Below, in pieces: positions 1 through 64,000 of a stretch of 64,000 bases of DNA. Source of the stretch: an uncultured Rhodopila sp. (lineage in GTDB: Bacteria > Pseudomonadota > Alphaproteobacteria > Acetobacterales > Acetobacteraceae); assembly GCF_903944925.1 (NCBI RefSeq), contig NZ_CAJATU010000042.1:248001-312000 (forward strand), written 5' to 3'. Every line of letters starts with the position of its first letter. Position 1 is the first letter of the stretch. The notes beneath the pieces were generated by a model. It made no database searches, was not told the origin of the DNA, and saw only the letters and a list, made by a program, of their open reading frames with translations. The translations under genes and the position numbers were made by a program.

Positions 1-1
1 A

Positions 2-808
2 CGCGGCCGCACCCAGCATATCGGGCTGAACGAAAACCTGGCGCGGGAATGTCTGGAATTGCATACGCTTGGGGTGCAGGCCGGCTATACGCAATCCGAC
101 GTTACGGCATTGGCCGCAATTCTTACCGGGCGGACCTTCAATCGTGAAGGGGATTCGCCGGGCTTCGTTTTCACCGCGGATATGCACGAGCCAGGATCCA
201 AGAAGTTTATGGGCCACGCGTTTGCCCAGGGCTTTCCAGGCGGCGAGGCAGCCTTGGATTGGATTGCGGATCATCCTGGCACGCGGCGCCATATCGCAAC
301 CCAACTCATCCGGCACTTCGTCGCCGACGCGCCCCCCGAGAACTGCATCGTTCGCCTGGAAAGCGTCCTCGCGGAAACCGGGGGTGACCTGAATCACACG
401 ATGCTCGCGATCATCGACATGTCCGAGGCCTGGCAGCCACTGACAAAATTCCGCGCCCCGGCGGAATACGTCATCGCCGTGCAACGCGCGCTCGATCTGC
501 CGTTCGAGCCCGGCTACCACTTGCTCGACGCCACCCGCGACCTCGGCCAACCCTTCATGTCCCCCCTTCTCCCCAACGGCTGGCCCGACACCGCCGCCGA
601 CTGGATCTCCGGCGAAGCCCTGCTGAAACGCGCCGACTGGGCGATGACCCAGGCATCCCGCCCCGGCGCACCCAGCGCCGACGCCGTCATCGAGGCCACC
701 ATCGCCGACGTCGTCTCCGCCTCCACCCTCAAAGCCGTCCGAAGCGCCTCGACCCCGGCCGAGGCGCTGGCGACCGTGTTCGTCTCCCCCGAATTCCTGC
801 GAAGGTAA
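2..808 (+). CDS. DUF1800 family protein, C-terminal part (5' end outside window)
   Basis: The reading frame is open from the left edge, so only the last 268 residues are visible. The motif GLNENLARECLELHTLGV followed by GYTQSDV is the hallmark of DUF1800 proteins. These are usually exported and are encoded next to a DUF1501 protein, as here, where the next gene starts 3 bases after this stop. A TTG about 57 bases in is a possible start codon but lies inside conserved sequence, so it is not the true start. The function of the family is not established. The pairing suggests the two act together outside the cytoplasm. Confidence 0.85.
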   Translation, partial: RGRTQHIGLNENLARECLELHTLGVQAGYTQSDVTALAAILTGRTFNREGDSPGFVFTADMHEPGSKKFMGHAFAQGFPGGEAALDWIADHPGTRRHIATQLIRHFVADAPPENCIVRLESVLAETGGDLNHTMLAIIDMSEAWQPLTKFRAPAEYVIAVQRALDLPFEPGYHLLDATRDLGQPFMSPLLPNGWPDTAADWISGEALLKRADWAMTQASRPGAPSADAVIEATIADVVSASTLKAVRSASTPAEALATVFVSPEFLRR

Positions 809-811
809 GCC

Positions 812-1990
812 ATGCATCCGTCCCGGCGCAGCTTCCTGGCCGGCTCAGCGGCAACCCTCTCGTTCGGAGGGTCAACACTCAAGCTTAGGGCAGCCGAAAC
901 CGACAGCCGCTTCGTCCTGATCCTCCTGCGCGGCGCGATGGACGGCCTCAACGTCGTCGTCCCATACGGCGATGCCAACCTGAAGACCTGGCGCCCCGGT
1001 CTGGTGCTGCCGGAGCCCGGCCAGCCGAATGGGCTGTCCGATCTGGGTGGGTTCTGGGGCTTGCATCCCTCCTTAAAGGCAGCGTACCTATTATATAGCG
1101 CAAACGACCTCCTGCCGATCCAGTGCGTCGCCGGTCCCAACCGCAGCCGCAGCCACTTCGAAGCGCAGGACATGCTGGAGATCGGCGCTGAGCATCGCAT
1201 GACCAGCGGCTGGCTCAACCGTATTGCCGGCGCGCTGCCGCCCAACCCGAACTGCGATGCCGCGTTCACGATGAACGCGATGACGCCCCTGATCCTGCAC
1301 GGTCCTGCGCCGACGATCACCTGGGACCCGTTCCATGCTCGCGCGAGAACCTCGCCCGGTTTCTACGACAGCATCGTCGCCATGCACGCCGATGATCCGC
1401 TGACCGGCGCGGAAATCGCGGACGGCCTTAAGGAACGGCGCTATATCGACAGGGTACTGTCCGGCATCTCCTATGACGGGTTATCGCCCGGTTTCCCGCG
1501 CCTCGCCCGCGCCGCCGCAAGGCTGCTGGCCGCGCCGGACGGACCGCGCCTGGCCGAGCTCGACCTGGATGGCTGGGACACGCACTCCGATCAGGCGCCG
1601 CGCCTGGCGGAGTCGCTGCGAAAACTCGACGAAGGCATCGGCGTGCTGCGCGCGGATCTTGCTGCCGTGTGGCCCAAGACAGTCATCCTCATCGTCACGG
1701 AATTCGGCCGCACCGTGCGGCAAAATGGCACGACCGGCACGGATCACGGCACCGGAACCGCCGCCCTGCTGATGGGCGGCGGGGTCGCTGGGGGGAGGGT
1801 GCTTGTGGATTGGCCCGGCCTGCGGCAGGACCAATTGTTCGAGGATCGAGACCTGCAACCGACGCTCGATATCCGCGCCGTCACCAAGGGTCTGCTCGGG
1901 CCGCATTTCGGACTCTCCGTCGGGGAGCTTGCGACGGTCTTCCCGGATAGCGAGTCCATCACGCCAAAACCCGGGCTGCTCAGGGTCTGA
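812..1990 (+). CDS. DUF1501 family protein with Tat signal
   Basis: The 392-residue protein begins with a twin-arginine signal (RRSFLAG at residues 5-11, then a hydrophobic stretch ending near the AEA/AAE region). It then has LILLRGAMDGLNVVVPYGD, the conserved start of DUF1501. TEFGRT (about 296-301) and GTDHG (about 309-313) are conserved family motifs; the fold is related to alkaline phosphatase/sulfatase-like proteins. It lies 3 bases downstream of the DUF1800 gene and is surely co-transcribed. The Tat signal predicts export in a folded, possibly metal-loaded state. The biochemical role is unknown. Confidence 0.88.
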   Translation: MHPSRRSFLAGSAATLSFGGSTLKLRAAETDSRFVLILLRGAMDGLNVVVPYGDANLKTWRPGLVLPEPGQPNGLSDLGGFWGLHPSLKAAYLLYSANDLLPIQCVAGPNRSRSHFEAQDMLEIGAEHRMTSGWLNRIAGALPPNPNCDAAFTMNAMTPLILHGPAPTITWDPFHARARTSPGFYDSIVAMHADDPLTGAEIADGLKERRYIDRVLSGISYDGLSPGFPRLARAAARLLAAPDGPRLAELDLDGWDTHSDQAPRLAESLRKLDEGIGVLRADLAAVWPKTVILIVTEFGRTVRQNGTTGTDHGTGTAALLMGGGVAGGRVLVDWPGLRQDQLFEDRDLQPTLDIRAVTKGLLGPHFGLSVGELATVFPDSESITPKPGLLRV

Positions 1991-2044
1991 GTTGCCCCCC
2001 ACCCCCCGCCCGTGCCACGGTCCCCCACTAAAAGGACCCCCCAC

Positions 2045-2971
2045 GTGACCCTCATCCTCGCCAGCCGACCGAACGTCTACTCCTCCAGCCCGCTCGACCG
2101 CATCGCGGCGAGGCGAGAGGACGCGGACTGGATCGCCGCCCAACTCCATGATCCCGAAACCCTCTTCGTCCCCGTCTGGCGCTCCCGCAATCTGATCCGA
2201 GACACCAACGAAGGCAACCCCGAAGCCGTCTACATCTCCGGCGACATGGCATCCGTGCTGCGCATGCAGGACGGACCCTGGGCCTTCCTCGGCATCCTCG
2301 ACGACCGCGCGGTCTTCGCCATCGACATCTCCGCGACAGACGATCCGGTGCCGCTGCTGCCCGACTCGCTCGGCACGTTCGTCGATCTGCGCTCCGTCGG
2401 GTGGGGCGTGCCGCGGCCGGAGGCGTCCGTGCTGGCGCATGCCCGCGGCCTGATCCACTGGCGCCAGCGGCACAAATTCTGCCCGGTCTGCGGCAACCCC
2501 AACGCGGTCAAGTCCGCCGGCCACGTGATGGAATGCACCGTGTGCAAGACCCAGCACTTCCCGCGCACCGACCCGGCGGTGATCATGCTGGTGCATCGCG
2601 ACGGCCGCGCCCTGCTCGGCCACTCCACCCGCTTCCCGAAAGCCACGATGTATTCCACCCTCGCCGGCTTCGTCGAGCCGGGCGAAACGCTGGAGGAAGC
2701 CGTCCGCCGCGAAGTGCAGGAGGAATCCGGCATCGTCGTCGGCGACGTGCACTACCACTCCAGCCAGCCCTGGCCGTTCCCCGGCAACATCATGCTCGGC
2801 TTCTACGCCGAAGCGCTGACCGAGGCCATCACCATCGACCCCGCCGAACTGAAGGACGCCCGCTGGTTCAGCCGGCAGGAGATCCGGGACCGGGAAAGCC
2901 TCGGCTTCGACCTGCCGCGCGTGGACAGCATCGCCCGCCGCCTGATCGAGGACTGGCTGGCGGCGGCCTGA
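2045..2971 (+). CDS. nudC: NAD(+)/NADH pyrophosphatase NudC
   Basis: This 308-residue Nudix hydrolase cleaves NAD(H) to NMN(H) and AMP; in other bacteria it also removes NAD caps from RNA. The zinc ribbon uses C146, C149, C164 and C167. The Nudix box GX5EX7REVXEEXG spans about 208-230, and SQPWPFPG at about 240-247 is the NudC-specific signature. The start chosen is GTG at 2045, preceded by AAAAGGA with good spacing; an in-frame GTG at 2012 would add 11 residues without a ribosome site. The stop overlaps the next start by one base (TGATG), so the two genes are probably coupled. Confidence 0.93.
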   Translation: MTLILASRPNVYSSSPLDRIAARREDADWIAAQLHDPETLFVPVWRSRNLIRDTNEGNPEAVYISGDMASVLRMQDGPWAFLGILDDRAVFAIDISATDDPVPLLPDSLGTFVDLRSVGWGVPRPEASVLAHARGLIHWRQRHKFCPVCGNPNAVKSAGHVMECTVCKTQHFPRTDPAVIMLVHRDGRALLGHSTRFPKATMYSTLAGFVEPGETLEEAVRREVQEESGIVVGDVHYHSSQPWPFPGNIMLGFYAEALTEAITIDPAELKDARWFSRQEIRDRESLGFDLPRVDSIARRLIEDWLAAA

Positions 2972-3423
2972 TGCCCGACCTGGCCACCATCGGGTATGAA
3001 GGCTGCACCATCGGCGCGGTGGTGGATGCGTTGCGCGAGTCCGGCACGAAGCTGCTGATCGACGTCCGCGCGGTGCCGCAATCGCGCAAACCCGGGTTTT
3101 CCAAGCGGCAACTGGCGGCGGCGCTGGATGCGGCGGGGATCGCCTACGTGCATCTGCAAGGCCTCGGCACGCCGAAGCCCGGCCGCGACGCCGTCCGCGC
3201 CGGCCACCCCGAGCGGATGGAGACGATCTACCGCGAACACATGGCCTCCGACCGCGCGCAGGCCGAACTGGCGCAGGCGAAGGGCCTGGCGCGCGAACGC
3301 CCGGCCTGCCTGCTGTGCTTCGAGCGCAGCCACACGATGTGCCACCGCCGGCTGGTGGCGGAGCTGATCGTGGCGGAAACCGGCCAGCCGGTGTTGAACC
3401 TGGAGGCGAAGCTGCCGGGCTGA
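2971..3423 (+). CDS. DUF488 family protein
   Basis: The 150-residue protein begins with TIGYEG, has LIDVRAVPQSRKPGFS, and ends with CLLCFERSHTMCHRR. These are the three conserved blocks of DUF488. The cysteine/histidine-rich C-terminal block (LLCxE...CHR) is thought to be functionally important in the family, but the activity is unknown. Its ATG overlaps the nudC stop by one base, implying translational coupling. Length is normal for the family. Confidence 0.85.
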   Translation: MPDLATIGYEGCTIGAVVDALRESGTKLLIDVRAVPQSRKPGFSKRQLAAALDAAGIAYVHLQGLGTPKPGRDAVRAGHPERMETIYREHMASDRAQAELAQAKGLARERPACLLCFERSHTMCHRRLVAELIVAETGQPVLNLEAKLPG

Positions 3424-3504
3424 GGCTTTATTGCCGCCCCGGGCGAACCCGCGATGCGCCGGCTCGTTCAGGCGGGCATTGCCGATGCCCGAAGGACCCA
3501 GCCC

Positions 3505-3987
3505 ATGCCCGACCACGCCCTGCCGGACCTCGAAATCCGCCTGACGATCAACGGCGAACACCGGCGGCTGGATGTCGCGCCCTGGACCACCTTGCTTGAT
3601 CTGCTGCGGCTGGACCTCGGCCTGACGGGGACGAAGAAGGGCTGCGACCACGGCCAGTGCGGTGCCTGCACGGTGCTGATCGACGGCGTGCGGGTGAACA
3701 GTTGCCTGGTGCTGGCGGTGATGAAGGACGGCGCCATCGTCACGACTGTGGAAGGGCTGGCCGAACCGGATGGCACGCTGCATCCGTTGCAGGACGCCTT
3801 CATCGAGCACGACGCCTTCCAGTGCGGCTACTGCACGCCCGGCCAGCTCTGTTCCGCCGCGGGCCTGATACAGGAAGGCCACGCCCGCACCGCCGCCGAA
3901 ATCCGCGAACTCATGAGCGGCAATATCTGCCGCTGCGGCGCCTACCCCAACATCGTCGCCGCCATCGAGCAGGTAATCGCCCGATGA
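3505..3987 (+). CDS. Aldehyde/xanthine oxidoreductase 2Fe-2S subunit (PaoA-like)
   Basis: The 160-residue electron-transfer subunit belongs to a molybdenum hydroxylase. The plant-type 2Fe-2S cluster is held by C47, C52, C55 and C67 ([16 protein letters not shown]). The second, xanthine-oxidase-type cluster is held by C107, C110, C142 and C144 (QCGYC and ICRCG). The ATG at 3505 has GAAGGA 8 bases upstream; an ATG at 3454 would add 17 poorly conserved residues. Unlike E. coli PaoA there is no twin-arginine leader, so this enzyme is probably cytoplasmic. The stop overlaps the next start (ATGA). Confidence 0.92.
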
Positions 3988-4997
3988 ACCGCTTCTCCTA
4001 CGCCCGGCCGAACGACCTCGCCGAGGCCGTGCAGGTGGCCACTGCGGAGTCCCGCTTCATCGCAGGCGGCACCAACCTGATCGACCTGATAAAGTATAAT
4101 GTCGAGCGCCCCGCGCGGCTGATCGACATCACCCGCGTGCCCGGCCTCGACCGCATCGAACCGGCGCCGGGCGGCGGCCTGCGCATCGGCGCTTTGGTGA
4201 CCAACAGCACGGTGGCCTACGACGATCGCGTCACCGCGAGTTATCCGCTGCTGGCCAGCGCGATCCTGGCCGGCGCCTCGCCGCAGTTGCGCAACGCAGC
4301 CACAACCGGCGGTAATCTGCTGCAACGGACCCGCTGCTACTATTTTTACGACTCCGGCACCGCCTGCAACAAACGCGAACCCGGCAGCGGCTGTCCCGCC
4401 ATTGGCGGACTGAACCGCATCCACGCCATCCTCGGCACCAGCGAAGACTGCATCGCCACCCATCCCTCCGACATGTGCGTGGCGCTCGCGGCCCTGGCGG
4501 CCACGGTGCATGTCACCGGGCCGATCGGCGACCGCGTTATTCCGTTCGCGGATTTCCATCGCCTGCCCGGCGACCGTCCGGACCGCGATACGACGCTCGA
4601 GAAGGGCGAGATCGTCACCGCCGTCGAGCTGCCGCCCGAGGATTTTAGCGCGCATTATACCTACCTGAAGCTGCGCGATCGCCTCAGCTACGCCTTCGCC
4701 CTGGTCTCCGTCGCCGCCGCGCTGGACCTCGACGGCGACACCATCAGGACCGCCCGGATCGCCCTGGGCGGTGTCGCCCACAAGCCATGGCGGATACCCG
4801 CGGCCGAGGATTTCCTGTCCGGCCAACCCGCCACCGCCGAAAGCTTCGCCCGCGCCGCCGACACCCTGCTCTCCGGCGCCCAAGGCTTCGGCCACAACAC
4901 CTTCAAGATCGGCCTTGCCCGCCAGGCGATCGTCCGCGCGCTGCAACAGGCCGCCGCCGGGACGCCGCAGTCGCAGATCGACAAGCGCATCCGATAG
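3984..4997 (+). CDS. Molybdenum hydroxylase FAD subunit with 4Fe-4S cysteines (PaoB-like)
   Basis: The 337-residue FAD-binding subunit carries the family motif [13 protein letters not shown] near residues 25-37 and [12 protein letters not shown] at about 107-118. Four cysteines (C118, C128, C137, C156) sit in the insertion CYYFYDSG...[11 protein letters not shown]...SEDC. In E. coli PaoB this insertion binds an extra 4Fe-4S cluster, which marks the complex as PaoABC-type rather than ordinary xanthine dehydrogenase. The start overlaps the previous stop by 4 bases. It would pass electrons between the Fe-S subunit and an external acceptor. Confidence 0.92.
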
Positions 4998-5008
4998 GAG
5001 CCTCCGCC

Positions 5009-7249
5009 ATGTCCACCACCATCGAGACTCACGTCGGAAGCCCGCGCCGCCGCGTCGACGGCCGCCTGAAGGTCACCGGCGCCGCGCGCTATGCCGGGGA
5101 AGTCGCCGCTCCCGGCCTGCTGCATGGCTACGTCGTCTCCGGCACCATCGCCAAGGGCCGGATCACCGGGATCGATACCGCGGCGGCCGAAGCGGTGCCG
5201 GGCGTGCTGAAAATCTTCACCCATGCCAACCGGCCAAACGTTCCGGCCGGCGATGCCGACTACCAGGACATGGTCGCCCCTCCCGGCCAGCCGTTCCGCC
5301 CGCTGTTCAACGACCGCATCCTCTACAGCGGCCAGCCTGTCGCGCTGGTCGTCGCTAAGGATTTCGCCGCCGCCCGCCACGCCGCATCGCTCGTGAATGT
5401 GCGGGTCGAGGCCGAGCCGCACGCAACCGACCTCGATCGCCTCCGCGACTCCGCATACGTGCCGCCCGAGAAACGGGAGGGCATCGCGCCGCCGCCGGAA
5501 CCGCGCGGCAAAGCCGATGACGCCCTCGCTGCGTCGCCAACGCGCGTGCAGAATGAATACCGCATCGCCAGCGAACATCACAACCCGATGGAGCCGCACG
5601 CCTCGACGGTGATCTGGGAGGGCGGCGGCAAAATCACTGTCTATGACAAGATCCAGGGCGTGAAGAACAGCCGCGACTATATCACCGCGGTGTTCGGCCT
5701 GCCGCCGGATGATGTGCGGGTCATCAGCCGCTTCGTCGGCGGTGCTTTCGGCATCGGGCTGCGGCCGCAATACCAGTTGTTCCTGGCGGTGATGGCGGCG
5801 CTGGACCTGGAACGGTCCGTCCGCGTGGAACTGACCCGGGAGCAGATGTTCACCTTCGGCTACCGCCCCGGGACGATCAATTCCGTCGCCGTCGGCGCCA
5901 ATCCGGACGGCAAGCTCCAGGCGATCCGGCATGAGGCCATCCAGGGGACCTCCAGGTTCGAGGACTACCAGGAGGTCGTCGTCAACTGGTCCGGCCTGCT
6001 GTACCACTGTGACAACATCGCGTTGAACTACCGGATCGCCAAGCTCGACACCTACACCCCGGCCGACATGCGCGCACCCGGTGCGCCGTTGGGTGTGTTC
6101 GCCATCGAATCGGCGATCGACGAACTGTCCTACGCGCTGAAGACCGATCCGCTGGAGTTACGGCTGAACAACTACGCCGACACCGACGAGAACGAAGGCA
6201 AGCCGTTTACCAGCCGCGAACTGCGCGCCGCCTGCCGCCAGGGCGCGGACCATTTCGGCTGGTCGAAACGGCAGCCGGAGCCGCGGTCGATGCATGACGG
6301 CCGGGAACTCGTCGGCTGGGGCATGGCCACCGGCATCTGGGAAGCAATGATGATGCCGCACAGCGCCCGCGCCACCTTGACCGCGGAAGGCAAGCTGGAG
6401 GTCGCCTGCGCCACCGCCGATATCGGCACCGGCACCTACACGATCCTGACCCAGATCGCCGCCGACTCGCTCGGACTGCGGATGGAGGACGTGACCACCC
6501 GCCTGGGCGACACCATGCTGCCGGAAGCGCCGGTCGAAGGCGGGTCCTGGACCGCCGCCTCGGCCGGCTCCGCCGTCTATCTGGCCTGTGAAAAGCTCCG
6601 GCAAACGCTGTTCCAACTTGCCCGCGGGATGGACGCATCGCTGCTCGGAAACGCCAGCTTCGAGCACGTGCAGTTCCGCGACGGCCGTATCGAGCTGCGG
6701 ACGGACCCCTCGGAAACCGTATCGATCGCCGAAGTGCTGCGCACCGCCGCCCTGGACCGCATCGAGGAGCATGAAACCGCCGCGCCCAACGCCGAAACAA
6801 AGGAGAAATTCTCTCAGTATACCCATTCAGCCGTGTTCGCCGAAGTGCGGGTGGACGAGCAACTCGGCGTGGTGCGCGTGACACGCATCGTCGATGCGGT
6901 CGCGGCCGGCAAAATCATCAACCCGAAGACTGCGCGCAGCCAGATCATCGGCGGCGTCGTGTTCGGCCTGGGGATGGCGCTGCACGAGGAATCGATGCTC
7001 GACCACACACTCGGCCGCTTCATGAACCGCAATCTCGCCGAATACCACGTGCCGGCCAACGCCGATGTCCCCGAAATAGACGTCATCTTCGTTGACGAGC
7101 ACGACGACAAAGCCAACCCCCTCGGCGTCAAAGGCCTCGGCGAGATCGGCATTGTCGGCACTGCCGCGGCCATCGCCAACGCGATCTTCCATGCAACGGG
7201 CAGGCGGATCCGGTCGCTGCCAATAACGATCGACAGGCTGATGAATTGA
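5009..7249 (+). CDS. Molybdenum hydroxylase Mo-cofactor subunit (PaoC-like)
   Basis: The 746-residue large subunit binds molybdopterin cytosine dinucleotide and hydroxylates the substrate, most likely aldehydes to acids. VGGAFGIGLRPQYQ, MRAPGAPLGVFAIE and the C-terminal GVKGLGEIG mark the family; the glutamate in GLGE (about residue 711) is the expected catalytic base. Length fits E. coli PaoC (about 730). The ATG at 5009 follows ATAGGAG. A PaoD/XdhC-like maturation chaperone is not seen nearby, so insertion of the sulfurated cofactor must rely on a gene elsewhere. Confidence 0.92.
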   Translation: MSTTIETHVGSPRRRVDGRLKVTGAARYAGEVAAPGLLHGYVVSGTIAKGRITGIDTAAAEAVPGVLKIFTHANRPNVPAGDADYQDMVAPPGQPFRPLFNDRILYSGQPVALVVAKDFAAARHAASLVNVRVEAEPHATDLDRLRDSAYVPPEKREGIAPPPEPRGKADDALAASPTRVQNEYRIASEHHNPMEPHASTVIWEGGGKITVYDKIQGVKNSRDYITAVFGLPPDDVRVISRFVGGAFGIGLRPQYQLFLAVMAALDLERSVRVELTREQMFTFGYRPGTINSVAVGANPDGKLQAIRHEAIQGTSRFEDYQEVVVNWSGLLYHCDNIALNYRIAKLDTYTPADMRAPGAPLGVFAIESAIDELSYALKTDPLELRLNNYADTDENEGKPFTSRELRAACRQGADHFGWSKRQPEPRSMHDGRELVGWGMATGIWEAMMMPHSARATLTAEGKLEVACATADIGTGTYTILTQIAADSLGLRMEDVTTRLGDTMLPEAPVEGGSWTAASAGSAVYLACEKLRQTLFQLARGMDASLLGNASFEHVQFRDGRIELRTDPSETVSIAEVLRTAALDRIEEHETAAPNAETKEKFSQYTHSAVFAEVRVDEQLGVVRVTRIVDAVAAGKIINPKTARSQIIGGVVFGLGMALHEESMLDHTLGRFMNRNLAEYHVPANADVPEIDVIFVDEHDDKANPLGVKGLGEIGIVGTAAAIANAIFHATGRRIRSLPITIDRLMN

Positions 7250-7255
7250 CGTGGG

Positions 7256-7754
7256 TCAGGCGCGCGGGTTGGACAGCACAAGTGCCAGCACGTCCGCTTG
7301 CTCGTCCGGGTCCGTGCGCCCGAAGGCGATTTCCGCGGAAGCGATAAAGTCCAGAGCCGCGGAAGGTGAGAATTCCGCAGCAGGTTCGTAATCGGCACGG
7401 TGGCGCGCGGCCTGCAAAGCGATGAAATTTCCGGCGAAGGCCCGCATGTCCGAACTGACTGCGATGCTGCGCAGCGAATACTGGAGGCTTCGGCCGAGCG
7501 TGCCAACGTCCATGGCCTCGCAGACAGCTTTGATGCGGCCATGGGCAAAGCTACGATACAGGATCGAATATTCCCGGCGTGTCCCTCTTGTCCGATCCGA
7601 TAAATCGTGTCGCGCCGGCCAACAGGACGGCGTGAAACACCGCGTAGTAGGCGGTCGAAACGGCACGCCGAAGATGCGCCTGTGTCACCGGTGCCGTCGT
7701 CGCCGGCACGGCCAGCGGCCGGGCAACCGCCAGCATATCGGCCGGATCAAACAC
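7256..7754 (-). pseudogene. Frameshifted HEPN-like protein gene
   Basis: From a GTG at 7754 the frame encodes VFDPADMLAVARPL and LRRAVSTAYYAVFHAVLL, the RRAxSxAYYAxFH signature of HEPN-type helical proteins. The match then jumps to another frame within about 7571-7600 and continues REYSILYRSFAHGR, ending in FIALQAARHRADYEP. Joined, the pieces make about 165 residues of one family. A single-base indel therefore separates the halves. It could be a real inactivating mutation or a sequencing error. The start overlaps the stop of the remnant upstream (GTGTTTGA). HEPN proteins are often RNase toxins or partners of nucleotidyltransferases, but no such partner is visible. Confidence 0.6.
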
Positions 7755-8039
7755 GCCGATATTTGTCCCAGTCGTCCGGGTTGATGATTTGAACCAAAGG
7801 GTAGCGGTAGTCACCGCGAGCGATCAGTTACCGGGAGGCAGGTGGTCCCGATCCTGCTCGATCATGAACGAGAAGAAATACGCCGGCTTATCGGTCCAAT
7901 CCTCGATTTCCCGGGCCTCGACCGCCTCGACATTCTCCGCACCCGCCACCGCGGCGTCCCGGCCGATCTGCTCCAGGTCCAGGTCAACGTGTCGGACCTT
8001 TTGGGCAGCCGCCCGCCCCTCGTCAAGAAAACCCGGCAG
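7747..8039 (-). pseudogene. Degraded companion gene of the HEPN-like remnant
   Basis: Reading the minus strand from about 8039, one frame gives GFLDEGRAAAQKVRHVDLDL, then EIEDWTDKPAYFFSFMIEQD, then a stop near 7823-7825. Another frame then resumes with LIARGDYRYPLVQIINPDDW and ends DKYRRV at 7747. Coding character and the 8-base overlap of its end with the HEPN start suggest one original gene coupled to it. It appears to have lost some internal residues, its frame and a recognisable start codon (only CTG is available). The family is not recognised. Its 5' end overlaps the 3' end of the MFS gene by 17 bases. Confidence 0.45.
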
Positions 8040-9510
8040 CCGGGGGCGCCTCCGACCTCGGTCGCACCCGCCAGGACGGCGCCTTAACCACCCGCAAAAG
8101 CCCCGCAGCGCTCGACAGGCTATGCACCGAACGCCGTGCCTCCAGCAGCAGGTGGCGCAGCAGCAGCCGGTCCGTGGTGCCCGATGTTTCCTCCACCAGA
8201 GCCAATCGGTGCAGCGAATACAGCCCGACGACGGACGCGATCCCGAACAGGAACGTCAGCGCGTGCAGGTCGAGCAGCGGCACCGTCAACACCGTGCCGC
8301 CACCCTTCCAGGTGAACGCCAAACTCAGATCGTGGCGCGCGAAGAAATCCGCGCACAACCCGCCGATGATCGGCGCCGCCGAGGCGCAGGTCGCACTGAC
8401 CACGCTGTTCGCCGCAAGATAGGCGGTGGCCTGCCCGCTCGGCGACAGCTTCATGGCGATGTTGCCGGATGCCAGCGCCACCCCCGCCGTCGCGATCCCC
8501 ATCAACATATGGATGCCCAGCAGTAGCCAGAAAACCCAGGGCTTCACCCAGGTCAGCCCGGTCAACGTCCAGGCCAGGGTGCACAGCAGAAACAACGGCG
8601 CGGCGATGCCCAATACCGCCTTGTTGCTGAACCGATCGATCAGGCCGCCCCAAACGCTAAGAGCAGCGAGATTGCTGAGCTGGCTCGCTGTCGTCAGCAC
8701 AATCACCGTGGTCATCGAATACCCGAGCGTCTTCAGCATATACACGGCAAAAAACGGCGATGCGAGATTGGCCGCGAAGTTCCACGACCCCAGGAACGCC
8801 ATCAACCGGCGAAAATTGCTGTCCCGGAACGGCTTCGCCAGCAGGATATGCGCGCGATGCCGTTCGGTCTGCGGTGGCATCCTCTGGTCGGGCGTGATCG
8901 ACAGCAGCCAGACGCCGAAAAACCCGATCGCCGCGCTGAACAGAAACAAGCAGGTGTAGACTGTGGAGGGATGTTGCCCCGGCACCAGCGTCTTCCAGCG
9001 ATCGATCAGCAACCCGCACCCCAATGCCAGCGCCGTCGCCAAGGCGGTCGTTGCGGCGGCGCGGCGGCCGAAGAAGCGGCCGAACTCGGCCTCAGGCACC
9101 AGGTCGCGCATCCAGGAGTTCCACGAGCAGCCGGCGATGGCCGCCATCGCCTGGTTACAGGCGATCGAGCCGACCAGCAGGACGATCCCGTAGTCACGCG
9201 GCAGGAACGGCGCCATCGCCGCGGCGATCAGGAAGGTCCGGCCGATGCCGGCAGACCATGTGCATATCGCTCGGCGGGTGCGGAGACGCTCGACCAGGAT
9301 CACGGCCGGCAGTTGCAGGAACTGCACGGCGAACGGCACCGCCGCCAGCACCCCGATGGCGACATTGCTGGCGCCGAGGTTGACCAGGAAACCCGTCAAG
9401 AACACGTCCGTCGTCAGCGTGCCCATCGCCTCGCTGGCCAGCGCGTCATACAGTACCAGGCGAAACGTTTTGTCCGAGGGCGTGGCGGTGTGTTGCCCGG
9501 GAAGGCTCAT
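8023..9510 (-). CDS. MFS transporter
   Basis: The 495-residue integral membrane protein shows about 12 hydrophobic helices. An early helix pair is followed by the cytoplasmic loop VERLRTRRAI, matching the basic loop 2-3 of the major facilitator superfamily. Substrate cannot be told from sequence. The C-terminal ~50 residues (from about LLRHLLLEARRS) are basic and soluble. It lies 78 bases downstream of the monooxygenase on the same strand, but a hairpin separates them, so co-transcription is uncertain. Confidence 0.85.
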   Translation of the reverse strand: MSLPGQHTATPSDKTFRLVLYDALASEAMGTLTTDVFLTGFLVNLGASNVAIGVLAAVPFAVQFLQLPAVILVERLRTRRAICTWSAGIGRTFLIAAAMAPFLPRDYGIVLLVGSIACNQAMAAIAGCSWNSWMRDLVPEAEFGRFFGRRAAATTALATALALGCGLLIDRWKTLVPGQHPSTVYTCLFLFSAAIGFFGVWLLSITPDQRMPPQTERHRAHILLAKPFRDSNFRRLMAFLGSWNFAANLASPFFAVYMLKTLGYSMTTVIVLTTASQLSNLAALSVWGGLIDRFSNKAVLGIAAPLFLLCTLAWTLTGLTWVKPWVFWLLLGIHMLMGIATAGVALASGNIAMKLSPSGQATAYLAANSVVSATCASAAPIIGGLCADFFARHDLSLAFTWKGGGTVLTVPLLDLHALTFLFGIASVVGLYSLHRLALVEETSGTTDRLLLRHLLLEARRSVHSLSSAAGLLRVVKAPSWRVRPRSEAPPAAGFS

Positions 9511-9540
9511 GCGTTGGGGTCCGTGCGGCGGTGGGACGAG

Positions 9541-9596
9541 TGGCTTAGCGCGTTTCGGTGCCGCTACGCATCCCGCAATGCGGTGCGGCTAAGCCA
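9541..9596 (-). terminator. Nested hairpin at the end of the monooxygenase gene
   Basis: TGGCTTAGC (9541-9549) and GCTAAGCCA (9588-9596) are perfect 9-bp inverted arms; inside them CGCAT/ATGCG (9567-9571 and 9578-9582) form a second stem. The outer arm contains the monooxygenase stop codon. There is no T-run, so this is a possible rather than a classical terminator. Confidence 0.4.
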
Positions 9597-11202
9597 GTGC
9601 GAGTTCCCGGTAACCCTGCGCCGCCACCTCATCGCAGCGCGCGCGATAGGCCGGCGCGCTGCCGCTGTAGCGCGCGATAATGCGGGTCTGCTTGCCCTCG
9701 ACGTTGGTGTTCACCCCGGTCATCCAGGAATTCACCTCGTTAGACAGCAGTCCTACCCCCAGCGACTTGACGTGATGGGTCCACGACCCCACGCCCGCCT
9801 CCGTCGCCTCCAACCGCGTCAGGCCATGATCGCGCGCGTGGCGCAGCAGCCCGGTCACCCAGTCCACGTTGTATTCGATGCTGCGCGGAATATTCCCGAG
9901 CGCGGTATGCGGCCCCATCAGCATCATCATGTTGGGAAAGCCCTGCACCATGACACCGAGATAGGTCTGCGGCCCGTGCGCCCATGTGTCCTTGAGGCGT
10001 TGCCCGCCCGCGCCGCAAAAATCGATGCGATCGAAGCTGCCGGTGATGGCGTCAAATCCCGTTGCGTATATAATGATGTCGAACTCATGCTCCGTGTCGC
10101 TGGTCTTGATGCCCTGCGGCGTGATCCGCTCAATCGGGGTCTCCTTGATGTCCACCAGAAGGACGTTGGGCTGGTTGTAGACCTCGTAGTATTTCGTCTC
10201 CAGCGGCACGCGGCGAGTGCCAAAGCCATGGTTTTTCGGGATCAGCGTCTCCGCCACCGCCTGGTCCTTCACCCGCTGGCGGATCTTCCGCGCGACGAAA
10301 TCGGTGATCGCGTCATTGGCCCTGCGGTCGGTCAGGATGTCGCGGAAATTCCCCTGCCAGATGCCGAAACCGGGTTCGGCGTAGAGCTTCTCGAAGAACG
10401 CCTCTCGTTCCTCCGGCGTCACCTCGAACGTGCCGCGCGGGTCGGGAGTATGCAGGAAGCAGGCGAACGTCTCCTGGCAGCGCTGGAACATCTGCGGATA
10501 GTTGGCCTTGATCGTCGCCATTGTTTCCGCATCGATCTTGCTGTTGTGCAGCGGCGCGCACCAGTTCGGGGTGCGCTGGAACACCGTCAGGTGGCCCGCG
10601 GTCTTCGCCACCTCCTGGATCGTCTGGACGCCGGTCGCACCGGTGCCGATGACCGCGACTCGCTTGCCCTCGAAGCTGACCGGATCGTGCGGCCAGCGCG
10701 CTGTGTGGTACCACTGGCCCCGGAACGAGTCCACGCCCTCGATGCGCGGCATCGTCGGCGCCGACAGCGGGCCGATGGCGGTGATCAGGAAGCGGGACCG
10801 AAAGCGGCTGCCATCCTCCAGCGTGGTTTCCCAGCTCCGCGCGTCGTCATCGTAATGCGCTGCGGCCACCCGGCTGAGGAATTGGATGTCGCGGCGCAGG
10901 TCGAACTTGTCGGCGACGTAATTGATGTAGCGCAGCGTCTCCGGCTGGGAAGCAAAATGTTCCGACCAGTTCCATTCCTCCAGCAACTCTTTGGAGAACG
11001 AATAGCTGTAGGAATAACTTTCGGAATCAAATCGGGCCCCCGGGTAGCGGTTCCAGTACCAGGTCCCCCCAACACCGGTGCCGGCCTCCAGCACCCGCAC
11101 CCGCATCCCGAGTTCGCGCAGGCGATACAGTTGGTAAAGGCCGGACATGCCCGCCCCGATGATGATCGCGTCATAATCCGGATGCTCTTGCGAGGCGGCC
11201 AT
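9589..11202 (-). CDS. Flavin-dependent Baeyer-Villiger-type monooxygenase
   Basis: The 537-residue enzyme has an FAD Rossmann motif GAGMSG at 16-21 and an NADPH Rossmann motif GTGATG at 186-191. Between them lies FRGQWYHTARWP (160-171), which matches the Baeyer-Villiger fingerprint FxGxxxHxxxWP. It should insert oxygen into ketones (cyclohexanone or steroid monooxygenase-like), using NADPH and O2. The start ATG at 11202 gives a normal N-terminus (YDAIIIGAG). The physiological substrate is not predictable. The downstream transporter could be functionally linked. Confidence 0.9.
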   Translation of the reverse strand: MAASQEHPDYDAIIIGAGMSGLYQLYRLRELGMRVRVLEAGTGVGGTWYWNRYPGARFDSESYSYSYSFSKELLEEWNWSEHFASQPETLRYINYVADKFDLRRDIQFLSRVAAAHYDDDARSWETTLEDGSRFRSRFLITAIGPLSAPTMPRIEGVDSFRGQWYHTARWPHDPVSFEGKRVAVIGTGATGVQTIQEVAKTAGHLTVFQRTPNWCAPLHNSKIDAETMATIKANYPQMFQRCQETFACFLHTPDPRGTFEVTPEEREAFFEKLYAEPGFGIWQGNFRDILTDRRANDAITDFVARKIRQRVKDQAVAETLIPKNHGFGTRRVPLETKYYEVYNQPNVLLVDIKETPIERITPQGIKTSDTEHEFDIIIYATGFDAITGSFDRIDFCGAGGQRLKDTWAHGPQTYLGVMVQGFPNMMMLMGPHTALGNIPRSIEYNVDWVTGLLRHARDHGLTRLEATEAGVGSWTHHVKSLGVGLLSNEVNSWMTGVNTNVEGKQTRIIARYSGSAPAYRARCDEVAAQGYRELALA

Positions 11203-11434
11203 TTCCAGTCGCTCCTGCTTGTTGATGCGGAACGTTGTCCGCCTCCCCTTCGATCAACAGATTGTCCCGCGGCCAGACCGGATCGGCAAGTGCAGCGCGC
11301 CAGCCGACATGCAGCGGACGCGGGATGGTCATGCGCGGAGGGTAGACCTGATCGGCGGAGAATGCGATGAATGCCGCACCCGCGGCGCGCGCCCGCGCCG
11401 GGGCTGACCGCTGACACAGGATGATCGCGACCGG

Positions 11435-11845
11435 ATGATGAACGCTTTGGCGGGACTCGCTGCCCTTGACGGCAAGAAGTATCTCAACCTCGAAACCTAC
11501 CGCAAAAGCGGCGTGGGTGTCCGCACACCTGTCTGGTTCGCGGTCGGACCGCCCGACGCGTCAACCGGCGGCAAGCGAAAGCTGTACGTCTACACCACCG
11601 CGGACTCGGGCAAGGCGAAGCGCATCCGCCGCAGCGGCGTCGCCAAGGTGGCGCCCTGCGACGCGCGCGGCAAGGTCACCGGCCAGTGGTTCGATGCACA
11701 TGCGGAAATCCTCGATGCCGCCGAGTTCAAGCGGGGCATGAAGCTGATCAACCGTAAATACCGGCCGTGGAAGCAGATTCTCGATCTGTGGACCCGGCTG
11801 TTTCCCGCGCATGAGCGCGTCATGCTCGGCATCCGGCTGGTCTGA
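11435..11845 (+). CDS. PPOX-class (pyridoxamine oxidase-like, F420/FMN) oxidoreductase
   Basis: The 136-residue single-domain split-barrel protein has TPVWFAVGPPD, LYVYTTADSGKAKRIR, and VAPCDARGKVTGQWFDAHA. These match the Rv2061-like branch of PPOX-class F420-dependent proteins. The cofactor could be F420 or FMN; sequence alone does not decide. Two adjacent ATG codons (11435 and 11438) could serve as start. The 73-base gap to the crotonase suggests possible co-transcription. Confidence 0.75.
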   Translation: MMNALAGLAALDGKKYLNLETYRKSGVGVRTPVWFAVGPPDASTGGKRKLYVYTTADSGKAKRIRRSGVAKVAPCDARGKVTGQWFDAHAEILDAAEFKRGMKLINRKYRPWKQILDLWTRLFPAHERVMLGIRLV

Positions 11846-11918
11846 CGCCGGCAAATTGACGCGCGTTCGGCCCCGTGCTGAACTTGGTTTTGTTTGCTCT
11901 ACGCAAGGATCTGCAACC

Positions 11919-12692
11919 ATGACCGCCGTCCTTTTCGAGGTCGTGCAGCCGCACATAGCGCTGGTCACCATCAACCGGCCGGAAGCACGCAACGCCATCA
12001 ACGGGGAAGTCGCCGCCGGGATCGAAGCCGCGGTGGAGCGCCTGGAAGCCGATCAGGAACTTTGGGCAGCGGTGTTGACCGGATCTGGGGTGCAGGCTTT
12101 CTGTGCCGGTGCGGATTTGAAAGAGGTTTCCGCCGGCCGGGTTGCCGGACTGTCCACGCAGAAAGGCGGGTTCGCCGGATTCGTCCGCGCCAAGCGAAGC
12201 AAATTGTGGATCGCCGCGGCGCAGGGCCACGCGCTGGCGGGCGGCCTGGAGCTTCTGCTGTCCTGCGACCTCGCAGTCGTGGCCGAAACGGCCACGTTCG
12301 GCGTGCCGGAGGTCAAGCGCAGCCTGCTCGCCGGCGCCGGCGGCGTGTTCCGCCTGCCGCGCGCCATTCCCAAGGCGATAGCACTGGAAATGATCGCCAC
12401 CGGCGATGCGATTTCCGCCGCACGCGCCGCGCAGTTCGGGCTGGTCAACGCAGTCGTGCCGGCTGCGGACGTTGTTTCGGCGGCGCTGGCTTTGGCAGCC
12501 CGCGTAACCGTCAACGCGCCGCTGGCCGTGCGCGAAAGCCTGGGTGTCGCCCGGCAAGCCTACGAACTCACCGAAGCCGAACTGTGGGATGTCAGCGCTG
12601 CGGCGTTCAGCCGCCTCGTTGCCACAGAGGATTTCAACGAAGGCCCGCGCGCCTTCGTGGAAAAGCGCCCGCCGCGCTGGGTCGGCCGTTAA
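11919..12692 (+). CDS. Enoyl-CoA hydratase/isomerase (crotonase) family protein
   Basis: The 257-residue crotonase has INRPEARNAIN near the N-terminus, FCAGADLKE (oxyanion-hole segment), and GHALAGGLELLLSCD. FGVPEVKRSLLAGAGGVFRL follows. Both catalytic glutamates of true hydratases (in GGLE and VPEV) are present, so hydration of 2-enoyl-CoA thioesters is plausible. The ATG at 11919 follows AAGGA; a longer frame from 11811 has no ribosome site and overlaps the upstream gene. The 3' end overlaps the convergent nitroreductase gene by 4 bases. Confidence 0.87.
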   Translation: MTAVLFEVVQPHIALVTINRPEARNAINGEVAAGIEAAVERLEADQELWAAVLTGSGVQAFCAGADLKEVSAGRVAGLSTQKGGFAGFVRAKRSKLWIAAAQGHALAGGLELLLSCDLAVVAETATFGVPEVKRSLLAGAGGVFRLPRAIPKAIALEMIATGDAISAARAAQFGLVNAVVPAADVVSAALALAARVTVNAPLAVRESLGVARQAYELTEAELWDVSAAAFSRLVATEDFNEGPRAFVEKRPPRWVGR

Positions 12693-13243
12693 GTCAGCCG
12701 GCGGACGAAGCTGTCCGCATCGTCGGCCGCCGCCGGCGCCGGGACGGCTTTCGGTGTGCCCAGGTAGAGAAATCCGACGATCTGATCTTCATCGCGCAGG
12801 TCGAGTTCGCGGTGCAGGCCGCGGTCGTACATGAACCAACCCGACCGCCAGATCCCGTTGAAGCCCTGCGCCCGGGCCGCCATCTGCATCGCCATCACGG
12901 CGCAGCCGGCCGCCAGTTGCTGGTCGAACACCGGAACGAGGTCACTCGGCCGTGGTGTCGAAACGACAACGATCACCATCGGCGCCCGCCCGGGCATCCT
13001 GATCGATCGTTGCACGACATCGTCCGGCTTGCCGGCCGCGATCGCCGCGCGTTGCATGATCGCCCCGAGCTTCTGCAGTTCACCGCCCGTCGCGATGATG
13101 AACGCATAGGGGCGGAGCCGCTGATGATCCGGCACCCGCAACGCCGCCTGGATGATCAGCTTCAGCGCCTCGCCTTCCGGCGCCGGCAGACCGAGCGCCC
13201 CGCAGGACTGGCGTTGCAACAGGAACTGCAAATTATCTGACAT
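12689..13243 (-). CDS. YdjA-like nitroreductase family protein
   Basis: The 184-residue FMN-dependent protein closely resembles E. coli YdjA: RVPDHQRLRPYAF, AAGCAVMAMQMAARAQGF, GIWRSG and IVGFLYLGTP are all kept. Such enzymes reduce nitro groups or act on other electron-poor substrates with NAD(P)H. The ATG at 13243 has AGAGAAAG upstream and lies 11 bases inside the preceding ABC ATPase gene. It is therefore the fourth gene of an overlapping operon, and this context suggests a dedicated role with the GTPase and ATPase rather than general detoxification. Confidence 0.88.
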   Translation of the reverse strand: MSDNLQFLLQRQSCGALGLPAPEGEALKLIIQAALRVPDHQRLRPYAFIIATGGELQKLGAIMQRAAIAAGKPDDVVQRSIRMPGRAPMVIVVVSTPRPSDLVPVFDQQLAAGCAVMAMQMAARAQGFNGIWRSGWFMYDRGLHRELDLRDEDQIVGFLYLGTPKAVPAPAAADDADSFVRRLT

Positions 13244-14231
13244 GGGGTCTTTCTCTCGGGGACTGATGCGCCCAGACGATCGGGTCCTCGATGCGTTCGC
13301 CCCGTGCCAGCCGCTCGCGCACCGCCAGCATCGCCGCATCGATATCTTCCAACTGGATCAGCACCGCCTTCTCAGCCTCGCTGGTCGTAATGACATCGGC
13401 GATGCGGCCGTGGCTGATGATCACGCGGCGATTGCCCAAAAGCGCCAGCAACGGATCGTGCGTCGAGACCAACACGATCTTATCCTCCGACACCAGCAGA
13501 TCCAGCGCATCCCTTCGATTGATCCCCGCATTCTCAATCTCGTCAATCAGAACAATCGGCGATTCGCTCAGCAACGCCGCATCGGCGATCATCAACGCCC
13601 GCGCCTGGCCGCCGCTGAGCTGGGTCAGCGAAACGTCGGGGCCGAAACGTTCACCCGCCAGCGAGTTGGCGATCGCTATGATCCGGCCGGTCACGCCGCT
13701 GTCCGGGTCGATCTGCCGGCAGGCGGCATGCATGTCCAGGAATACGCCGACCGTCAGATCGACAACGAAATTCATGTTCTGCGACAGTTGCGCGACCAGT
13801 TTGCAGTCCGGCGCGAAGCGTTGGTCCGGCGTCGGCAGCGCGCCGTTCAGCAGGATGCGCCGCCCGCTCGGCGTATCGCCTTGCGCCAGGCATTCCACGT
13901 CGGCCAGCAAACGGCTTTTGCCGGATCCGGTGGGACCGACGATGCAGACGATCTCCCCCGCGCTGAGCACCAGCGCATCGTGCTCGGCGTGGCCGTCCTT
14001 GCCATGACCGCCTTCGACCGTCAGCGTGTGGATGGCCGACTGCGCCGCCGGCGGTTCGGCGGTTTCGGCTTGCAGCAGCAGGTGCAGATGCGCCGCGAGC
14101 TGTTCCCGGTCCAGGCCCATGTCCTGCAGCGCGGCCTCCGGCATGGCCGCCGTCCAGCCGTCGATGCAGGCGCCGGCGGGCAAATCCGGCAACCCGAGGC
14201 CGGACAGGAACGCCGCGATGCGCGGGCTCAC
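13233..14231 (-). CDS. ABC-type ATPase without permease partner
   Basis: The 332-residue protein has one ABC domain after an N-terminal helical segment of about 60 residues. Walker A GPTGSGKS is at 99-106, signature LSGGQ at 205-209, Walker B IVLIDE at 226-231 and the H-loop histidine at 258. No membrane-spanning protein is encoded in the operon, so it may act on a soluble partner rather than drive transport. The GTG start at 14231 overlaps the GTPase stop (GTGA) by 4 bases, a translational-coupling arrangement. Its end overlaps the nitroreductase start by 11 bases. Confidence 0.87.
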   Translation of the reverse strand: MSPRIAAFLSGLGLPDLPAGACIDGWTAAMPEAALQDMGLDREQLAAHLHLLLQAETAEPPAAQSAIHTLTVEGGHGKDGHAEHDALVLSAGEIVCIVGPTGSGKSRLLADVECLAQGDTPSGRRILLNGALPTPDQRFAPDCKLVAQLSQNMNFVVDLTVGVFLDMHAACRQIDPDSGVTGRIIAIANSLAGERFGPDVSLTQLSGGQARALMIADAALLSESPIVLIDEIENAGINRRDALDLLVSEDKIVLVSTHDPLLALLGNRRVIISHGRIADVITTSEAEKAVLIQLEDIDAAMLAVRERLARGERIEDPIVWAHQSPRERPHVR

Positions 14232-14923
14232 CGGCTGTCCTCGAAGCTCATTTTGCGCACGTTGCCGCGCTGATACGTCTCGCCGATGGCGGTTTCGCCG
14301 ACGCAATAGGAACACGCCGCCGAGGGCATCGAGAAGCGCAGGTGGTGATGCTCCAGCGTATCGATCCGCGGCGCCGCATCGATACGGAACGCCAGGTCCA
14401 TCGCGCCCTGCCCGGTAATGCCGTTGCACCAAACCACCGGCGCGCGCGGGTTGGCGAGGCGGACGTTGTAAGCGAAAACCTCGCGTTCCGCCTGGGATAC
14501 GATATCACCCTTGGTGATTGCAACGACATCGGCGAGCCGGAGCATGGGGCCGATCTTCCGCGGCGTGTGGATGCCGGCGAGATTGTCAACGACGCAGATC
14601 GCCAGCACGCCCTTGATGTGCGGCGAGCAACGATTGCACAGCCCGGCGGTCTCGATGATCAGCACGTCAAGCCCGTTGCCGTGTCCCCAGGCGACGCAGT
14701 CGTCGATATTGCTGACAAAGTAATGATCCGGACAAAGGCCGCCGGACAGGCCGACGCGGACCGGCAGCCCAAGCGCGGCATAGGCGGCATCGTCCGTGGT
14801 GGACAATGCGTCGAATTTCACCACCCCAACATGCGCCCCATCGTCGCGCAGGCGGGCCGCAACCTTGATGAAAAGCGACGTCTTGCCGACGGAAGGCGGA
14901 CCCGCAACGGTTACCAGGCGCAT
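14228..14923 (-). CDS. HypB/UreG-type P-loop GTPase with two CxxC motifs
   Basis: The 231-residue SIMIBI-class GTPase has Walker A GPPSVGKT (8-15), the switch region LIIETAGLCNRCSPH (88-102) and TKGD (137-140) as guanine-specificity motif. CNRC (C96, C99, followed by H102), CSYC (C204, C207) and C64 are likely metal ligands. HypB, UreG and related proteins insert nickel or other metals into enzymes, so metal-centre maturation is the best guess. It is neither a typical HypB nor UreG and no hydrogenase or urease is present. Start and end overlap both operon neighbours. Confidence 0.82.
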   Translation of the reverse strand: MRLVTVAGPPSVGKTSLFIKVAARLRDDGAHVGVVKFDALSTTDDAAYAALGLPVRVGLSGGLCPDHYFVSNIDDCVAWGHGNGLDVLIIETAGLCNRCSPHIKGVLAICVVDNLAGIHTPRKIGPMLRLADVVAITKGDIVSQAEREVFAYNVRLANPRAPVVWCNGITGQGAMDLAFRIDAAPRIDTLEHHHLRFSMPSAACSYCVGETAIGETYQRGNVRKMSFEDSR

Positions 14924-15936
14924 CAGGCGCGGTCCCAGGCGGCGAAGAACAGGCGCATCGCGGTCATGGTTTCTTCCGTCACGTCGTGTGTCCGCGTGTA
15001 GTCCCAGCCGAGCCAGTCCAGCCGCGCGCCGTCCGGCAATCCCTGCGAGCCGTCCGCCCAGACCGCCGGATAGCGATTGCGCGCAAGCTCGGCCGCGTAG
15101 GCATCGCCGCAGATGAAATCAATCAGCGGCTGCACCCGTTCGCGTCGCTCCGGCGCGACCGAAAATCCCATCGGCATGGTCATGGCGCCGTCATCCGGCC
15201 AGATCACCGAGGTTCGATCGCGGCGCGGACAGATATCCGCCTGCATCCAGGGCATGACGGATATCGCACCCATCTCAGGGTGGTTGGTGCCGGCGAAACG
15301 TGACGCCACCGTGTTGTGCATGATCGCGCGGGTGTTGTGGGCAAACGCCTTCACGCCGGCCGCGCCGAAACGGCTGTAGAGATTGAGCAGCAGGAAGTCG
15401 TTGCAGTCCGGGTAGGCCCCGTCGCTGGGCCGCTTCCAGCCGCCGAAGACGATCTGGTCGTGGTAGACGGGATCGAGAAGATCCTCCCACCGCCTCGGCA
15501 CCGGCCGGGCCTCCAGCTTGCGATGGTCGATCAGGAAAACCCACGGAATGACCGCGAAGACCGAGAACAATGCTTCAGGGTCGGTTAGGCCATCGGCCGC
15601 GGGATGCAGCGGCCGCGGCGTCGCGGCGGCATGGCCGGCCGCCCGCAGGCGATCCTGGAACGAAATCGACAGCACGTCGCGGGTGAACGGGGTCAGCATC
15701 ATGTTCGGCAAGCGCTGCGTCGGCTCCGACCGCGCCAGCGCATCGAACGGCGCATACCACTCGTTGCCCTTGACGAAGCAAATCCGTCGCCCGCCCGCCG
15801 CCGCCGCGGCGCGGTTCAGCCCGGAGGAGAACCCCTGGCGCAACGGCACCGGCATCCGCCCGAGAAAGTCGAGCGCCCCCAGATGCGGGCCCGCATCGTC
15901 CGGTTCGTCGAGACATATCAGCCGGCGGTGCAGCAT
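14923..15936 (-). CDS. Solute-binding-protein-like (type 2 PBP fold) protein lacking a signal peptide
   Basis: The 337-residue protein resembles iron(III)/spermidine-type binding proteins: FSVFAVIPWVFLIDHRKL, RRWEDLLDPVYHDQIVFGGW and MTMPMGFSVAPERRERVQPL. The N-terminus (MLHRRLICLDEPDDAGPHLG) has no hydrophobic core or cleavage site, so the protein is predicted to be cytoplasmic, which is unusual for this fold. It is the first gene of the operon and overlaps the GTPase start by one base (TGATG). It might present a metal chelate or cofactor to the GTPase/ATPase. That role is inference. Confidence 0.75.
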   Translation of the reverse strand: MLHRRLICLDEPDDAGPHLGALDFLGRMPVPLRQGFSSGLNRAAAAAGGRRICFVKGNEWYAPFDALARSEPTQRLPNMMLTPFTRDVLSISFQDRLRAAGHAAATPRPLHPAADGLTDPEALFSVFAVIPWVFLIDHRKLEARPVPRRWEDLLDPVYHDQIVFGGWKRPSDGAYPDCNDFLLLNLYSRFGAAGVKAFAHNTRAIMHNTVASRFAGTNHPEMGAISVMPWMQADICPRRDRTSVIWPDDGAMTMPMGFSVAPERRERVQPLIDFICGDAYAAELARNRYPAVWADGSQGLPDGARLDWLGWDYTRTHDVTEETMTAMRLFFAAWDRA

Positions 15937-16023
15937 GGCTTCGTTCCCGAAGTTTCAGTGAAAATACTATCAAGAACCGTGCCAACGCCCCCGCAGCCGA
16001 ACGGCGCCGCGACGGCGGCCACA

Positions 16024-16072
16024 AATGCACCGGAACGAACGACTCACCCGGAAATGTCCCGTTCCGTGCATT
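16024..16072. promoter_or_regulatory. Long inverted repeat between divergent operon and aldehyde dehydrogenase
   Basis: AATGCACCGGAACG (16024-16037) and CGTTCCGTGCATT (16060-16072) are complementary except for one extra C, separated by 22 bases. It lies upstream of both divergent genes and just before the aldehyde dehydrogenase promoter. It could be a regulator-binding site or a cruciform. Confidence 0.45.
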
Positions 16073-16082
16073 CCGCGCGCCT

Positions 16083-16111
16083 TTGCCCGACGCCATGTTG
16101 AAGCGTATATA
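16083..16111 (+). promoter_or_regulatory. Putative sigma-70 promoter of the aldehyde dehydrogenase gene
   Basis: TTGCCC (16083-16088), 17-base spacer, TATATA (16106-16111). This gives a leader of roughly 30 bases before the ATG at 16150, which also has AGGGA upstream. Confidence 0.5.
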
Positions 16112-16149
16112 GCGGATGGCTTGACGGCAACCGTTTCAGGGAAATCGCG

Positions 16150-17580
16150 ATGGCTCATGAACACCATCATTATGTCAACGGAGCCTGGGTGGCTCCGCTG
16201 CAATCCACCTTGCTGGACGTGATCAATCCGTCGACGGAGGAAGCCTTCACGCAGATCGCCGTCGGTTGTGCCGCCGACGTAGACCGGGCCGTGGCGGCGG
16301 CGAGGGCGGCGTTTCCGGCGTTTGCCCGCACCACGCGGGCGCAACGCCTGGATTTGCTGCGTGCCATCTTGTCCGAATACCAAAAGCGGCGGCAGGACAT
16401 CGCCGAGACGCTGTCCAAGGAAATGGGCGCGCCGCTGAAATTCGCGCTGAACAGCCAGGCGGGCACCGGCACGGCGCATCTGCAACGCATGATCGAGGTG
16501 CTGGAAACCTACCGGTTCGAAGACGTCGAGGGCACCACCCTGATCGTGCGCGAACCTATCGGCGTCGTCGGACTCATTACGCCATGGAACTGGCCGATCA
16601 ACCAGATCGTTTGCAAGGTGGCTCCAGCGATTGCGGCGGGCTGCACGATGGTCCTGAAACCGTCCGAGGTTGCGCCGCTGAACGCCATCATCTGGTCGGA
16701 GGTGATGCACGCAGCGGGCGTTCCGGCGGGCGTCTACAACATGGTGCAGGGTGAGGGCGGGGTCGTCGGGGCGGCCATGTCATCGCATCCCGACATCGAC
16801 ATGATGTCGTTCACCGGATCGACCCGCGCCGGCATCCTCGTTGCGCAGGCATCGGCAACGACGGTGAAGCGGGTGGCGCAGGAACTCGGCGGCAAGTCGG
16901 CGAACATCCTGCTGCCGGATGTCGATTTTCAGAAGGCGGTGACCAAGGGTGTGCTCGGGATGATGGGCAACAGCGGCCAATCCTGCAACGCTCCGACACG
17001 CATGTTCGTCCCGATCGACAAGCATGAGGAGGCCAAGGCGATCGCCAGGGCGGCGGCGGAGCGGGTGGTTGTCGGCGATGTCAACGATCCCGGCACGACC
17101 ATCGGCCCGGTGGTCAGCGAAATACAGTTCAACAAGATCCAGCGCCTGATCCAGTCCGGCATTGATGAAGGTGCGGACCTCGTCACCGGCGGTCCCGGCC
17201 GGCCGGAGAATCTCAACCGCGGCTACTATGTCCGCCCGACCGTCTTCGCCAACGTGCGCAACGACATGTCGATCGCGCGGGAGGAAATCTTCGGCCCCGT
17301 GCTGTCGATTCTGCCCTACAGGGATGAATCGGAAGCAATCCGTCTGGCCAATGATACGGTGTATGGCCTTGCCGCCTATGTGCAGTCGGCGGACCGCGCG
17401 CACGCCAACCGCGTGGCGGCGGAAATGCGGGCAGGCAACGTTTTCGTCAACTATCCGGATTGGGATACCGCCGCGCCATTCGGCGGCTACAAGCAGTCGG
17501 GCAACGGCCGCGAATACGGCAAGTGGGCGATCGACGACTTTACCGAGATCAAGGCAGTCATCGGCTACCAGGCCGCCTGA
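16150..17580 (+). CDS. NAD(P)-dependent aldehyde dehydrogenase
   Basis: The 476-residue enzyme oxidises aldehydes to carboxylic acids. Visible features are the cofactor-binding segment ITPWNWPINQIVCKVAPA, the general-base glutamate in QELGGKSAN (about 245) and the catalytic cysteine in GNSGQSCNAPTR (about 279). EEIFGPVLSILPY near the C-terminus is also conserved. Length and motif order are standard. The specific aldehyde is unknown. It is transcribed away from the nitroreductase/GTPase operon behind its own promoter and a strong inverted repeat. A terminator-like hairpin follows the stop. Confidence 0.93.
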   Translation: MAHEHHHYVNGAWVAPLQSTLLDVINPSTEEAFTQIAVGCAADVDRAVAAARAAFPAFARTTRAQRLDLLRAILSEYQKRRQDIAETLSKEMGAPLKFALNSQAGTGTAHLQRMIEVLETYRFEDVEGTTLIVREPIGVVGLITPWNWPINQIVCKVAPAIAAGCTMVLKPSEVAPLNAIIWSEVMHAAGVPAGVYNMVQGEGGVVGAAMSSHPDIDMMSFTGSTRAGILVAQASATTVKRVAQELGGKSANILLPDVDFQKAVTKGVLGMMGNSGQSCNAPTRMFVPIDKHEEAKAIARAAAERVVVGDVNDPGTTIGPVVSEIQFNKIQRLIQSGIDEGADLVTGGPGRPENLNRGYYVRPTVFANVRNDMSIAREEIFGPVLSILPYRDESEAIRLANDTVYGLAAYVQSADRAHANRVAAEMRAGNVFVNYPDWDTAAPFGGYKQSGNGREYGKWAIDDFTEIKAVIGYQAA

Positions 17581-17588
17581 AGTCACTG

Positions 17589-17612
17589 CGCGAGGCCGAT
17601 GCCGGCCTCGCG
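17589..17612. terminator. Hairpin between convergent aldehyde dehydrogenase and chemoreceptor genes
   Basis: CGCGAGGCC (17589-17597) and GGCCTCGCG (17604-17612) are a perfect 9-bp stem with a 6-base loop, placed in the 52-base gap between two convergent genes. It lacks a T-run but could serve both strands. Confidence 0.55.
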
Positions 17613-17632
17613 TCACCGTCCGCGGCGAAAAG

Positions 17633-18988
17633 CTATGCCGCCTTGACGCCCTTGATGAACGCACCGACGTCGCTGCGGAGTTGCTCGGCCTGAAGCGACA
17701 GCGCGCCGGCAGCATCCAGCACCTGGTTCGCCGCCGCGCCGGTATCGTTGGCGCCTCGGCTGACGCCGACGATATTGGAGGAAACCTCCTGCGTCCCGGC
17801 CGCGGCCTGCTGCACGTTCCGGGCGATTTCCTGCGTGGCCGAACCTTGCTCCTCCACCGCCGCGGCGATGGCGGCGGCGATTTCGCTGATCTCGCCGATG
17901 GTCGTGGCGATGCCCCGGATGGAATTCACGGCATCCCTGGTCGCGGTCTGGATTTGCGCAATCTGATGCGTGATATCCTCGGTCGCCTTTGCGGTCTGGG
18001 TGGCCAGGCTCTTGACTTCGGAGGCAACCACGGCAAACCCCTTGCCGGCATCGCCTGCCCGTGCCGCCTCGATCGTGGCGTTCAGCGCCAGCAGGTTGGT
18101 CTGGCCGGCGATGTTGCTGATCAGCCCGATGACCTCGCCGATTTTCTGCGCGCCGTCCGACAGGGCCTGCACCACCCCATCGGTGCGTTTGGCGTCGTCC
18201 CTTGCCTTGCCGGCGACTTTCGCCGATTGCGCGACCTGGCGGGATATTTCCGTGATCGAGGTTGCAAGTTCCTCGGCCGCCGCCGCGACGGTCTGCACGT
18301 TGACGCTGGCCTCCTCGGCCGCTGCGGCGACATTGGTCGCCTGATGCAGCGCCTCCCCGGCCGTGCCGGTCATGGATCGGGCGGTGGTTTGCAGTTCGGC
18401 CGCCGCGATGGAAACCTTCCCGACCAGTTCGGCGGCTTTCGATTCGAAAGCCTTGGCGAGCGTGTCGATGGATTTCGCCCGCTGTTCGGCCGCCTCGATC
18501 AGTCGTTCCTGATAAACCGATATGGCGACGCTCATGTCGAGCATGACCGCGGCGAGCACGGCGTCCATCACCTGCCGCGCGCGCGCCGGGGCGAAGCGAT
18601 GCACACGCCCCGATAGTTGGTTGAGGCTGGCCAGCACGAAATTGTAGCTGCCGATATACCACGCCGGTTCGAGGCCGATTCGGGCATGCACCAGGCCAAC
18701 CGTGCGGACGCTTTGGAAATAGGCATCGTCGAAGCGGCCGGAGAAGAGACGTTCCCAATGCGTACCCTGTACGGTCTTCAACCGCGCCGTCTGGTTGCCC
18801 ACCATGCGGGCGAGATCCGGCTCGGTGCCGGCATGGCGGTAGAAGCCGTCAAGAATTTCGGGCAACGCCGCCTGCACATGCGGCCAGAAGCCGGAAAGCG
18901 TGACCGCCGTATCCGGCGTGATCCGCATGAAGGCAAGACGGGAGCGCGCATCCGTGGCGGTGTCCAGGGGGCGAGGGTCAATCCGCAT
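17633..18988 (-). CDS. Globin-coupled methyl-accepting chemotaxis protein (soluble, HemAT-like)
   Basis: The 451-residue protein has an N-terminal protoglobin sensor domain (to about residue 165) with [19 protein letters not shown]; the histidine (about 101 from this start) is the expected haem ligand. The C-terminal signalling domain includes the CheA/CheW-binding hairpin tip region [20 protein letters not shown]. There is no transmembrane segment or HAMP domain, so it is a cytoplasmic oxygen/gas receptor for aerotaxis. The ATG at 18988 has GAGG nine bases upstream; a TTG at 19003 is the longer alternative. No che genes are adjacent. Confidence 0.92.
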
Positions 18989-19375
18989 CAAAATCGGCCT
19001 CAAATGAAATCAGGGGTGGCGCGGCAAGACAACGGAACTCGGTCGCCGCGAACCGAGAAGCCAAAGCCACACGCCGCCGCGGGCGCGCCAGGTGCCTCCT
19101 CACAAGGTTTTCGGACGCGCAGCCTTTGCGCGACCGGTGGTTGCGCAATCTGACAGCGGATTATTGACGGAAGGTTAACGCGGACGACTTTTTTTCAGTC
19201 CGCAGGGCGCGTCGCTTGAGAGCGACACCCCGGCCGCACTGCCGCGTACGTGCCTTTGCCTACGTGGCAACGCAATGCGAGGAAGATTCGCCTTCGTTCG
19301 CCTTGACGGCGAGGCGGTAGTCACACGAACGCGGCCTCCGAACCGGAAGCCGCGTTGCAGCCAGCAAGAAAAGGC
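18989..19375. other. Non-coding gap between rplS and the chemoreceptor gene
   Basis: No convincing gene on either strand in about 390 bases. It holds a strong hairpin just after rplS (listed separately), a short T-run at about 19189-19196, and presumably the chemoreceptor promoter, which I could not place. Confidence 0.6.
19328..19356 (-). terminator. Hairpin downstream of rplS
   Basis: AACGCGGCCTCC and GGAAGCCGCGTT form a 12-bp stem with a single wobble pair and a 5-base loop, 20 bases after the rplS stop. It probably ends the ffh-to-rplS transcript. There is no clear U-tract. Confidence 0.55.
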
Positions 19376-19789
19376 TTATTCGGCCGCGTTGGCCTCGGGC
19401 GCCTCGGCAGAAGCTGCCGCCGGAGCAATGGACCGGGCGCGCTCCGCGATGCGGGCGGACTTGCCGCTGCGGCCGCGCAGATAATACAGCTTGGCGCGGC
19501 GCACATCGCCGCGGCGGACCACCGCGATTTCGGCGATCGTCGGCGCATACAGCGGGAACACGCGCTCCACGCCCTCACCATAGCTGATCTTGCGCACGGT
19601 GAAATTGCTGTTCAGGCCCTTGTTGGAGCGCGCGATGCAAACGCCCTCGAACGCCTGGGTGCGGGTGCGCTCGCCTTCGACGACCTTGACCGACACGCGC
19701 ACGGTGTCGCCGGGGATAAACTCCGGCACGGCGCGGGCGGCGGTCAGCTTGGCGATCTGTTCCGCCTCGTACTGCTGGATGATATTCAT
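19376..19789 (-). CDS. rplS: 50S ribosomal protein L19
   Basis: The 137-residue protein starts [15 protein letters not shown] and contains [40 protein letters not shown] and GVERVFPLY, all standard L19 sequence. L19 sits at the 30S-50S interface. The C-terminus has an alanine/glutamate-rich extension (about 20 residues) as in many alphaproteobacteria. The ATG at 19789 is preceded by AGAGGG. It is the last gene of the operon, 32 bases downstream of trmD. Confidence 0.96.
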
Positions 19790-19821
19790 CGTCTTACCCT
19801 CTTGCTTTCTGGTGAGGCGGC

Positions 19822-20520
19822 TCAGGCCGCGTGTTCCTGCGACGCGAGCGCGGCCCAGAGATCGGGGCGGCGTTCGCGCGTAATCTTTTCCGATTCGGCC
19901 TGACGCCAGGCGGCGACGGCGCCGTGATGGCCGGACAGCAGCACGTCCGGCACGCGGCGGCCCTGCCACTCGGCGGGCTTGGTGTAGTGCGGATATTCCA
20001 GCAGCCCGGCCGAGAAGCTTTCCTCCCCGGCGCTATCGGCGGACCCCATGACGCCGGGCAGCAGCCGCACGATCGTGTCCAGCAGCACCAAAGCAGCCAG
20101 TTCGCCCCCCGACAGCACGTAGTCGCCAATGCTGAGTTCATCCATGCCGCGCGCGTCGATGACCCGCTGGTCGATGCCCTCGTACCGGCCGCACAGCAGG
20201 ATCACGCCCGGTTCGGCTGCGAAGCGCTGCGCATCCGCCTGGGTGAACCGGCGGCCCCGAGGCGTCAGGCACACCACCGGCCGCCCGTCATCGACCGAGC
20301 CTACCGCCGCATCGACGATATCCGGCCGCAGGACCATCCCCGCCCCGCCGCCGAACGGCGTATCATCCACCGTCCGATGCCTGTCGGAGGCGAAGTCGCG
20401 GATGTTGGTGACATCCAGCGACCATGCACCCGTCTCCAGCGCCCGGCCGGCCAGGGATTGCCCGAGCGGGCCGGGAAACATCCCCGGGAACAAGGTCAGG
20501 ACGGAGGCGCGCCAAGTCAT
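19822..20520 (-). CDS. trmD: tRNA (guanine-37-N1)-methyltransferase TrmD
   Basis: The 232-residue SPOUT-class enzyme methylates G37 of tRNAs to prevent frameshifting. [20 protein letters not shown] opens the protein, [13 protein letters not shown] and [20 protein letters not shown] contain the S-adenosylmethionine-binding knot, and the conserved [21 protein letters not shown] lies near the C-terminus. Its start overlaps the end of rimM by 4 bases, the usual order and coupling in this operon. Confidence 0.96.
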
Positions 20521-21062
20521 GCCGCTTCCTCCTCATCATCCGATTGCGGCACGATGATCTCGTCCGGCAGGACGGCAACCAGCCGCCCGGCGGCGATGTC
20601 CACCGTCGGCACGCAGGCGGCGGTGAACGGCAGCAGCACGGGCGAAGCGCCGGCGCGCACGATTTCCAGGCTGGCTCCCGCGCCGTAGTCGTGCACGACA
20701 GACACAGAACCCAACGCCGCACCATTCGGATCGACAACTGCCAGGCCGATGAGATCGGCCAAGTAGTACTCGTCCTCGTCCGGGGGCGGCAACGCCGCGC
20801 GGTCGATGAACAGCTTGGTGTTGGTCAGTTTCTCGGCGACGACACGGTCGGTCACCTTGACCGGCACACCATCGACGATCCTGGATATCTCGGCAACACC
20901 CTCGGACTTCCAGCGCAGCGCGTACACCTGCCCCGCCGCGTCGGACAGCGGTCCGTATGCGGTCAGATCGGCCGGATCAGCGGTGTGACTCGTCACGCGC
21001 ACGTATCCACGGACGCCATGCGCGCGGCCGATAACCCCAACCTGGATGCGGCTGTCCGGCAC
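20517..21062 (-). CDS. rimM: Ribosome maturation factor RimM
   Basis: The 181-residue 16S rRNA processing factor begins [20 protein letters not shown], where IGRAHGVRG is the family signature. [14 protein letters not shown] marks the PRC-barrel half and [12 protein letters not shown] the end. The GTG at 21062 is chosen because upstream codons in this frame are inside rpsP and encode low-complexity arginine/proline. It starts 8 bases after the rpsP stop and overlaps trmD, so expression is coupled to both. Confidence 0.94.
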
Positions 21063-21069
21063 GGTCTGC

Positions 21070-21414
21070 TTAGGCTGCTGCCGCGGCGGCGGCGGCCTTG
21101 GCGCGTTCCTGCGCCTTCTTCTTCGGCGCCGACTGCTGCGGCTGCTCGTTCCACGCGGGCATCGGGACCAGCCCGGCCTTGCCAAGGAACTTCGCCACCC
21201 GCTCGGTCGCCACGGCGCCGTTGCTGATCCAATGCGTCAGCCGCTCGGTCTGCAGGCGGATACGGTCGGCGTGCTCGGCCGGCAGCATCGGGTTATAGCT
21301 GCCGACACGCTCGATGAAGCGGCCGTCGCGGGGGCTGCGGCTGTCGGCGATGACGATGTGGTAGTAGGGGCGCTTCTTGGCGCCGGCGCGGGCGAGGCGA
21401 ATCTTCAGGCCCAT
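21070..21414 (-). CDS. rpsP: 30S ribosomal protein S16
   Basis: The 114-residue protein opens with [20 protein letters not shown] and has [17 protein letters not shown], both diagnostic of S16, an early 30S assembly protein. The C-terminus extends into a lysine/alanine-rich tail typical of alphaproteobacteria. It lies 24 bases after ffh and directly before rimM. Confidence 0.96.
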
Positions 21415-21438
21415 GTAACGAGAACTCCTGGTTGTCTC

Positions 21439-22827
<1,389 letters not shown>

Positions 22828-22877
22828 GGGTGGCGGTACTCCTGGCGCGTGGTTACGCGATCGTCCAAACGGTTAAG

Positions 22878-22950
22878 CGCCGCTGCGCGAACCCTCGCGG
22901 AGCGGCGTAGCCCCCGCGTGTGGCGGGGACCGGGTGTCAGATTGACCCGG
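22878..22950 (-). promoter_or_regulatory. Three tandem hairpins in the ffh operon leader
   Basis: Stem 1: CGCCGCT (22878-22884)/AGCGGCG (22901-22907), continued after one mismatch by CGCGA/TCGCG with an ACCC loop. Stem 2: CCCCGC (22912-22917)/GCGGGG (22923-22928). Stem 3: CCGGGT (22930-22935)/ACCCGG (22945-22950). All lie between the predicted transcription start and ffh. No known riboswitch or SRP RNA consensus is visible in them. Confidence 0.5.
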
Positions 22951-22958
22951 ATCGGCGG

Positions 22959-22987
22959 CTTATGGCGGGGGGAGAGGTAAGAGTCAA
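22959..22987 (-). promoter_or_regulatory. Putative sigma-70 promoter of the ffh-rpsP-rimM-trmD-rplS operon
   Basis: On the minus strand: TTGACT (22987-22982), 17-base spacer, CATAAG (22964-22959). Transcription would start near 22952, immediately before the tandem hairpins. Confidence 0.55.
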
Positions 22988-23489
22988 TGATTGCGAGCGG
23001 CTTGGGTTCGCGGGGACGAAGGTTAGCGCTCGTGCTACAGGGTTGCCATGTCAATCAGTGGCCAGGGCTCCGGTACTGGCACGCTTTCGCCGAGACCTCG
23101 ACGCGAAACGGCCGCCCGATTTCTTGATTGCGTCGCCAATTTGATCTCAGGCGGATGAGCGGAGGTTGCTAAACACTCCGTCTGTTCATCGGCGGCTACC
23201 GTGTGCTACGGTTGTCGGACTCCGTGCACGCTCGGGCCATCCGCTATCTCTCCGTCAATTGGATCACCGGGGCCGTGTCACGCAAGGTGATCTTGATTAT
23301 AGACCGCTTTGCCCGCAGGCCACGCCTTATCAACGTAGCGCCATCTATTTGGCACACAGAACCCCAAACGGTCTTGCTGGGCGGTCAAGTCCGGACCGTT
23401 AACCCTCTGTTCATCATTTTGATCTAAGACGCCCTGATTGGCGCGGTCAGTTTGAACCCGGAGTGCTACACTAGGATGGAACTCATAGC
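22988..23489. other. Non-coding stretch between the ffh promoter and the DUF433 gene
   Basis: About 500 bases, somewhat less GC-rich than its surroundings. Short open frames exist on the plus strand (e.g. 23166-23427) but have no family resemblance, ribosome site or alphaproteobacterial codon bias. I see no RNA gene. Confidence 0.5.
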
Positions 23490-23756
23490 ATGATGCTCGG
23501 AATCGAGGCCGTGGAGCCGACGCACGCAGAAGGACAGGTGGACTGGCAAGACTGCGCCCTGGTCGAGACGATCGCCGGTAAAGTATCGGGCGCCCCCCTG
23601 CTCAAAGGGACCCGCATGCCCGCCCAGACCATCATCGACAATATCGACGCAGGCATGACACCGTCCGAGGTCGCGGAAACATGGCAACTCGATCTCGCCA
23701 CGGTCATCGCAATCCACGCCTTCGCCGAGACCTATCGTGCGCGTGCTGCTCGATAA
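23490..23756 (+). CDS. DUF433 family antitoxin-like protein
   Basis: The 88-residue protein has VSGAPLLKGTRMPAQTIIDN and GMTPSEVAETWQLDLATVIA. This is the DUF433 pattern (a GTRxP motif followed by a small helix-turn-helix-like segment) seen in VapB-type antitoxins. It overlaps the following PIN-like gene by 20 bases, the standard antitoxin-first layout. It probably neutralises the toxin and may repress the operon. Confidence 0.8.
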   Translation: MMLGIEAVEPTHAEGQVDWQDCALVETIAGKVSGAPLLKGTRMPAQTIIDNIDAGMTPSEVAETWQLDLATVIAIHAFAETYRARAAR

Positions 23757-24093
23757 GAATGTTCCCCACCCGATCAAGCGCGCCCTAGCCGCCCACTCCG
23801 TAAGCACCGTCGACGATGAGGGTTGGGGCACTCTGTCGAACGGACTTTTGCTTCGGGCAGCCGAGCCGCGGTTCGATGTGCTGGTCACCTGCGATCAGAA
23901 CATCATCCACCAGCAGAACCTGGCGCAGCGGAGGCTGGCTGTTGTCGTGATCGACACCAACCTATGGTCGGTCATTCAGGTTGATCTTAAGCCGATCCGC
24001 CACGCCGTGAATGCGGCGCTGCCCGGCAGCTACCAGGTCGTGCACTATCCGAAACCCGTCCTGCGGCGACGACCCTATCAGCCGCCCCGATAG
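23737..24093 (+). CDS. DUF5615 PIN-like toxin
   Basis: The 118-residue protein begins RVLLDKNVPHPIKRALA, giving the first acidic residue of a PIN-like fold, followed by VTCDQNIIHQQNL with a second aspartate. DUF5615 proteins are Mut7-C/PIN-like predicted RNases and are usually partnered with DUF433, as here. The GTG start at 23737 lies 20 bases inside the antitoxin gene. The C-terminus (residues ~100-118) is basic. RNase activity is family-based inference. Confidence 0.78.
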   Translation: MRVLLDKNVPHPIKRALAAHSVSTVDDEGWGTLSNGLLLRAAEPRFDVLVTCDQNIIHQQNLAQRRLAVVVIDTNLWSVIQVDLKPIRHAVNAALPGSYQVVHYPKPVLRRRPYQPPR

Positions 24094-24127
24094 GGCGTGC
24101 CGCACGGTGCTTTCGGCAGTCCGCGCC

Positions 24128-25867
24128 TCAGAACACCGCCACCAACGCAATCCCCGCCACCATCAGCGCCCCGCCGACCACCCGCCACAGGCTGATATGA
24201 TGCACCTCCATCCCGAACAGCCCGAACTGGTCGATTACCAGAGACATCACAATGTTCGCCGTGATCGTCAGCCCGGCGAACGCCGCGGCGCCGACTTTGT
24301 CCACGAACAGCAACCCGGCGACCACCGCGAACGCTCCGGCCAACCCGCCCAGCGGCGCCCACCACGGCATCCCGCTAACCCCCTCCACCGTCGGCAAAGG
24401 CCGCGGCATGCACACCAGCATCACCCCCAGCAAAGCCACAATCGGCAGGAACGACACCAGGCTCGCCAGCCACGGGTTGGTCAGAGCATTCCGCAGCGCC
24501 CCGTTCATCGGCGGCCCCCAGGCCTGCAGCGCGCCCGCAATAAGGATGACGGGGTAAAGCCACGCCGCGCCGAGGCCTTTCATCGATAATCCTCCCTCCA
24601 GAAACGACATGCCAAACACGCCCGCAATCGCCAGGAGCAACGCCGGCGGCATCACCAAAGAGCCAAGCTTCAGGAAGCTCCAGGCACTGACCCGAAGCCC
24701 CTCGCGCCGCAGCGCCGTCAGCCACAGGATCGTCGCCAGCGACCCGGTCACCGACAGGTTCGGCCCGAGATCAACGCCAATCAGCACCGCGGCCCGGACC
24801 TGTTCCGGCACTGCGGCGGCTTCGACGACGCGTCCGGCCAGCAGCCCCGCCGGCAGGTTGTTGACCAGGTTGCAGCCAAACGCGAGGACCACGCCGCTCA
24901 CCCATGCCGCCCCCGTCGCGGACCACCGCACCAGATCGCCCAGCAGCGAGGCCAAATCCGCCGTCACACCGGTCTTTTCCAGCGCCTCCACCAGCACGAA
25001 CAGCCCGGCCACCAGCGGCAGCACGCCCCAGGAGATGTCTTTCACCACCGCGACCGGTCCGCACCGGGACGGGATCAGCACGACAACGGCTGTCGCCGCT
25101 CCGGCCAGGAATGTCGGCAGCCCGAGCTGAATGTCGAACGCGGACGATCCCAGCAGCACCACCGCGGTGGCGGTGATACCAACCGCCGCCAGCTTGCCGC
25201 TTAGCGTCAGCAGTGGAACCTCGATCTCGGAGGCGACAGGCTCCCGCAGCCGCTTTCTCTGGGTCCAGCGCAACACAACGTAAGTGGCGACGATGGAAAG
25301 CACCGAGGGCAGCGCATACATCGGCAGCCACTGCAGCAGCGGCGGCATGTGGCTGCCATAGATCACCAGGTTCGCCGGGTTGGATATCGGCAGCACAAAG
25401 CTCGCCGCGTTGGCGATGAAGGCGCAGATGAACAGGTAGGGCAGCGGCTCCTTCGCCTCGGCGGTCCGGACCACGGCCGCCACTGCAGGTGTCAGCACGA
25501 CGGCCGTCGCGTCGTTGGACAGGAACACCGTCACCACCGTGCCGACAGCGAACACCAGCGCGAACAATCGCGTCGGGGATCCTTTCGCCAGCACCGCCGC
25601 CCGCGCCGCCAGCCAGTCGAACAGCCCCTCCTGCCGCGCCAGCTCCGCCAGCAGCATCATGCCAATCAGGAACAGGTAGACGTCGGTGCCCTTCAGTACG
25701 CCCGCCAGCGCCTCAGCCGGCGGCAACACGCCGAGGCCAACCACCAGCGCCGCGCCGGCGACCGCCCAAAGGAACTCGGGCCAGGCGAAAGGGCGAAGGA
25801 CCACGCCAGCGGCGGTCAGCCCAGCGATGCCCCAAAGCGTCCAGGGCGAGGCGGCAAGCGCATGCAT
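24128..25867 (-). CDS. ArsB/SLC13-type transporter read in frame into a DUF606 (YdcZ) membrane protein
   Basis: The 579-residue open frame has two parts. Residues 1 to about 425 are an ArsB-like ion transporter (FLSNDATAVVLTPAV, NAASFVLPISNPANLVIY, GCNLVNNLPAGLLAG). Residues 429-579 are a DUF606/DMT-type protein of normal full length (151 residues, WLYPVILIAGALQAWGPPMN). The DUF606 part starts at its own ATG (24583) behind a near-perfect ribosome site. It may therefore be a real fusion, two products, or two genes whose separating stop was lost. Arsenite export is family-based. The start overlaps the upstream MFS stop by one base. Confidence 0.8.
   Translation of the reverse strand: MHALAASPWTLWGIAGLTAAGVVLRPFAWPEFLWAVAGAALVVGLGVLPPAEALAGVLKGTDVYLFLIGMMLLAELARQEGLFDWLAARAAVLAKGSPTRLFALVFAVGTVVTVFLSNDATAVVLTPAVAAVVRTAEAKEPLPYLFICAFIANAASFVLPISNPANLVIYGSHMPPLLQWLPMYALPSVLSIVATYVVLRWTQRKRLREPVASEIEVPLLTLSGKLAAVGITATAVVLLGSSAFDIQLGLPTFLAGAATAVVVLIPSRCGPVAVVKDISWGVLPLVAGLFVLVEALEKTGVTADLASLLGDLVRWSATGAAWVSGVVLAFGCNLVNNLPAGLLAGRVVEAAAVPEQVRAAVLIGVDLGPNLSVTGSLATILWLTALRREGLRVSAWSFLKLGSLVMPPALLLAIAGVFGMSFLEGGLSMKGLGAAWLYPVILIAGALQAWGPPMNGALRNALTNPWLASLVSFLPIVALLGVMLVCMPRPLPTVEGVSGMPWWAPLGGLAGAFAVVAGLLFVDKVGAAAFAGLTITANIVMSLVIDQFGLFGMEVHHISLWRVVGGALMVAGIALVAVF
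24591..24599 (-). promoter_or_regulatory. Internal Shine-Dalgarno inside the ArsB-DUF606 frame
   Basis: On the minus strand GGAGGGAGG lies 7 bases before the in-frame ATG at 24583, which would start a separate 151-residue DUF606 protein (24128-24583). The surrounding codons encode poorly conserved linker (FLEGGLS). Confidence 0.65.
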
Positions 25868-27042
25868 CAGGCCGGCTGCAAAGCGGCGGCCTCAGCCAGC
25901 GGTTCCTTCGTTTCCGGCATCAGCACGGCGAAGAACACCAATGCGCAGAACGCGATCGATGTCAGGTACAGGAAGCCGGCGGGATAGCCGAACCACTGCA
26001 CGACAAAACCGGACGTGGCGTTGCTCAGCGTGGCGCCGATGCCGACGGACAGCGCCGTCAGTCCCTGGGCGAAGTTGAAGCGGCCGGTGCCGCGCATCAG
26101 GTCCGACGCGATAAGCACCGCAATGACCCCGAAAATCCCCGCCGCCACGCCGTCGAGAAGCTGGATGCCGACGACCGCGTAAGGGCTGGTTACGACCGTG
26201 AACAACAACCCCCTGACCGGCAGCACCGCCAGCGCCAGCAAAAAGATCGGCTTGCGCCCGATACCGCGCGCGGATGCCTGCCCGACGCACCAGGCAACGC
26301 CGACCATGACGAATTGCGCGGCAATGATGCAGGCGGATAGCGCGATCGTGTCGGATCCCGGATGTGTTTGCGCCAATACCTGCCCCGCCATCGGCAGCAT
26401 CGCCGCGTTGCCAAAGTGGAACAGGACCACCGAGGCCAGGAAAATGCGCAGATCCTGCCGCCTGAGCAGATCCCGGAGGGGTGTCGGCTCGCCATCGTCG
26501 TCCTCGCCGCCGCGGGCGCGATCGTGGTCGATTTCCTTCGGATTGATCAGCGTGACAATCGCCGCGCTGGCCACCGCGAAGCCGCAGACGAGAAAGAAGA
26601 TCCAGTCGTAGCCGAGGTATTTCCCCAGCACTCCGGCCAGCGCGGCGGCCACCAGGTTGCCGGCGTGGTTGAAGCTTTCATTGCGGCTGATCCGTCCGTC
26701 GAGCAGCGTCCGGCCGACCAACCCGAGCGACAGGGCGGCAATCGCCGGCGGGATCACCGCCGAGGCGGCACCCAAGGCCGCCTGTGCGACGACCACGGTC
26801 CAGAAATGCGGGAACGCGACGATCAGGAGGCAAGCCAGCGCAACGACCAGTCCGGCAACCGCGATCAGCAGGCGCTTCGCCCGCGTGCCATCCACGATCA
26901 ATCCAGCCGGAATCTGGGAGATTGCGGCTGCTATGGAGGATGCCCCCATGGCCAGACCGATGGCCCCGGAGTCCCAGTGCCGGGATCCCTTCAGGAAAAC
27001 CGACAGGTACGGGCCGACGCCATCCCGGACGTCGGCCATCAA
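25867..27042 (-). CDS. MFS transporter, start uncertain
   Basis: The 391-residue protein has 11-12 hydrophobic helices and the MFS loop GLIVDGTRAKRLLIA. The first usable codons are TTG at 27042 and ATG at 27039. In-frame sequence just upstream (SLRGLDGINLL) looks like the conserved N-terminus of this transporter group and has no ATG, GTG or TTG before the stop at 27190. The true start may be a non-standard codon such as CTG, or a base may be missing. It overlaps the ArsB gene by one base, so the two are co-transcribed. Substrate unknown. Confidence 0.82.
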   Translation of the reverse strand: MMADVRDGVGPYLSVFLKGSRHWDSGAIGLAMGASSIAAAISQIPAGLIVDGTRAKRLLIAVAGLVVALACLLIVAFPHFWTVVVAQAALGAASAVIPPAIAALSLGLVGRTLLDGRISRNESFNHAGNLVAAALAGVLGKYLGYDWIFFLVCGFAVASAAIVTLINPKEIDHDRARGGEDDDGEPTPLRDLLRRQDLRIFLASVVLFHFGNAAMLPMAGQVLAQTHPGSDTIALSACIIAAQFVMVGVAWCVGQASARGIGRKPIFLLALAVLPVRGLLFTVVTSPYAVVGIQLLDGVAAGIFGVIAVLIASDLMRGTGRFNFAQGLTALSVGIGATLSNATSGFVVQWFGYPAGFLYLTSIAFCALVFFAVLMPETKEPLAEAAALQPA

Positions 27043-27189
27043 CAGGTTGATGCCGTCGAGTCCGCGCAGGGATATCTCGGAAGCCGACGGCTGGGCGCCG
27101 GACTGGCTCGGGTGCTTCGAAGCGTTCAGGGGCGTGGCCTTGTGTTGGGAACGTTCCGAAAGCGCCCGTCGCCGCGCCGGGTTCCCGGG

Positions 27190-27471
27190 TCAGGCGACTT
27201 TGACGTCGTGCCAGAAGCCGAAGCGCCCGCCAACCGCCGCCATGCTCGGGCGCGGAGACTCGTAGACCCAGGCGGAACGTTCGTAGCGCTGTCCGTCGAT
27301 CACCGCATCGTAGAATTGCACGCCGTGCGGACAGGCGCGGTCCGAGTCTGTCTTCGGCGCCTTCTCCAGCCATTCGCGGCGCGTGGCAACCGCCGGGAAG
27401 TAGGCATAGCCGCCATTTTGGACGATGTCGTTGCTCTCGGCGATGATGTGGCCGTTCAGGGTTGCTTGCAT
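27190..27471 (-). CDS. DUF427 family protein
   Basis: The 93-residue protein matches DUF427: an N-terminal NGHIIAESNDIV strand pair, the central YFPAVATRREWL, and a C-terminal YESPRPSMAAVGGRFGFW. The family fold is a small beta-tent of unknown function. The gene stands alone, 148 bases upstream of the MFS gene, and its ATG at 27471 is preceded by AAGGAGGACC at a suitable distance. Confidence 0.82.
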   Translation of the reverse strand: MQATLNGHIIAESNDIVQNGGYAYFPAVATRREWLEKAPKTDSDRACPHGVQFYDAVIDGQRYERSAWVYESPRPSMAAVGGRFGFWHDVKVA

Positions 27472-27519
27472 AATTTGGTCCTCCTTCGCGGAAGGACATA
27501 AGCACGCCGAACGCTTTCG

Positions 27520-27795
27520 CTATGTTCGGCCGCGATGAAGAAAAGTCATCGAGGCGAAGGCGCCCAGCCAGGACCCGATGGCGGCGAACAGCACGTAGAC
27601 CCAATTCTGCGTGTAACTGATGACGGCAAACGACGACAGCAGATACCAGACGCTGCTCCAGTTCGCGGCGGCGATGCGCTTGCGCGCGACGATAGCCGAG
27701 GAAAACATCACATACACGGCATCGGTCGCGGCGGTGGCGGCCAGGACGCCGAGCGCGGTCAACGGGTCGATGCTCAGCAGGGCGGCCGGGATCAC
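27520..27795 (-). CDS. Small membrane protein, unknown
   Basis: The 91-residue protein has about three hydrophobic segments (roughly 7-33, 46-60 and 64-84) and a short basic tail. I do not recognise a family. The GTG start overlaps the stop of the CinA-family gene (GTGA), so it is translationally coupled to it. That supports it being a real gene. No function is proposed. Confidence 0.65.
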   Translation of the reverse strand: MIPAALLSIDPLTALGVLAATAATDAVYVMFSSAIVARKRIAAANWSSVWYLLSSFAVISYTQNWVYVLFAAIGSWLGAFASMTFLHRGRT

Positions 27796-28277
27796 AGCGC
27801 GTCGCGGATCAGCTTGAAGGCGTGCTGCACGGTCGCGGCGCGGATTTCGCCGCGGTCGCCGGGGAAGACGCGGCTTTCCGCATGCACCGGCACCCGGCTG
27901 CGGGCGAGGCCGAACCAGACCAGGCCGACGGGTTTCTCGGCACTGCCGCCGCCGGGGCCGGCGACGCCGGTGACGGATACCGCAATGGTGGCGCGGGAGC
28001 GGGACAGCGCGCCCTCAGCCATGGCGGCGGCGACCTGTTCGCTGACCGCGCCGTACCGCTCGATCAGCGGCATCGCGACGCCGATCATTTGGTTCTTGGC
28101 CTCGTTGGAGTAGGTGATGAAGCCGCGGTCCACCACGTCGGACGATCCGGCAATGGCGGTCAGCGCGGCGGCGATCAGTCCGCCGGTGCAGCTTTCGGCG
28201 GTGGCCAGCATGATGCCCCTGGCGCGGCAGGCGGCCAGCAGGGCTTCGGCTTCGGTCAGGATATAGGCTGGGAGCAT
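27792..28277 (-). CDS. CinA C-terminal domain protein, nicotinamide-nucleotide amidohydrolase (PncC-like)
   Basis: The 161-residue protein is the stand-alone amidase domain. LATAESCTGGLIAAALTAI carries the catalytic serine/threonine region; GFITYSNEAKNQMIGV and SVTGVAGPGGGSAEKPVGLV are the other conserved blocks. It deamidates NMN to nicotinate mononucleotide in pyridine-nucleotide salvage. It lacks the N-terminal molybdopterin-binding-like domain of full CinA. The downstream small membrane protein gene overlaps its end. Confidence 0.9.
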   Translation of the reverse strand: MLPAYILTEAEALLAACRARGIMLATAESCTGGLIAAALTAIAGSSDVVDRGFITYSNEAKNQMIGVAMPLIERYGAVSEQVAAAMAEGALSRSRATIAVSVTGVAGPGGGSAEKPVGLVWFGLARSRVPVHAESRVFPGDRGEIRAATVQHAFKLIRDAL

Positions 28278-28433
28278 GGCGGGGCTGCTTCGCTGTGTGG
28301 CCGCGAGCGTGACGCCGCGGGTGCGGTCTGTCCACTGAAAGCCGCGCCCTGGACCGGGCGGGGCCGCGCTACTACCTTGCCATCAACGACAACAGCCGCC
28401 TTGCATCCTGTTGCGCTAAACCCGGGAGGCTTC

Positions 28434-29675
28434 ATGAACGCGCCAGTCAGCACCGCATTCGATGATCCCTGGACCATTCCGCTCGACCGGATCGACCCTT
28501 CCGACGCGCGGTTGTTTCAGGACGATGTCTGGCCCGATTGGTTCGCCCGCCTGCGGCGCGACGATCCGGTGCATTTTACCGCCGAGAGCCAGTTCGGTCC
28601 GTTTTGGTCGGTGACCAAATACAAGGACATCATGAAAGTCGAGACCAATCCCGGCGTGTTTTCCTCGGCGTCGGGGATAACGTTGCTGGATCAGGAGACG
28701 CAATACAAGCTGGCGATGTTCATCGCCATGGACCCGCCGAAACACGACGTGCAGCGCAATGTCGTTGCGCCCATCGTGGCGCCGGGCAATCTGAACAATA
28801 TGGCGGGAACGATAAGGCAGCGGGCGGCCAAGATCCTCGACGGCCTGCCGCGTAACGAAACGTTCGACTGGGTCGAGCAAGTGTCGATCGAGCTGACGAC
28901 ACAGATGCTGGCCACGTTGTTCGATTATCCGTTCGAGCGGCGGCGGGAACTTACCTACTGGTCGAATGTCGCGACGACGAACTTCAAGGATCCCGCCGCG
29001 CTGGTGAAGACGGAAGAAGAACGTTTCATCGAACTGAAGAAAATGGCCGCGGCGATGACCACGCTCTGGAACGAACGGGTCAATGCGCCATTGCGGCCCG
29101 ACCTGATTTCGATGCTGGCGCATGGCGAGGCGACGCGGGACATGGACCCGGTGGAGTTCCTGGGCAACTGCACGCTGCTGATCGTTGGCGGCAACGACAC
29201 CACGCGCAACTCGATCAGCGGCGGACTGTGGGCGCTGAACAAGCACCCGGACGAATATCGCAAGCTGCGGGAAAATCCCGGCCTGATCCCGGGCATGGTG
29301 CCCGAGATCATCCGCTGGCAGACGCCGCTTGCGTATATGCGGCGAACGGCGCTGGAAGATTTTGAACTTGGCGGCAAGACGATCCGTGCCGGCGAGAAGC
29401 TGGCGATGTGGTATATCTCCGGCAACCGCGACCCCGACGCGATCGAAAACCCTGATCATTTCATTATCGATCGGCCTCGCCCGCGCCAGCATCTTTCGTT
29501 CGGGTTCGGGATTCACCGCTGCGTGGGCAATCGTCTGGCGGAGCTGCAACTGACGATTCTTTGGGAGGAGATCATGAAGCGCTTCCCGTTCATCGAAGTG
29601 ATGGAGGAACCTAAACGGGTTTATTCCGCCTTCGTGCACGGGATTGCATCGATGATGGTGCGCATTCCGCGGTGA
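28434..29675 (+). CDS. Cytochrome P450, CYP153-like
   Basis: The 413-residue haem monooxygenase has the oxygen-binding helix motif GGNDTTRNS (from about 252), EIIR (291-294) and the haem-ligand segment FGFGIHRCVGNR with C363. MDPPKHDVQRNVVAP, FDWVEQVSIELTTQMLATLF and the ending after RFPFIEV resemble CYP153, a group that hydroxylates terminal alkane or fatty carbons. Substrate remains inference. The ATG at 28434 follows GGGAGG. No ferredoxin or reductase gene is next to it, so redox partners are encoded elsewhere. Confidence 0.88.
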   Translation: MNAPVSTAFDDPWTIPLDRIDPSDARLFQDDVWPDWFARLRRDDPVHFTAESQFGPFWSVTKYKDIMKVETNPGVFSSASGITLLDQETQYKLAMFIAMDPPKHDVQRNVVAPIVAPGNLNNMAGTIRQRAAKILDGLPRNETFDWVEQVSIELTTQMLATLFDYPFERRRELTYWSNVATTNFKDPAALVKTEEERFIELKKMAAAMTTLWNERVNAPLRPDLISMLAHGEATRDMDPVEFLGNCTLLIVGGNDTTRNSISGGLWALNKHPDEYRKLRENPGLIPGMVPEIIRWQTPLAYMRRTALEDFELGGKTIRAGEKLAMWYISGNRDPDAIENPDHFIIDRPRPRQHLSFGFGIHRCVGNRLAELQLTILWEEIMKRFPFIEVMEEPKRVYSAFVHGIASMMVRIPR

Positions 29676-29953
29676 CGGTGCCGCTTCCGGTCGTCCGGCC
29701 GGCGCTATCCCGCGGCAGTTGTGCGACCAGGTGCGGGAACGCCGTGCTGTCGTCGGGTTGCGGCCGGAGGCTGCGCCAGGTCCTCTGTGGCCCGCTATGC
29801 TTTCTGTGTGAAACTGCATCGGTTGCCGCGTCTGCGTCCCGGATGGCCGGACTCCGCATCCGCTCGCCCGCCCAATCCGGCGAACCCCTGGCGGCGACTC
29901 GCCCGGGCGTGCTTTGATGAGGCATTGTCGCAGACACCCTGGAAACAGCGCTT

Positions 29954-31702
29954 TTGTCCCGCATCCGCCTCCTCTCCGAGACCACCGTCAATCGCATCGC
30001 CGCAGGCGAGGTGATCGAGCGGCCGGCCGCGGCGGTCAAGGAACTGGTGGAGAACGCGCTCGACGCCGGCGCCGGGCGCATCGCCATCCGCCTCGACGGC
30101 GGCGGCATCGATCGTCTTGAAGTCACTGACACCGGCACCGGGATGACGCCAGACGAACTGGCGCTGTGCGTGCTGCGCCATGCCACCTCCAAGCTGACCG
30201 ACGAGGCGCTGGTCCGCATCACCACCTTGGGCTTCCGCGGCGAGGCGCTGCCCTCCATCGGCGCCGCCGCGCGCCTGTCGATCACCTCCCGCCCGCCGGC
30301 AGCCGAACATGCCTGCGCCATTGAGGTCGAAGGCGGCGCGGTCTCCGCCGTCATGCCCGCTGCCGGGGCGCCGGGCACCCGCGTCGTGGTGCGCGACCTG
30401 TTCTTCGCCACCCCGGCGCGGCGCAAATTCCTCAAAAGCCCGCGCACCGAGGCGGACCATGCCGAGGCGGCGGTGCGCCGGCTGGCGATGTCCGCCCCGG
30501 GCGTGGCGTTCCGCCTGGAGATCGACGGGCGGGTGGCGTTCGAGGCCCCGGCGCAATCCCGGCTGGACCGCGTCGCCGCGCTGCTCGGCGCCGAGGCTGC
30601 CGCGGCGCTGCTGCCGGTCAATGAAAGCCGCGACGGGCTGGCCATCGCCGGCTATGTCTGCTCGCCCGCGGTGACCCGCGCCACCGCCGAGGCCCAGACC
30701 CTGGTGGTCAACAACCGCCCCGTCGGCGACCCGGTGCTGCGCACCGCGATACGGGTGGCCTATCGCGACGTGATCGCCGCCGGGCGGCATGCGATGGTGG
30801 CGCTATACCTGGAGGTGCCGCCGGAGGAGCTGGACGTCAACGTGCATCCGGCGAAGACCGAACTGCGGTTTCGCGATCCGGCGGCGGTGCGGTCGCTGGT
30901 CATCGGTTCGGTGCGGCGCGCGCTTGGCGCCGGGACCGGGCAGGTGGTGGCGATGCCGGCACCCGCATGGTCGCGGCCGGCGCGGCCGAACTCCGTCACG
31001 CCGCCGCCTTTGGTGTTGGCCCCGGCCGCCGCGCCGCGCGGCAATCTGGCGGAGGCGCAGCTCGCCTTTGCCGGCGCGCCCGCAGCCCGGCAGATCGCCG
31101 CATTGGAACCGTCGCCGGATCACCCGCTCGGCGCCCCGGTGGCGCAGGTGCTGGACACCTACATCATCGCCGTCGCCGCCGACGGCTCCCTGGTGCTGGT
31201 GGACCAGCACGCCGCGCATGAGCGGCTGACGCATGAGGCGATCCGTGAACAAATGACCCGTGGCATGGTGCGCAGCCAGCCCTTGCTGCTGCCGGCGGTG
31301 GTCGACCTGCCGTCCGGTGACGTGGCGCGGCTGGCGGCGCGGGCGGCGGAGCTGGCGCGGCTCGGCCTGGAGATCGAGGAATTCGGTGCCGGCGCGATCT
31401 TGGTCCGCGCCGTCCCGGCGGTGCTGGGCAGCCCGGAGCCGGCGCCGCTGCTGCGCGACCTCGCCGACGAACTGTCCGAGATGGGCGAGCAGACCGTGCT
31501 GTCGGCCCGGCTGGACGCCATCATCGCCCGCATGGCCTGCCATGGCAGCATCCGCGCCGGCCGCCGGCTCGGCCAGGCGGAGATGTCCGCGCTGCTGCGG
31601 CAGATGGAGGAGACGCCGCGCGCCGCCACCTGCAGCCATGGGCGGCCGACGGTGCTGAAGCTGTCTAAGGCCGACATCGAGAAGATGTTCGGGCGGCGCT
31701 AG
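29954..31702 (+). CDS. mutL: DNA mismatch repair protein MutL (endonuclease type)
   Basis: The 582-residue protein has GHKL ATPase motifs AAAVKELVENALDAGA, DTGTGM and TLGFRGEALPSI. After a proline/alanine linker comes the C-terminal domain with DQHAAHERLTHE (about 417-428), which fits the DQHA(X)2E(X)4E nicking motif. The companions ACHG and CSHGRP are also present, the latter with Ser replacing the usual Pro. It should therefore nick the error strand itself, as in bacteria without MutH. The start is a TTG at 29954, the only start codon before conserved sequence; no strong ribosome site is seen. Confidence 0.94.
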   Translation: MSRIRLLSETTVNRIAAGEVIERPAAAVKELVENALDAGAGRIAIRLDGGGIDRLEVTDTGTGMTPDELALCVLRHATSKLTDEALVRITTLGFRGEALPSIGAAARLSITSRPPAAEHACAIEVEGGAVSAVMPAAGAPGTRVVVRDLFFATPARRKFLKSPRTEADHAEAAVRRLAMSAPGVAFRLEIDGRVAFEAPAQSRLDRVAALLGAEAAAALLPVNESRDGLAIAGYVCSPAVTRATAEAQTLVVNNRPVGDPVLRTAIRVAYRDVIAAGRHAMVALYLEVPPEELDVNVHPAKTELRFRDPAAVRSLVIGSVRRALGAGTGQVVAMPAPAWSRPARPNSVTPPPLVLAPAAAPRGNLAEAQLAFAGAPAARQIAALEPSPDHPLGAPVAQVLDTYIIAVAADGSLVLVDQHAAHERLTHEAIREQMTRGMVRSQPLLLPAVVDLPSGDVARLAARAAELARLGLEIEEFGAGAILVRAVPAVLGSPEPAPLLRDLADELSEMGEQTVLSARLDAIIARMACHGSIRAGRRLGQAEMSALLRQMEETPRAATCSHGRPTVLKLSKADIEKMFGRR

Positions 31703-31717
31703 CCCGGTGAGCCGGAA

Positions 31718-32797
31718 TCAGGCGTTGTCGCGCAGCACCGCGTCCCATCTTTGCAGGAACAGGTCGCGGGTCATTGCCTCGGCATGCGCCTTCGCCCGGG
31801 CCACCATGGCGGAGCGCTCCGCCTCGTTCATCGCGATCAGGGCCGTCAGGCCGGCGGCGATCGAGTCGACGGAGAGCGGGTCCACCAGAATGCCGTTGCC
31901 GCCGATGGCTTCCTCCTGCGCGCCGCCGCGGCTGACCAGCGGCACGAGGCCCGCCCCGGCCGCCTCCAGCGCGGGCACGCCGAAGCCTTCCAGCAAACTC
32001 GGCAGCACAAAGCCGCTTGCATTGGCATACAGCCAGCGCAACTGCGCGTCGGGCACGTAGGGAAGCCGCACGACGCCCGGCGTGCGCCCGGCCGCGGCGA
32101 GGATCTCGGCGCTGGCGTTGGCGCGCGGCCCGCAGAACACGTAGGCGATGCCTTTGTCGTGCAGGCCCGCCCGGGCATAGGCCTCGATCACCCGGGTGTA
32201 GTTCTTGCGCCGCTCCAGCGCGGCGACGGTCAGCAGAAAAGGCCGCGCAACCCCTTCGACCGGAGCCTGCGGTCCTTGGTGCAGCACCGGACGCGCGTAA
32301 AGCGGAATGGCGTGAAGAAAGCGGAAGTCGGAGCCGAAGTACTTCGCAAATTCGAGCCGGGACGCCTGGCTGACGAACACGACGCCCGGCGCGGCGGATT
32401 GCAGCCTGGAATAGGCCGCCTTGTAGGTGCGGACCGTATCGGTATCGAACAAGTCTGGATGCGATACCGGACCGACATCATGACACAGGACGATATCGTC
32501 CCGGCCCAGATCGGCGCGCAGGACATAGAGCGGATCGAAGAACACGGTCGGCAGGCGTGCGTCCGCATTTGGTTGCACCCACTCGGCCGATCCCAGCCAA
32601 CTGATCTCTTGCAGCATGAGTTTGGCAAGTATCTTGCGGACCAGGCCTGCGGGCGGGTGCGAGAAATGCAGGCGCCAATACCGCACCCGATCAAAGTATT
32701 GGCTAAGAGAGCCGATAATATCCCGAGAGATATAATAGGCCCCGGTCCGATTCACGAGAGCCAGCGAGAAATCTGCGAGATATTTCCTCTGTTCCAT
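31718..32797 (-). CDS. GT4-family glycosyltransferase
   Basis: The 359-residue GT-B enzyme has the C-terminal donor-binding lobe with LLTVAALERRKNYTRVIEAY, LPYVPDAQLRWLYANASGFV, and LPSLLEGFGVPALEAAGAG. The last contains the E-x7-E motif of GT4 enzymes. The acceptor half contains CHDVGPVSHPDLF. It probably transfers a hexose to a cell-surface polysaccharide, but no polysaccharide cluster surrounds it. It is convergent with mutL, 15 bases away. Confidence 0.87.
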   Translation of the reverse strand: MEQRKYLADFSLALVNRTGAYYISRDIIGSLSQYFDRVRYWRLHFSHPPAGLVRKILAKLMLQEISWLGSAEWVQPNADARLPTVFFDPLYVLRADLGRDDIVLCHDVGPVSHPDLFDTDTVRTYKAAYSRLQSAAPGVVFVSQASRLEFAKYFGSDFRFLHAIPLYARPVLHQGPQAPVEGVARPFLLTVAALERRKNYTRVIEAYARAGLHDKGIAYVFCGPRANASAEILAAAGRTPGVVRLPYVPDAQLRWLYANASGFVLPSLLEGFGVPALEAAGAGLVPLVSRGGAQEEAIGGNGILVDPLSVDSIAAGLTALIAMNEAERSAMVARAKAHAEAMTRDLFLQRWDAVLRDNA

Positions 32798-33356
32798 TTC
32801 TTATACAGTATCCGAGCCAGCCGGCGGGATCCGGCGCCACAACAATAGTCACCTGTATTCCGCCCGGAAGCGGCTTGGCGGTCCCCTCGGACACCGAAGC
32901 TGCTTCAGGTAAGCCCGTATCCATCAGACTGAGCTTTCGCTGCACGTTCAATGCTGTCAAGGCTGGACGAAGCCGCGACCGCCAGATTGCCGGCAAAGCC
33001 ATCGTCCGCGCCGGAGATGAATTGACGCCGTTACCGACTTAACATTACAGCAGCTCAAGAAACGGCCGGCATCAATTTTCCTTGCTTATCGTGTACGTCT
33101 CGGCGCGGATAACGGTCAACTTCAGTCGCGCAACAGCACGGAAAACCCGGCGTGCAAATGCTCTCCCATCGGAACGCGGCCATCCGATCGTCAACCGTCC
33201 AGCAGTAGTATTGCCGCGCAGGCGCAACGTGCGCCCAGCCGATCGGCCGATGGAGCAATCGGATCGCCTGAAGGGGCGCGCCAAACGGCTTAGGGTCGAG
33301 ATCCCGCCCATCCGCTCATTCCCCGAAGAGACGATACCGGCCATGCGCCGCCCGGG
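32798..33356. other. Non-coding stretch between glycosyltransferase and sensor kinase genes
   Basis: About 560 bases. Several overlapping open frames exist on both strands but none has a ribosome site or recognisable product. It presumably carries the glycosyltransferase promoter and the 3' end of the kinase transcript. Confidence 0.5.
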
Positions 33357-34799
33357 TCAGGCGGACAAGCCGTCCGCCGCAGCCGCCTGTGCCAGATCGC
33401 CATCCGCCGCCTCCAGCAAAGCCGGCAAGGATATCGTCGCGGTGGTGCCTTCCCCTTGCGTGCTGACCAGCCGCACATGGCCGCCCGACTGGCGGGCGAA
33501 GCCGAACACCTGGGACAGGCCGAGCCCGCTGCCCTTGCCGATCTCCTTGGTGGTGAAAAACGGCTCGAACACCCGCGCGAGGACGTCGGCGCTCATGCCC
33601 TCGCCGGTGTCCCGCACGGCCACGCTGACAAAGCGCCCGGGGCTGGCTTCCGGGTTACCGGCCAGGTCCGCGGCTCCCAGCCTTTCGACGGCGGTGCCGA
33701 CCGAGAGCGTGCCACCGTGCGGCATCGCGTCACGGGCGTTGATGACCAGGTTCAGGATGGCCGACTGGAAATGGGCGGGGTCCGCCTCGCAGCCCGGCAC
33801 GGTCGCCTCCAGGCTCATGCGGAACGCGATCGTGCCGCCAAGGCTGCGCACCAGCAACGGCTGGAACTCGGTCAGCAGCCGGTTGACGTCGACCCGCTCG
33901 CTGCGCAGCGCCTGCCGCCGCGCATAGGCCAGCAGGCTGCCGGTCAGATCGGCACCGCGCTTCGCCGCCTGTTCGGCTGCCAGGGCGTAGCCGAGCAGCT
34001 TCGGATTGCCGGGCGCCAGGCGCCGGATCAGGTTCAGGTTGCCGATGATCACTTGCAGCAGGTTGTTGAAATCATGCGCAATGCCGCCCGTGAGGTGGCC
34101 GATCGCCTCCATTTTCTGCACCTGGTGCAGCGTCTCCTGGATTGTCTTGCGCTCGCTCACTTCCGCCTGGAGTTGCTCGTTCGCCTCGCTCAGCTTGACC
34201 CGCTGGCGGCGCAGCGCGAATTGCAGGGTCAGGCGCTCGCCGAAGCTGCGATGCGCGCGCAGGCAGCCGCAGCACAGGGATACGGCAAACACGACGACCA
34301 TGAAGGCCGAGATCGTGCGCGGCTCCGGCCCCTCGAACAGCAGGCAGACCGCCAATGGCAGGCTGGCCGGCAGGATGAAGGCGGCGGCGGTGGGGAAATG
34401 CGAGAAGTTCACCGTGGTTGCGCCGGCGCACATGCCGCCGACGACAAAGGCCAGGAACAGCTCGATCGTCTGGTTGGCGGGGAACATCGCGGCCAGGCCG
34501 CAACCCCATAGCAGGCCGGCGGTGCCGGCGCCGATGGTGCTGACCGCCGCCCAGACCCGCGACCACTGCCCTTCCGGGCGGCGGCGGAAGAACACCTGGC
34601 GCAGCACCATGCGGACGATTGAGAGCGCGGTGATCATGCCCAGCCACGCCGCAAGCACGATGTGGCTGGTGAACGGCGCAAGAACAAACGCGGTCAGCGC
34701 CGCGTTGAGCAGAGTCACCGATACGGTCAGCGGCAGTTGCTGGAAGACAAATCGCAGCCGCTCGGTCTCGATCAGGGCTTTATCCGGGTCGGACGGCAT
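33357..34799 (-). CDS. Membrane-bound sensor histidine kinase
   Basis: The 480-residue protein has about six membrane helices (to about residue 190) and a coiled-coil linker (LSEANEQLQAEVSER). The dimerisation motif GGIAHDFNNLLQ carries the phospho-acceptor histidine (about 242). The HATPase domain has NLVINARDAM, DTGEGM and GKGSGLGLSQV. The ATG at 34799 has GGAG upstream; a TTG at 34853 is less likely. No response regulator gene is adjacent, so this is an orphan kinase. The hybrid receiver domain found in many relatives is absent. Confidence 0.9.
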   Translation of the reverse strand: MPSDPDKALIETERLRFVFQQLPLTVSVTLLNAALTAFVLAPFTSHIVLAAWLGMITALSIVRMVLRQVFFRRRPEGQWSRVWAAVSTIGAGTAGLLWGCGLAAMFPANQTIELFLAFVVGGMCAGATTVNFSHFPTAAAFILPASLPLAVCLLFEGPEPRTISAFMVVVFAVSLCCGCLRAHRSFGERLTLQFALRRQRVKLSEANEQLQAEVSERKTIQETLHQVQKMEAIGHLTGGIAHDFNNLLQVIIGNLNLIRRLAPGNPKLLGYALAAEQAAKRGADLTGSLLAYARRQALRSERVDVNRLLTEFQPLLVRSLGGTIAFRMSLEATVPGCEADPAHFQSAILNLVINARDAMPHGGTLSVGTAVERLGAADLAGNPEASPGRFVSVAVRDTGEGMSADVLARVFEPFFTTKEIGKGSGLGLSQVFGFARQSGGHVRLVSTQGEGTTATISLPALLEAADGDLAQAAAADGLSA

Positions 34800-34892
34800 C
34801 GGGGACTCCAGTCCGGAGATCAATCCAGTATCAGCCGGACCGGATGGAAGCAAGCAGCCAGCCGCATGCGCGGGCCGCTTGCGGAGGCCGTA

Positions 34893-36209
34893 TCAGAACC
34901 GCACCCGGACACCGAGGCTGGCGGTGTTGGCGGCGTTGGAATAGGTCCCGGACAGGATACCGGACGTCGCATTGGCCTGCGTCGACACCGGCGCCGAGTC
35001 GAAGAAGACATGGGCATAGGCCACCTGGACCGTGACATTGGCCAGGATCTCGTACTGCGCGCCGATGCCGAGGATATAGCGGTTGCTGTCGGGAATGCGC
35101 GAGGTGCGGTAGGTGTTGGTTACCGGGCTTTGGTCGAAGCCGAAGCCGCCCTGCAGCATCAGTTGCCTGGTGAGCAGGTAGTTCGCGCCGACGGACACAG
35201 CATAGGTGTTGCGCCAGTTCTCATTGATGGTCGTCGGCGCCCCCAGCGGCGAAGCCGGGGTGATGTTGATGGTCTGCAGCAGCGACCAGTCGGTCCAACT
35301 GATATCGCCGAGCAGCGCGAGTTGCGGCGTGGCCTGCCAGTAGACGCCTGCGGTGACGCTGTCCGGCAGCGTAACTTTCGTGCTCGCGGGGAAATTCTGG
35401 GTGGCCAGCAACGCCCCCACACCCGGCGCGAACGCGCCAAGCGCGGGCGGGACGAATGTCGACTGGGTGCCGGAGATGTCGTGCTGGATGCGGCTGCGGT
35501 AATCGGCGCCGAAGCGCAGATCCGGCGTCGGCTGGAACAGCACGCCGAGGTTGTAGCCAAAACCCACGCTGCTGCCGTGCAGGTCGCCCACCGGATCGCC
35601 GAGGGCGGCCAACGGGCCGGTGTTGATCGCCTGGGTCAGGCGGGCGTTGAAGGTGTCGATGACCGGACCGCCGCCGACGGACCATTGCTCATTGATCTTA
35701 TAGGACGCCGAGAGCGTGAACGCCTCGTCGGTGATCGACGACACCAGGCTCTGGTAGCGGCCGACAAAGTCGCCGGGATTGGTAACCCGCTGGCCGAACG
35801 GGGCATCGGCGCCGAGGCCGAGCTTGAACTCGGGCGTCACGTTCCAGACGCCGTAGAACCCGGCGGTGGCGGCCGATTGGATCAGGTTGCCGCCCGTCGT
35901 GCCGGGGGTGGTGGCGGCGGCACCGACATAGTTGGCGCCGGAGAAGTTGATGGTCGGAAAGATCCCGTTGACCGAACCGTCGATTTCGCTTTGCGTCAGG
36001 CGGGACATGCCGGCGGGGTTGGACCAGACGGTGGCGGCATCGTAAGCCTTCGCGGTGTCACCGGCAAAGGCGTTGGCCATCCAGTCGGTGCTGCCTTCGC
36101 GCAGCTCGAACCCGGAGGCGCGGGCCTGGTTGGTGGCGGCGATGGCACAGGCGGCCACGGCACAGACTGTCGCTGCGCCGGCCGCCCGGCGAATTCTTGC
36201 ATTACGCAT
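34893..36209 (-). CDS. OmpP1/FadL-family outer membrane transport protein
   Basis: The 438-residue protein has a Sec signal peptide (cleavage after ARA at about residue 31) followed by SGFELREGSTDWMANAFAG and WSNPAGMSRL, the FadL N-terminal hatch motifs. The rest is beta-barrel-like and ends in the outer-membrane signature NTASLGVRVRF. FadL proteins let long-chain fatty acids or hydrophobic compounds cross the outer membrane. The ATG at 36209 has GGGGGAA upstream; the upstream in-frame extension is not signal-like. It could supply the CYP153-like enzyme encoded 6 kb away, which is speculation. Confidence 0.9.
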   Translation of the reverse strand: MRNARIRRAAGAATVCAVAACAIAATNQARASGFELREGSTDWMANAFAGDTAKAYDAATVWSNPAGMSRLTQSEIDGSVNGIFPTINFSGANYVGAAATTPGTTGGNLIQSAATAGFYGVWNVTPEFKLGLGADAPFGQRVTNPGDFVGRYQSLVSSITDEAFTLSASYKINEQWSVGGGPVIDTFNARLTQAINTGPLAALGDPVGDLHGSSVGFGYNLGVLFQPTPDLRFGADYRSRIQHDISGTQSTFVPPALGAFAPGVGALLATQNFPASTKVTLPDSVTAGVYWQATPQLALLGDISWTDWSLLQTINITPASPLGAPTTINENWRNTYAVSVGANYLLTRQLMLQGGFGFDQSPVTNTYRTSRIPDSNRYILGIGAQYEILANVTVQVAYAHVFFDSAPVSTQANATSGILSGTYSNAANTASLGVRVRF

Positions 36210-36834
36210 CTGGTTTTGTTCCCCCGTCTCCGGCAGCGCTTCGGACACCCGCCGAACTGCCGCTTGTTGGTTTCGAGTATGTTTTTGCCGATATTGTTTC
36301 AAAATTGCAAGACATGAGTCGGGTCATGCGTTTGCTTACCGCATGGCAAATGCAGATACATACCTCCGGTTGCAGGAGACCGGCAGTGCCGCCGGGACAA
36401 ATCTTCCGTGATCTGCGTCGCATCCCGGCTGCAAAGTTCCTGTCCCTGTCAAACAGCGGCATGACCGGGGAAACGGCGGTTTGGCCGCAAATCGTAACGA
36501 GACTGCTCCGCCTTATGTGGTATCGAAACGATACCGTCCGGGTTCGCGGGCAGCCGGGTTTACTTCCAGGCCGGTTTCATATCGGTCCCCGCCGGCAGGG
36601 AGCTGCCGGCCGCGCCGCCTCGTGATGCCTGCCCGGCTCGCATCCGCGCCGCACATGGACCGGCGGCACACGGCGTGGATGGTGCGCCTGTGCGCACCAT
36701 GACGGAGAAAGGCAAAGCCGTCGCACCGCTCGTTGAACGACCATGGGCCCTGCGCCCGCCGGGACGATACGCAGCCTGCCGCCCGGTCAAAGTCGGCGCC
36801 GGAGCCCACAAGCCGGTCGATGACGACGGCGCCC
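36210..36834. other. Non-coding stretch upstream of the FadL-type gene
   Basis: About 625 bases with no supported gene. It contains AT-richer sequence near 36260-36370 with the promoter listed separately. The part next to hemF is GC-rich and shows only shadow frames. Confidence 0.55.
36274..36302 (-). promoter_or_regulatory. Possible promoter of the FadL-type gene
   Basis: Minus strand TTGAAA (36302-36297), 17-base spacer, TACTCG (36279-36274). The -10 match is weak, but the region is locally AT-rich and lies 65 bases before the start codon. Confidence 0.3.
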
Positions 36835-37719
36835 CTACGGCCAGCGCACTTCCGGCGGCAGGCTCATGAGGATCGCCTCCACGTTCCCGCCGGTCTGCAG
36901 GCCGAACAAGGTGCCGCGGTCGTGGATCAGGTTGAATTCGACGTATCGCCCGCGCCGGACCAGTTGGTGGTCGCGGTCTGCCGGAGTCCACGGCTCCGCC
37001 ATGCGGCGGCGGACGATCTTCGGGTAGGCCTCCAGGAACGCCTCGCCGACATCCCGGGTGAAGGCGAAATCGTCCTCGGCATTGCCGGTGAAGTGCTGGT
37101 CGAAGAAGATGCCCCCTGCCCCGCGCGGCTCCTGCCGGTGCGGCAGATAGAAGTAGCGGTCGCACCACGCCTTGAAGCGGTCATAGTAGCCCGGGTCATG
37201 CCGGTCGCATGCGGCCTTGAAGGCGGCGTGGATGGTGGCGGCGTCCTCGATGGCTTCCGGAGTCTCCAGCCGCATCGGCGTCAGGTCGCCGCCGCCGCCG
37301 AACCAGCCTTTGGTGGTCACCAGCATCCGCGTGTTGAAATGCGCCGCCGGCACCTTCGGGCTTTGCATATGCGCCACCAGGCTGATGCCGCTGGCCCAGA
37401 ACCGCGGGTCTGCGTCCGCACCCGGAATCTGCGCACGAAAGCCGGGGCTGAACTCGCCGGTCACGGTGGAGACGTTCACACCGACTTTCTCGAACACCCG
37501 TCCGCGCATGACACTCATGACGCCACCACCGCCATCGGAGCCATCCTCGGTCGGGCGGTTCCAGGCCTGGCGCTCGAAACGGCCGGCCGGCCGGTCGCCG
37601 GAACCGGCGTCCTCGATCGCCTCGAAGGCCGCGCAGATCCGGTCGCGCAGGCTCTCGAACCAGGCCCGGGCGGCCGGCTTGAGAGATTCATGCGGCGGCG
37701 TGGAAATTTTTTCGGGCAT
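36835..37719 (-). CDS. hemF: Oxygen-dependent coproporphyrinogen III oxidase
   Basis: The 294-residue enzyme converts coproporphyrinogen III to protoporphyrinogen IX in haem synthesis. Signature blocks are [39 protein letters not shown], and [32 protein letters not shown] follows near the C-terminus. Length and order are normal for HemF. It is transcribed divergently from the bc1 complex operon, a natural pairing of haem synthesis with a haem-rich complex. Confidence 0.96.
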
Positions 37720-37774
37720 CGGGGCTTGTTCCTGGGCTGTAGTCGGGATAACCCCTCGCTGCCTTCATGTTGCG

Positions 37775-37803
37775 TTGCAAGGGAAATGGTCAGTCTCTAG
37801 ATT
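37775..37803 (+). promoter_or_regulatory. Putative sigma-70 promoter of petABC
   Basis: TTGCAA (37775-37780), 17-base spacer, TAGATT (37798-37803). The leader would be about 115 bases and includes a GAGCCA/TGGCTC inverted repeat (37854-37875). Confidence 0.5.
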
Positions 37804-37925
37804 GCCCGCGTCCCGGGGCCGGAGCAACCCGGCAGGTAACAGGCAGGCGCTCCGAGCCAGTCGCGCGATTGGCTCGCGGTCATCCGCGCGCGCGGCCTGA
37901 CTGTAACGCTAGTTCGAGGGAAAGA

Positions 37926-38492
37926 ATGGCCGACTCCTCCGCCGCCGCTTCCACCCACCCCGGCCCGGCCGGTGAGGTGACCAAGCGCGATATGCTAACT
38001 CTTGTGACCACCGCCGCCGTGGCGATCGGTGTCGGCGCTGTTGCCTGGCCGTTCATCGATTCCATGAACCCGTCCAAGGACGTGCTGGCGCTGGCGTCGG
38101 TGGACGTCGATCTGTCGCCCATCGAGGTCGGCCAGGGCATCACGATTCTCTGGCAGGGCAAGCCGATCTTCGTGCGTCACCGCACACCGACGGAGATCAA
38201 GGAGGCGGTGGACGTGCCGCTGGCCTCACTCATTGAGCCGCAGCCGGACTCCGAGCGCACCAAGGCAGGCCACGACCAGTGGATCATCCTGATCGGCATC
38301 TGCACCCATCTCGGCTGCGTGCCGCTGGGCAACAAGCCGTCGGACCCGCGCGGCGATTGGGGCGGCTGGTTCTGCCCCTGCCACGGCAGCCAGTACGACA
38401 CCTCGGGCCGCGTGCGGCATGGGCCGGCGCCGGCGAACCTGGCAGTCCCCCCTTACGCATTCGCGTCTGACACCAAAGTTAAGATCGGCTGA
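37926..38492 (+). CDS. petA: Ubiquinol-cytochrome c reductase Rieske iron-sulfur subunit
   Basis: The 188-residue protein has one N-terminal membrane anchor (about 22-45) after TKRDML, typical of Tat-exported Rieske proteins. The 2Fe-2S cluster ligands are C126 and H128 (CTHLGC) and C150... with H153 (CPCHGSQYD); C131 and C152 form the disulfide. It accepts electrons from ubiquinol at the Qo site of complex III and hands them to cytochrome c1. The ATG at 37926 follows GAGGGAAAG. First gene of petABC. Confidence 0.96.
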   Translation: MADSSAAASTHPGPAGEVTKRDMLTLVTTAAVAIGVGAVAWPFIDSMNPSKDVLALASVDVDLSPIEVGQGITILWQGKPIFVRHRTPTEIKEAVDVPLASLIEPQPDSERTKAGHDQWIILIGICTHLGCVPLGNKPSDPRGDWGGWFCPCHGSQYDTSGRVRHGPAPANLAVPPYAFASDTKVKIG

Positions 38493-38527
38493 TTCCGTCA
38501 GCCCTCGCCCGCGACAGGGAATAAACC

Positions 38528-39802
38528 ATGGTCGGCCTGCACAAGAGTGAATTTGCTAATCCAGTGATAAACTGGATCGACACCCGCCTGCCCGTCTTTA
38601 CAATGATCCAGAAGGAGTACGGGGAGTTTCCGACCCCGAAGAACTTCAACTATTTCTGGAACTTCGGCGCGCTGGCGATGATCAACCTGGTGATCATGAT
38701 CGCCACCGGCATCTTCCTGGCGATGAACTACCAGCCGAACTCCGAGCTCGCGTTCGGGTCCATCCAGCACATCATGCGCGACGTGAACTACGGCTGGCTG
38801 CTCCGGTATATCCACCAGAACGGCGCGTCGATGTTCTTCATCGTCACCTACATCCATATATTCCGCGGCTTGTACTACGGGTCCTACAAGGCCCCGCGTG
38901 AGCTGCTGTGGATGCTGGGCGTGGTGATCCTGATCATCATGATGGCCACGGCTTTCATGGGCTACGTGCTGCCCTGGGGCCAGATGTCCTATTGGGGCGC
39001 GACGGTCATCACCAACCTGTTCTCGGCCTTCCCGGTCGTCGGCCCGAAGATCGTCACCCTGCTGTGGGGCGGTTTCAGTGTCGATAACCCCACGCTGAAC
39101 CGGTTCTACTCCCTGCACTACCTGCTGCCGTTCCTGCTGGTGGGCGTGATCTTCCTGCACGTCGTCGCCTTGCACCTGACCGGGTCGAACAACCCGCTGG
39201 GCATCGATGTGAAGTCGCCGCAGGACACGCTGCCGTTCCATCCGTACTATACGGCCAAGGACAGCGTCGGGATCTGCGTGTTCCTGGTCGTCCTGTCGGT
39301 GCTGGTGTTCTTCGCCCCGAACTACCTGGGTGACCCGAACAACTTCATCCCGGCCAACCCGCTGCAAACCCCCGCCGACATCGTGCCGGAGTGGTACTTC
39401 CTGCCGTACTACGCGATTCTGCGCTCGGTGCCGGACAAATTGACGGGCGTCTGCCTGATGTTCGGCTCGATCCTGGTCCTGTTCGTGCTGCCCTGGCTCG
39501 ACACCTCGAAGGTCCGCAGCGCGCGGTTCCGGCCGCTGTATCGCATCACCCTGCTCCTCTGGGTGGTGGCTGTGGTCGTCCTGGGCGTTTGTGGCGCGAA
39601 TAAGCCGCAAGGGATCTGGGTCCTGCTCAGCCGCGCCGGGACGCTTTATTACTTCGCACAGTTCCTGGTGATCATGCCGATCCTCGGCAAGCTGGAGCGG
39701 CCGCTGCCGCTGCCGGAAAGCATCAGTCATCCTGTTATCGGCGGACGCGGCGGCGGACCGCTGCCGAGCGGAGCCGCGGCGAAGCCGATGGAGAAAGCGT
39801 GA
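38528..39802 (+). CDS. petB: Ubiquinol-cytochrome c reductase cytochrome b
   Basis: The 424-residue integral membrane subunit binds haems bL and bH through four histidines on helices B and [20 protein letters not shown] and [20 protein letters not shown] carry these ligands. The Qo-site [13 protein letters not shown] motif is intact. A C-terminal hydrophilic tail (after [11 protein letters not shown]) ends the protein. It is 35 bases downstream of petA and overlaps petC, so the three subunits form one transcript. Confidence 0.97.
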
Positions 39803-40563
39803 TGCGCACGATGCATTCCCTACTGGCCGGCGCCTTCGCCGCCACCTTGCTCGCCGCCCCGGCGGTTGCGCAGGAAATCGAGATGCCGCACCAGAAATGG
39901 AGCTTTGAGAACCCCTTCGGGACCTACGACCTCGCGGCCGCCCAGCGCGGCTTCCAGATCTATGCCCAGGTGTGCTCGAACTGCCATTCCCTACAGTACC
40001 TGCATTACCGCGATCTGTCCGGCATCGGGCTTGATGCCGATCAGATCAAGGCATTCGCCGCAGGCGTGACCGTGCCGGACGGGACAGATGATCAGGGGCA
40101 GCCGAAGGAAGGTCCGGCGACCCCGGCCAGCCAGTTCCGCTCGCCGTTCCCGAACAGCAAGGCGGCGGCTGCGGCCAATAACGGCGGTATCCCGCCTGAC
40201 CTGTCGCTGATCGTCAACGCGCGTGAGGGAGGCCCGAACTACATCTACGGGATCCTGACCGGTTATGCCGATCCGCCCGAGGGGTTCAAGGTCGGGGATG
40301 GCCTGTATTACAACAAGACGTTCCCGGGGCATCAGATCCACATGCCTCAGCCGCTGCGCGACGGCACGGTGGATTACACCGACGGGACGGGCAACAGCCT
40401 TGACCAGCAGGCGCATGACGTCGTCACTTTCCTTTCCTGGGCGGCCAATCCGGAAGCGGTCGAGCGCAAGCAGATGGGCGTGCGAATCGTGCTGTTCCTG
40501 GTGTTCCTGACTGGCCTGACCTACGCGGTGAAGCGCAAGGTCTGGGCCGACGTGGAGCATTGA
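39802..40563 (+). CDS. petC: Ubiquinol-cytochrome c reductase cytochrome c1
   Basis: The 253-residue protein has a Sec signal peptide (ending AVAQ), the haem c attachment motif CSNCH, and a C-terminal membrane anchor (IVLFLVFLTGLTYAVKRK). The methionine haem ligand is expected in the HMPQPLRDG region. ATG at 39802 overlaps the last base of the petB stop; GTG at 39799 is one codon longer. It passes electrons to soluble or membrane cytochrome c. Only 4 bases separate it from mtnP. Confidence 0.96.
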   Translation: MRTMHSLLAGAFAATLLAAPAVAQEIEMPHQKWSFENPFGTYDLAAAQRGFQIYAQVCSNCHSLQYLHYRDLSGIGLDADQIKAFAAGVTVPDGTDDQGQPKEGPATPASQFRSPFPNSKAAAAANNGGIPPDLSLIVNAREGGPNYIYGILTGYADPPEGFKVGDGLYYNKTFPGHQIHMPQPLRDGTVDYTDGTGNSLDQQAHDVVTFLSWAANPEAVERKQMGVRIVLFLVFLTGLTYAVKRKVWADVEH

Positions 40564-40567
40564 CGCC

Positions 40568-41449
40568 ATGGCATCGCCGGTGATCCAGCCTGTAATCGGG
40601 ATCATCGGCGGTTCCGGCCTGTACGATATCGACGGGCTGGAAGAGCAATCCTGGCGCCAGGTGGACACACCCTGGGGCGCCCCGTCCGACCGCTTGCTGT
40701 TCGGACGCCTCGCCGGCATCCGGTGCGTGTTCCTGCCGCGGCATGGCCGCGGCCATCCGACCTCCCCCAGCCATCTGAACTACCGGGCGAACATCGACGC
40801 CCTGAAGCGCTCCGGCGTGACGGACGTGCTGTCGCTGTCCGCCGTCGGCAGCCTGAAGGCCGAGTTGCCGCCGGGCCACTTCGTCGTGGTGGACCAGTTT
40901 ATCGACCGCAGCTTCGCGCGCGAGAAAAGCTTCTTCGGCGACGGCATCGTCGCGCATGTGTCGATGGCGCATCCGGTCTGCTCCCGCCTTGGGGACGCGC
41001 TCCATACGGCGGCGAGTTCCCTGTCATTGCCGGTGACCCGCGGCGGCACCTATCTCGTGATGGAAGGCCCGCAATTCTCCACCAAGGCGGAGAGCGAGCT
41101 GTATCGGAGCTGGGGCTGTAGCGTCATCGGCATGACCAACATGCCGGAAGCCAAGCTCGCGCGCGAGGCGGAGCTTTGCTACGCGACGCTGGCAATGGTG
41201 ACGGACTTCGACTGCTGGCACCCGGACCACGACCACGTCACGGTCGAGGCCATCGTCAAGGTATTGCTGAGCAATGCCGACAACGCCCGCAGCCTGGTGA
41301 AGGCGATCGTGCCGGATATCGGCCGCGAGCGCACGGTGTGTCCGTGCGGGTGCGACCGGGCGCTGGAAAATGCGGTGATCACCGCCGGACCGATGCGCGA
41401 CCCCGAGCTGCTGGCGAAACTGGCGGCGGTCGCGGGGCGTGTGCTTTAG
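40568..41449 (+). CDS. mtnP: S-methyl-5'-thioadenosine phosphorylase
   Basis: The 293-residue enzyme splits methylthioadenosine with phosphate, yielding adenine and methylthioribose-1-phosphate for methionine salvage. IIGGSGLYDIDGLE at the N-terminus, LPRHGRGHPTSPSHLNYRAN (phosphate/substrate region) and MTNMPEAKLAREAELCYATL match MTA phosphorylase. The NMPEA form favours MTA phosphorylase over ordinary purine nucleoside phosphorylase. It follows petC by 4 bases and is probably read through from the bc1 operon. Confidence 0.93.
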   Translation: MASPVIQPVIGIIGGSGLYDIDGLEEQSWRQVDTPWGAPSDRLLFGRLAGIRCVFLPRHGRGHPTSPSHLNYRANIDALKRSGVTDVLSLSAVGSLKAELPPGHFVVVDQFIDRSFAREKSFFGDGIVAHVSMAHPVCSRLGDALHTAASSLSLPVTRGGTYLVMEGPQFSTKAESELYRSWGCSVIGMTNMPEAKLAREAELCYATLAMVTDFDCWHPDHDHVTVEAIVKVLLSNADNARSLVKAIVPDIGRERTVCPCGCDRALENAVITAGPMRDPELLAKLAAVAGRVL

Positions 41450-42040
41450 CTATCGCTCCGCCGACTCGGTGGTCTTCGCACCGGTCAGTTCCTTGGTGAC
41501 CGCGGTTGCGTCCTTGATTTCCTGTTGATTGGCATCCGCCGCGCCGGAGCCGAGTTTCACGCCGCCATCGGGTTCCGGAATGGTGATGGGCTTGACCTCC
41601 ACCGGGGCGACACCCTTGGTCTTCATATCCAGGTCGTCCGCCACCTTGGGCGCCAGATCGACGACGCGGCCATCGACGTAGGGTCCGCGGTCCTCGATCT
41701 TCACGGTGGCGGTCTTGCCGTTATCCAGGTTGGTCACCTTGGCGACGCTGCCCAACGGCAGGGTCTTGCTGGCGGCGATGTTGGAGTTGGGGTTCATCCG
41801 GTGCCCGTTGGCCATCTTACGGTTGTTGAAGCTTTTTGCGTAGAAGGATCCGTGGCCTTTCTGGGTTCGCCCGGAGTGGTCGATGTGGCCCGCGCCAGCC
41901 GGGGGCAGCGGGGGCAGGCTGTTGAGCCGTTCGGCGTCATGTTTCGCCGCGGCGGAGTCGGGGGCAGGCGATGCCGCCAGCGCCGCCCAAGCCGGCGTCG
42001 CGAACAATCCCGCCACGAACAATATTTGCCAGTGCTTCAT
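41450..42040 (-). CDS. RlpA-like double-psi beta-barrel protein
   Basis: The 196-residue secreted protein has a signal peptide (MKHWQILFVAGLFATPAWA) and a double-psi beta-barrel domain: SFYAKSFNNRKMANGHRMN, LPLGSVAKVTNLDNGKTATV and IEDRGPYVDGRVVDLAP. RlpA proteins are septal ring lipoproteins or lytic transglycosylases acting on denuded peptidoglycan. Here there is no lipobox cysteine and no SPOR domain, so it is a short periplasmic form. The ATG at 42040 gives a proper signal peptide. Its stop abuts the mtnP stop with no gap. Confidence 0.85.
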   Translation of the reverse strand: MKHWQILFVAGLFATPAWAALAASPAPDSAAAKHDAERLNSLPPLPPAGAGHIDHSGRTQKGHGSFYAKSFNNRKMANGHRMNPNSNIAASKTLPLGSVAKVTNLDNGKTATVKIEDRGPYVDGRVVDLAPKVADDLDMKTKGVAPVEVKPITIPEPDGGVKLGSGAADANQQEIKDATAVTKELTGAKTTESAER

Positions 42041-42198
42041 CGCTCGATCCCTACCCGTCCACAAATAGGACGCTCCAGGGAAACGGAGGTTCCGATCACG
42101 ATCGCGACGGCGCAAGATTTCGTGACATGAGGTTGGGCGAATCGCTATAGCTGGCAAGCAACGTGCGGCGCCGTTCAGCGCCGGCCAGGGAGTGTCGC

Positions 42199-42354
42199 AT
42201 GCTGGATATCGTCGGGATTCTATTCAGTTCTGTCATGATGTTCGTAGTGATCATCCGGGCGGTAAAGCTGGATCGGATTCAGCCTTGGTTCCAAACGATC
42301 AAGCCCGTGGATGCGGCTGACAAAGCCATCCCGATATGGCGCCGCGACCGCTGA
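42199..42354 (+). CDS. 51-residue single-pass membrane protein
   Basis: The tiny protein has one hydrophobic helix (about residues 3-22), then basic/amphipathic sequence ending in IWRRDR. The ATG at 42199 has AGGGA 7 bases upstream. It stands 21 bases before the O-antigen ligase gene on the same strand, so it is likely co-transcribed and may be an accessory factor of surface-polysaccharide assembly. No family is recognised. Confidence 0.55.
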   Translation: MLDIVGILFSSVMMFVVIIRAVKLDRIQPWFQTIKPVDAADKAIPIWRRDR

Positions 42355-42375
42355 TCCCGTCCGGGACATTTCTCC

Positions 42376-43779
42376 ATGCGTAGCGTTTGGCTGTTATCCC
42401 TCTATCTCGCATTCATCGTGATGGGCGCGAGCGCGCCGTTCGTCACGACTTTGGGCTACGTATGGGTTGACACATTCCGGCCGCAGGAAGTGGCCTACCT
42501 GATCCTGAACCAGATACCGGTCGCTTTGATCATGGGGATCGCGGCGGTTGGCAGCTACATGGTGCTGGACCGGCGGTCGCCGCCGAGATTTTCACTTGAG
42601 ACCGGCCTGGTCGTACTCATGGCATTGTGGGTCACACTGACGCTGACATGGGCGGAAGTGCCCGATGCAGCCTGGGGCAAATGGAGCACCGTCTTCAAGA
42701 CGCTGATATTCGCAGCCTTCGTTCCCTACGTGATCAGATCGCGCATACAGATTGAAGCGTTTGCCCAGACCTATGTTTTGTCCCTGGCTGCGAATTTTAT
42801 CCCGTTTGGCATCAAGACGATGATTTCAGGCGGCGGCTACGGCTCAAACCTCGGTCTGCAGCAAGGTAATTCAGGCCTTAGCGAGGGCGGGTTGTTGTCG
42901 ACGGTCTGCCTCATGGCCGTGCCCTTGGCAATTTACCTGTCGAATTACAGCCTGCTCATTCCCCGCTTGAAGCTTTCAGGCTGGGGCTACCGGGGGATCG
43001 CCGGGCTGGCGATCATGACTGCCATCGGCACCTACGAGCGCAGCGCTCTGATCGGGCTGATCGCGCTTGGCGCCATCATGTGGGTTCGTAGCAAGAACAA
43101 GTTTGTTTTCGGCCTCGCCGGGCTTGTCGTTGCTGGGGCGGTAGCTTTCACCACGTCCAGTGCTTGGAACCAACGGATTTCTACCATTGGGAGCTTTCAG
43201 ACCGAGAACTCTGCCTATGTCAGGATCCTGGTATGGAAATGGACTCTCGACTATACTTCGCGCAACCCGCTGGGCGGCGGATTCCAGGCTTACCTGATCG
43301 ACCACGTGGATGTGCCGGGCACCGCCGAGAGCCCCGGCTTCACCCAGTTCGGGCGCGCTTTTCACTCCATTTACTTTGAAGTTCTTGGCGAGCACGGGTA
43401 TCCTGGTCTCTTTATGTTCCTTTTGATCGCGGGATCGATGCTGGTGAAGCTGCATCGGCTGTCGAAAAAGGCATCCGCATATCCGGAACTCGATTGGGTC
43501 GTCTCGCTCTCTGGTGCTTTGCAAGGCGGCCTCGCGGTGTTCCTGACGGCCGGCGCTTTCGTCGGCATCGCGTTTCAGCCGATGTTCTGGTACTTCGTCG
43601 CAATGGGCATCAGCCTGAACGCCTATATGTGGCGCGTTGAGCACCCGCATACTGGCGTTCTTCCCGGCTGGCGCTTGCCGGAGCGGCCGCGAGAGGCGGA
43701 ACTGCCGCGCCCGTCCGGATCAGGCTTGCGAGCCGGCAACCTGAAGCCGGATTGGGCGGACGGGTTGCGCCCGCGTTAG
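42376..43779 (+). CDS. O-antigen ligase family protein, exosortase A-associated type
   Basis: The 467-residue protein has about 10-12 membrane helices. The N-terminal part (APFVTTLGYVWVDTFRPQEV) resembles the DUF5935 domain of exosortase-associated O-glycosylation ligases. The Wzy_C-like core has the large periplasmic loop with NPLGGGFQAYL and AFHSIYFEVLGEHGYPGLF. Such enzymes polymerise or ligate undecaprenyl-linked glycans. The C-terminal 45 residues are hydrophilic, proline/arginine-rich. No exosortase or other polysaccharide genes are adjacent, which is unusual for this class. Confidence 0.82.
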   Translation: MRSVWLLSLYLAFIVMGASAPFVTTLGYVWVDTFRPQEVAYLILNQIPVALIMGIAAVGSYMVLDRRSPPRFSLETGLVVLMALWVTLTLTWAEVPDAAWGKWSTVFKTLIFAAFVPYVIRSRIQIEAFAQTYVLSLAANFIPFGIKTMISGGGYGSNLGLQQGNSGLSEGGLLSTVCLMAVPLAIYLSNYSLLIPRLKLSGWGYRGIAGLAIMTAIGTYERSALIGLIALGAIMWVRSKNKFVFGLAGLVVAGAVAFTTSSAWNQRISTIGSFQTENSAYVRILVWKWTLDYTSRNPLGGGFQAYLIDHVDVPGTAESPGFTQFGRAFHSIYFEVLGEHGYPGLFMFLLIAGSMLVKLHRLSKKASAYPELDWVVSLSGALQGGLAVFLTAGAFVGIAFQPMFWYFVAMGISLNAYMWRVEHPHTGVLPGWRLPERPREAELPRPSGSGLRAGNLKPDWADGLRPR

Positions 43780-43819
43780 CCGCCTGTGGAGGCCAACCGG
43801 CACCGCCGCGGACATCGCC

Positions 43820-44485
43820 TCAGTCAAGATGCTTGTCAAAGAATTCCACCGTCCGCTTTTGCGCCAGTTCGTAATCCGGCTGGCTGAAGCTGCCGCGTTC
43901 GTCGCAGCCGAAACCGTGCTGCGCGCCCGCATACACGTAGATCTCCGCTTTCGGCTGTGCCGCGCGAACGGCTTCGACGTCCTGCGGCGGAATCGAGGCA
44001 TCCTTTTCACCGAAATGGAACTGCACCGGAGCGTTCGGCCGCTCATCCTTCGTGCCGGCAACGCCGCCGCCATACCACGCGGACGCCGCGGCGAACTTCG
44101 TCGTCCGGGTCGCTCCCCACCACGCCACCGTGCCACCGAAGCAGTAGCCGACGATGCCGAGTTTCTTGCCGGACAGATGGTCCGCCGCGGCTTCGATGTC
44201 CTTGATCACCTCGGCATCCGTCAGCTTCATGCGGTACTCGCGGCCCTTGTCGATGTCGGCCTGGGTGTATCCCAGTTCCACGCCCGGCTGGACCCGGTCG
44301 AACAGCGCCGGCGCGACAACCGCATAGCCGAGCGCCGCGAAGCGGTCCGCCACGTTGCGAACATGGTGGTTGACGCCGAAGATTTCCTGCACCACGACAA
44401 TGCCCTTGGCGGCTTCGGCCGGACCCGCCACATAGGCCGAAAAGCTGAAGCCGTCGGCCGCCTTCAAGTGAATCGTCTCACCCAT
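43820..44485 (-). CDS. Dienelactone hydrolase family protein
   Basis: The 221-residue alpha/beta hydrolase has the nucleophile elbow GYCFGG with a catalytic cysteine, the aspartate in GEKDASIP and the histidine in QHGFGCDERG, i.e. the Cys-Asp-His triad of dienelactone hydrolases. VQEIFGVNHHVRNVADRFA is the conserved early block. It may open lactones from aromatic degradation, but no such pathway is nearby. The ATG at 44485 follows GGGAGG; a longer frame from 44521 lacks a ribosome site. Confidence 0.9.
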   Translation of the reverse strand: MGETIHLKAADGFSFSAYVAGPAEAAKGIVVVQEIFGVNHHVRNVADRFAALGYAVVAPALFDRVQPGVELGYTQADIDKGREYRMKLTDAEVIKDIEAAADHLSGKKLGIVGYCFGGTVAWWGATRTTKFAAASAWYGGGVAGTKDERPNAPVQFHFGEKDASIPPQDVEAVRAAQPKAEIYVYAGAQHGFGCDERGSFSQPDYELAQKRTVEFFDKHLD

Positions 44486-44571
44486 CCCATTCCTCCCGCG
44501 GAAGCTCCATCTTGGGCGCAATGCTTGGCGAGAACGGCCGTACCGTCAACGGCGGACGTATGACAGTTGGT

Positions 44572-45252
44572 TCAACTGCCCACCGATACCACGTCGCTGA
44601 ACGGCAGCGTCAGTCCGCCCATTTGCAGATCGACGGTGCCGCTGTTGTTCACCACTGATGTCGCCGTGCCGGTCACCGTGAACGGCACCGAGGTTGTCGC
44701 TCCGTTCGAGCCGAGCGCCGTTACCGACACTGTGTAGGCGCCATCCGGCTCGGTGGTGCCGTTGCCGGCCTTGCCGTTCCACGTCCAGGTGTTGGAACCG
44801 GCCTTGCTGGTCAGGGTGGCGCTCGCCACCTGCGCGCCCGACGCATTTGTAACGGAAATGCCGATCGGCTCGGCCGTCGTCGTATTGAAGTTGACCGCAG
44901 CGGTTCCGTTCTGCAGCGATAGCTGCGTGCTGTTTACAACCACCTGCTTGCCGAGCATCGCCGAGGACTGCTCGACCTGACTCGCCTGCGTAAGCTTGAT
45001 AAGCTGCGTCAGGTCGCTGTTGGTGTTGATTTGCTGCTCCACCGAGGAGAACTGCACCAGTTCGCTGGTGAACTGGTTGGAATCCATCGGCGACGACGGA
45101 TCCTGGTTCTGAAGCTGGGTCATCAGCAGCGTCAGGAAGTCGGAAAAATTGCCGCTCAGGCTGTTCAGCGCGGCGCTGCCGGTCTGGGCGGCGACGCTGC
45201 CGGACGATGCCGCAGCGGCGGTGCCGGTTGATGATGTTACGGTTGCACTCAC
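44572..45252 (-). CDS. flgD: Flagellar hook assembly (capping) protein FlgD
   Basis: The 226-residue scaffold caps the growing hook. The N-terminal FlgD domain has LSGNFSDFLTLLMTQLQNQD followed by PMDSNQFTSELVQFSSVEQQ, strongly diagnostic. The C-terminal FlgD Ig/Tudor-like part has SNTWTWNGKAGNGTTEPDGAY. It follows fliK by 21 bases, and both lie behind a sigma-54-type site. The product is exported by the flagellar type III system. Confidence 0.95.
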   Translation of the reverse strand: MSATVTSSTGTAAAASSGSVAAQTGSAALNSLSGNFSDFLTLLMTQLQNQDPSSPMDSNQFTSELVQFSSVEQQINTNSDLTQLIKLTQASQVEQSSAMLGKQVVVNSTQLSLQNGTAAVNFNTTTAEPIGISVTNASGAQVASATLTSKAGSNTWTWNGKAGNGTTEPDGAYTVSVTALGSNGATTSVPFTVTGTATSVVNNSGTVDLQMGGLTLPFSDVVSVGS

Positions 45253-45273
45253 GATGAACGCTCCTGCTGATGC

Positions 45274-46512
45274 CTATGCCACTATGTCTATTCCTACGCG
45301 GAACGATATCGCGGTGGTCGCGACCATCTTTTCCGCGGATGAACGAGTTTGCCGGCGGCCGGCGGTGTCGCCGCCCGGCTCGCTGCCGCCGCCATAGGCG
45401 CCTTTGCCGCTACCCTGTGCGCTGTTGCCATTCATCGTCCCGGTGCCGCCCTGGTTGGACGGCAACGAGCCGGAGTCGTTGCCGCCGGCGGCCGCCGGCT
45501 GGACCGGCGCGGTGTGGAAGGTGACCGTGCGCCCGGCGGCAGGCACGCCGGCATCGTCCAGGGCGCGGTGAAGCTGCACCTGATCTCGCTGCAGCGCCTG
45601 CATGGTATCCGCCCGTTCCGCGGTGATCTCGACATGCGCGGCTCCCGTTTCACTGCGGCCGATTTGTACCTGGACCACGCCCAGTTCCGCGGGGTGCAGA
45701 CGCAAGGTCATCTGCTGGCTGCCATCCGCAGCCGGTCCGAGCGTCAGCAGCGCCGAACCAACCTGCGCCGCTGGCGGCGCAACGGCGGGCGGCGTTGCGT
45801 GGCCCGCAACGGTGGGCGCGGATGCCGCTTGCGTGGTCGCGACCGGTTCGGCGGGCATGGCGGCGAACGCGATCGCCGGGGCCGCTGGCGCGGATGTCGC
45901 CCGGGCGGACGCATCGACAGCCCGGACGGCCGCCCGCGACGCATGGCTGGTTTCCGCCGGGCCCGCCTGAGCGGCGGCCTCCGGCATGCCAGCGGGCGAA
46001 ACCGCGGCAGTATCCTGCGCAGGCCGTTCGGCGGTGCGCGGCGCAGCGGTGGAGACGGCGGTCGTTTCGGTTTCCCCGCCGGCCGCCGTGTTTTGCTGCA
46101 TTGGCGTGCGAACGGCCGGAGGTTCGGCATGGATCGTCAGCGGCAGGGCCACCGGAAGCGGCGCAACGCCGGCAACCGCGGGATCGGTTGCCGACCCGGC
46201 AGCCGCATCGGGCACCGAGCTCGGCTTCGCCCATCGGCTGGCTTTCGGCCCGGGCCCCGCAGTGCCGGCGGGCTCCGGCGCTGGCTTGGCGGGCGCTCCC
46301 GGCGGCCCGGCATCCGCTGTTTCTGAAACGGCCTCCGCCAGACCCGTTTCGGACGGGACGTCCGTTGCCGGCTCCGCCGCCGCGGGGTCCGCGGCGTCGG
46401 CGGCGCGCAGAAGCTGCAAGAACGCATCCCCGCCTTCGCCGGGAGATGACGCTGCACGGCTGATCGAGGCTACCGGGCCATTCGATGGCACAGTCGCAAT
46501 GGCGGCTGGCAA
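45274..46512 (-). CDS. fliK: Flagellar hook-length control protein FliK
   Basis: About 412 residues. A long alanine/proline-rich low-complexity N-terminal region serves as the molecular ruler. The conserved C-terminal domain follows: MTLRLHPAELGVVQVQIGR, and MQALQRDQVQLHRALDDAGV. It measures hook length and triggers the export switch. The TTG at 46512 is chosen because AGGAGA sits just upstream; a TTG at 46530 would add six residues and lacks such a site. First gene of fliK-flgD, divergent from flgE. Confidence 0.9.
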   Translation of the reverse strand: MPAAIATVPSNGPVASISRAASSPGEGGDAFLQLLRAADAADPAAAEPATDVPSETGLAEAVSETADAGPPGAPAKPAPEPAGTAGPGPKASRWAKPSSVPDAAAGSATDPAVAGVAPLPVALPLTIHAEPPAVRTPMQQNTAAGGETETTAVSTAAPRTAERPAQDTAAVSPAGMPEAAAQAGPAETSHASRAAVRAVDASARATSAPAAPAIAFAAMPAEPVATTQAASAPTVAGHATPPAVAPPAAQVGSALLTLGPAADGSQQMTLRLHPAELGVVQVQIGRSETGAAHVEITAERADTMQALQRDQVQLHRALDDAGVPAAGRTVTFHTAPVQPAAAGGNDSGSLPSNQGGTGTMNGNSAQGSGKGAYGGGSEPGGDTAGRRQTRSSAEKMVATTAISFRVGIDIVA

Positions 46513-46553
46513 AACCGGTTCTCCTGCCAAGCGGATTTTCCTTTGAACGTGTC

Positions 46554-46571
46554 AAGCAAGGTCCGGGCCAA
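46554..46571 (-). promoter_or_regulatory. Putative sigma-54 promoter of fliK-flgD
   Basis: Minus strand TTGGCCCGGACCTTGCTT has GG and GC separated by exactly 10 bases, and TTGCT at the -12 site. It lies about 40 bases before the fliK start. Confidence 0.6.
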
Positions 46572-46701
46572 GCCAAAACACCGGAAAGACGTGACTGTCC
46601 GGCGAACGACCCGGCAAATCCTGCCGGTTCTTTTCTGCCGGGTATACATTGGCTGCCGCAACTTATGCCGCGCAGGTCAAGGACTATCCATGAGTTTCCG
46701 C

Positions 46702-46718
46702 TTGGCACGCTTCATGCT
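46702..46718 (+). promoter_or_regulatory. Putative sigma-54 promoter of flgE-flgK-flgL
   Basis: TTGGCACGCTTCATGCT has TGGCAC at -24, the exact GG-N10-GC spacing, and ATGCT at -12. It lies 39 bases before the flgE start, which also has AGGAGGG as ribosome site. Confidence 0.65.
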
Positions 46719-46756
46719 GACGGATCAAACCACCTTGACCAGGAGGGTCCCCGAAG

Positions 46757-48091
46757 ATGTCCTTATTTGGTGCGATCAATACCGCGATCAGCGGTCTCGG
46801 CGCGCAATCCACCGCGTTCGGCAATATCAGCGAGGACGTCGCCAACAGCCAGACCGTCGGCTTCAAGCGCGTCGACACCAGCTTCGTCAATTACCTCACC
46901 ACCAGCACGCCGACGCAGAACGAACCCGGGTCGGTTGTCGCCACGCCGGACTACGTCAACAATGTCCAGGGCACCATTACGCAGACCGACAATCCCCTCG
47001 GCATGGCCATCGCCGGGCAGGGCTTCTTCGCGGTTTCCAAAGCCACGAGCAACGTGAACAACGTTCCGACGTTCAGCCCGCAGCAATACTATACGCGGGC
47101 CGGCGACTTCTCGATGAACGCTGCCGGCTACCTGGTCAACAGCGCCGGGCTTTACCTGAACGGGTGGTCGGTCAATCCGGCGACCAACGCCGTCAACCAG
47201 AACGCGCTGGCGCCGATCCAGGTCAGCCAATCCACCTATAACCCGGTGGCGACATCCTCGGTTAACCTGGCGGCGAATTTGCCCGCCACCCCTGCAACGG
47301 GCACGGCCACCACCAATTCGCCGCTGTCCTCGGACATCACCATCTACGACTCGCTCGGCACAGCCCATACTGTCACGTTGAACTGGACGCAGACCGCGAC
47401 GAATGACTGGACGGTGCAGGTCAGCGTCCCTGACAACACCACCGGCACGACCGATCTCGGTTCGGCCGACGTCAAGTTTGGCGCGGCCAGTGGCAACGCC
47501 GTAGCGGACGGCACGATCGGATCGGTTACGAAATCGGCAACCAATCCCGGCACCGTGACCACCAGCACCTACAGTGCGGGGGGGGCATCGAGTCTCAGCT
47601 TCACCGCCAATTTCGGCACGGGCAGCCAGACGATCCAGGTCAATCTCGGCAACTACGGCGGCACCAATGGCGTCACTCAGTACGCAGGCAGCAGCTACAG
47701 CCTCCTCGGCCTGACCCAGAACGGCGTTCCTCCCGGCAGTTACTCCGGCGTCACCATGCAGTCCAACGGCGATGTCGTCGTCAACTACAACAACGGCCAA
47801 AGCCGAACGATCGCGCAAATCCCGCTCGTCACATTCAACGCCCCGGATGCGCTGCAAAGCCAGAACGGACAATCCTTCACCGCCACCACCGCGAGCGGCA
47901 CGCCGCTGGCCGAAACAGCCGGCACCAGCGGCGCGGGCAATATCGTCACCGGGTCGGTTGAGGGATCCAATGTCGATATCGCCACCGAATTCTCCAACCT
48001 GATCGTCGCGCAGCAGGCCTACTCGTCGAACGCCAAGGTGGTCACCACCGCCAACCAGATGCTGCAAGCGACGCTCCAAATGGTGGCATGA
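46757..48091 (+). CDS. flgE: Flagellar hook protein FlgE
   Basis: The 444-residue protein builds the hook. The N-terminal rod/hook motif is LFGAINTAISGLGAQSTAFG, with NISEDVANSQTVGFKR next. The central D1/D2 region includes ITIYDSLGTAHTVTLNW. The C-terminal FlgE/FlgK motif is SNVDIATEFSNLIVAQQAYS with SNAKVVTTANQMLQATL. It has a strong ribosome site and starts the flgE-flgK-flgL operon 4 bases before flgK. Confidence 0.95.
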   Translation: MSLFGAINTAISGLGAQSTAFGNISEDVANSQTVGFKRVDTSFVNYLTTSTPTQNEPGSVVATPDYVNNVQGTITQTDNPLGMAIAGQGFFAVSKATSNVNNVPTFSPQQYYTRAGDFSMNAAGYLVNSAGLYLNGWSVNPATNAVNQNALAPIQVSQSTYNPVATSSVNLAANLPATPATGTATTNSPLSSDITIYDSLGTAHTVTLNWTQTATNDWTVQVSVPDNTTGTTDLGSADVKFGAASGNAVADGTIGSVTKSATNPGTVTTSTYSAGGASSLSFTANFGTGSQTIQVNLGNYGGTNGVTQYAGSSYSLLGLTQNGVPPGSYSGVTMQSNGDVVVNYNNGQSRTIAQIPLVTFNAPDALQSQNGQSFTATTASGTPLAETAGTSGAGNIVTGSVEGSNVDIATEFSNLIVAQQAYSSNAKVVTTANQMLQATLQMVA

Positions 48092-48095
48092 CCGC

Positions 48096-49640
48096 ATGAG
48101 CCTCGATTCGGCGCTGTCCATCGCCAGAGGGGGGCTGGCGAACATCAACGCACAGTTCGCGCTGATCTCCCAGAACGTCGCGAATGCCGCCACGCCGTCC
48201 TATGCCGTCGAGGTCAGCACCCAGACCGCGCTGACCTCGGACGGAATCGGGCTGGGCGTGCGGACCGGGCCGGCGACGTTGCAGATCGACCAGACGCTGC
48301 AAGCCTCGATGCAGCAGCAGAACGCGACGGTGACCGGCCTGCAGACAACGCAAACGGCATTGCAGGCGATCGACAGCGTGCTGGGCACGCCGGGGTCGGG
48401 AAGCGACATCGGCAGCCTGCTTGGCAACCTGAAGAACAGCTTCTCCACCTTGCTGAATGACCCGGGCAGCCAGACGCAGCAAAGCGCCGTGGTGTCCTCG
48501 GCGACCACGCTCGCGAACGGCATCAACAGCCTGAGTGCGGCCTACACGGCGCAGCGCCAGGCGGCGCAAGCCGATCTGGGTTCGGCGGTCAACACGCTGA
48601 ACAACACGCTGGCGACCATCGGCCAGCTCAACAGCCAGATCGTGACCATGCAGCAGGCCGGGCAGAGCACCGCGGACCTGCAAAACCAGCGCAACGCATC
48701 CGTCGCCACGTTGTCGAAACTGATCAACGTGCAGACCGTGCAGCAGCCCGACGGCAGCATCGACCTGTATACGACCACCGGTCTGAGCCTGCCGGCGCAA
48801 GGCGGAAGCACCACAGGCACAGGCGGACCGTTCTCCATCGCCGGGGGCAGCGCACAACCCGGCGCCTACTACCCGGGCGGCGGCCTGCCCGGCATCACCC
48901 TGAACGGATCCGACGTCACCAGCCAGATGCAAGGCGGACAGATCGGCGCCGATATCACGCTGCGGGACACCACGCTGCCGACGGACCAGGCGGAGCTGGA
49001 CGAGTTCTCCTACGGCCTTTCCAGTCAGTTCTCCGCCCAGGGCCTGACCCTGTTCACCGATGCGATCGGCAACGTGCCAACCGGCGGCGGTACCCCGGCG
49101 CAAAACGGCTATGTCGGCTTTGCCGCGACGATCCAGGTCAACCCGGCGGTGACCACCACCCCGAGCCTGGTGCGCGACGGCACCAACACCATCGCCGGCA
49201 GCGCTGGCGGAGCCTCCGCCTTCACCCCGAATAATCCCCTGACCGGCCCGGCCGGCTTTTCCACGCTGATCAACCGGGTGCTGAACTATACCTTCGGCAC
49301 GCAGGTCCAGGCCGGAGTCAACCAACCGGCGCTGAAGACCAATGGCCTTGGCGCGACCGGCACCTTGTCGGCGCCCTTCAGTTCGCCGCAATCGCTCTCG
49401 GACTACGCCACGGACCTGGTTTCCTCACAGGCGCAGACCAGCGCGACCACCACCGGCAATCTGACCACCGAGCAGGCGATGCAGACCAGCCTCGCCGCCA
49501 AGATATCCTCCGTCAGCGGGGTGAACATGGACACCGAGATGTCGCAGATGATCGGGCTGCAGAACGCCTACGGCGCGAATGCCCGGGTGATCGCCGCCGT
49601 CCAGTCGATGTTCCAGCAACTGTTGCAGGCTGTCCAATGA
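48096..49640 (+). CDS. flgK: Flagellar hook-associated protein FlgK
   Basis: The 514-residue first hook-filament junction protein begins LDSALSIARGGLANINAQFA with LISQNVANAATPSYA, the flagellar rod/hook N-terminal motif. It contains GNLKNSFSTLLNDPGSQTQQ and ends NMDTEMSQMIGLQNAYGANA, RVIAAVQSMFQQLL. It is co-transcribed with flgE and overlaps flgL by 4 bases (ATGA), as in most alphaproteobacteria. Confidence 0.94.
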   Translation: MSLDSALSIARGGLANINAQFALISQNVANAATPSYAVEVSTQTALTSDGIGLGVRTGPATLQIDQTLQASMQQQNATVTGLQTTQTALQAIDSVLGTPGSGSDIGSLLGNLKNSFSTLLNDPGSQTQQSAVVSSATTLANGINSLSAAYTAQRQAAQADLGSAVNTLNNTLATIGQLNSQIVTMQQAGQSTADLQNQRNASVATLSKLINVQTVQQPDGSIDLYTTTGLSLPAQGGSTTGTGGPFSIAGGSAQPGAYYPGGGLPGITLNGSDVTSQMQGGQIGADITLRDTTLPTDQAELDEFSYGLSSQFSAQGLTLFTDAIGNVPTGGGTPAQNGYVGFAATIQVNPAVTTTPSLVRDGTNTIAGSAGGASAFTPNNPLTGPAGFSTLINRVLNYTFGTQVQAGVNQPALKTNGLGATGTLSAPFSSPQSLSDYATDLVSSQAQTSATTTGNLTTEQAMQTSLAAKISSVSGVNMDTEMSQMIGLQNAYGANARVIAAVQSMFQQLLQAVQ

Positions 49641-50722
49641 GCGGCAGCATCGGCGGCATCGGAACCGGATATGGCTTCCTGGATACGCTGATCGCCAACG
49701 CCAACACCTTGCACCAGCAACTGAACACCCTGACCGAGCAGGCCAGCTCCGGCAAGGTCTCCCAGACCTATGCCGGCCTGGGCAGCGGTGCCGCCGTCTC
49801 GCTCAACCTGAACCCGCAAATGACCGCGCTGAAAACCTGGCAGAACAACATCAGCCAGGCGACCGGCACGATGCAGGTCACGCAGACGGCGATGACGCAG
49901 TTGCAGCAGATCGCCGCCACCTTCGCAGCCGACATGCCGACACTGACCAGCGGCACCGCGCAACAGGTGAACAGCATCGCCTCACAGGCGCGGACAGCGT
50001 TGCAGCAGGTGGCCGGCCTGCTGGATACGCAGGACGCCGGGGTCTACGTCTTCGGCGGCCAGGACAGCGCCAATCCACCCGTTCCGGCGCCGGACTCCAT
50101 CCTGACCTCGGGCTTCTATACGCAGATCAACACCGCGGTTTCGGCCCTGTCGGCCAATGGCGCCGCCGCCACCGCCGCTTCGACGCTGGCGATCGCCGGT
50201 TCGAACGCGACCGGAACCTCGCCATTTTCCGCATACATGTCGCAACCAGCCGCCGGCATCGGCCAGCAGGTCGTGCAGACCGGCGACGGAACCACCGTGC
50301 CGATCGGCTTGCTGGCGAGCGCGAATTCGAATGTGCAGTCGTCCGGGACATCGACCACCGGATCCTACATGCGCGACCTGATGCGCGCGCTCGCGACCAT
50401 CGGCTCCCTGACGAGTGCACAAACCGGCGATTCCGGGTTCATCGCCCTGGTGCAGGACACCACGACAAGCCTCAACGGCGCAGTGTCCGCCATGGCAGCG
50501 GACGCCGGGGCGTTGGGCAATACCCAATCGTCGCTGACCGCCACGCAGACCCGGCTATCCGACACCGCTACGGCCCTGACCGGCCAGCTTTCGTCGGTCC
50601 AGGATGCGGACGAGGCGACGACTTTATCGCAGCTCAGCGCGATACAAACGCAATTGCAGGCGTCGTACCGAATGATCACGAGCGAGGGCACGCTTTCACT
50701 CGCAAATTTCTTGCCTGCCTAG
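49637..50722 (+). CDS. flgL: Flagellar hook-associated protein FlgL (flagellin-like)
   Basis: The 361-residue second junction protein has a flagellin-like N-terminus (LIANANTLHQQLNTLTEQAS, SGKVSQTYAGLG) and a C-terminal helix (QLSAIQTQLQASYRMITSEG, TLSLANFLPA). The domain between is short and variable. It overlaps flgK by 4 bases and is followed, after 102 bases, by the flagellin gene. Confidence 0.92.
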   Translation: MSGSIGGIGTGYGFLDTLIANANTLHQQLNTLTEQASSGKVSQTYAGLGSGAAVSLNLNPQMTALKTWQNNISQATGTMQVTQTAMTQLQQIAATFAADMPTLTSGTAQQVNSIASQARTALQQVAGLLDTQDAGVYVFGGQDSANPPVPAPDSILTSGFYTQINTAVSALSANGAAATAASTLAIAGSNATGTSPFSAYMSQPAAGIGQQVVQTGDGTTVPIGLLASANSNVQSSGTSTTGSYMRDLMRALATIGSLTSAQTGDSGFIALVQDTTTSLNGAVSAMAADAGALGNTQSSLTATQTRLSDTATALTGQLSSVQDADEATTLSQLSAIQTQLQASYRMITSEGTLSLANFLPA

Positions 50723-50780
50723 CAAAAAAACTGCGTTTGATTCATAGACTGTTAACTTTCATGCGTCATGATTTCGCCAA

Positions 50781-50795
50781 CCCGCAAAAAGCGGG
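50781..50795 (+). promoter_or_regulatory. Hairpin in the flagellin mRNA leader
   Basis: CCCGC-AAAAA-GCGGG, a 5-bp GC stem with an A5 loop, 29 bases before the flagellin ATG. FlbT, encoded just downstream, is known in Caulobacter to act on the flagellin 5' untranslated region. This is a candidate target. Confidence 0.4.
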
Positions 50796-50824
50796 AAAAC
50801 GTTTCAACCCAAAGGGTAGCAGTC

Positions 50825-51676
50825 ATGACCTTGAACTCAGTGAACACCAACATGGGCGCGATGGTTGCGCTCCAGTCGTTGAACTCGACCGAAGCCCAGC
50901 TTGCCTCGACCCAGAAGCAAATCTCGACCGGCTATCGCGTCGCGGACGCCTCGGATGACGGTGCGGCGTTCGCCATCGCCCAGGGCATCCGCTCGACCGT
51001 CGGCTCCCTGACGACAGCCAATCAGCAGCTTGGCAATGTCCAGGGCCTGCTGTCCACGACATCGTCGGCCTTGAACAACATCAACACCACGATGGCGAGC
51101 ATGCGCAACGTTCTGGTCGATCTGGCGTCCAGCAGCGTGACCGGCAACACGCGGACGGAGTACGAGAACCAGTACAACTCGATGCTGTCCAACGTCCAGA
51201 GTTTCATCCAGGACGCCTCCTACGAAGGCAAGACACTGATCGGCAACATCACCGGCAGCACAGGGACTTTCGGATCCACCGCAGTAACCCGCAACGAATC
51301 CGGAAATCTCTATACGGTTGCAACGATCGGCGGGTCGGCACTGTATGGATCGATCACCTTCGCAAACGCCGTGCTTGGCAGCGCAACCCAGGTCCAGGCC
51401 TTGCTGACGACGACCGGAACTTTCCTCAACATGCAAGCCTCGGTCGGGACGGCGCTGAACACCATCGGTAATTCCGTCAACTACGTAAATAACCAGATCA
51501 CCTACAACAACACCAAGATCGACGCGCTGAACAGCGGGCTGGGCTCCCTGGTCGATGCCAATCTGGCGCAGGAATCGGCTCAGCTTACGGCGCTGCAGAT
51601 CCGGCAGCAGCTTGGCACTCAGGCCCTGTCGCTGGCGAACCAGGCGCCGCAGACCCTGCTCAGCCTGTTCAAGTAA
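50825..51676 (+). CDS. Flagellin
   Basis: The 283-residue filament subunit has conserved N-terminal D0/D1 (LNSVNTNMGAMVALQSLNST, QISTGYRVADASDDGAAFAI) and C-terminal D1/D0 (LVDANLAQESAQLTALQIRQ, LANQAPQTLLSLFK). The exposed middle is short (about 140-190) and serine/threonine-rich (GSTGTFGSTAVTRNES), giving plausible O-glycosylation sites. The ATG at 50825 lies after a leader with a hairpin. It is followed by flbT/flaF and a glycosyltransferase cluster. I give no number to the gene because paralogues may exist. Confidence 0.95.
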   Translation: MTLNSVNTNMGAMVALQSLNSTEAQLASTQKQISTGYRVADASDDGAAFAIAQGIRSTVGSLTTANQQLGNVQGLLSTTSSALNNINTTMASMRNVLVDLASSSVTGNTRTEYENQYNSMLSNVQSFIQDASYEGKTLIGNITGSTGTFGSTAVTRNESGNLYTVATIGGSALYGSITFANAVLGSATQVQALLTTTGTFLNMQASVGTALNTIGNSVNYVNNQITYNNTKIDALNSGLGSLVDANLAQESAQLTALQIRQQLGTQALSLANQAPQTLLSLFK

Positions 51677-51690
51677 TAAAACCGCGGATA

Positions 51691-51716
51691 CGGCGGATTT
51701 CATATGGGGTCCGCCG
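51691..51716 (+). terminator. Hairpin downstream of flagellin
   Basis: CGGCGGA (51691-51697) and TCCGCCG (51710-51716) form a perfect 7-bp stem with a 12-base loop, 14 bases after the flagellin stop. It may end or stabilise the abundant flagellin transcript. No T-run follows. Confidence 0.4.
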
Positions 51717-51745
51717 ATCATCCTGCCCGAAGTCAAGGCCGCGGC

Positions 51746-51761
51746 CATGACCTGTGTCATG
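51746..51761 (+). promoter_or_regulatory. Small palindrome in the flbT leader
   Basis: CATGAC-CTGT-GTCATG, perfect 6-bp arms, 20 bases before the flbT ATG and overlapping the likely ribosome-site region. Possible RNA hairpin or operator. Confidence 0.3.
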
Positions 51762-51781
51762 CGCTCCACCCAAGGGACACC

Positions 51782-52246
51782 ATGTCTAATCTCGTTCTGG
51801 AGCTGCGCCAAGGCGAAGTCATGATCGTCAACGGCGCCCCGATCCGCTTCCGCACAAGATCGCGGATCGAGCTGACCGCCAAGGCGCGGTTTCTGTTCGG
51901 CAAGCAGATCATGCCCCCCGACCAGGCGGACAGCCCGGCGCGGCGAATCTACTTCGCGCTGCAATCCGCCTATATCGGCAGCGAAACCGAGCGCGAGCCG
52001 GGACTTGAATCGGCGCGCTATTTTATTACGGAGTTCCAGGAAGCAACGACCTCCGAGATGGTGCGGATGATTTTGGACCAGGCGCTGGTCGCCGCCGAGG
52101 AGGACGATTGCTACCAGGCGCTGAAGCTGGTGCGGCGCATCATTCAATATGAGGACTCCGTCCTCGGCAAGACCGTGGACGTAACACGACCGCAAGGGAG
52201 ACCGGAGTGCCATGCCGAACACGATACAAGCCATCCAGGCCTATAG
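51782..52246 (+). CDS. flbT: Flagellar biosynthesis repressor FlbT
   Basis: The 154-residue alphaproteobacterial regulator matches FlbT: LVLELRQGEVMIVNGAPIRF, RTRSRIELTAKARFLFG and the RRIYFALQSAYIG block. In Caulobacter it binds the flagellin mRNA leader and promotes its decay until the hook is finished. The ATG at 51782 is the only one giving the conserved N-terminus. Its 3' end overlaps flaF by 35 bases. The last ~20 residues are therefore constrained by flaF. Confidence 0.93.
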   Translation: MSNLVLELRQGEVMIVNGAPIRFRTRSRIELTAKARFLFGKQIMPPDQADSPARRIYFALQSAYIGSETEREPGLESARYFITEFQEATTSEMVRMILDQALVAAEEDDCYQALKLVRRIIQYEDSVLGKTVDVTRPQGRPECHAEHDTSHPGL

Positions 52247-52559
52247 GGCCACCAACCGCTTCCGCTCCCAGCGGGAACAGGAGGCGGATGTTTTCCGCAC
52301 GGTGACCGCCGCGCTGAAAACCGCCCGCAACGGTTCGGCGATCCAGCAGGTCCGCGCCCTGGCCGACAACCGGCGGCTCTGGACCATGGTGGTGGATCTG
52401 ATGGCCGATGAGCGGAACGCCTTGCCCGAGCCGTTGCGCGCGTCGATCGTGTCCGTCGGCATGACCGTGCAGCGGGAGATGGACGGCGATACGCCGGACT
52501 TCGAATTTCTGATTTCGATCAACGAGAACATAACCGCCGGCCTGGCCGGGCAGCCCTGA
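52212..52559 (+). CDS. flaF: Flagellar biosynthesis regulator FlaF
   Basis: The 115-residue helical protein acts as the positive counterpart and secretion chaperone for flagellin in alphaproteobacteria. IQAYRATNRFRSQREQEADV and the later LADNRRLWTMVVDLMADERN and LPEPLRASIVSVG are the family blocks. It begins 35 bases before the end of flbT, and the tight linkage to flbT and flagellin fits a shared control of flagellin levels. Confidence 0.93.
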   Translation: MPNTIQAIQAYRATNRFRSQREQEADVFRTVTAALKTARNGSAIQQVRALADNRRLWTMVVDLMADERNALPEPLRASIVSVGMTVQREMDGDTPDFEFLISINENITAGLAGQP

Positions 52560-52577
52560 CGCGGGGAAGACGCCGCC

Positions 52578-53435
52578 ATGAGCACATCGTTGAGCTACCT
52601 GACCACGCTTTACAGCAGCAGCGCTACGTCCGGTGCCGGCAGCAGCTTGCTCGATACGATCTATGGTATTGGCGGTTCTTCGTCGTCCGCATCCGGTCAG
52701 GACCCGATCCGGGCCCTGCAATCGGCTGAGCAGAACCAGACTCAGGATATCGCCGCGACAGCCGCCGAGCCGCAGGTGAAAGTCGCCATCGCGGCCTTCA
52801 CCAAGGCCGTTCAGTCCGCCACCAGCGTGACGCAGCTTCTCTCCAACCCCGCCGTCATGCACGTCCTGCTCACCGCCAACGGCATGAGCGACCAGATCGG
52901 CTATACTGCTCTTGCAACAAAAGCGCTGACATCGAATCTCAACGATTCGAACTCCCTCGCCAATACGCTGACCGACACGCGGTGGAAGACGCTGGCGCAG
53001 ACTTACAACTTCGCTGTCAACGGATTGTCGTCGATCCAGAACTCCGCTGCGATCGCATCGATCGCCAATGCCTATGCGACAGCGACCTGGCAAAACAATG
53101 AGGATCAGGTGACCCCGGGCCTGTCCAACGCGCTGTCGTTCAAGGCGCAGGCATCGACGATTACCTCCGTGGACCAGATTCTCGGCAACCCGACGATGCG
53201 CACCGTCGTCACCACCGCGCTCGGCATACCGCTGCAAATCGCCTTCCAACCGCTCGAGGCGCAGCAAAAAGCCATCAGCAGCCAGGTGGACATCACCCGG
53301 TTCCAAAGCCCGGCCTTCGTCGAAAGCTTCGTCCAGCGCTACCTTATCGCCAACAGCGGCACCTCGTCGGCGACCGGCAGTTCGACAACCGACCTGACCT
53401 CGCTGGCGGTTTCGGCGCAGGGCATCATCGCCTGA
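52578..53435 (+). CDS. DUF1217 flagellar protein
   Basis: The 285-residue protein has a serine-rich N-terminus and then repeated DUF1217 units (VAIAAFTKAVQSATSVTQLL, NPAVMHVLLTANGMSDQIGY, TDTRWKTLAQTYNF). The family is found almost only in alphaproteobacterial flagellar clusters. It is suspected to be an exported axial or basal-body-associated protein, but its role is not settled. It follows flaF by 18 bases and precedes the modification genes by 35 bases, so all are probably one transcript. Confidence 0.85.
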   Translation: MSTSLSYLTTLYSSSATSGAGSSLLDTIYGIGGSSSSASGQDPIRALQSAEQNQTQDIAATAAEPQVKVAIAAFTKAVQSATSVTQLLSNPAVMHVLLTANGMSDQIGYTALATKALTSNLNDSNSLANTLTDTRWKTLAQTYNFAVNGLSSIQNSAAIASIANAYATATWQNNEDQVTPGLSNALSFKAQASTITSVDQILGNPTMRTVVTTALGIPLQIAFQPLEAQQKAISSQVDITRFQSPAFVESFVQRYLIANSGTSSATGSSTTDLTSLAVSAQGIIA

Positions 53436-53470
53436 CTGTTTCTTCAACGGCTCAAAAGGAGCCCCGTTCC

Positions 53471-54928
53471 ATGGATACCATCGAAGTCACGGCCGACGGC
53501 CAAACGCTTTGCAACCGCGTGGCGCAGCTTCTCGACAGCGGCCGCTTCGGCGCCGCCCGGCCGCTCCTGGCGGCAGCGCGGCGCCTGTCTCCCCCGTCGC
53601 CGGCGCTCACCATACTCGCCGCCCGGCTGGCGGTCAGCGAAGGCGTGCCGGAGCTTGCGACGGCGGAGCTGGAAGCCGGCATCGAAGTCTGGCCGTCGCA
53701 CGCCGGACTGCGCAAGGCCCGCGCCGATGCACTCAGCAAGACCGGCGATATCGAGGGCGCGGCGCGGGATGCGGCCGAAGCCGTGATCTTAGATCCGGGC
53801 GACCCGCAGGCAAAGGCGATCCTGGGCGCAGCGCTGCTGGCGCTTGGCCGGGCGGCGGACGGAGCGGCCTGCCTGTGGGAAGCGGTCGAGGCGGAGCCGG
53901 CGCATATCGTCTACCGCGAAACCCTGGCGAAAGCGCTGAGAGCGGGTGGGGACGCAGATGCCGCGCTCCGAGTCCTCTGCGAAGGCATCGCCCTGTGCCC
54001 CGGCGGCGTCGCCCTGCGCAACGCCGCCATTCTGCTGTGCCTCCACCGCCGTGACTTCACCCGCGCCGATCGGCTGGCGGAACAGGCACGCGCGGCGGGG
54101 ATCGCCGATGCCTGCACGTTCGGGATGAAAGGCCACGCCCTGTCCAGCCTCGGCCGCCATGACGAGGCCGCTTTCGCCTATCAGGAGGCATACAAGCTCG
54201 GCCCGCACGATGCCTATGTGCGGCACCTGGTAACCGCGTCGGGCGCCCTGCCTGACGCGAAGCGCGCCCCGCCGGACTATGTCGGCACTGTCTTCGACGG
54301 CTATGCCGATAGGTTCGAGGCGCATCTGATCTCGCTCCGCTACAGCATCCCGGGGGCTATCCGCACGGTGCTGGTGACGCATCCGAAGGTGGCGCGCGGC
54401 TTGCCCGCCGGCCCGGTGCTGGATCTGGGTTGCGGCACCGGACTCGTTGCATTGGCCACCAGCGACCTGCCGATCGGCCCGTTTACGGGGGTGGATCTGT
54501 CGCGCAAGATGCTGGACCACGCCCGCGCCAAGCAGCTTTACGATGAGCTGCGGGAGGCCGACATCGCCGCGGACCTTGCCGCCGGGACGCAACTCTGGCC
54601 GCTGATCCTGGCCGCGGACGTGCTGTGCTATTTCGGCGCGTTGGACGAACTGTTCAGCGTGGTTCACGCCCGGCTGGCCTCCGGCGGCTGGTTCATCTTC
54701 TCGGTCGAGGAACTGCTGCCGGATTACGACGGCATCGTGCCCGGCAACGGACGCTGGGCACTGCAGCGCATCGGGCGGTACGCCCACGCCTCGGACTATG
54801 TGCACGAATGCGCCATCGCCGCCGGATTCCGTATCCTGCGCGCCGATCGGCCGATAATCCGGCGGGAGGCCGGGGCCGCCGTGCCGGGGATCATGCTGAC
54901 GCTGGAGCGCCCGGGCCATGACGATTGA
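53471..54928 (+). CDS. TPR-repeat class I SAM methyltransferase
   Basis: The 485-residue protein has about 260 residues of tetratricopeptide-type helical repeats (e.g. EGAARDAAEAVILDPGDPQA), then a methyltransferase domain. The SAM-binding LDLGCGTGL starts at about 317 and is followed by GVDLSRKMLDHARAKQLYD. The TPR part probably docks a protein partner. Sitting between flagellar genes and a GT41 glycosyltransferase, which it overlaps by 11 bases, it could methylate a flagellin-linked sugar or flagellin itself. That is contextual inference. Confidence 0.85.
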   Translation: MDTIEVTADGQTLCNRVAQLLDSGRFGAARPLLAAARRLSPPSPALTILAARLAVSEGVPELATAELEAGIEVWPSHAGLRKARADALSKTGDIEGAARDAAEAVILDPGDPQAKAILGAALLALGRAADGAACLWEAVEAEPAHIVYRETLAKALRAGGDADAALRVLCEGIALCPGGVALRNAAILLCLHRRDFTRADRLAEQARAAGIADACTFGMKGHALSSLGRHDEAAFAYQEAYKLGPHDAYVRHLVTASGALPDAKRAPPDYVGTVFDGYADRFEAHLISLRYSIPGAIRTVLVTHPKVARGLPAGPVLDLGCGTGLVALATSDLPIGPFTGVDLSRKMLDHARAKQLYDELREADIAADLAAGTQLWPLILAADVLCYFGALDELFSVVHARLASGGWFIFSVEELLPDYDGIVPGNGRWALQRIGRYAHASDYVHECAIAAGFRILRADRPIIRREAGAAVPGIMLTLERPGHDD

Positions 54929-57206
54929 CGTCCGGCCGGATCACGGCACCCGGCTCGCGGCCGACGGCGTCGCCTTCCTGGCCGATGGACGCTTCGAGGA
55001 CGCGCTCGCCCCGTTGCGCCTGGCTTTGTCGCTCGGCGATGCGCAGCCGGCAACGATGCTCAACCTGGCGATCGCCGAAGATCGCGCCGGGGCGCGCGAT
55101 CATGCCCGGCGCCTGATGCGGGCCGTAGCCGCCCGCCTGCCGGATTGGGACGAGCCGGCGCTGCGCCTCGCGGAAAGCTTCCGCGCCGCCGGCGACCATG
55201 CCGCCGCGGAGGATGCCTACCGGCAGGTTCTCGAACTGAACCCGAGGCGGACCGAGGCACTGATTGCCCTGGGCGGCTTGCTGCTGCTGCGCGGACGGCC
55301 GGAGGAAGCACGAGGCCTGCTGCTGCGCTGCTGCGGCATCGCCGCCGATAGCGCCGAGGCATGGAACACGCTCGGCCTGGCGTGCAGTGCAATGGGTGAT
55401 GCGGGAACGGCTTTGACCACCTTCATCCGGGCGCAGACCTTGCAGCCGAACGTGGCGGCGTACTGGGTCAACGGCGCGGATGTCAGCCTGGAGGCGGGCG
55501 AGGCGGAGGCCGAACTCGCCCGACTGACGGTCGCCTGCGAGCAGCAACCGCTGAACCCCGCGCCGCAGCTTGGCCGCGGCAGGCTGCTTGATCGCCTGGT
55601 TCGGCCGGCCGAGGCAATCGACGCGCTGGAAGCCGCATGCGAACTGGCCCCCGACTCGCCCGGGCCGTTGATGCTTCTGGCCGCGGTGCTGGCGCGAACC
55701 AGCCGCACGCGGGAGGCGGAGGCCGTGCTGCGGCGCCTCAGCGCGCTGGATCCCGGCAATGTGCCGGTGCAGAACGACCACGCCGCCGTCCTGATGCGCC
55801 TGCATCGCCATCCGGAGGCGCGGGCGCTGCTGCTGGACGTGCTCGATCGTACGGAGCCGACCGTGGTGCTGCTGAGCAACCTGGCGAATGCAACCGCCTG
55901 CGTCGGGCTTCAGGAAGAGGCGGTGGCGATCGCGCGCCGGGCGATCAGCCTGGACCCGCAAGCGGTGCTGCCGCGGCGGGTGCTGTGCAACACTCTGGGC
56001 TATCGCGACGGCGTCACCGGCATGGAGGTGTTGAACGCTCTGCACGACTGTTCCGCCGTGCTGCCGCGCGCGAGGCTGCCGCCGCTGGCCAACCGCGTGG
56101 ATCCGGAGCGGCATCTTACAGTAGGTCTGCTGTCGGGGACGCTGCGGGCGCATCCGGTCGGGTGGTTGACGATAGCGGGGATCGAGAACCTCGATCCCGA
56201 GCGGTTCAGTCTGGTGTGCCTGTCGCAGCGTTCCGCTCCAGACGATCCGTTTGCCCGGCGATTCCGCGCGGTGGCACGGGACTGGGTAGACGTCGACGGC
56301 ATGAGCGACACCGCCTTGGCGGAAGCCGCGCGGGCGCGCGAAATCGACATCGTCATCGACCTTGGCGGCTACGGCGATGCCGCCCGCATGACCGCCTGCG
56401 CCAACCGCCTCGCCCCCGTGCAGATCAAATGGGTCGGCATGCAATCGCACTCGTCGGGACTGCCGGAGATGGACTGGTTCCTGACCGACCGGTGGGAGAC
56501 GCCGGAGGGGTTCGAGCGGTTCTATAGCGAGAGACTGCTGCGGCTGGCGGACGGGTATGTGTGCTACAGCCCGCCGCCCTATGCGCCCGACGTGGTCCCG
56601 CCACCGGCCCTGGCGAACGGTTACGTGACGTTCGGGTGTTTCAACAATCTGGCCAAGATCACGCCCCGGGTGATCGCGACCCGGGCGGAGATCTTGCGGC
56701 AGGTACCGGAGTCCCGGCTGGTGCTGAAGACGCACCAGTTCAGCGATGTCGCCACCGCCAACGCGTTCCGCGCCGCCTTTGCCGCCGAGGGCGTGCCTGC
56801 GCATCGGCTGGAATTGCGCGGCCCGTCGGGGCACCGGGCATTCATGGCGGAGTACGGCGATATCGATATCGTGCTCGACCCGTTCCCCTATTCGGGTGGG
56901 CTGACGACCTGCGAGGCGCTGTGGATGGGCGTGCCGACGATCGCTCTGCCGGGGGAAATTTTTGCGTCCCGGCACTCCGCCAGCCATCTCAGCAATGCCG
57001 GGCTGGCCGATTGGGCCACCGGCTCGGTGGACGAGTATATCGCAATGGCTGTCGCCCGGGCGGCGGATGTTCCGGCGCTGGCTGCACTGCGGGCGGGACT
57101 GCGAGAGCAGGTGCGGCGCAGTCCGCTCTGCGACGCGCCGCGATTCGGCCGGAACCTGGGATTGGCGCTGCGGCATGCGTGGCGGAGTTGGTGCGCGGAT
57201 AGATGA
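54918..57206 (+). CDS. TPR-GT41 (SPINDLY/OGT-like) glycosyltransferase
   Basis: The 762-residue protein has about 390 residues of TPR repeats. From about 402 it has a GT41 catalytic region: VGLLSGTLRAHPVGWLTIAG, IDIVIDLGGYGDAARM, LAPVQIKWVGMQSHSSGLPE, GYVTFGCFNNLAKITPRVIA and DIVLDPFPYSGGLTTCEALW. These are the conserved blocks of OGT-type O-linked transferases. Caulobacter FlmG shows that TPR-plus-glycosyltransferase proteins can modify flagellin. Location right after the flagellar genes supports flagellin glycosylation. Sugar donor unknown. Confidence 0.9.
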   Translation: MTIDVRPDHGTRLAADGVAFLADGRFEDALAPLRLALSLGDAQPATMLNLAIAEDRAGARDHARRLMRAVAARLPDWDEPALRLAESFRAAGDHAAAEDAYRQVLELNPRRTEALIALGGLLLLRGRPEEARGLLLRCCGIAADSAEAWNTLGLACSAMGDAGTALTTFIRAQTLQPNVAAYWVNGADVSLEAGEAEAELARLTVACEQQPLNPAPQLGRGRLLDRLVRPAEAIDALEAACELAPDSPGPLMLLAAVLARTSRTREAEAVLRRLSALDPGNVPVQNDHAAVLMRLHRHPEARALLLDVLDRTEPTVVLLSNLANATACVGLQEEAVAIARRAISLDPQAVLPRRVLCNTLGYRDGVTGMEVLNALHDCSAVLPRARLPPLANRVDPERHLTVGLLSGTLRAHPVGWLTIAGIENLDPERFSLVCLSQRSAPDDPFARRFRAVARDWVDVDGMSDTALAEAARAREIDIVIDLGGYGDAARMTACANRLAPVQIKWVGMQSHSSGLPEMDWFLTDRWETPEGFERFYSERLLRLADGYVCYSPPPYAPDVVPPPALANGYVTFGCFNNLAKITPRVIATRAEILRQVPESRLVLKTHQFSDVATANAFRAAFAAEGVPAHRLELRGPSGHRAFMAEYGDIDIVLDPFPYSGGLTTCEALWMGVPTIALPGEIFASRHSASHLSNAGLADWATGSVDEYIAMAVARAADVPALAALRAGLREQVRRSPLCDAPRFGRNLGLALRHAWRSWCADR

Positions 57207-57307
57207 TGAAATGTCAAATTCCAGCGCGTTCGGCCGGACAGGATCGGAACCATTCGGTCAATGGCAGATGATATGCTACAAGGGTCGCGGAGGGCAGCAC
57301 GGCAACT

Positions 57308-57541
57308 ATGAGTGCAAGCGAGTCTCCTGATTTCACGCTGATTGGACGCCAGCAGCGGCAGATCCTGACCGAGTTGGGCAGCATCCGCGATGATGTGTCC
57401 GTGCTTACGGCGATTGCCTTGCGGCAAGACTCGACACTCACGACGCTACTGACCGAAATTCGTGCCATGCACTCGCAGCACAGCCGACTGACGAACCGGG
57501 TGCGCGACCTGGAATCCGCGGCCGAACCAAAGATCGGCTAG
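57308..57541 (+). CDS. Small coiled-coil protein, unknown
   Basis: The 77-residue protein is almost all helical with heptad-like leucines and isoleucines (ILTELGSIRDDVSVLTAIAL, LLTEIRAMHSQHSRLTNRV). I recognise no family. Its style resembles the small coiled-coil protein encoded at 61838-62044, although sequence identity is low. It lies convergent with the exonuclease III gene, 41 bases away. Confidence 0.6.
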   Translation: MSASESPDFTLIGRQQRQILTELGSIRDDVSVLTAIALRQDSTLTTLLTEIRAMHSQHSRLTNRVRDLESAAEPKIG

Positions 57542-57582
57542 AGCGAGGGCGTTTGGGGGTCGCCCGGAGGGACTGTCAGGCG

Positions 57583-58389
57583 CTAAACTTCCACCTCCAC
57601 GCACACCGGCACATGGTCTGAACTCTGCGGCCAGTCGCGTGCATCCTTCAGGATCATCTGGCCTTTCAGCCCCGCCTCCAGGTCCGGCGTCACCCAGACA
57701 TGATCCAGCCGACGCCCGCGATCCGATATCCGCCAGTCGCGGTTGCGGTACGACCACCATGTGTAAAGCTTTTGGTCCGCCGGCACGAAATGCCGCACGG
57801 CATCGACGAAGCCGGCGTTCAGCCATCCGGTAAGCCCTTCCACTTCCGGCGGTGTGTGACTGACCACGTCCAGCAACTGCTTATGGCTCCAGACATCATT
57901 CTCCAGCGGCGCGATGTTCAGGTCGCCCACAAGCACTGATCGCCGCAGTCCCGTCCGCGCCGCGAACCACAGTTTCGTCTCGGCGATGAAGTCCAACTTG
58001 TGGCCGTATTTCGGGTTCTCCGCGCGGTCCGGCACGTCGCCGCCCGCCGGGACGTAGAAATTGTGCAACTCCACCGGGCCGCCGGGCGTTTGCAGCGCTG
58101 CGGCGACATGCCTGCAATCGCCCTTGGCGCACCAGTCCGGGGCAACGTCATGCACCTCCAGCGGGATTCGCGACAGGATGGCGACGCCGTTGTAGCCCTT
58201 CATCCCGCGGAACACGGTGTGCGGGAAACCCAGCGGCCGCAGCGCCTCGGCCGGAAACAACAGGTCCGGAACCTTCGTCTCCTGCAAGCAGATCACGTCC
58301 GGCCGCAGCGCTTCCACCAGCTTGTCAAGCAAGCCGACCCGCAATCGCAACGAGTTGATGTTCCAGGTGGCGATGCGAAGCGACGGCAT
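57583..58389 (-). CDS. xth: Exodeoxyribonuclease III
   Basis: The 268-residue AP endonuclease/3'-5' exonuclease repairs abasic sites. LRIATWNINSLRLR and CLQETKV carry the first metal-binding residues; VGDLNIAPLENDVW, RISDRGRRLDHVWVTPDLE and SSDHVPVCVEV complete the active site (GDxNxA and SDH motifs). The start overlaps the stop of the upstream FAA-hydrolase gene by one base. Normal length for XthA-type enzymes. Confidence 0.94.
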   Translation of the reverse strand: MPSLRIATWNINSLRLRVGLLDKLVEALRPDVICLQETKVPDLLFPAEALRPLGFPHTVFRGMKGYNGVAILSRIPLEVHDVAPDWCAKGDCRHVAAALQTPGGPVELHNFYVPAGGDVPDRAENPKYGHKLDFIAETKLWFAARTGLRRSVLVGDLNIAPLENDVWSHKQLLDVVSHTPPEVEGLTGWLNAGFVDAVRHFVPADQKLYTWWSYRNRDWRISDRGRRLDHVWVTPDLEAGLKGQMILKDARDWPQSSDHVPVCVEVEV

Positions 58390-59075
58390 CAGGCGATCCG
58401 CGTCCTCACCGTGCCGACGCCCTCCACAACGCCTTCCAGCACGTCGCCCCGCTCAACCGCCGCGACGTTTTCCGGCGTGCCGGTGAAGATCAGGTCGCCG
58501 GGCGCCAAGGTCACCAGCCGGGACAGGTAGGCGATCGTCTCCGGGACCGACCAGATCATCTTCGACAGGTCGGAGGTCTGCCGGACCGTGCCGTTCACCT
58601 TCAGCTCGATCAGGCCGCCGGCGGGATGGCCGATGCGGGAGGCAGGCGCCATCAGGCCGATCGGGGCGGAGTGGTCGAACCCCTTCCCCATGTCCCAGGG
58701 CTTGCCTTCCTTCTTGGCCGCGTTCTGCAGATCACGACGGGTCATATCCAGGCCCGCCGCATAACCCCAGACATGGCTCAACGCGTCGGCCTCGGCGATA
58801 TTCGCGCCGCCGACGCCGATGCCGGCAACAAGCTCCATCTCGTGGTGCAACTGCTTGCTCTGCGGCGGGTAGGGCATATCGGCGTCGTTCAGCAGCAGCG
58901 CATCGGCCGGCTTCATGAAGAAGAACGGCGGTTCCCGGTTCGGATCGCTCCCCATCTCCCGCGCGTGCTCGGCATAGTTGCGGCCCACACAAAACACACG
59001 GCGGACGGGAAATACACCGCCTCCGGCAACAAGAACCGACGCGATACCCGGTGGAGCGAAGACATATTCGACCAT
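58389..59075 (-). CDS. Fumarylacetoacetate hydrolase family protein
   Basis: The 228-residue protein has CVGRNYAEHAREMG, PPFFFMKPADALL, the metal-binding LHHEMELVAGIG and GDLIFTGTPENV, the FAH-domain blocks. Members hydrolyse acylpyruvates or decarboxylate oxaloacetate-like compounds; the exact substrate is not given by sequence. The ATG at 59075 is chosen since the longer frame from 59156 lacks conservation and covers the divergent dctA promoter. It is coupled to xth by a one-base overlap. Confidence 0.88.
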   Translation of the reverse strand: MVEYVFAPPGIASVLVAGGGVFPVRRVFCVGRNYAEHAREMGSDPNREPPFFFMKPADALLLNDADMPYPPQSKQLHHEMELVAGIGVGGANIAEADALSHVWGYAAGLDMTRRDLQNAAKKEGKPWDMGKGFDHSAPIGLMAPASRIGHPAGGLIELKVNGTVRQTSDLSKMIWSVPETIAYLSRLVTLAPGDLIFTGTPENVAAVERGDVLEGVVEGVGTVRTRIA

Positions 59076-59155
59076 TCGGTTACACCTTGTATTTGATCCG
59101 CGCATCGGCGACGCTATCGGCGGGTTCCAAATAAGCGATACGAGGGAAACGGACA

Positions 59156-60463
59156 ATGGCGGGCACGACAGCGAAATCTGCTAAAGGGCTATACATCCAG
59201 GTTATCATCGGCGTCGTCCTGGGTGCCGCGTTGGGGCATTTCGTGCCCGACCTTGCCGTGAAGATGCAGCCGCTGGGCGACGCCTTCATCAAGCTGGTGC
59301 GGATGATCATCGCGCCGATTGTGTTCGTCACGGTGGTCGTCGGCATCGCCAAGCTGTCGGATGCCAAGGAAGTCGGCCGCATCGGCATCAAGGCGGTTGT
59401 CTACTTCGAGGTCATGACAACCATCGCCATGTTCATCGGCCTGGTCGTCGCGCATGTCTTCCAGCCCGGCGCCGGGCTGAACATCAACCCCGCCAGCCTC
59501 GACGCCAAGGCCGTCGAAAAATACGCCAACGCGCCGCACCAGGACGTCGTCACCTTCCTGATGAACATCATCCCCAACACGGTCGTCGATGCGTTTTCCA
59601 AGGGTGAGATCCTGCAGGTGCTGCTGTTCGCCGTGCTGTTCGGCCTCGGCCTGTCGCGGCTGGGGGAGCGCGGGCGGACCGTGGTGCACTTTCTGGATGA
59701 GGCTGGCGCGGCGCTGTTCGGCGTGATCGCGCTGATCATGCGCGTGGCACCGCTCGGGGCGTTCGGCGCCATGGCCTTCACCATCGGCAAATACGGTATC
59801 GGCGCGCTGGCTCAGCTCGGCTTCCTGATGCTGTGCTTCTACCTGACCTGCATCATCTTCATCATCGCCGCGATGGGCGGCGTCGCCGCCATGATGGGGC
59901 TGAACATCTTCAAGATCATTCGCTTCGTAAAGGAGGAGTTCCTGATCGTGCTCGGCACGTCGTCGTCGGAGGCGGCGATGCCGACATTGATGGAGAAGCT
60001 GGAACTGCTGGGCTGCGGCAAGTCGCTGGTAGGGCTGACCGTGCCGCTGGGCTACGCGTTCAACCTGGACGGCTCGTCGATCTACTTCACCATGGCGATC
60101 GCCTTCATCGCCCAGGCGCTGAACATCGACCTGAGCTGGGCGGATTACGCGCTGATCCTGGGCGTGCTGCTGCTGACGTCGAAGGGCGCGGCGACAGTCA
60201 CCGGCGGCGGGTTCATCACGTTGGCGGCGACCCTGGCGACGATGAACGGCAAGGTGCCGGTGGCGGGCATGGTCCTTGTGCTGGGCATCGACCGCTTCAT
60301 GAGCGAGGCCCGCGCCATCACCAACCTGTTCGGCAACACCGTGGCGACGATCTTCGTCTCCTGGTGGGAAGGTTCGCTCGACCTCAAGCGTGTCCGCGCG
60401 ATTCTCGATCGGCCCACGGGAGTCGAGGCGGCGGTGCTCGAGCCGCGTCCGAAGACCGCCTGA
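59156..60463 (+). CDS. dctA: C4-dicarboxylate:cation symporter DctA
   Basis: The 435-residue inner-membrane transporter imports succinate, fumarate and malate. [60 protein letters not shown]-like [14 protein letters not shown], and [19 protein letters not shown] are the DAACS family signatures, including the two re-entrant loops and cation-binding aspartates. The ATG at 59156 has GAGGGAAACGG upstream. A strong hairpin ends the transcript. Confidence 0.93.
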
Positions 60464-60472
60464 ACGCGCGCG

Positions 60473-60504
60473 ACGGCGTGCCCCGGGTTGCCGGGGCACG
60501 CCGT
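60473..60504. terminator. Strong bidirectional hairpin terminator after dctA
   Basis: ACGGCGTGCCCCGG (60473-60486) and CCGGGGCACGCCGT (60491-60504) are a perfect 14-bp inverted repeat with a GTTG loop, in the gap between convergent genes. Confidence 0.75.
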
Positions 60505-60510
60505 GCGGGC

Positions 60511-61725
60511 TCAGGCGGAGGCGCCCTCGATCAGGTCGCCGAACAGGTCCCAGGTCTTGCCGGTCCAGCGCATGAGCTGGAGCTGGCGTATCGGGTGATA
60601 ATTCGTCGGGCTGGTATTGATCCTGATGCCCGGCAGCAGCAACGGGTTTTCCAGGTCGTGCAGGCTGGTCGCCTGCTTCATCATGTTTTCCCGCGAGAGG
60701 TCCTCGCCGCAGGCTTTCAGCACGGTCAGCATCGTGTGGGTCAGCGCGAAGCCGGTGACATTGCCGCCATCCTTGAGGTCCCCGTCCGGGTAGTATTTCG
60801 CCATGAAGGCGCGCCAGTCCTTCATGCCGGGATCGTTGTCCCAGCGCGGGTCCGTCGGATCCTTGCCCCAGGCCGAACTGACGATGCCGATGCCGTTCTC
60901 CGGGCCGGCCGGGATCATCACGGCGCCGACGGAGACCGACACGCCGGTCAGGATGTGCATCGGCTTCCACTTCATCTCCGCCACCTTGCGGATCGACTGT
61001 GCGGCGAACTTCGGCGAGGCGACGGTCATCAGCACATCGATTCCGGCGGCTTGCAGGGAAACAAGCTGGCTGTCGACCGTCGCGTCGGTCACTTCGTAGG
61101 AGACGCTGGTGACCTGGCGGTCGTAACGCTCTTTCAGAATGTCGCGCACGCCGCGGAGGTAGTCTTTGCCGAAGTCGTCGTTCTGGAAAAGAATGCCGAT
61201 CTTTGAGGCGGGATTTTGGGCGAGGATGTACTTGGCGTAGATTTGCGATTCAGTGACGTAGCTTGGCTGGAAGCCGATGGTCCAGGGATGCTCCTTGTAG
61301 TCGCCCCATTTGTCCGCGCCGGTCGCCAGGAACAGATGCGGCACCTTCTTCTGGTTGACGTAGCGCACGATGGCGGAGTTCGTCGGCGTTCCGAGTTGGC
61401 CGAACAGGGCGGCGACCTTGTCGTCCTCGATCAGGCGGCGGGTTTGCTCGACGGTTTTAGGCGGGCTATAGCCGTCATCGTAGGAGATGAAATTTACCTT
61501 GCGCCCGGCGAAGCCGCCGTCGTCGTTAGCCATGCGGAACCGGGCGGCGATGGCCTTGCCAATGGTGCCGTAGGCTGACGCCGGGCCGCTATAGGGCATG
61601 GTGTTGCCGATGCGGATCTCGGTGGCGGTCACTCCGGGCGTCTCGGCGGCGCGGAGGATGGCGGGCGCGGCGGGGACGAAACCCGCGGCGGCGGCTGTGG
61701 TCAGCAATGCGCGTCGGTGCAGCAT
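60511..61725 (-). CDS. ABC transporter solute-binding protein (branched-chain amino acid/amide type)
   Basis: The 404-residue exported protein has a twin-arginine-like signal (HRRALLTTAAAAGFVPAAPA, cleaved near LRAAE). A type 1 periplasmic-binding fold follows: IRIGNTMPYSGPASAYGTIG, VNFISYDDGYSPPKTVEQTR and KIGILFQNDDFGKDYLRGV. Such proteins feed LivFGHM-type transporters with amino acids, amides or aromatic acids. No permease or ATPase genes are within the window, so it is an orphan. The ATG at 61725 follows GGGAGAG; the upstream in-frame extension is not signal-like. Confidence 0.9.
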   Translation of the reverse strand: MLHRRALLTTAAAAGFVPAAPAILRAAETPGVTATEIRIGNTMPYSGPASAYGTIGKAIAARFRMANDDGGFAGRKVNFISYDDGYSPPKTVEQTRRLIEDDKVAALFGQLGTPTNSAIVRYVNQKKVPHLFLATGADKWGDYKEHPWTIGFQPSYVTESQIYAKYILAQNPASKIGILFQNDDFGKDYLRGVRDILKERYDRQVTSVSYEVTDATVDSQLVSLQAAGIDVLMTVASPKFAAQSIRKVAEMKWKPMHILTGVSVSVGAVMIPAGPENGIGIVSSAWGKDPTDPRWDNDPGMKDWRAFMAKYYPDGDLKDGGNVTGFALTHTMLTVLKACGEDLSRENMMKQATSLHDLENPLLLPGIRINTSPTNYHPIRQLQLMRWTGKTWDLFGDLIEGASA

Positions 61726-61837
61726 GGTGGTGTCTCTCCCTGTTCGCGGCCTGTTTTTTCCGGCCTGCGGGCGAGAGCTTATGACTGCGTGCGCGGGTGA
61801 GCTACGAAAGATCCGTTGAAGGCCGGGGTGCGCTTTC

Positions 61838-62044
61838 CTAGTCCGCCGGCGCGTCAACCAGATTAAGGCGGGTTTTTATCCGCTCGACATCGCCGCCGAT
61901 GCGATCAACGCGGCGCGAGATGGAGGCATATTGTTCCTCCGGGAATCCGAGCCGTTGCTTGACCTCCGTCATATCGGCCCGCAATCCGTCGACCTTGGTG
62001 TCGATGCGACGCAGGTAAGTCAGACTCTCAGGATCACCTGACAT
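61838..62044 (-). CDS. Small coiled-coil protein, unknown
   Basis: The 68-residue helical protein has a heptad pattern (LRRIDTKVDGLRADMTEVKQ, SISRRVDRIGGDVERIKTRL), with the helices separated by a proline near residue 35. No family is recognised with certainty. The ATG at 62044 follows AAGGAGACGTCG. It lies between two unrelated genes. See the similar style of the protein at 57308-57541. Confidence 0.6.
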   Translation of the reverse strand: MSGDPESLTYLRRIDTKVDGLRADMTEVKQRLGFPEEQYASISRRVDRIGGDVERIKTRLNLVDAPAD

Positions 62045-62250
62045 CGACGTCTCCTTCGTAAACGGCTCGCGGCCGGGCGCTGCCCGGCACGGACGAATCT
62101 GCGACTACCATGATTCGGGCTGGTCTTGCAGCAAAACAAGGGACGACCCACGGGTGCTCGATAAGACCTAAAGCTTTCCATCCGCGCCCCGATGATACAG
62201 AACGGGGCCGATCCGGCCTCCGCTCCACCCCGCCGAAAGGACAACGACAC

Positions 62251-63243
62251 GTGACTGAACCGACTTACGACATCCTGGGCATCGGCAACGCCATCGTCGA
62301 TGTCGTGGCGCAGGCCGAGGAGGCCTTCCTGTCCCGCCACGCCATGCACAAGGGCGCCATGCAACTGATCGACGCCATCTCGGCCGACGCGCTGTATGCC
62401 GCGATGCCGCCGGGGCTGGAGAGCAGCGGCGGGTCCGTCGCCAACTCCTGCGCCGTCGCTGCCGCCCTGGGGGCACGGGTCGCCTATATCGGCAAGGTCG
62501 CGGACGACCAGCTCGGCGCGGTGTTTCGACACGACATCCGCGCGGTGGGCGTGCATTTCCCGACCGAGCCTCTTGTCGGCGGACCGCCCACGGCGCGCTG
62601 CCTGATCCTGGTGACCCCGGACGGCCAGCGGACCATGAACACGTTTCTCGGCGCCTGCGTCACCCTGGATGAGGCGGACCTGGTTCCGCATCTCATCGCC
62701 GCGGCCAAGGTGACGTACCTGGAAGGCTATCTGTTCGATCCTCCGGCGGCGCAGGCCGCGTTCCATAAGGCGGCGGAGGCTGCGCACGCCGCCGGGCGGC
62801 AGGTCGCGCTGTCGTTGTCGGATGCGTTCTGCGTCAACCGCCATCGCGACGCGTTCCGCCGGCTGGTGGCCGGCCACGTGGACATCCTGTTCGCCAACGA
62901 GGTCGAGATCACCAGCCTGTATGAGAAGGACACATTCGAGGCCGCGGCCGAACTGGCTCGCGCCGACGTCGCACTGGCGGTGCTGACCCGCAGCGAGGAC
63001 GGCAGCGTGATCCTGCGCGGGTCGGAGACCGTGACGGTCGAGGCGGTGCCGGCGCGGGTGATCGACACCACCGGGGCCGGCGACGCCTACGCCGCCGGGT
63101 TCCTGGCTGGCCTCACCGCGGGCAAGCCGCTCGCCGCCTGCGGCCGCATCGGCAGCATCGCCGCCGCGGAGGTGATCAGCCACTACGGCGCGAGGCCGGA
63201 GGCTGATTTGCAGTTGCTGGTGAAGGACGCCGGATTGGGCTAG
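62251..63243 (+). CDS. PfkB-family sugar/nucleoside kinase (adenosine kinase-like)
   Basis: The 330-residue kinase begins YDILGIGNAIVDVVAQAEEA and has SSGGSVANSCAVAAALGARV. The C-terminal PfkB signature is DTTGAGDAYAAGFLAGL with the catalytic aspartate. LSDAFCVNRHRDAFRRLV and LFANEVEITSLY are also typical of the alphaproteobacterial group annotated as adenosine kinase. Phosphorylation of adenosine to AMP is the best guess. It would complement MtnP-related purine salvage. The GTG at 62251 follows GAAAGGA. Confidence 0.88.
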   Translation: MTEPTYDILGIGNAIVDVVAQAEEAFLSRHAMHKGAMQLIDAISADALYAAMPPGLESSGGSVANSCAVAAALGARVAYIGKVADDQLGAVFRHDIRAVGVHFPTEPLVGGPPTARCLILVTPDGQRTMNTFLGACVTLDEADLVPHLIAAAKVTYLEGYLFDPPAAQAAFHKAAEAAHAAGRQVALSLSDAFCVNRHRDAFRRLVAGHVDILFANEVEITSLYEKDTFEAAAELARADVALAVLTRSEDGSVILRGSETVTVEAVPARVIDTTGAGDAYAAGFLAGLTAGKPLAACGRIGSIAAAEVISHYGARPEADLQLLVKDAGLG

Positions 63244-63308
63244 CGTTTCCAGGTTGGAATGGCGACGGATGCTGCAACGCCGGCATGGCTTCGGCGTCGC
63301 CCCGTGTC

Positions 63309-63331
63309 ATGGCCGGATTTATTCCGGCCAT
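63309..63331. repeat. Palindromic intergenic repeat unit
   Basis: ATGGCCGGA-TTTAT-TCCGGCCAT, perfect 9-bp arms, flanked by CCCGTGTC before and CCACGACTTCGG after. This arrangement resembles the dispersed palindromic units common between genes of GC-rich alphaproteobacteria. It could also terminate both convergent neighbours. Only one copy is in the window. Confidence 0.5.
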
Positions 63332-63381
63332 CCACGACTTCGGGTGCTGACGAAGCCAAAGTCATGCATCGCCGATCGGCG

Positions 63382-64000
63382 TCAGAACTGGAAGTACAGA
63401 AACTCAGTCGTGCCGCCCAGCGCTAGCACACCGAGCGCGGCGATGGCGCCGCACACCAGGGCCCAGCGCAGGTTCGGCTGCCAGGTCAGGCGCGGATACG
63501 GGTTAGCCACCGGCCGCCCCGGGGCCGGTTCGAACCGGCTCATGATCTGTTGCGTATTCGGACACGCCCAGACGATGGCGAACAAGATCGTTACCTGTAT
63601 CACCACCATGATCGGCAGGCCCGAACCGATGCCGTGCAGGCCAAGCATGCCGGCCAAAAGGTGCAGCGCCGTCCCGGTCGAGCGGGCGCGGAAGAACGCA
63701 AACGCCACCAGGGCCGCGACGTAGACCGCCAGTACCTTGCTCGCATGCACCGCTATCCGGATCGCCAGGGGCCGCGGCGGCGGGTTCTTCGGCGCGGGAA
63801 AGAATATCCGCATCGCATGGTTGACCGCTATGTAGACACCGTGCAGCAGTCCGAAAATCAGATACTGCGTGCCCGCGCCATGCCAGATTCCGGCAAGTCC
63901 CATGGTGACCAATGTGGGCATCGCCACCAGCGACGCGAATCCACCGAACGTAGCCGTCACCCGCCGCGAGTTGTCGTACCCCCGCGCCGCCCGCACCCGG
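63382..64000 (-). CDS. MBOAT-family O-acyltransferase, C-terminal part (5' end outside window)
   Basis: The frame is open to the right edge; about 206 residues are visible. TLVTMGLAGIWHGAGTQYLI, FGLLHGVYIAVNHAMR is the MBOAT core with the catalytic histidine (WHGAG), as in AlgI-type alginate or polysaccharide O-acetyltransferases. Several membrane helices follow. The partner acetyltransferase (AlgJ/AlgX-like), if any, lies beyond the window. A GTG at 63996 is in conserved sequence and is not the start. Confidence 0.85.
   Translation of the reverse strand, partial: RVRAARGYDNSRRVTATFGGFASLVAMPTLVTMGLAGIWHGAGTQYLIFGLLHGVYIAVNHAMRIFFPAPKNPPPRPLAIRIAVHASKVLAVYVAALVAFAFFRARSTGTALHLLAGMLGLHGIGSGLPIMVVIQVTILFAIVWACPNTQQIMSRFEPAPGRPVANPYPRLTWQPNLRWALVCGAIAALGVLALGGTTEFLYFQF

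Follow-up and report, generated by a model that had tools for sequence, protein, structure and literature searches.

The closest described system is an operon of Azotobacter vinelandii. According to the available part of a 2022 report, Avin_02430-02400 form a VnfA1-dependent operon whose function was left open, and whose four-gene order is the one found here (PMC9542535). The same partial text describes Avin_02430-Avin_02390 as a sigma54 operon with a fifth gene, a glutamate-cysteine ligase, that is not conserved outside Azotobacter, and credits the conservation of the operon in V-nitrogenase Proteobacteria to Addo & Dos Santos 2020 (PMC9542535). Searches that covered mostly papers outside subscription returned no further literature under the locus tags of the operon and no description, as a class, of the trio formed by a binding protein (SBP), a GTPase and an ABC ATPase. 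A first-pass annotation of the DNA analysed here could not match its operon to a described system; as far as the available text goes, the operon is already in print as Avin_02430-02390 (PMC9542535).

Architecture and conservation of the operon

We analysed a window of 64,000 nt from an uncultured Rhodopila sp. (GCF_903944925.1, NZ_CAJATU010000042.1, 248,001-312,000), which contains these four genes:

15936-14923, minus strand: gene 1, SBP-like protein (SBP_bac_6), 337 aa; counterpart of Avin_02430 by gene order
14923-14228, minus strand: gene 2, G3E-type GTPase with HypB/UreG fold, 231 aa; 1-base overlap with the SBP gene
14231-13233, minus strand: gene 3, permease-less ABC ATPase, GTG start, 332 aa; 4-base overlap with the GTPase gene
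13243-12689, minus strand: gene 4, YdjA-like nitroreductase, 184 aa; 11-base overlap with the ABC gene

The overlapping four-gene operon proposed by the annotation was re-found with all genes on the minus strand and overlaps of 1, 4 and 11 bases, and the four proteins match Pfam families (E-values: SBP_bac_6 2.7e-54, cobW 4.1e-9, ABC_tran 2.1e-11, Nitroreductase 9.7e-15). A glutamate-cysteine ligase gene is absent as fifth gene; instead, a convergent gene, presumably crotonase-like, follows 3' of gene 4. Apart from this gene, the window operon shares with Avin_02430-Avin_02390 the gene order, a sigma54-like promoter with a VnfA-like site and a V-nitrogenase in the genome, A. vinelandii being matched by the description in the available text rather than by sequence (PMC9542535). 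Its congener A. chroococcum (L026) has the same gene order including the fifth gene, belongs to the same GTPase clade as the window and shows 72% (GTPase), 57% (ABC), 59% (nitroreductase) and 49% (SBP) identity to the window proteins.

Gene calls and start sites in our survey of neighbours came from our own codon-usage heuristic caller, and the neighbour names TonB, NrfA, NifS, hydrogenase-4, crotonase and xanthine-dehydrogenase type are what we take these genes to be from sequence, without a family call. The annotation had suggested scoring conservation of gene order. In 74 of 82 loci the GTPase is flanked by SBP and ABC genes on the same strand, more than expected by chance (SBP-GTPase-ABC in 71/82, GTPase-ABC-SBP in 3/82). 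Among the remaining 8 loci, L022, L040 and L076 stop at the contig end, and in L031 the SBP was seen by BLAST but missed by the gene caller. GTPase and ABC even share one open frame in L059. The nitroreductase gene is confined, among the 82 loci, to the GTPase clade of the window, a distribution explained by one change on the tree.

Association with vanadium nitrogenase

We are confident that the operon belongs to the vanadium-nitrogenase regulon as an accessory part, and it is probably switched on together with the V-nitrogenase of the organism. The D subunit encoded in its own genome scores 995.1 bits with NCBIfam VNFD (cut-off 823.1) but 689.4 with ANFD (cut-off 873.8), and matches the VFe protein 5n6y with 1007 bits, the next best PDB entry reaching 642. 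The vnf genes lie on a separate contig of the same genome (G000:C64), in a cluster with a phosphonate-binding (VodA-like) SBP, vnfDGK, a sigma54 activator, NifX-like genes and a NifE/NifN pair scoring above both cut-offs; VnfA-like motifs occur 5 times in this cluster versus 1.1 expected. The earlier statement that no client enzyme is nearby therefore holds for the surroundings in the window but not for the genome.

Within the genus, the GTPase occurs in 4 of 33 genomes, and AnfG/VnfG was found in those 4 versus 0/4 tested congeners without the operon. In a draw of 385 genomes from the class, the same 2 genomes, including that of the window, have both the GTPase and AnfG/VnfG. A V-type D subunit is present in 21/23 genomes of the window's GTPase clade versus 0/20 tested outside it, where the AnfG/VnfG comparison covered 20 of 59 loci and 6 of the 20 have an Fe-only type nitrogenase. 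The two clade members without AnfG/VnfG, L022 and L033, come from genomes of 3.1 and 1.7 Mb. As the genomes are related and the draws include the centre genome, Fisher values for these co-occurrences are rough, and we base no argument on them. Two genomes that pass VNFD, G511 and G549, have no GTPase or ABC gene at E<=1e-15; both came from a 160-genome draw from the order of G425, in which, minus the centre genome, the operon is found in 1 of 3 V genomes. V-nitrogenase can thus do without the operon, which is auxiliary, and an obligatory association with every V-nitrogenase is ruled out. On Nostoc plasmid records encoding a 75% identical VnfD, no GTPase match was found on the same record.

Two promoter-like sites precede the operon:

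15969-15984, minus strand: TGGCACGGTTCTTGAT, sigma54 (-24/-12) promoter-like site, ending 33 bases upstream of the start codon of the SBP gene
16027-16040, minus strand: GTTCGTTCCGGTGC, VnfA-like activator site, one mismatch to GT(T/A)C-N6-GTAC (from the available part of PMC9542535)

Such sites are found upstream of the operon in all four Rhodopila orthologues. TGGCACGGTTCTTGAT has one mismatch to the sigma54 consensus (TTGA for TTGC). Searching the 64 kb of the window with a pattern that tolerates TTGA gave this site alone, against 0.12 expected, and 12 of 100 shuffled sequences contained a match. A composite pattern of activator site plus sigma54 site, derived from the Rhodopila sites themselves, matches once in the 7.0 Mb genome, at the operon, with 0 matches for the reversed control. 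Across the four-gene operons, sigma54-like sites with at most one mismatch lie upstream of only 5/16, 4 of the 5 being Rhodopila. VnfA-like sites at the same stringency occur in 10/16 four-gene leaders (0.11 expected per leader) and also in 12/63 three-gene leaders (0.12 expected). The scan found no sigma70 promoter-like site at the operon.

The operon could itself be a regulatory module or a sensor of metal in the cytosol. VnfZ, a VodA paralogue without signal peptide, offers a precedent: according to the available text, this cytosolic binding protein has a regulatory function and acts on VnfA3 (PMC9542535). Such a role is improbable for an operon that encodes two NTPases and a flavoenzyme and in which Pfam shows neither a DNA-binding nor a regulator domain, and its SBP belongs to a different family (SBP_bac_6) from VodA-like proteins (Phosphonate-bd).

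The four proteins and a possible mechanism

The annotation had assigned to gene 1 a binding-protein fold without a signal peptide, and our data agree. The ATG at 15936 is the earliest in-frame start; upstream of it the frame offers no ATG, GTG or TTG. A signal-peptide-like stretch (12 residues of mean hydropathy at least 2.0 within the first 45 residues) was found in 0/82 SBP-family proteins from 79 loci, whereas the same test was positive for 19/27 FecB-type and 13/17 ModA-type neighbours. The AlphaFold model (pLDDT 89.8) has a type II binding-protein fold, shared with FutA/FbpA-type ferric binding proteins and the metal-citrate binding protein MctA; its closest structural matches are ferric binding proteins of FutA/FbpA type and binding proteins for other metals or anions (best E 1.7e-13, TM about 0.6). 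It differs from these by its cytosolic location, by an identity of about 11-16% among the matches listed and by a DUF1858 domain in 17 of 40 SBP relatives scanned. The similarity to ferric-binding proteins argues for iron as much as for vanadium.

The absence of a permease noted by the annotation was likewise found, none of the four proteins being one according to Pfam. The joint presence of an SBP fold and an ABC ATPase, and of FecC-type permeases within 16/82 loci, might still point to an ABC importer that relies on a permease gene at another place. This reading is very improbable and largely contradicted by the uniform lack of a signal peptide, by a conserved unit without permease that includes a GTPase, and by the fused GTPase-ABC frame; with signal peptide and permease missing, we reject an ordinary transporter. 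The ABC ATPase carries an N-terminal extension of about 85 residues, and AQLSQ and DEIENAG are among its strongly conserved motifs. By analogy, SufC-type cytosolic ABC ATPases of Fe-S assembly are likewise soluble and linked to metalloclusters, as described in the available part of PMC9164220, but SufB and SufD are absent from the window operon. A profile search of the PDB with the ABC ATPase gave generic ABC matches only, among the best 60 of 288. The nitroreductase, described by the annotation as YdjA-like, reaches 181.1 bits with NF008088 (cut-off 183) and is presumably an FMN enzyme by family.

The GTPase was proposed to be of HypB/UreG type with CNRC and CSYC pairs; the fold matches and both pairs are present. 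Its model is nearest to UreG (4hi0, 2.5e-10) and HypB (2hf8, 6.1e-10), and the protein passes the Pfam cobW cut-off (36.7 vs 20.7 bits) as a member of the CobW/HypB/UreG (G3E) superfamily. It shares with HypB/UreG the fold, P-loop, E in G3 (ETAG), TKGD and conserved Cys past the P-loop region. The motifs CPDH, CNRC and C-x-Y-C are invariant, with C64, H67, C96, C99, C110, C204 and C207 identical in 83/83 GTPases from the 82 loci. The GTPase differs from HypB/UreG by its CNRC and CxYC pairs, an identity of about 20% and an operon without hydrogenase or urease. Since it falls far below the NCBIfam cut-offs for hypB (31.9 vs 121.2 bits) and ureG (26.8 vs 204.2 bits), we reject a true HypB/UreG maturing hydrogenase or urease. 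A role as nickel chaperone, serving a hydrogenase associated with nitrogen fixation, would fit the fold and a HypA-like gene, the partner of HypB, in 15/81 loci, as well as a cluster beside L036 that we take to be hydrogenase-4-like. The available text moreover labels Avin_02420 a nickel binding GTPase (PMC9542535). Even so, we judge this role quite improbable in view of the low family scores and of a clade in which a HypA-like gene was not found and which tracks V-nitrogenase.

Intracellular preparation of vanadium or of a metal cluster is a possible task of the operon. The annotation's picture of an intracellular, permease-less, metal-handling machine that serves a metalloenzyme fits best, V-nitrogenase being a likely client. 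For the mechanism we see an even chance that it consists of cytosolic vanadium capture, reduction and nucleotide-driven delivery to cofactor assembly. Under Mo limitation, a VnfA-type activator and sigma54 would turn the operon on; the cytosolic SBP-fold protein would capture vanadium imported by a VodABC-like importer, and the nitroreductase would reduce V(V). The GTPase would then take up the reduced metal at the CPDH/CNRC/CxYC thiols and pass it on to FeV-cofactor assembly at its EN stage. The ABC ATPase, instead of working at a permease as usual, would use ATP to open or release the binding protein or complex. Gene content, co-occurrence, promoter-like sites, predicted folds and invariant residues were observed here; we infer the identity of the metal, which way it is handed on, every catalytic step and the regulation in the organism. 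A V-nitrogenase accessory operon that delivers vanadium is our best overall explanation, equally balanced between being right and being wrong. To our knowledge, the intracellular movement and insertion of vanadium in V-nitrogenase makers is largely unsolved; the operon provides a compact candidate gene set, known from a genetically tractable organism to be under common control with vnf genes, together with its invariant residues.

The core beyond vanadium

The SBP-GTPase-ABC core occurs in at least 523 related stretches, including anaerobes where nitrogenase was not found. Some of these anaerobes also encode a HypA-like protein, in part next to hybrid cluster protein. The wide distribution among anaerobes suggests that the core serves metal clusters more generally. 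Without the nitroreductase, it adjoins Fe-only nitrogenase in Pelosinus (L050, L052) and untyped NifD/K-family genes elsewhere. Its presence beside Fe-only nitrogenase and in genomes without a nitrogenase found makes vanadium unlikely as the ancestral substrate. The core might load or repair complex iron-sulfur clusters, namely those of nitrogenase (P-cluster or cofactor), of nitrogenase-like reductases or of hybrid cluster protein, the V clade being a specialised branch with the same chemistry. NifD/K-family genes in 16/82 loci (7 of these lying outside the clade of the window), FecB-type proteins in 24/82 and FecC-type proteins in 16/82 loci, and a third ABC-GTPase pair beside NifB/H/D/K-like genes in Pararhodospirillum speak for iron, as do Hcp in 5/15 loci with a HypA-like gene versus 0/66 others and the ferric-binding-protein-like fold predicted for the SBP. 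On the other hand, iron leaves unexplained why the clade tracks V over Fe nitrogenase, and E. coli, which makes Hcp, is not known to have such genes. Methylthio-alkane reductase is made with MarB in R. capsulatus, as stated in the available part of PMC12552129; the host may carry such genes. We regard iron instead of vanadium as a serious but unlikely alternative.

A tentative and rather doubtful extension is that the trio represents an ancient class of nucleotide-driven metallocluster maturation systems in which an SBP and an ABC motor are coupled to a HypB-like GTPase. Separate adaptations of it would serve V-nitrogenase (together with the nitroreductase) as well as Fe-only nitrogenase and possibly further nitrogenases and nitrogenase-like reductases; in anaerobes that lack nitrogenase, a form with a HypA-like partner would serve hybrid cluster protein or some other client. 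We reject a universal link of the core to nitrogenase, PF00148 having been found in 30 of 38 core-bearing genomes or records. NifH family members were found in 9 of 23 further genomes or records, a set chosen partly for lacking PF00148 (12 without PF00148 result) that includes the operon-less G511 and G549; among the core-bearing ones the count is 7/21, 2 of the 7 being weak (<60 bits). One of the 8 without PF00148, G447, encodes a very divergent NifD-like protein that scores 27.3 bits, under the cut-off.

A four-gene order with a published counterpart

The window (G000:C42:248001-312000, in a host genome, G000, of 7.0 Mb) carries the four overlapping genes that the first-pass annotation had described as an operon:

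15936-14923, minus strand: SBP-like gene, 1-base overlap with the GTPase gene
14923-14228, minus strand: GTPase gene, 4-base overlap with the ABC ATPase gene
14231-13233, minus strand: ABC ATPase gene, GTG start, 11-base overlap with the nitroreductase gene
13243-12689, minus strand: nitroreductase gene, last of the four

Their products fall, in gene order, into the Pfam families SBP_bac_6, cobW, ABC_tran and Nitroreductase. None passed an NCBIfam cut-off among the matches listed (25 of 135 for the ABC protein); the nitroreductase came closest, with 181.1 bits against a cut-off of 183 for NF008088. The nearest named loci to the operon are from Rhodopila.

Initially, the operon could not be matched to a described system. 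However, the same order is in print as Avin_02430 to Avin_02400 of Azotobacter vinelandii, part of a VnfA1-dependent sigma54 operon that encodes a substrate-binding protein (Avin_02430), a nickel binding GTPase (Avin_02420), an ABC ATP-binding protein (Avin_02410), a nitroreductase (Avin_02400) and a glutamate-cysteine ligase (Avin_02390) (PMC9542535). According to the available text of that paper, the operon without the ligase gene is conserved in representative Proteobacteria with vanadium nitrogenase, and its function is left open. A literature search with the Avin locus tags returned nothing beyond this report. Azotobacter chroococcum (L026) has the same five genes. The idea of an intracellular metal machine was a good one; its supposed absence from the literature does not hold.

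A scan of a species-genome collection yielded at least 523 related stretches, which among the matches listed belong to Proteobacteria, Chlorobiota, Bacillota, Fusobacteriota, Deferribacterota, Spirochaetota, Bacteroidota and others. Counts refer to 82 loci, namely the best 80 of these at least 523 stretches (L017-L096), L016 and the window. The SBP and ABC genes adjoin the GTPase gene in 74 of the 82 loci, and a nitroreductase was seen in 17. Its presence maps to one change on a quick GTPase tree from which five loci with a contig end possibly hiding the gene were omitted.

Association with vanadium nitrogenase

Contig C64 of the host genome holds a vnf cluster. It comprises vnfK-G-D together with genes for a sigma54 activator and a VodA-like phosphonate-binding protein, NifX-like genes, and a NifE/NifN pair scoring above the nifE and nifN cut-offs. 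The activator matches Pfam Sigma54_activat, its best NCBIfam match being NifA (480 bits, below the cut-off of 529). For the D subunit, the score lies above the VNFD cut-off (995.1 vs 823.1) and below that of ANFD (689.4 vs 873.8). Two proteins of this cluster without a Pfam match in its own stretch (L101) recur at other loci. One of 113-114 residues adjoins the sigma54 activator (L101:9725-10069, minus) and, in a Magnetospirillum MAG, immediately follows the four-gene operon (L020:12235-12576, plus; 49% identical). The other, of 292-297 residues, lies behind vnfK (L101:4264-5157, minus; L028:12954-13832, minus, likewise Pfam-negative; 43% identical).

Among 59 genomes searched for the GTPase, 33 belong to the genus, and 4 of these have an orthologue. 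AnfG/VnfG was found in all 4 operon-bearing genomes and in 0 of the 4 tested among the 29 operon-less congeners. PF00148 matches above 350 bits occurred, across the 33 genomes, only in the 4 operon-bearing ones and in G023, which is 68% complete and has no AnfG/VnfG. In a draw of 385 genomes from the class, the GTPase was restricted to G000 and G077, as was AnfG/VnfG in a draw that appears to be identical. Of 160 genomes drawn from the order around Pararhodospirillum oryzae (G425), 5 had AnfG/VnfG; the operon was present in G425 itself and in G485, whose locus is identical in sequence to that of G077. The operon and its ABC gene were not found in G511 and G549 (V type) or G596 (Fe type). The loci of the first two (L134, L135) hold V-type vnfDGK and VodA-like genes, and the operon's GTPase gene was not found in these two genomes either.

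The window's clade of the GTPase tree covers 23 genomes, and a V-type D subunit is encoded in 21 of them; one of the 21 is the firmicute Ruminiclostridium hungatei, at whose locus no nitroreductase was seen. Outside this clade, the 20 genomes tested comprised 6 with the Fe-only type and 0 with the V type. Typing relied on BLAST scores to the host genome's VnfD vs an AnfD; for the references and for another 7 D subunits it agrees with the curated VNFD/ANFD cut-offs.

Upstream of the operon lies a candidate control site:

15969-15984, minus strand: sigma54-like site TGGCACGGTTCTTGAT, the one place in the window that fits a pattern allowing its TTGA (0.12 expected)

This site and an upstream GTTC-N6-GTGC are kept in 4 of 4 Rhodopila orthologues, the leader being otherwise much diverged. 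A composite pattern of both, fitted to the Rhodopila sites, has a single match across the genome, the one at the operon, and 0 when reversed. VnfA-like sites are enriched in the host's vnf cluster: 5 were counted where 1.1 are expected, and none of 200 shuffles reached that number. One of them, before vnfD, sits between two divergent sigma54-like sites with one mismatch each. Outside Rhodopila the picture is weaker: with at most one mismatch, sigma54-like sites precede 5 of 16 four-gene operons (4 from Rhodopila) and 4 of 63 three-gene loci (0.001 expected each), and VnfA-like sites precede 10 and 12 of them, respectively (0.11-0.12 expected per leader). That the operon belongs to the V-nitrogenase regulon is well supported.

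Protein features and a possible role in vanadium supply

The GTPase model (pLDDT 86.2) has UreG and HypB as closest structures, in agreement with the type first proposed for it, and the sequence holds the motifs GPPSVGKT, ETAG and TKGD. C64-P-D-H67, C96-N-R-C99, C110 and C204-x-Y-C207, which include the CNRC and CSYC pairs noted at first reading, are identical across 83 of 83 GTPases. The ABC ATPase likewise shows strong conservation, which includes its AQLSQ and DEIENAG stretches. In L059, one open reading frame (4802-6331) apparently spans both proteins, which would fit their direct interaction.

A periplasmic binding-protein fold without a signal peptide had been suggested for the first product. 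Its Pfam family and predicted structure, a type II binding protein (pLDDT 89.8), bear out the fold. No in-frame start codon was found upstream of 15936, and a hydrophobic N-terminus occurs in 0 of 82 SBP-family proteins (79 loci), compared with 19 of 27 FecB-type and 13 of 17 ModA-type neighbours. DUF1858, detected in 17 of 40 SBPs scanned, is absent from the window's protein.

From these folds, the invariant thiols, a reductase that turned up in no other clade than the V-linked one, and the presence of VodA-like genes near relatives' operons, we infer that the operon may capture, reduce and deliver vanadium. The main rival reading has it serve iron clusters instead. The top structural matches to the SBP model are the ferric-binding proteins FutA and FbpA (best E 1.7e-13, TM about 0.6); lower in the ranking come relatives that bind 2-aminoethylphosphonate, pyridoxal phosphate or sugar phosphates, as well as MctA, which binds metal citrate. 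VodA-like genes occur in 8 of the 82 loci, all within the window's clade.

The three-gene core beyond vanadium

NifD/K-family genes are present in 16 of the 82 loci, 9 of them in the window's clade and the others in L050 and L052 (Fe-only) and L059, L071, L078, L088 and L090 (not typed). Further neighbours are ModA-type (15 loci), FecB-type (24) and DUF364 'heavy-metal chelation' genes (12), the last described in the available text of PMC2954201 in the context of iron, tungstate, vanadium and molybdate transport. Of 38 genomes or records with the core, 30 encode PF00148 proteins, and the other 8 gave no match at E<=1e-5.

A HypA-like zinc-ribbon protein of about 80 residues, assigned from a weak match below cut-off, follows the ABC gene in 15 of 81 loci (for example L066:11735-11977). 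Eleven of 12 printed sequences have M-H-(D/E/Q)-G-C at or near the start, and L085 has M-S-H-E-G-C. Hybrid cluster protein, checked with Pfam and NCBIfam in one of five cases, accompanies it in 5 of 15 loci vs 0 of 66 others.

P. oryzae has three GTPases. One lies within the four-gene operon on the same contig as a V-type vnfD; another accompanies a FecB-type gene, with NifEN-like and DUF364 genes in the vicinity. The third (40% identical) and its ABC partner form a divergent pair that lies opposite NifB/H/D/K-like genes resembling marBHDK of a methylthio-alkane reductase cluster and that precedes a putative NifS-like gene; this region is L154 (G425:C93), 289-8126. Fusobacterium gastrosuis (L074, 16533-18811) encodes a NifH-family protein and a very divergent NifD-like one next to a transporter of FecBCD type; the core genes are some 5 kb away. 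Elsewhere in the window, at about 3454-7249 on the plus strand, three adjacent genes presumably encode the iron-sulfur, FAD and molybdenum subunits of a xanthine-dehydrogenase-type enzyme.
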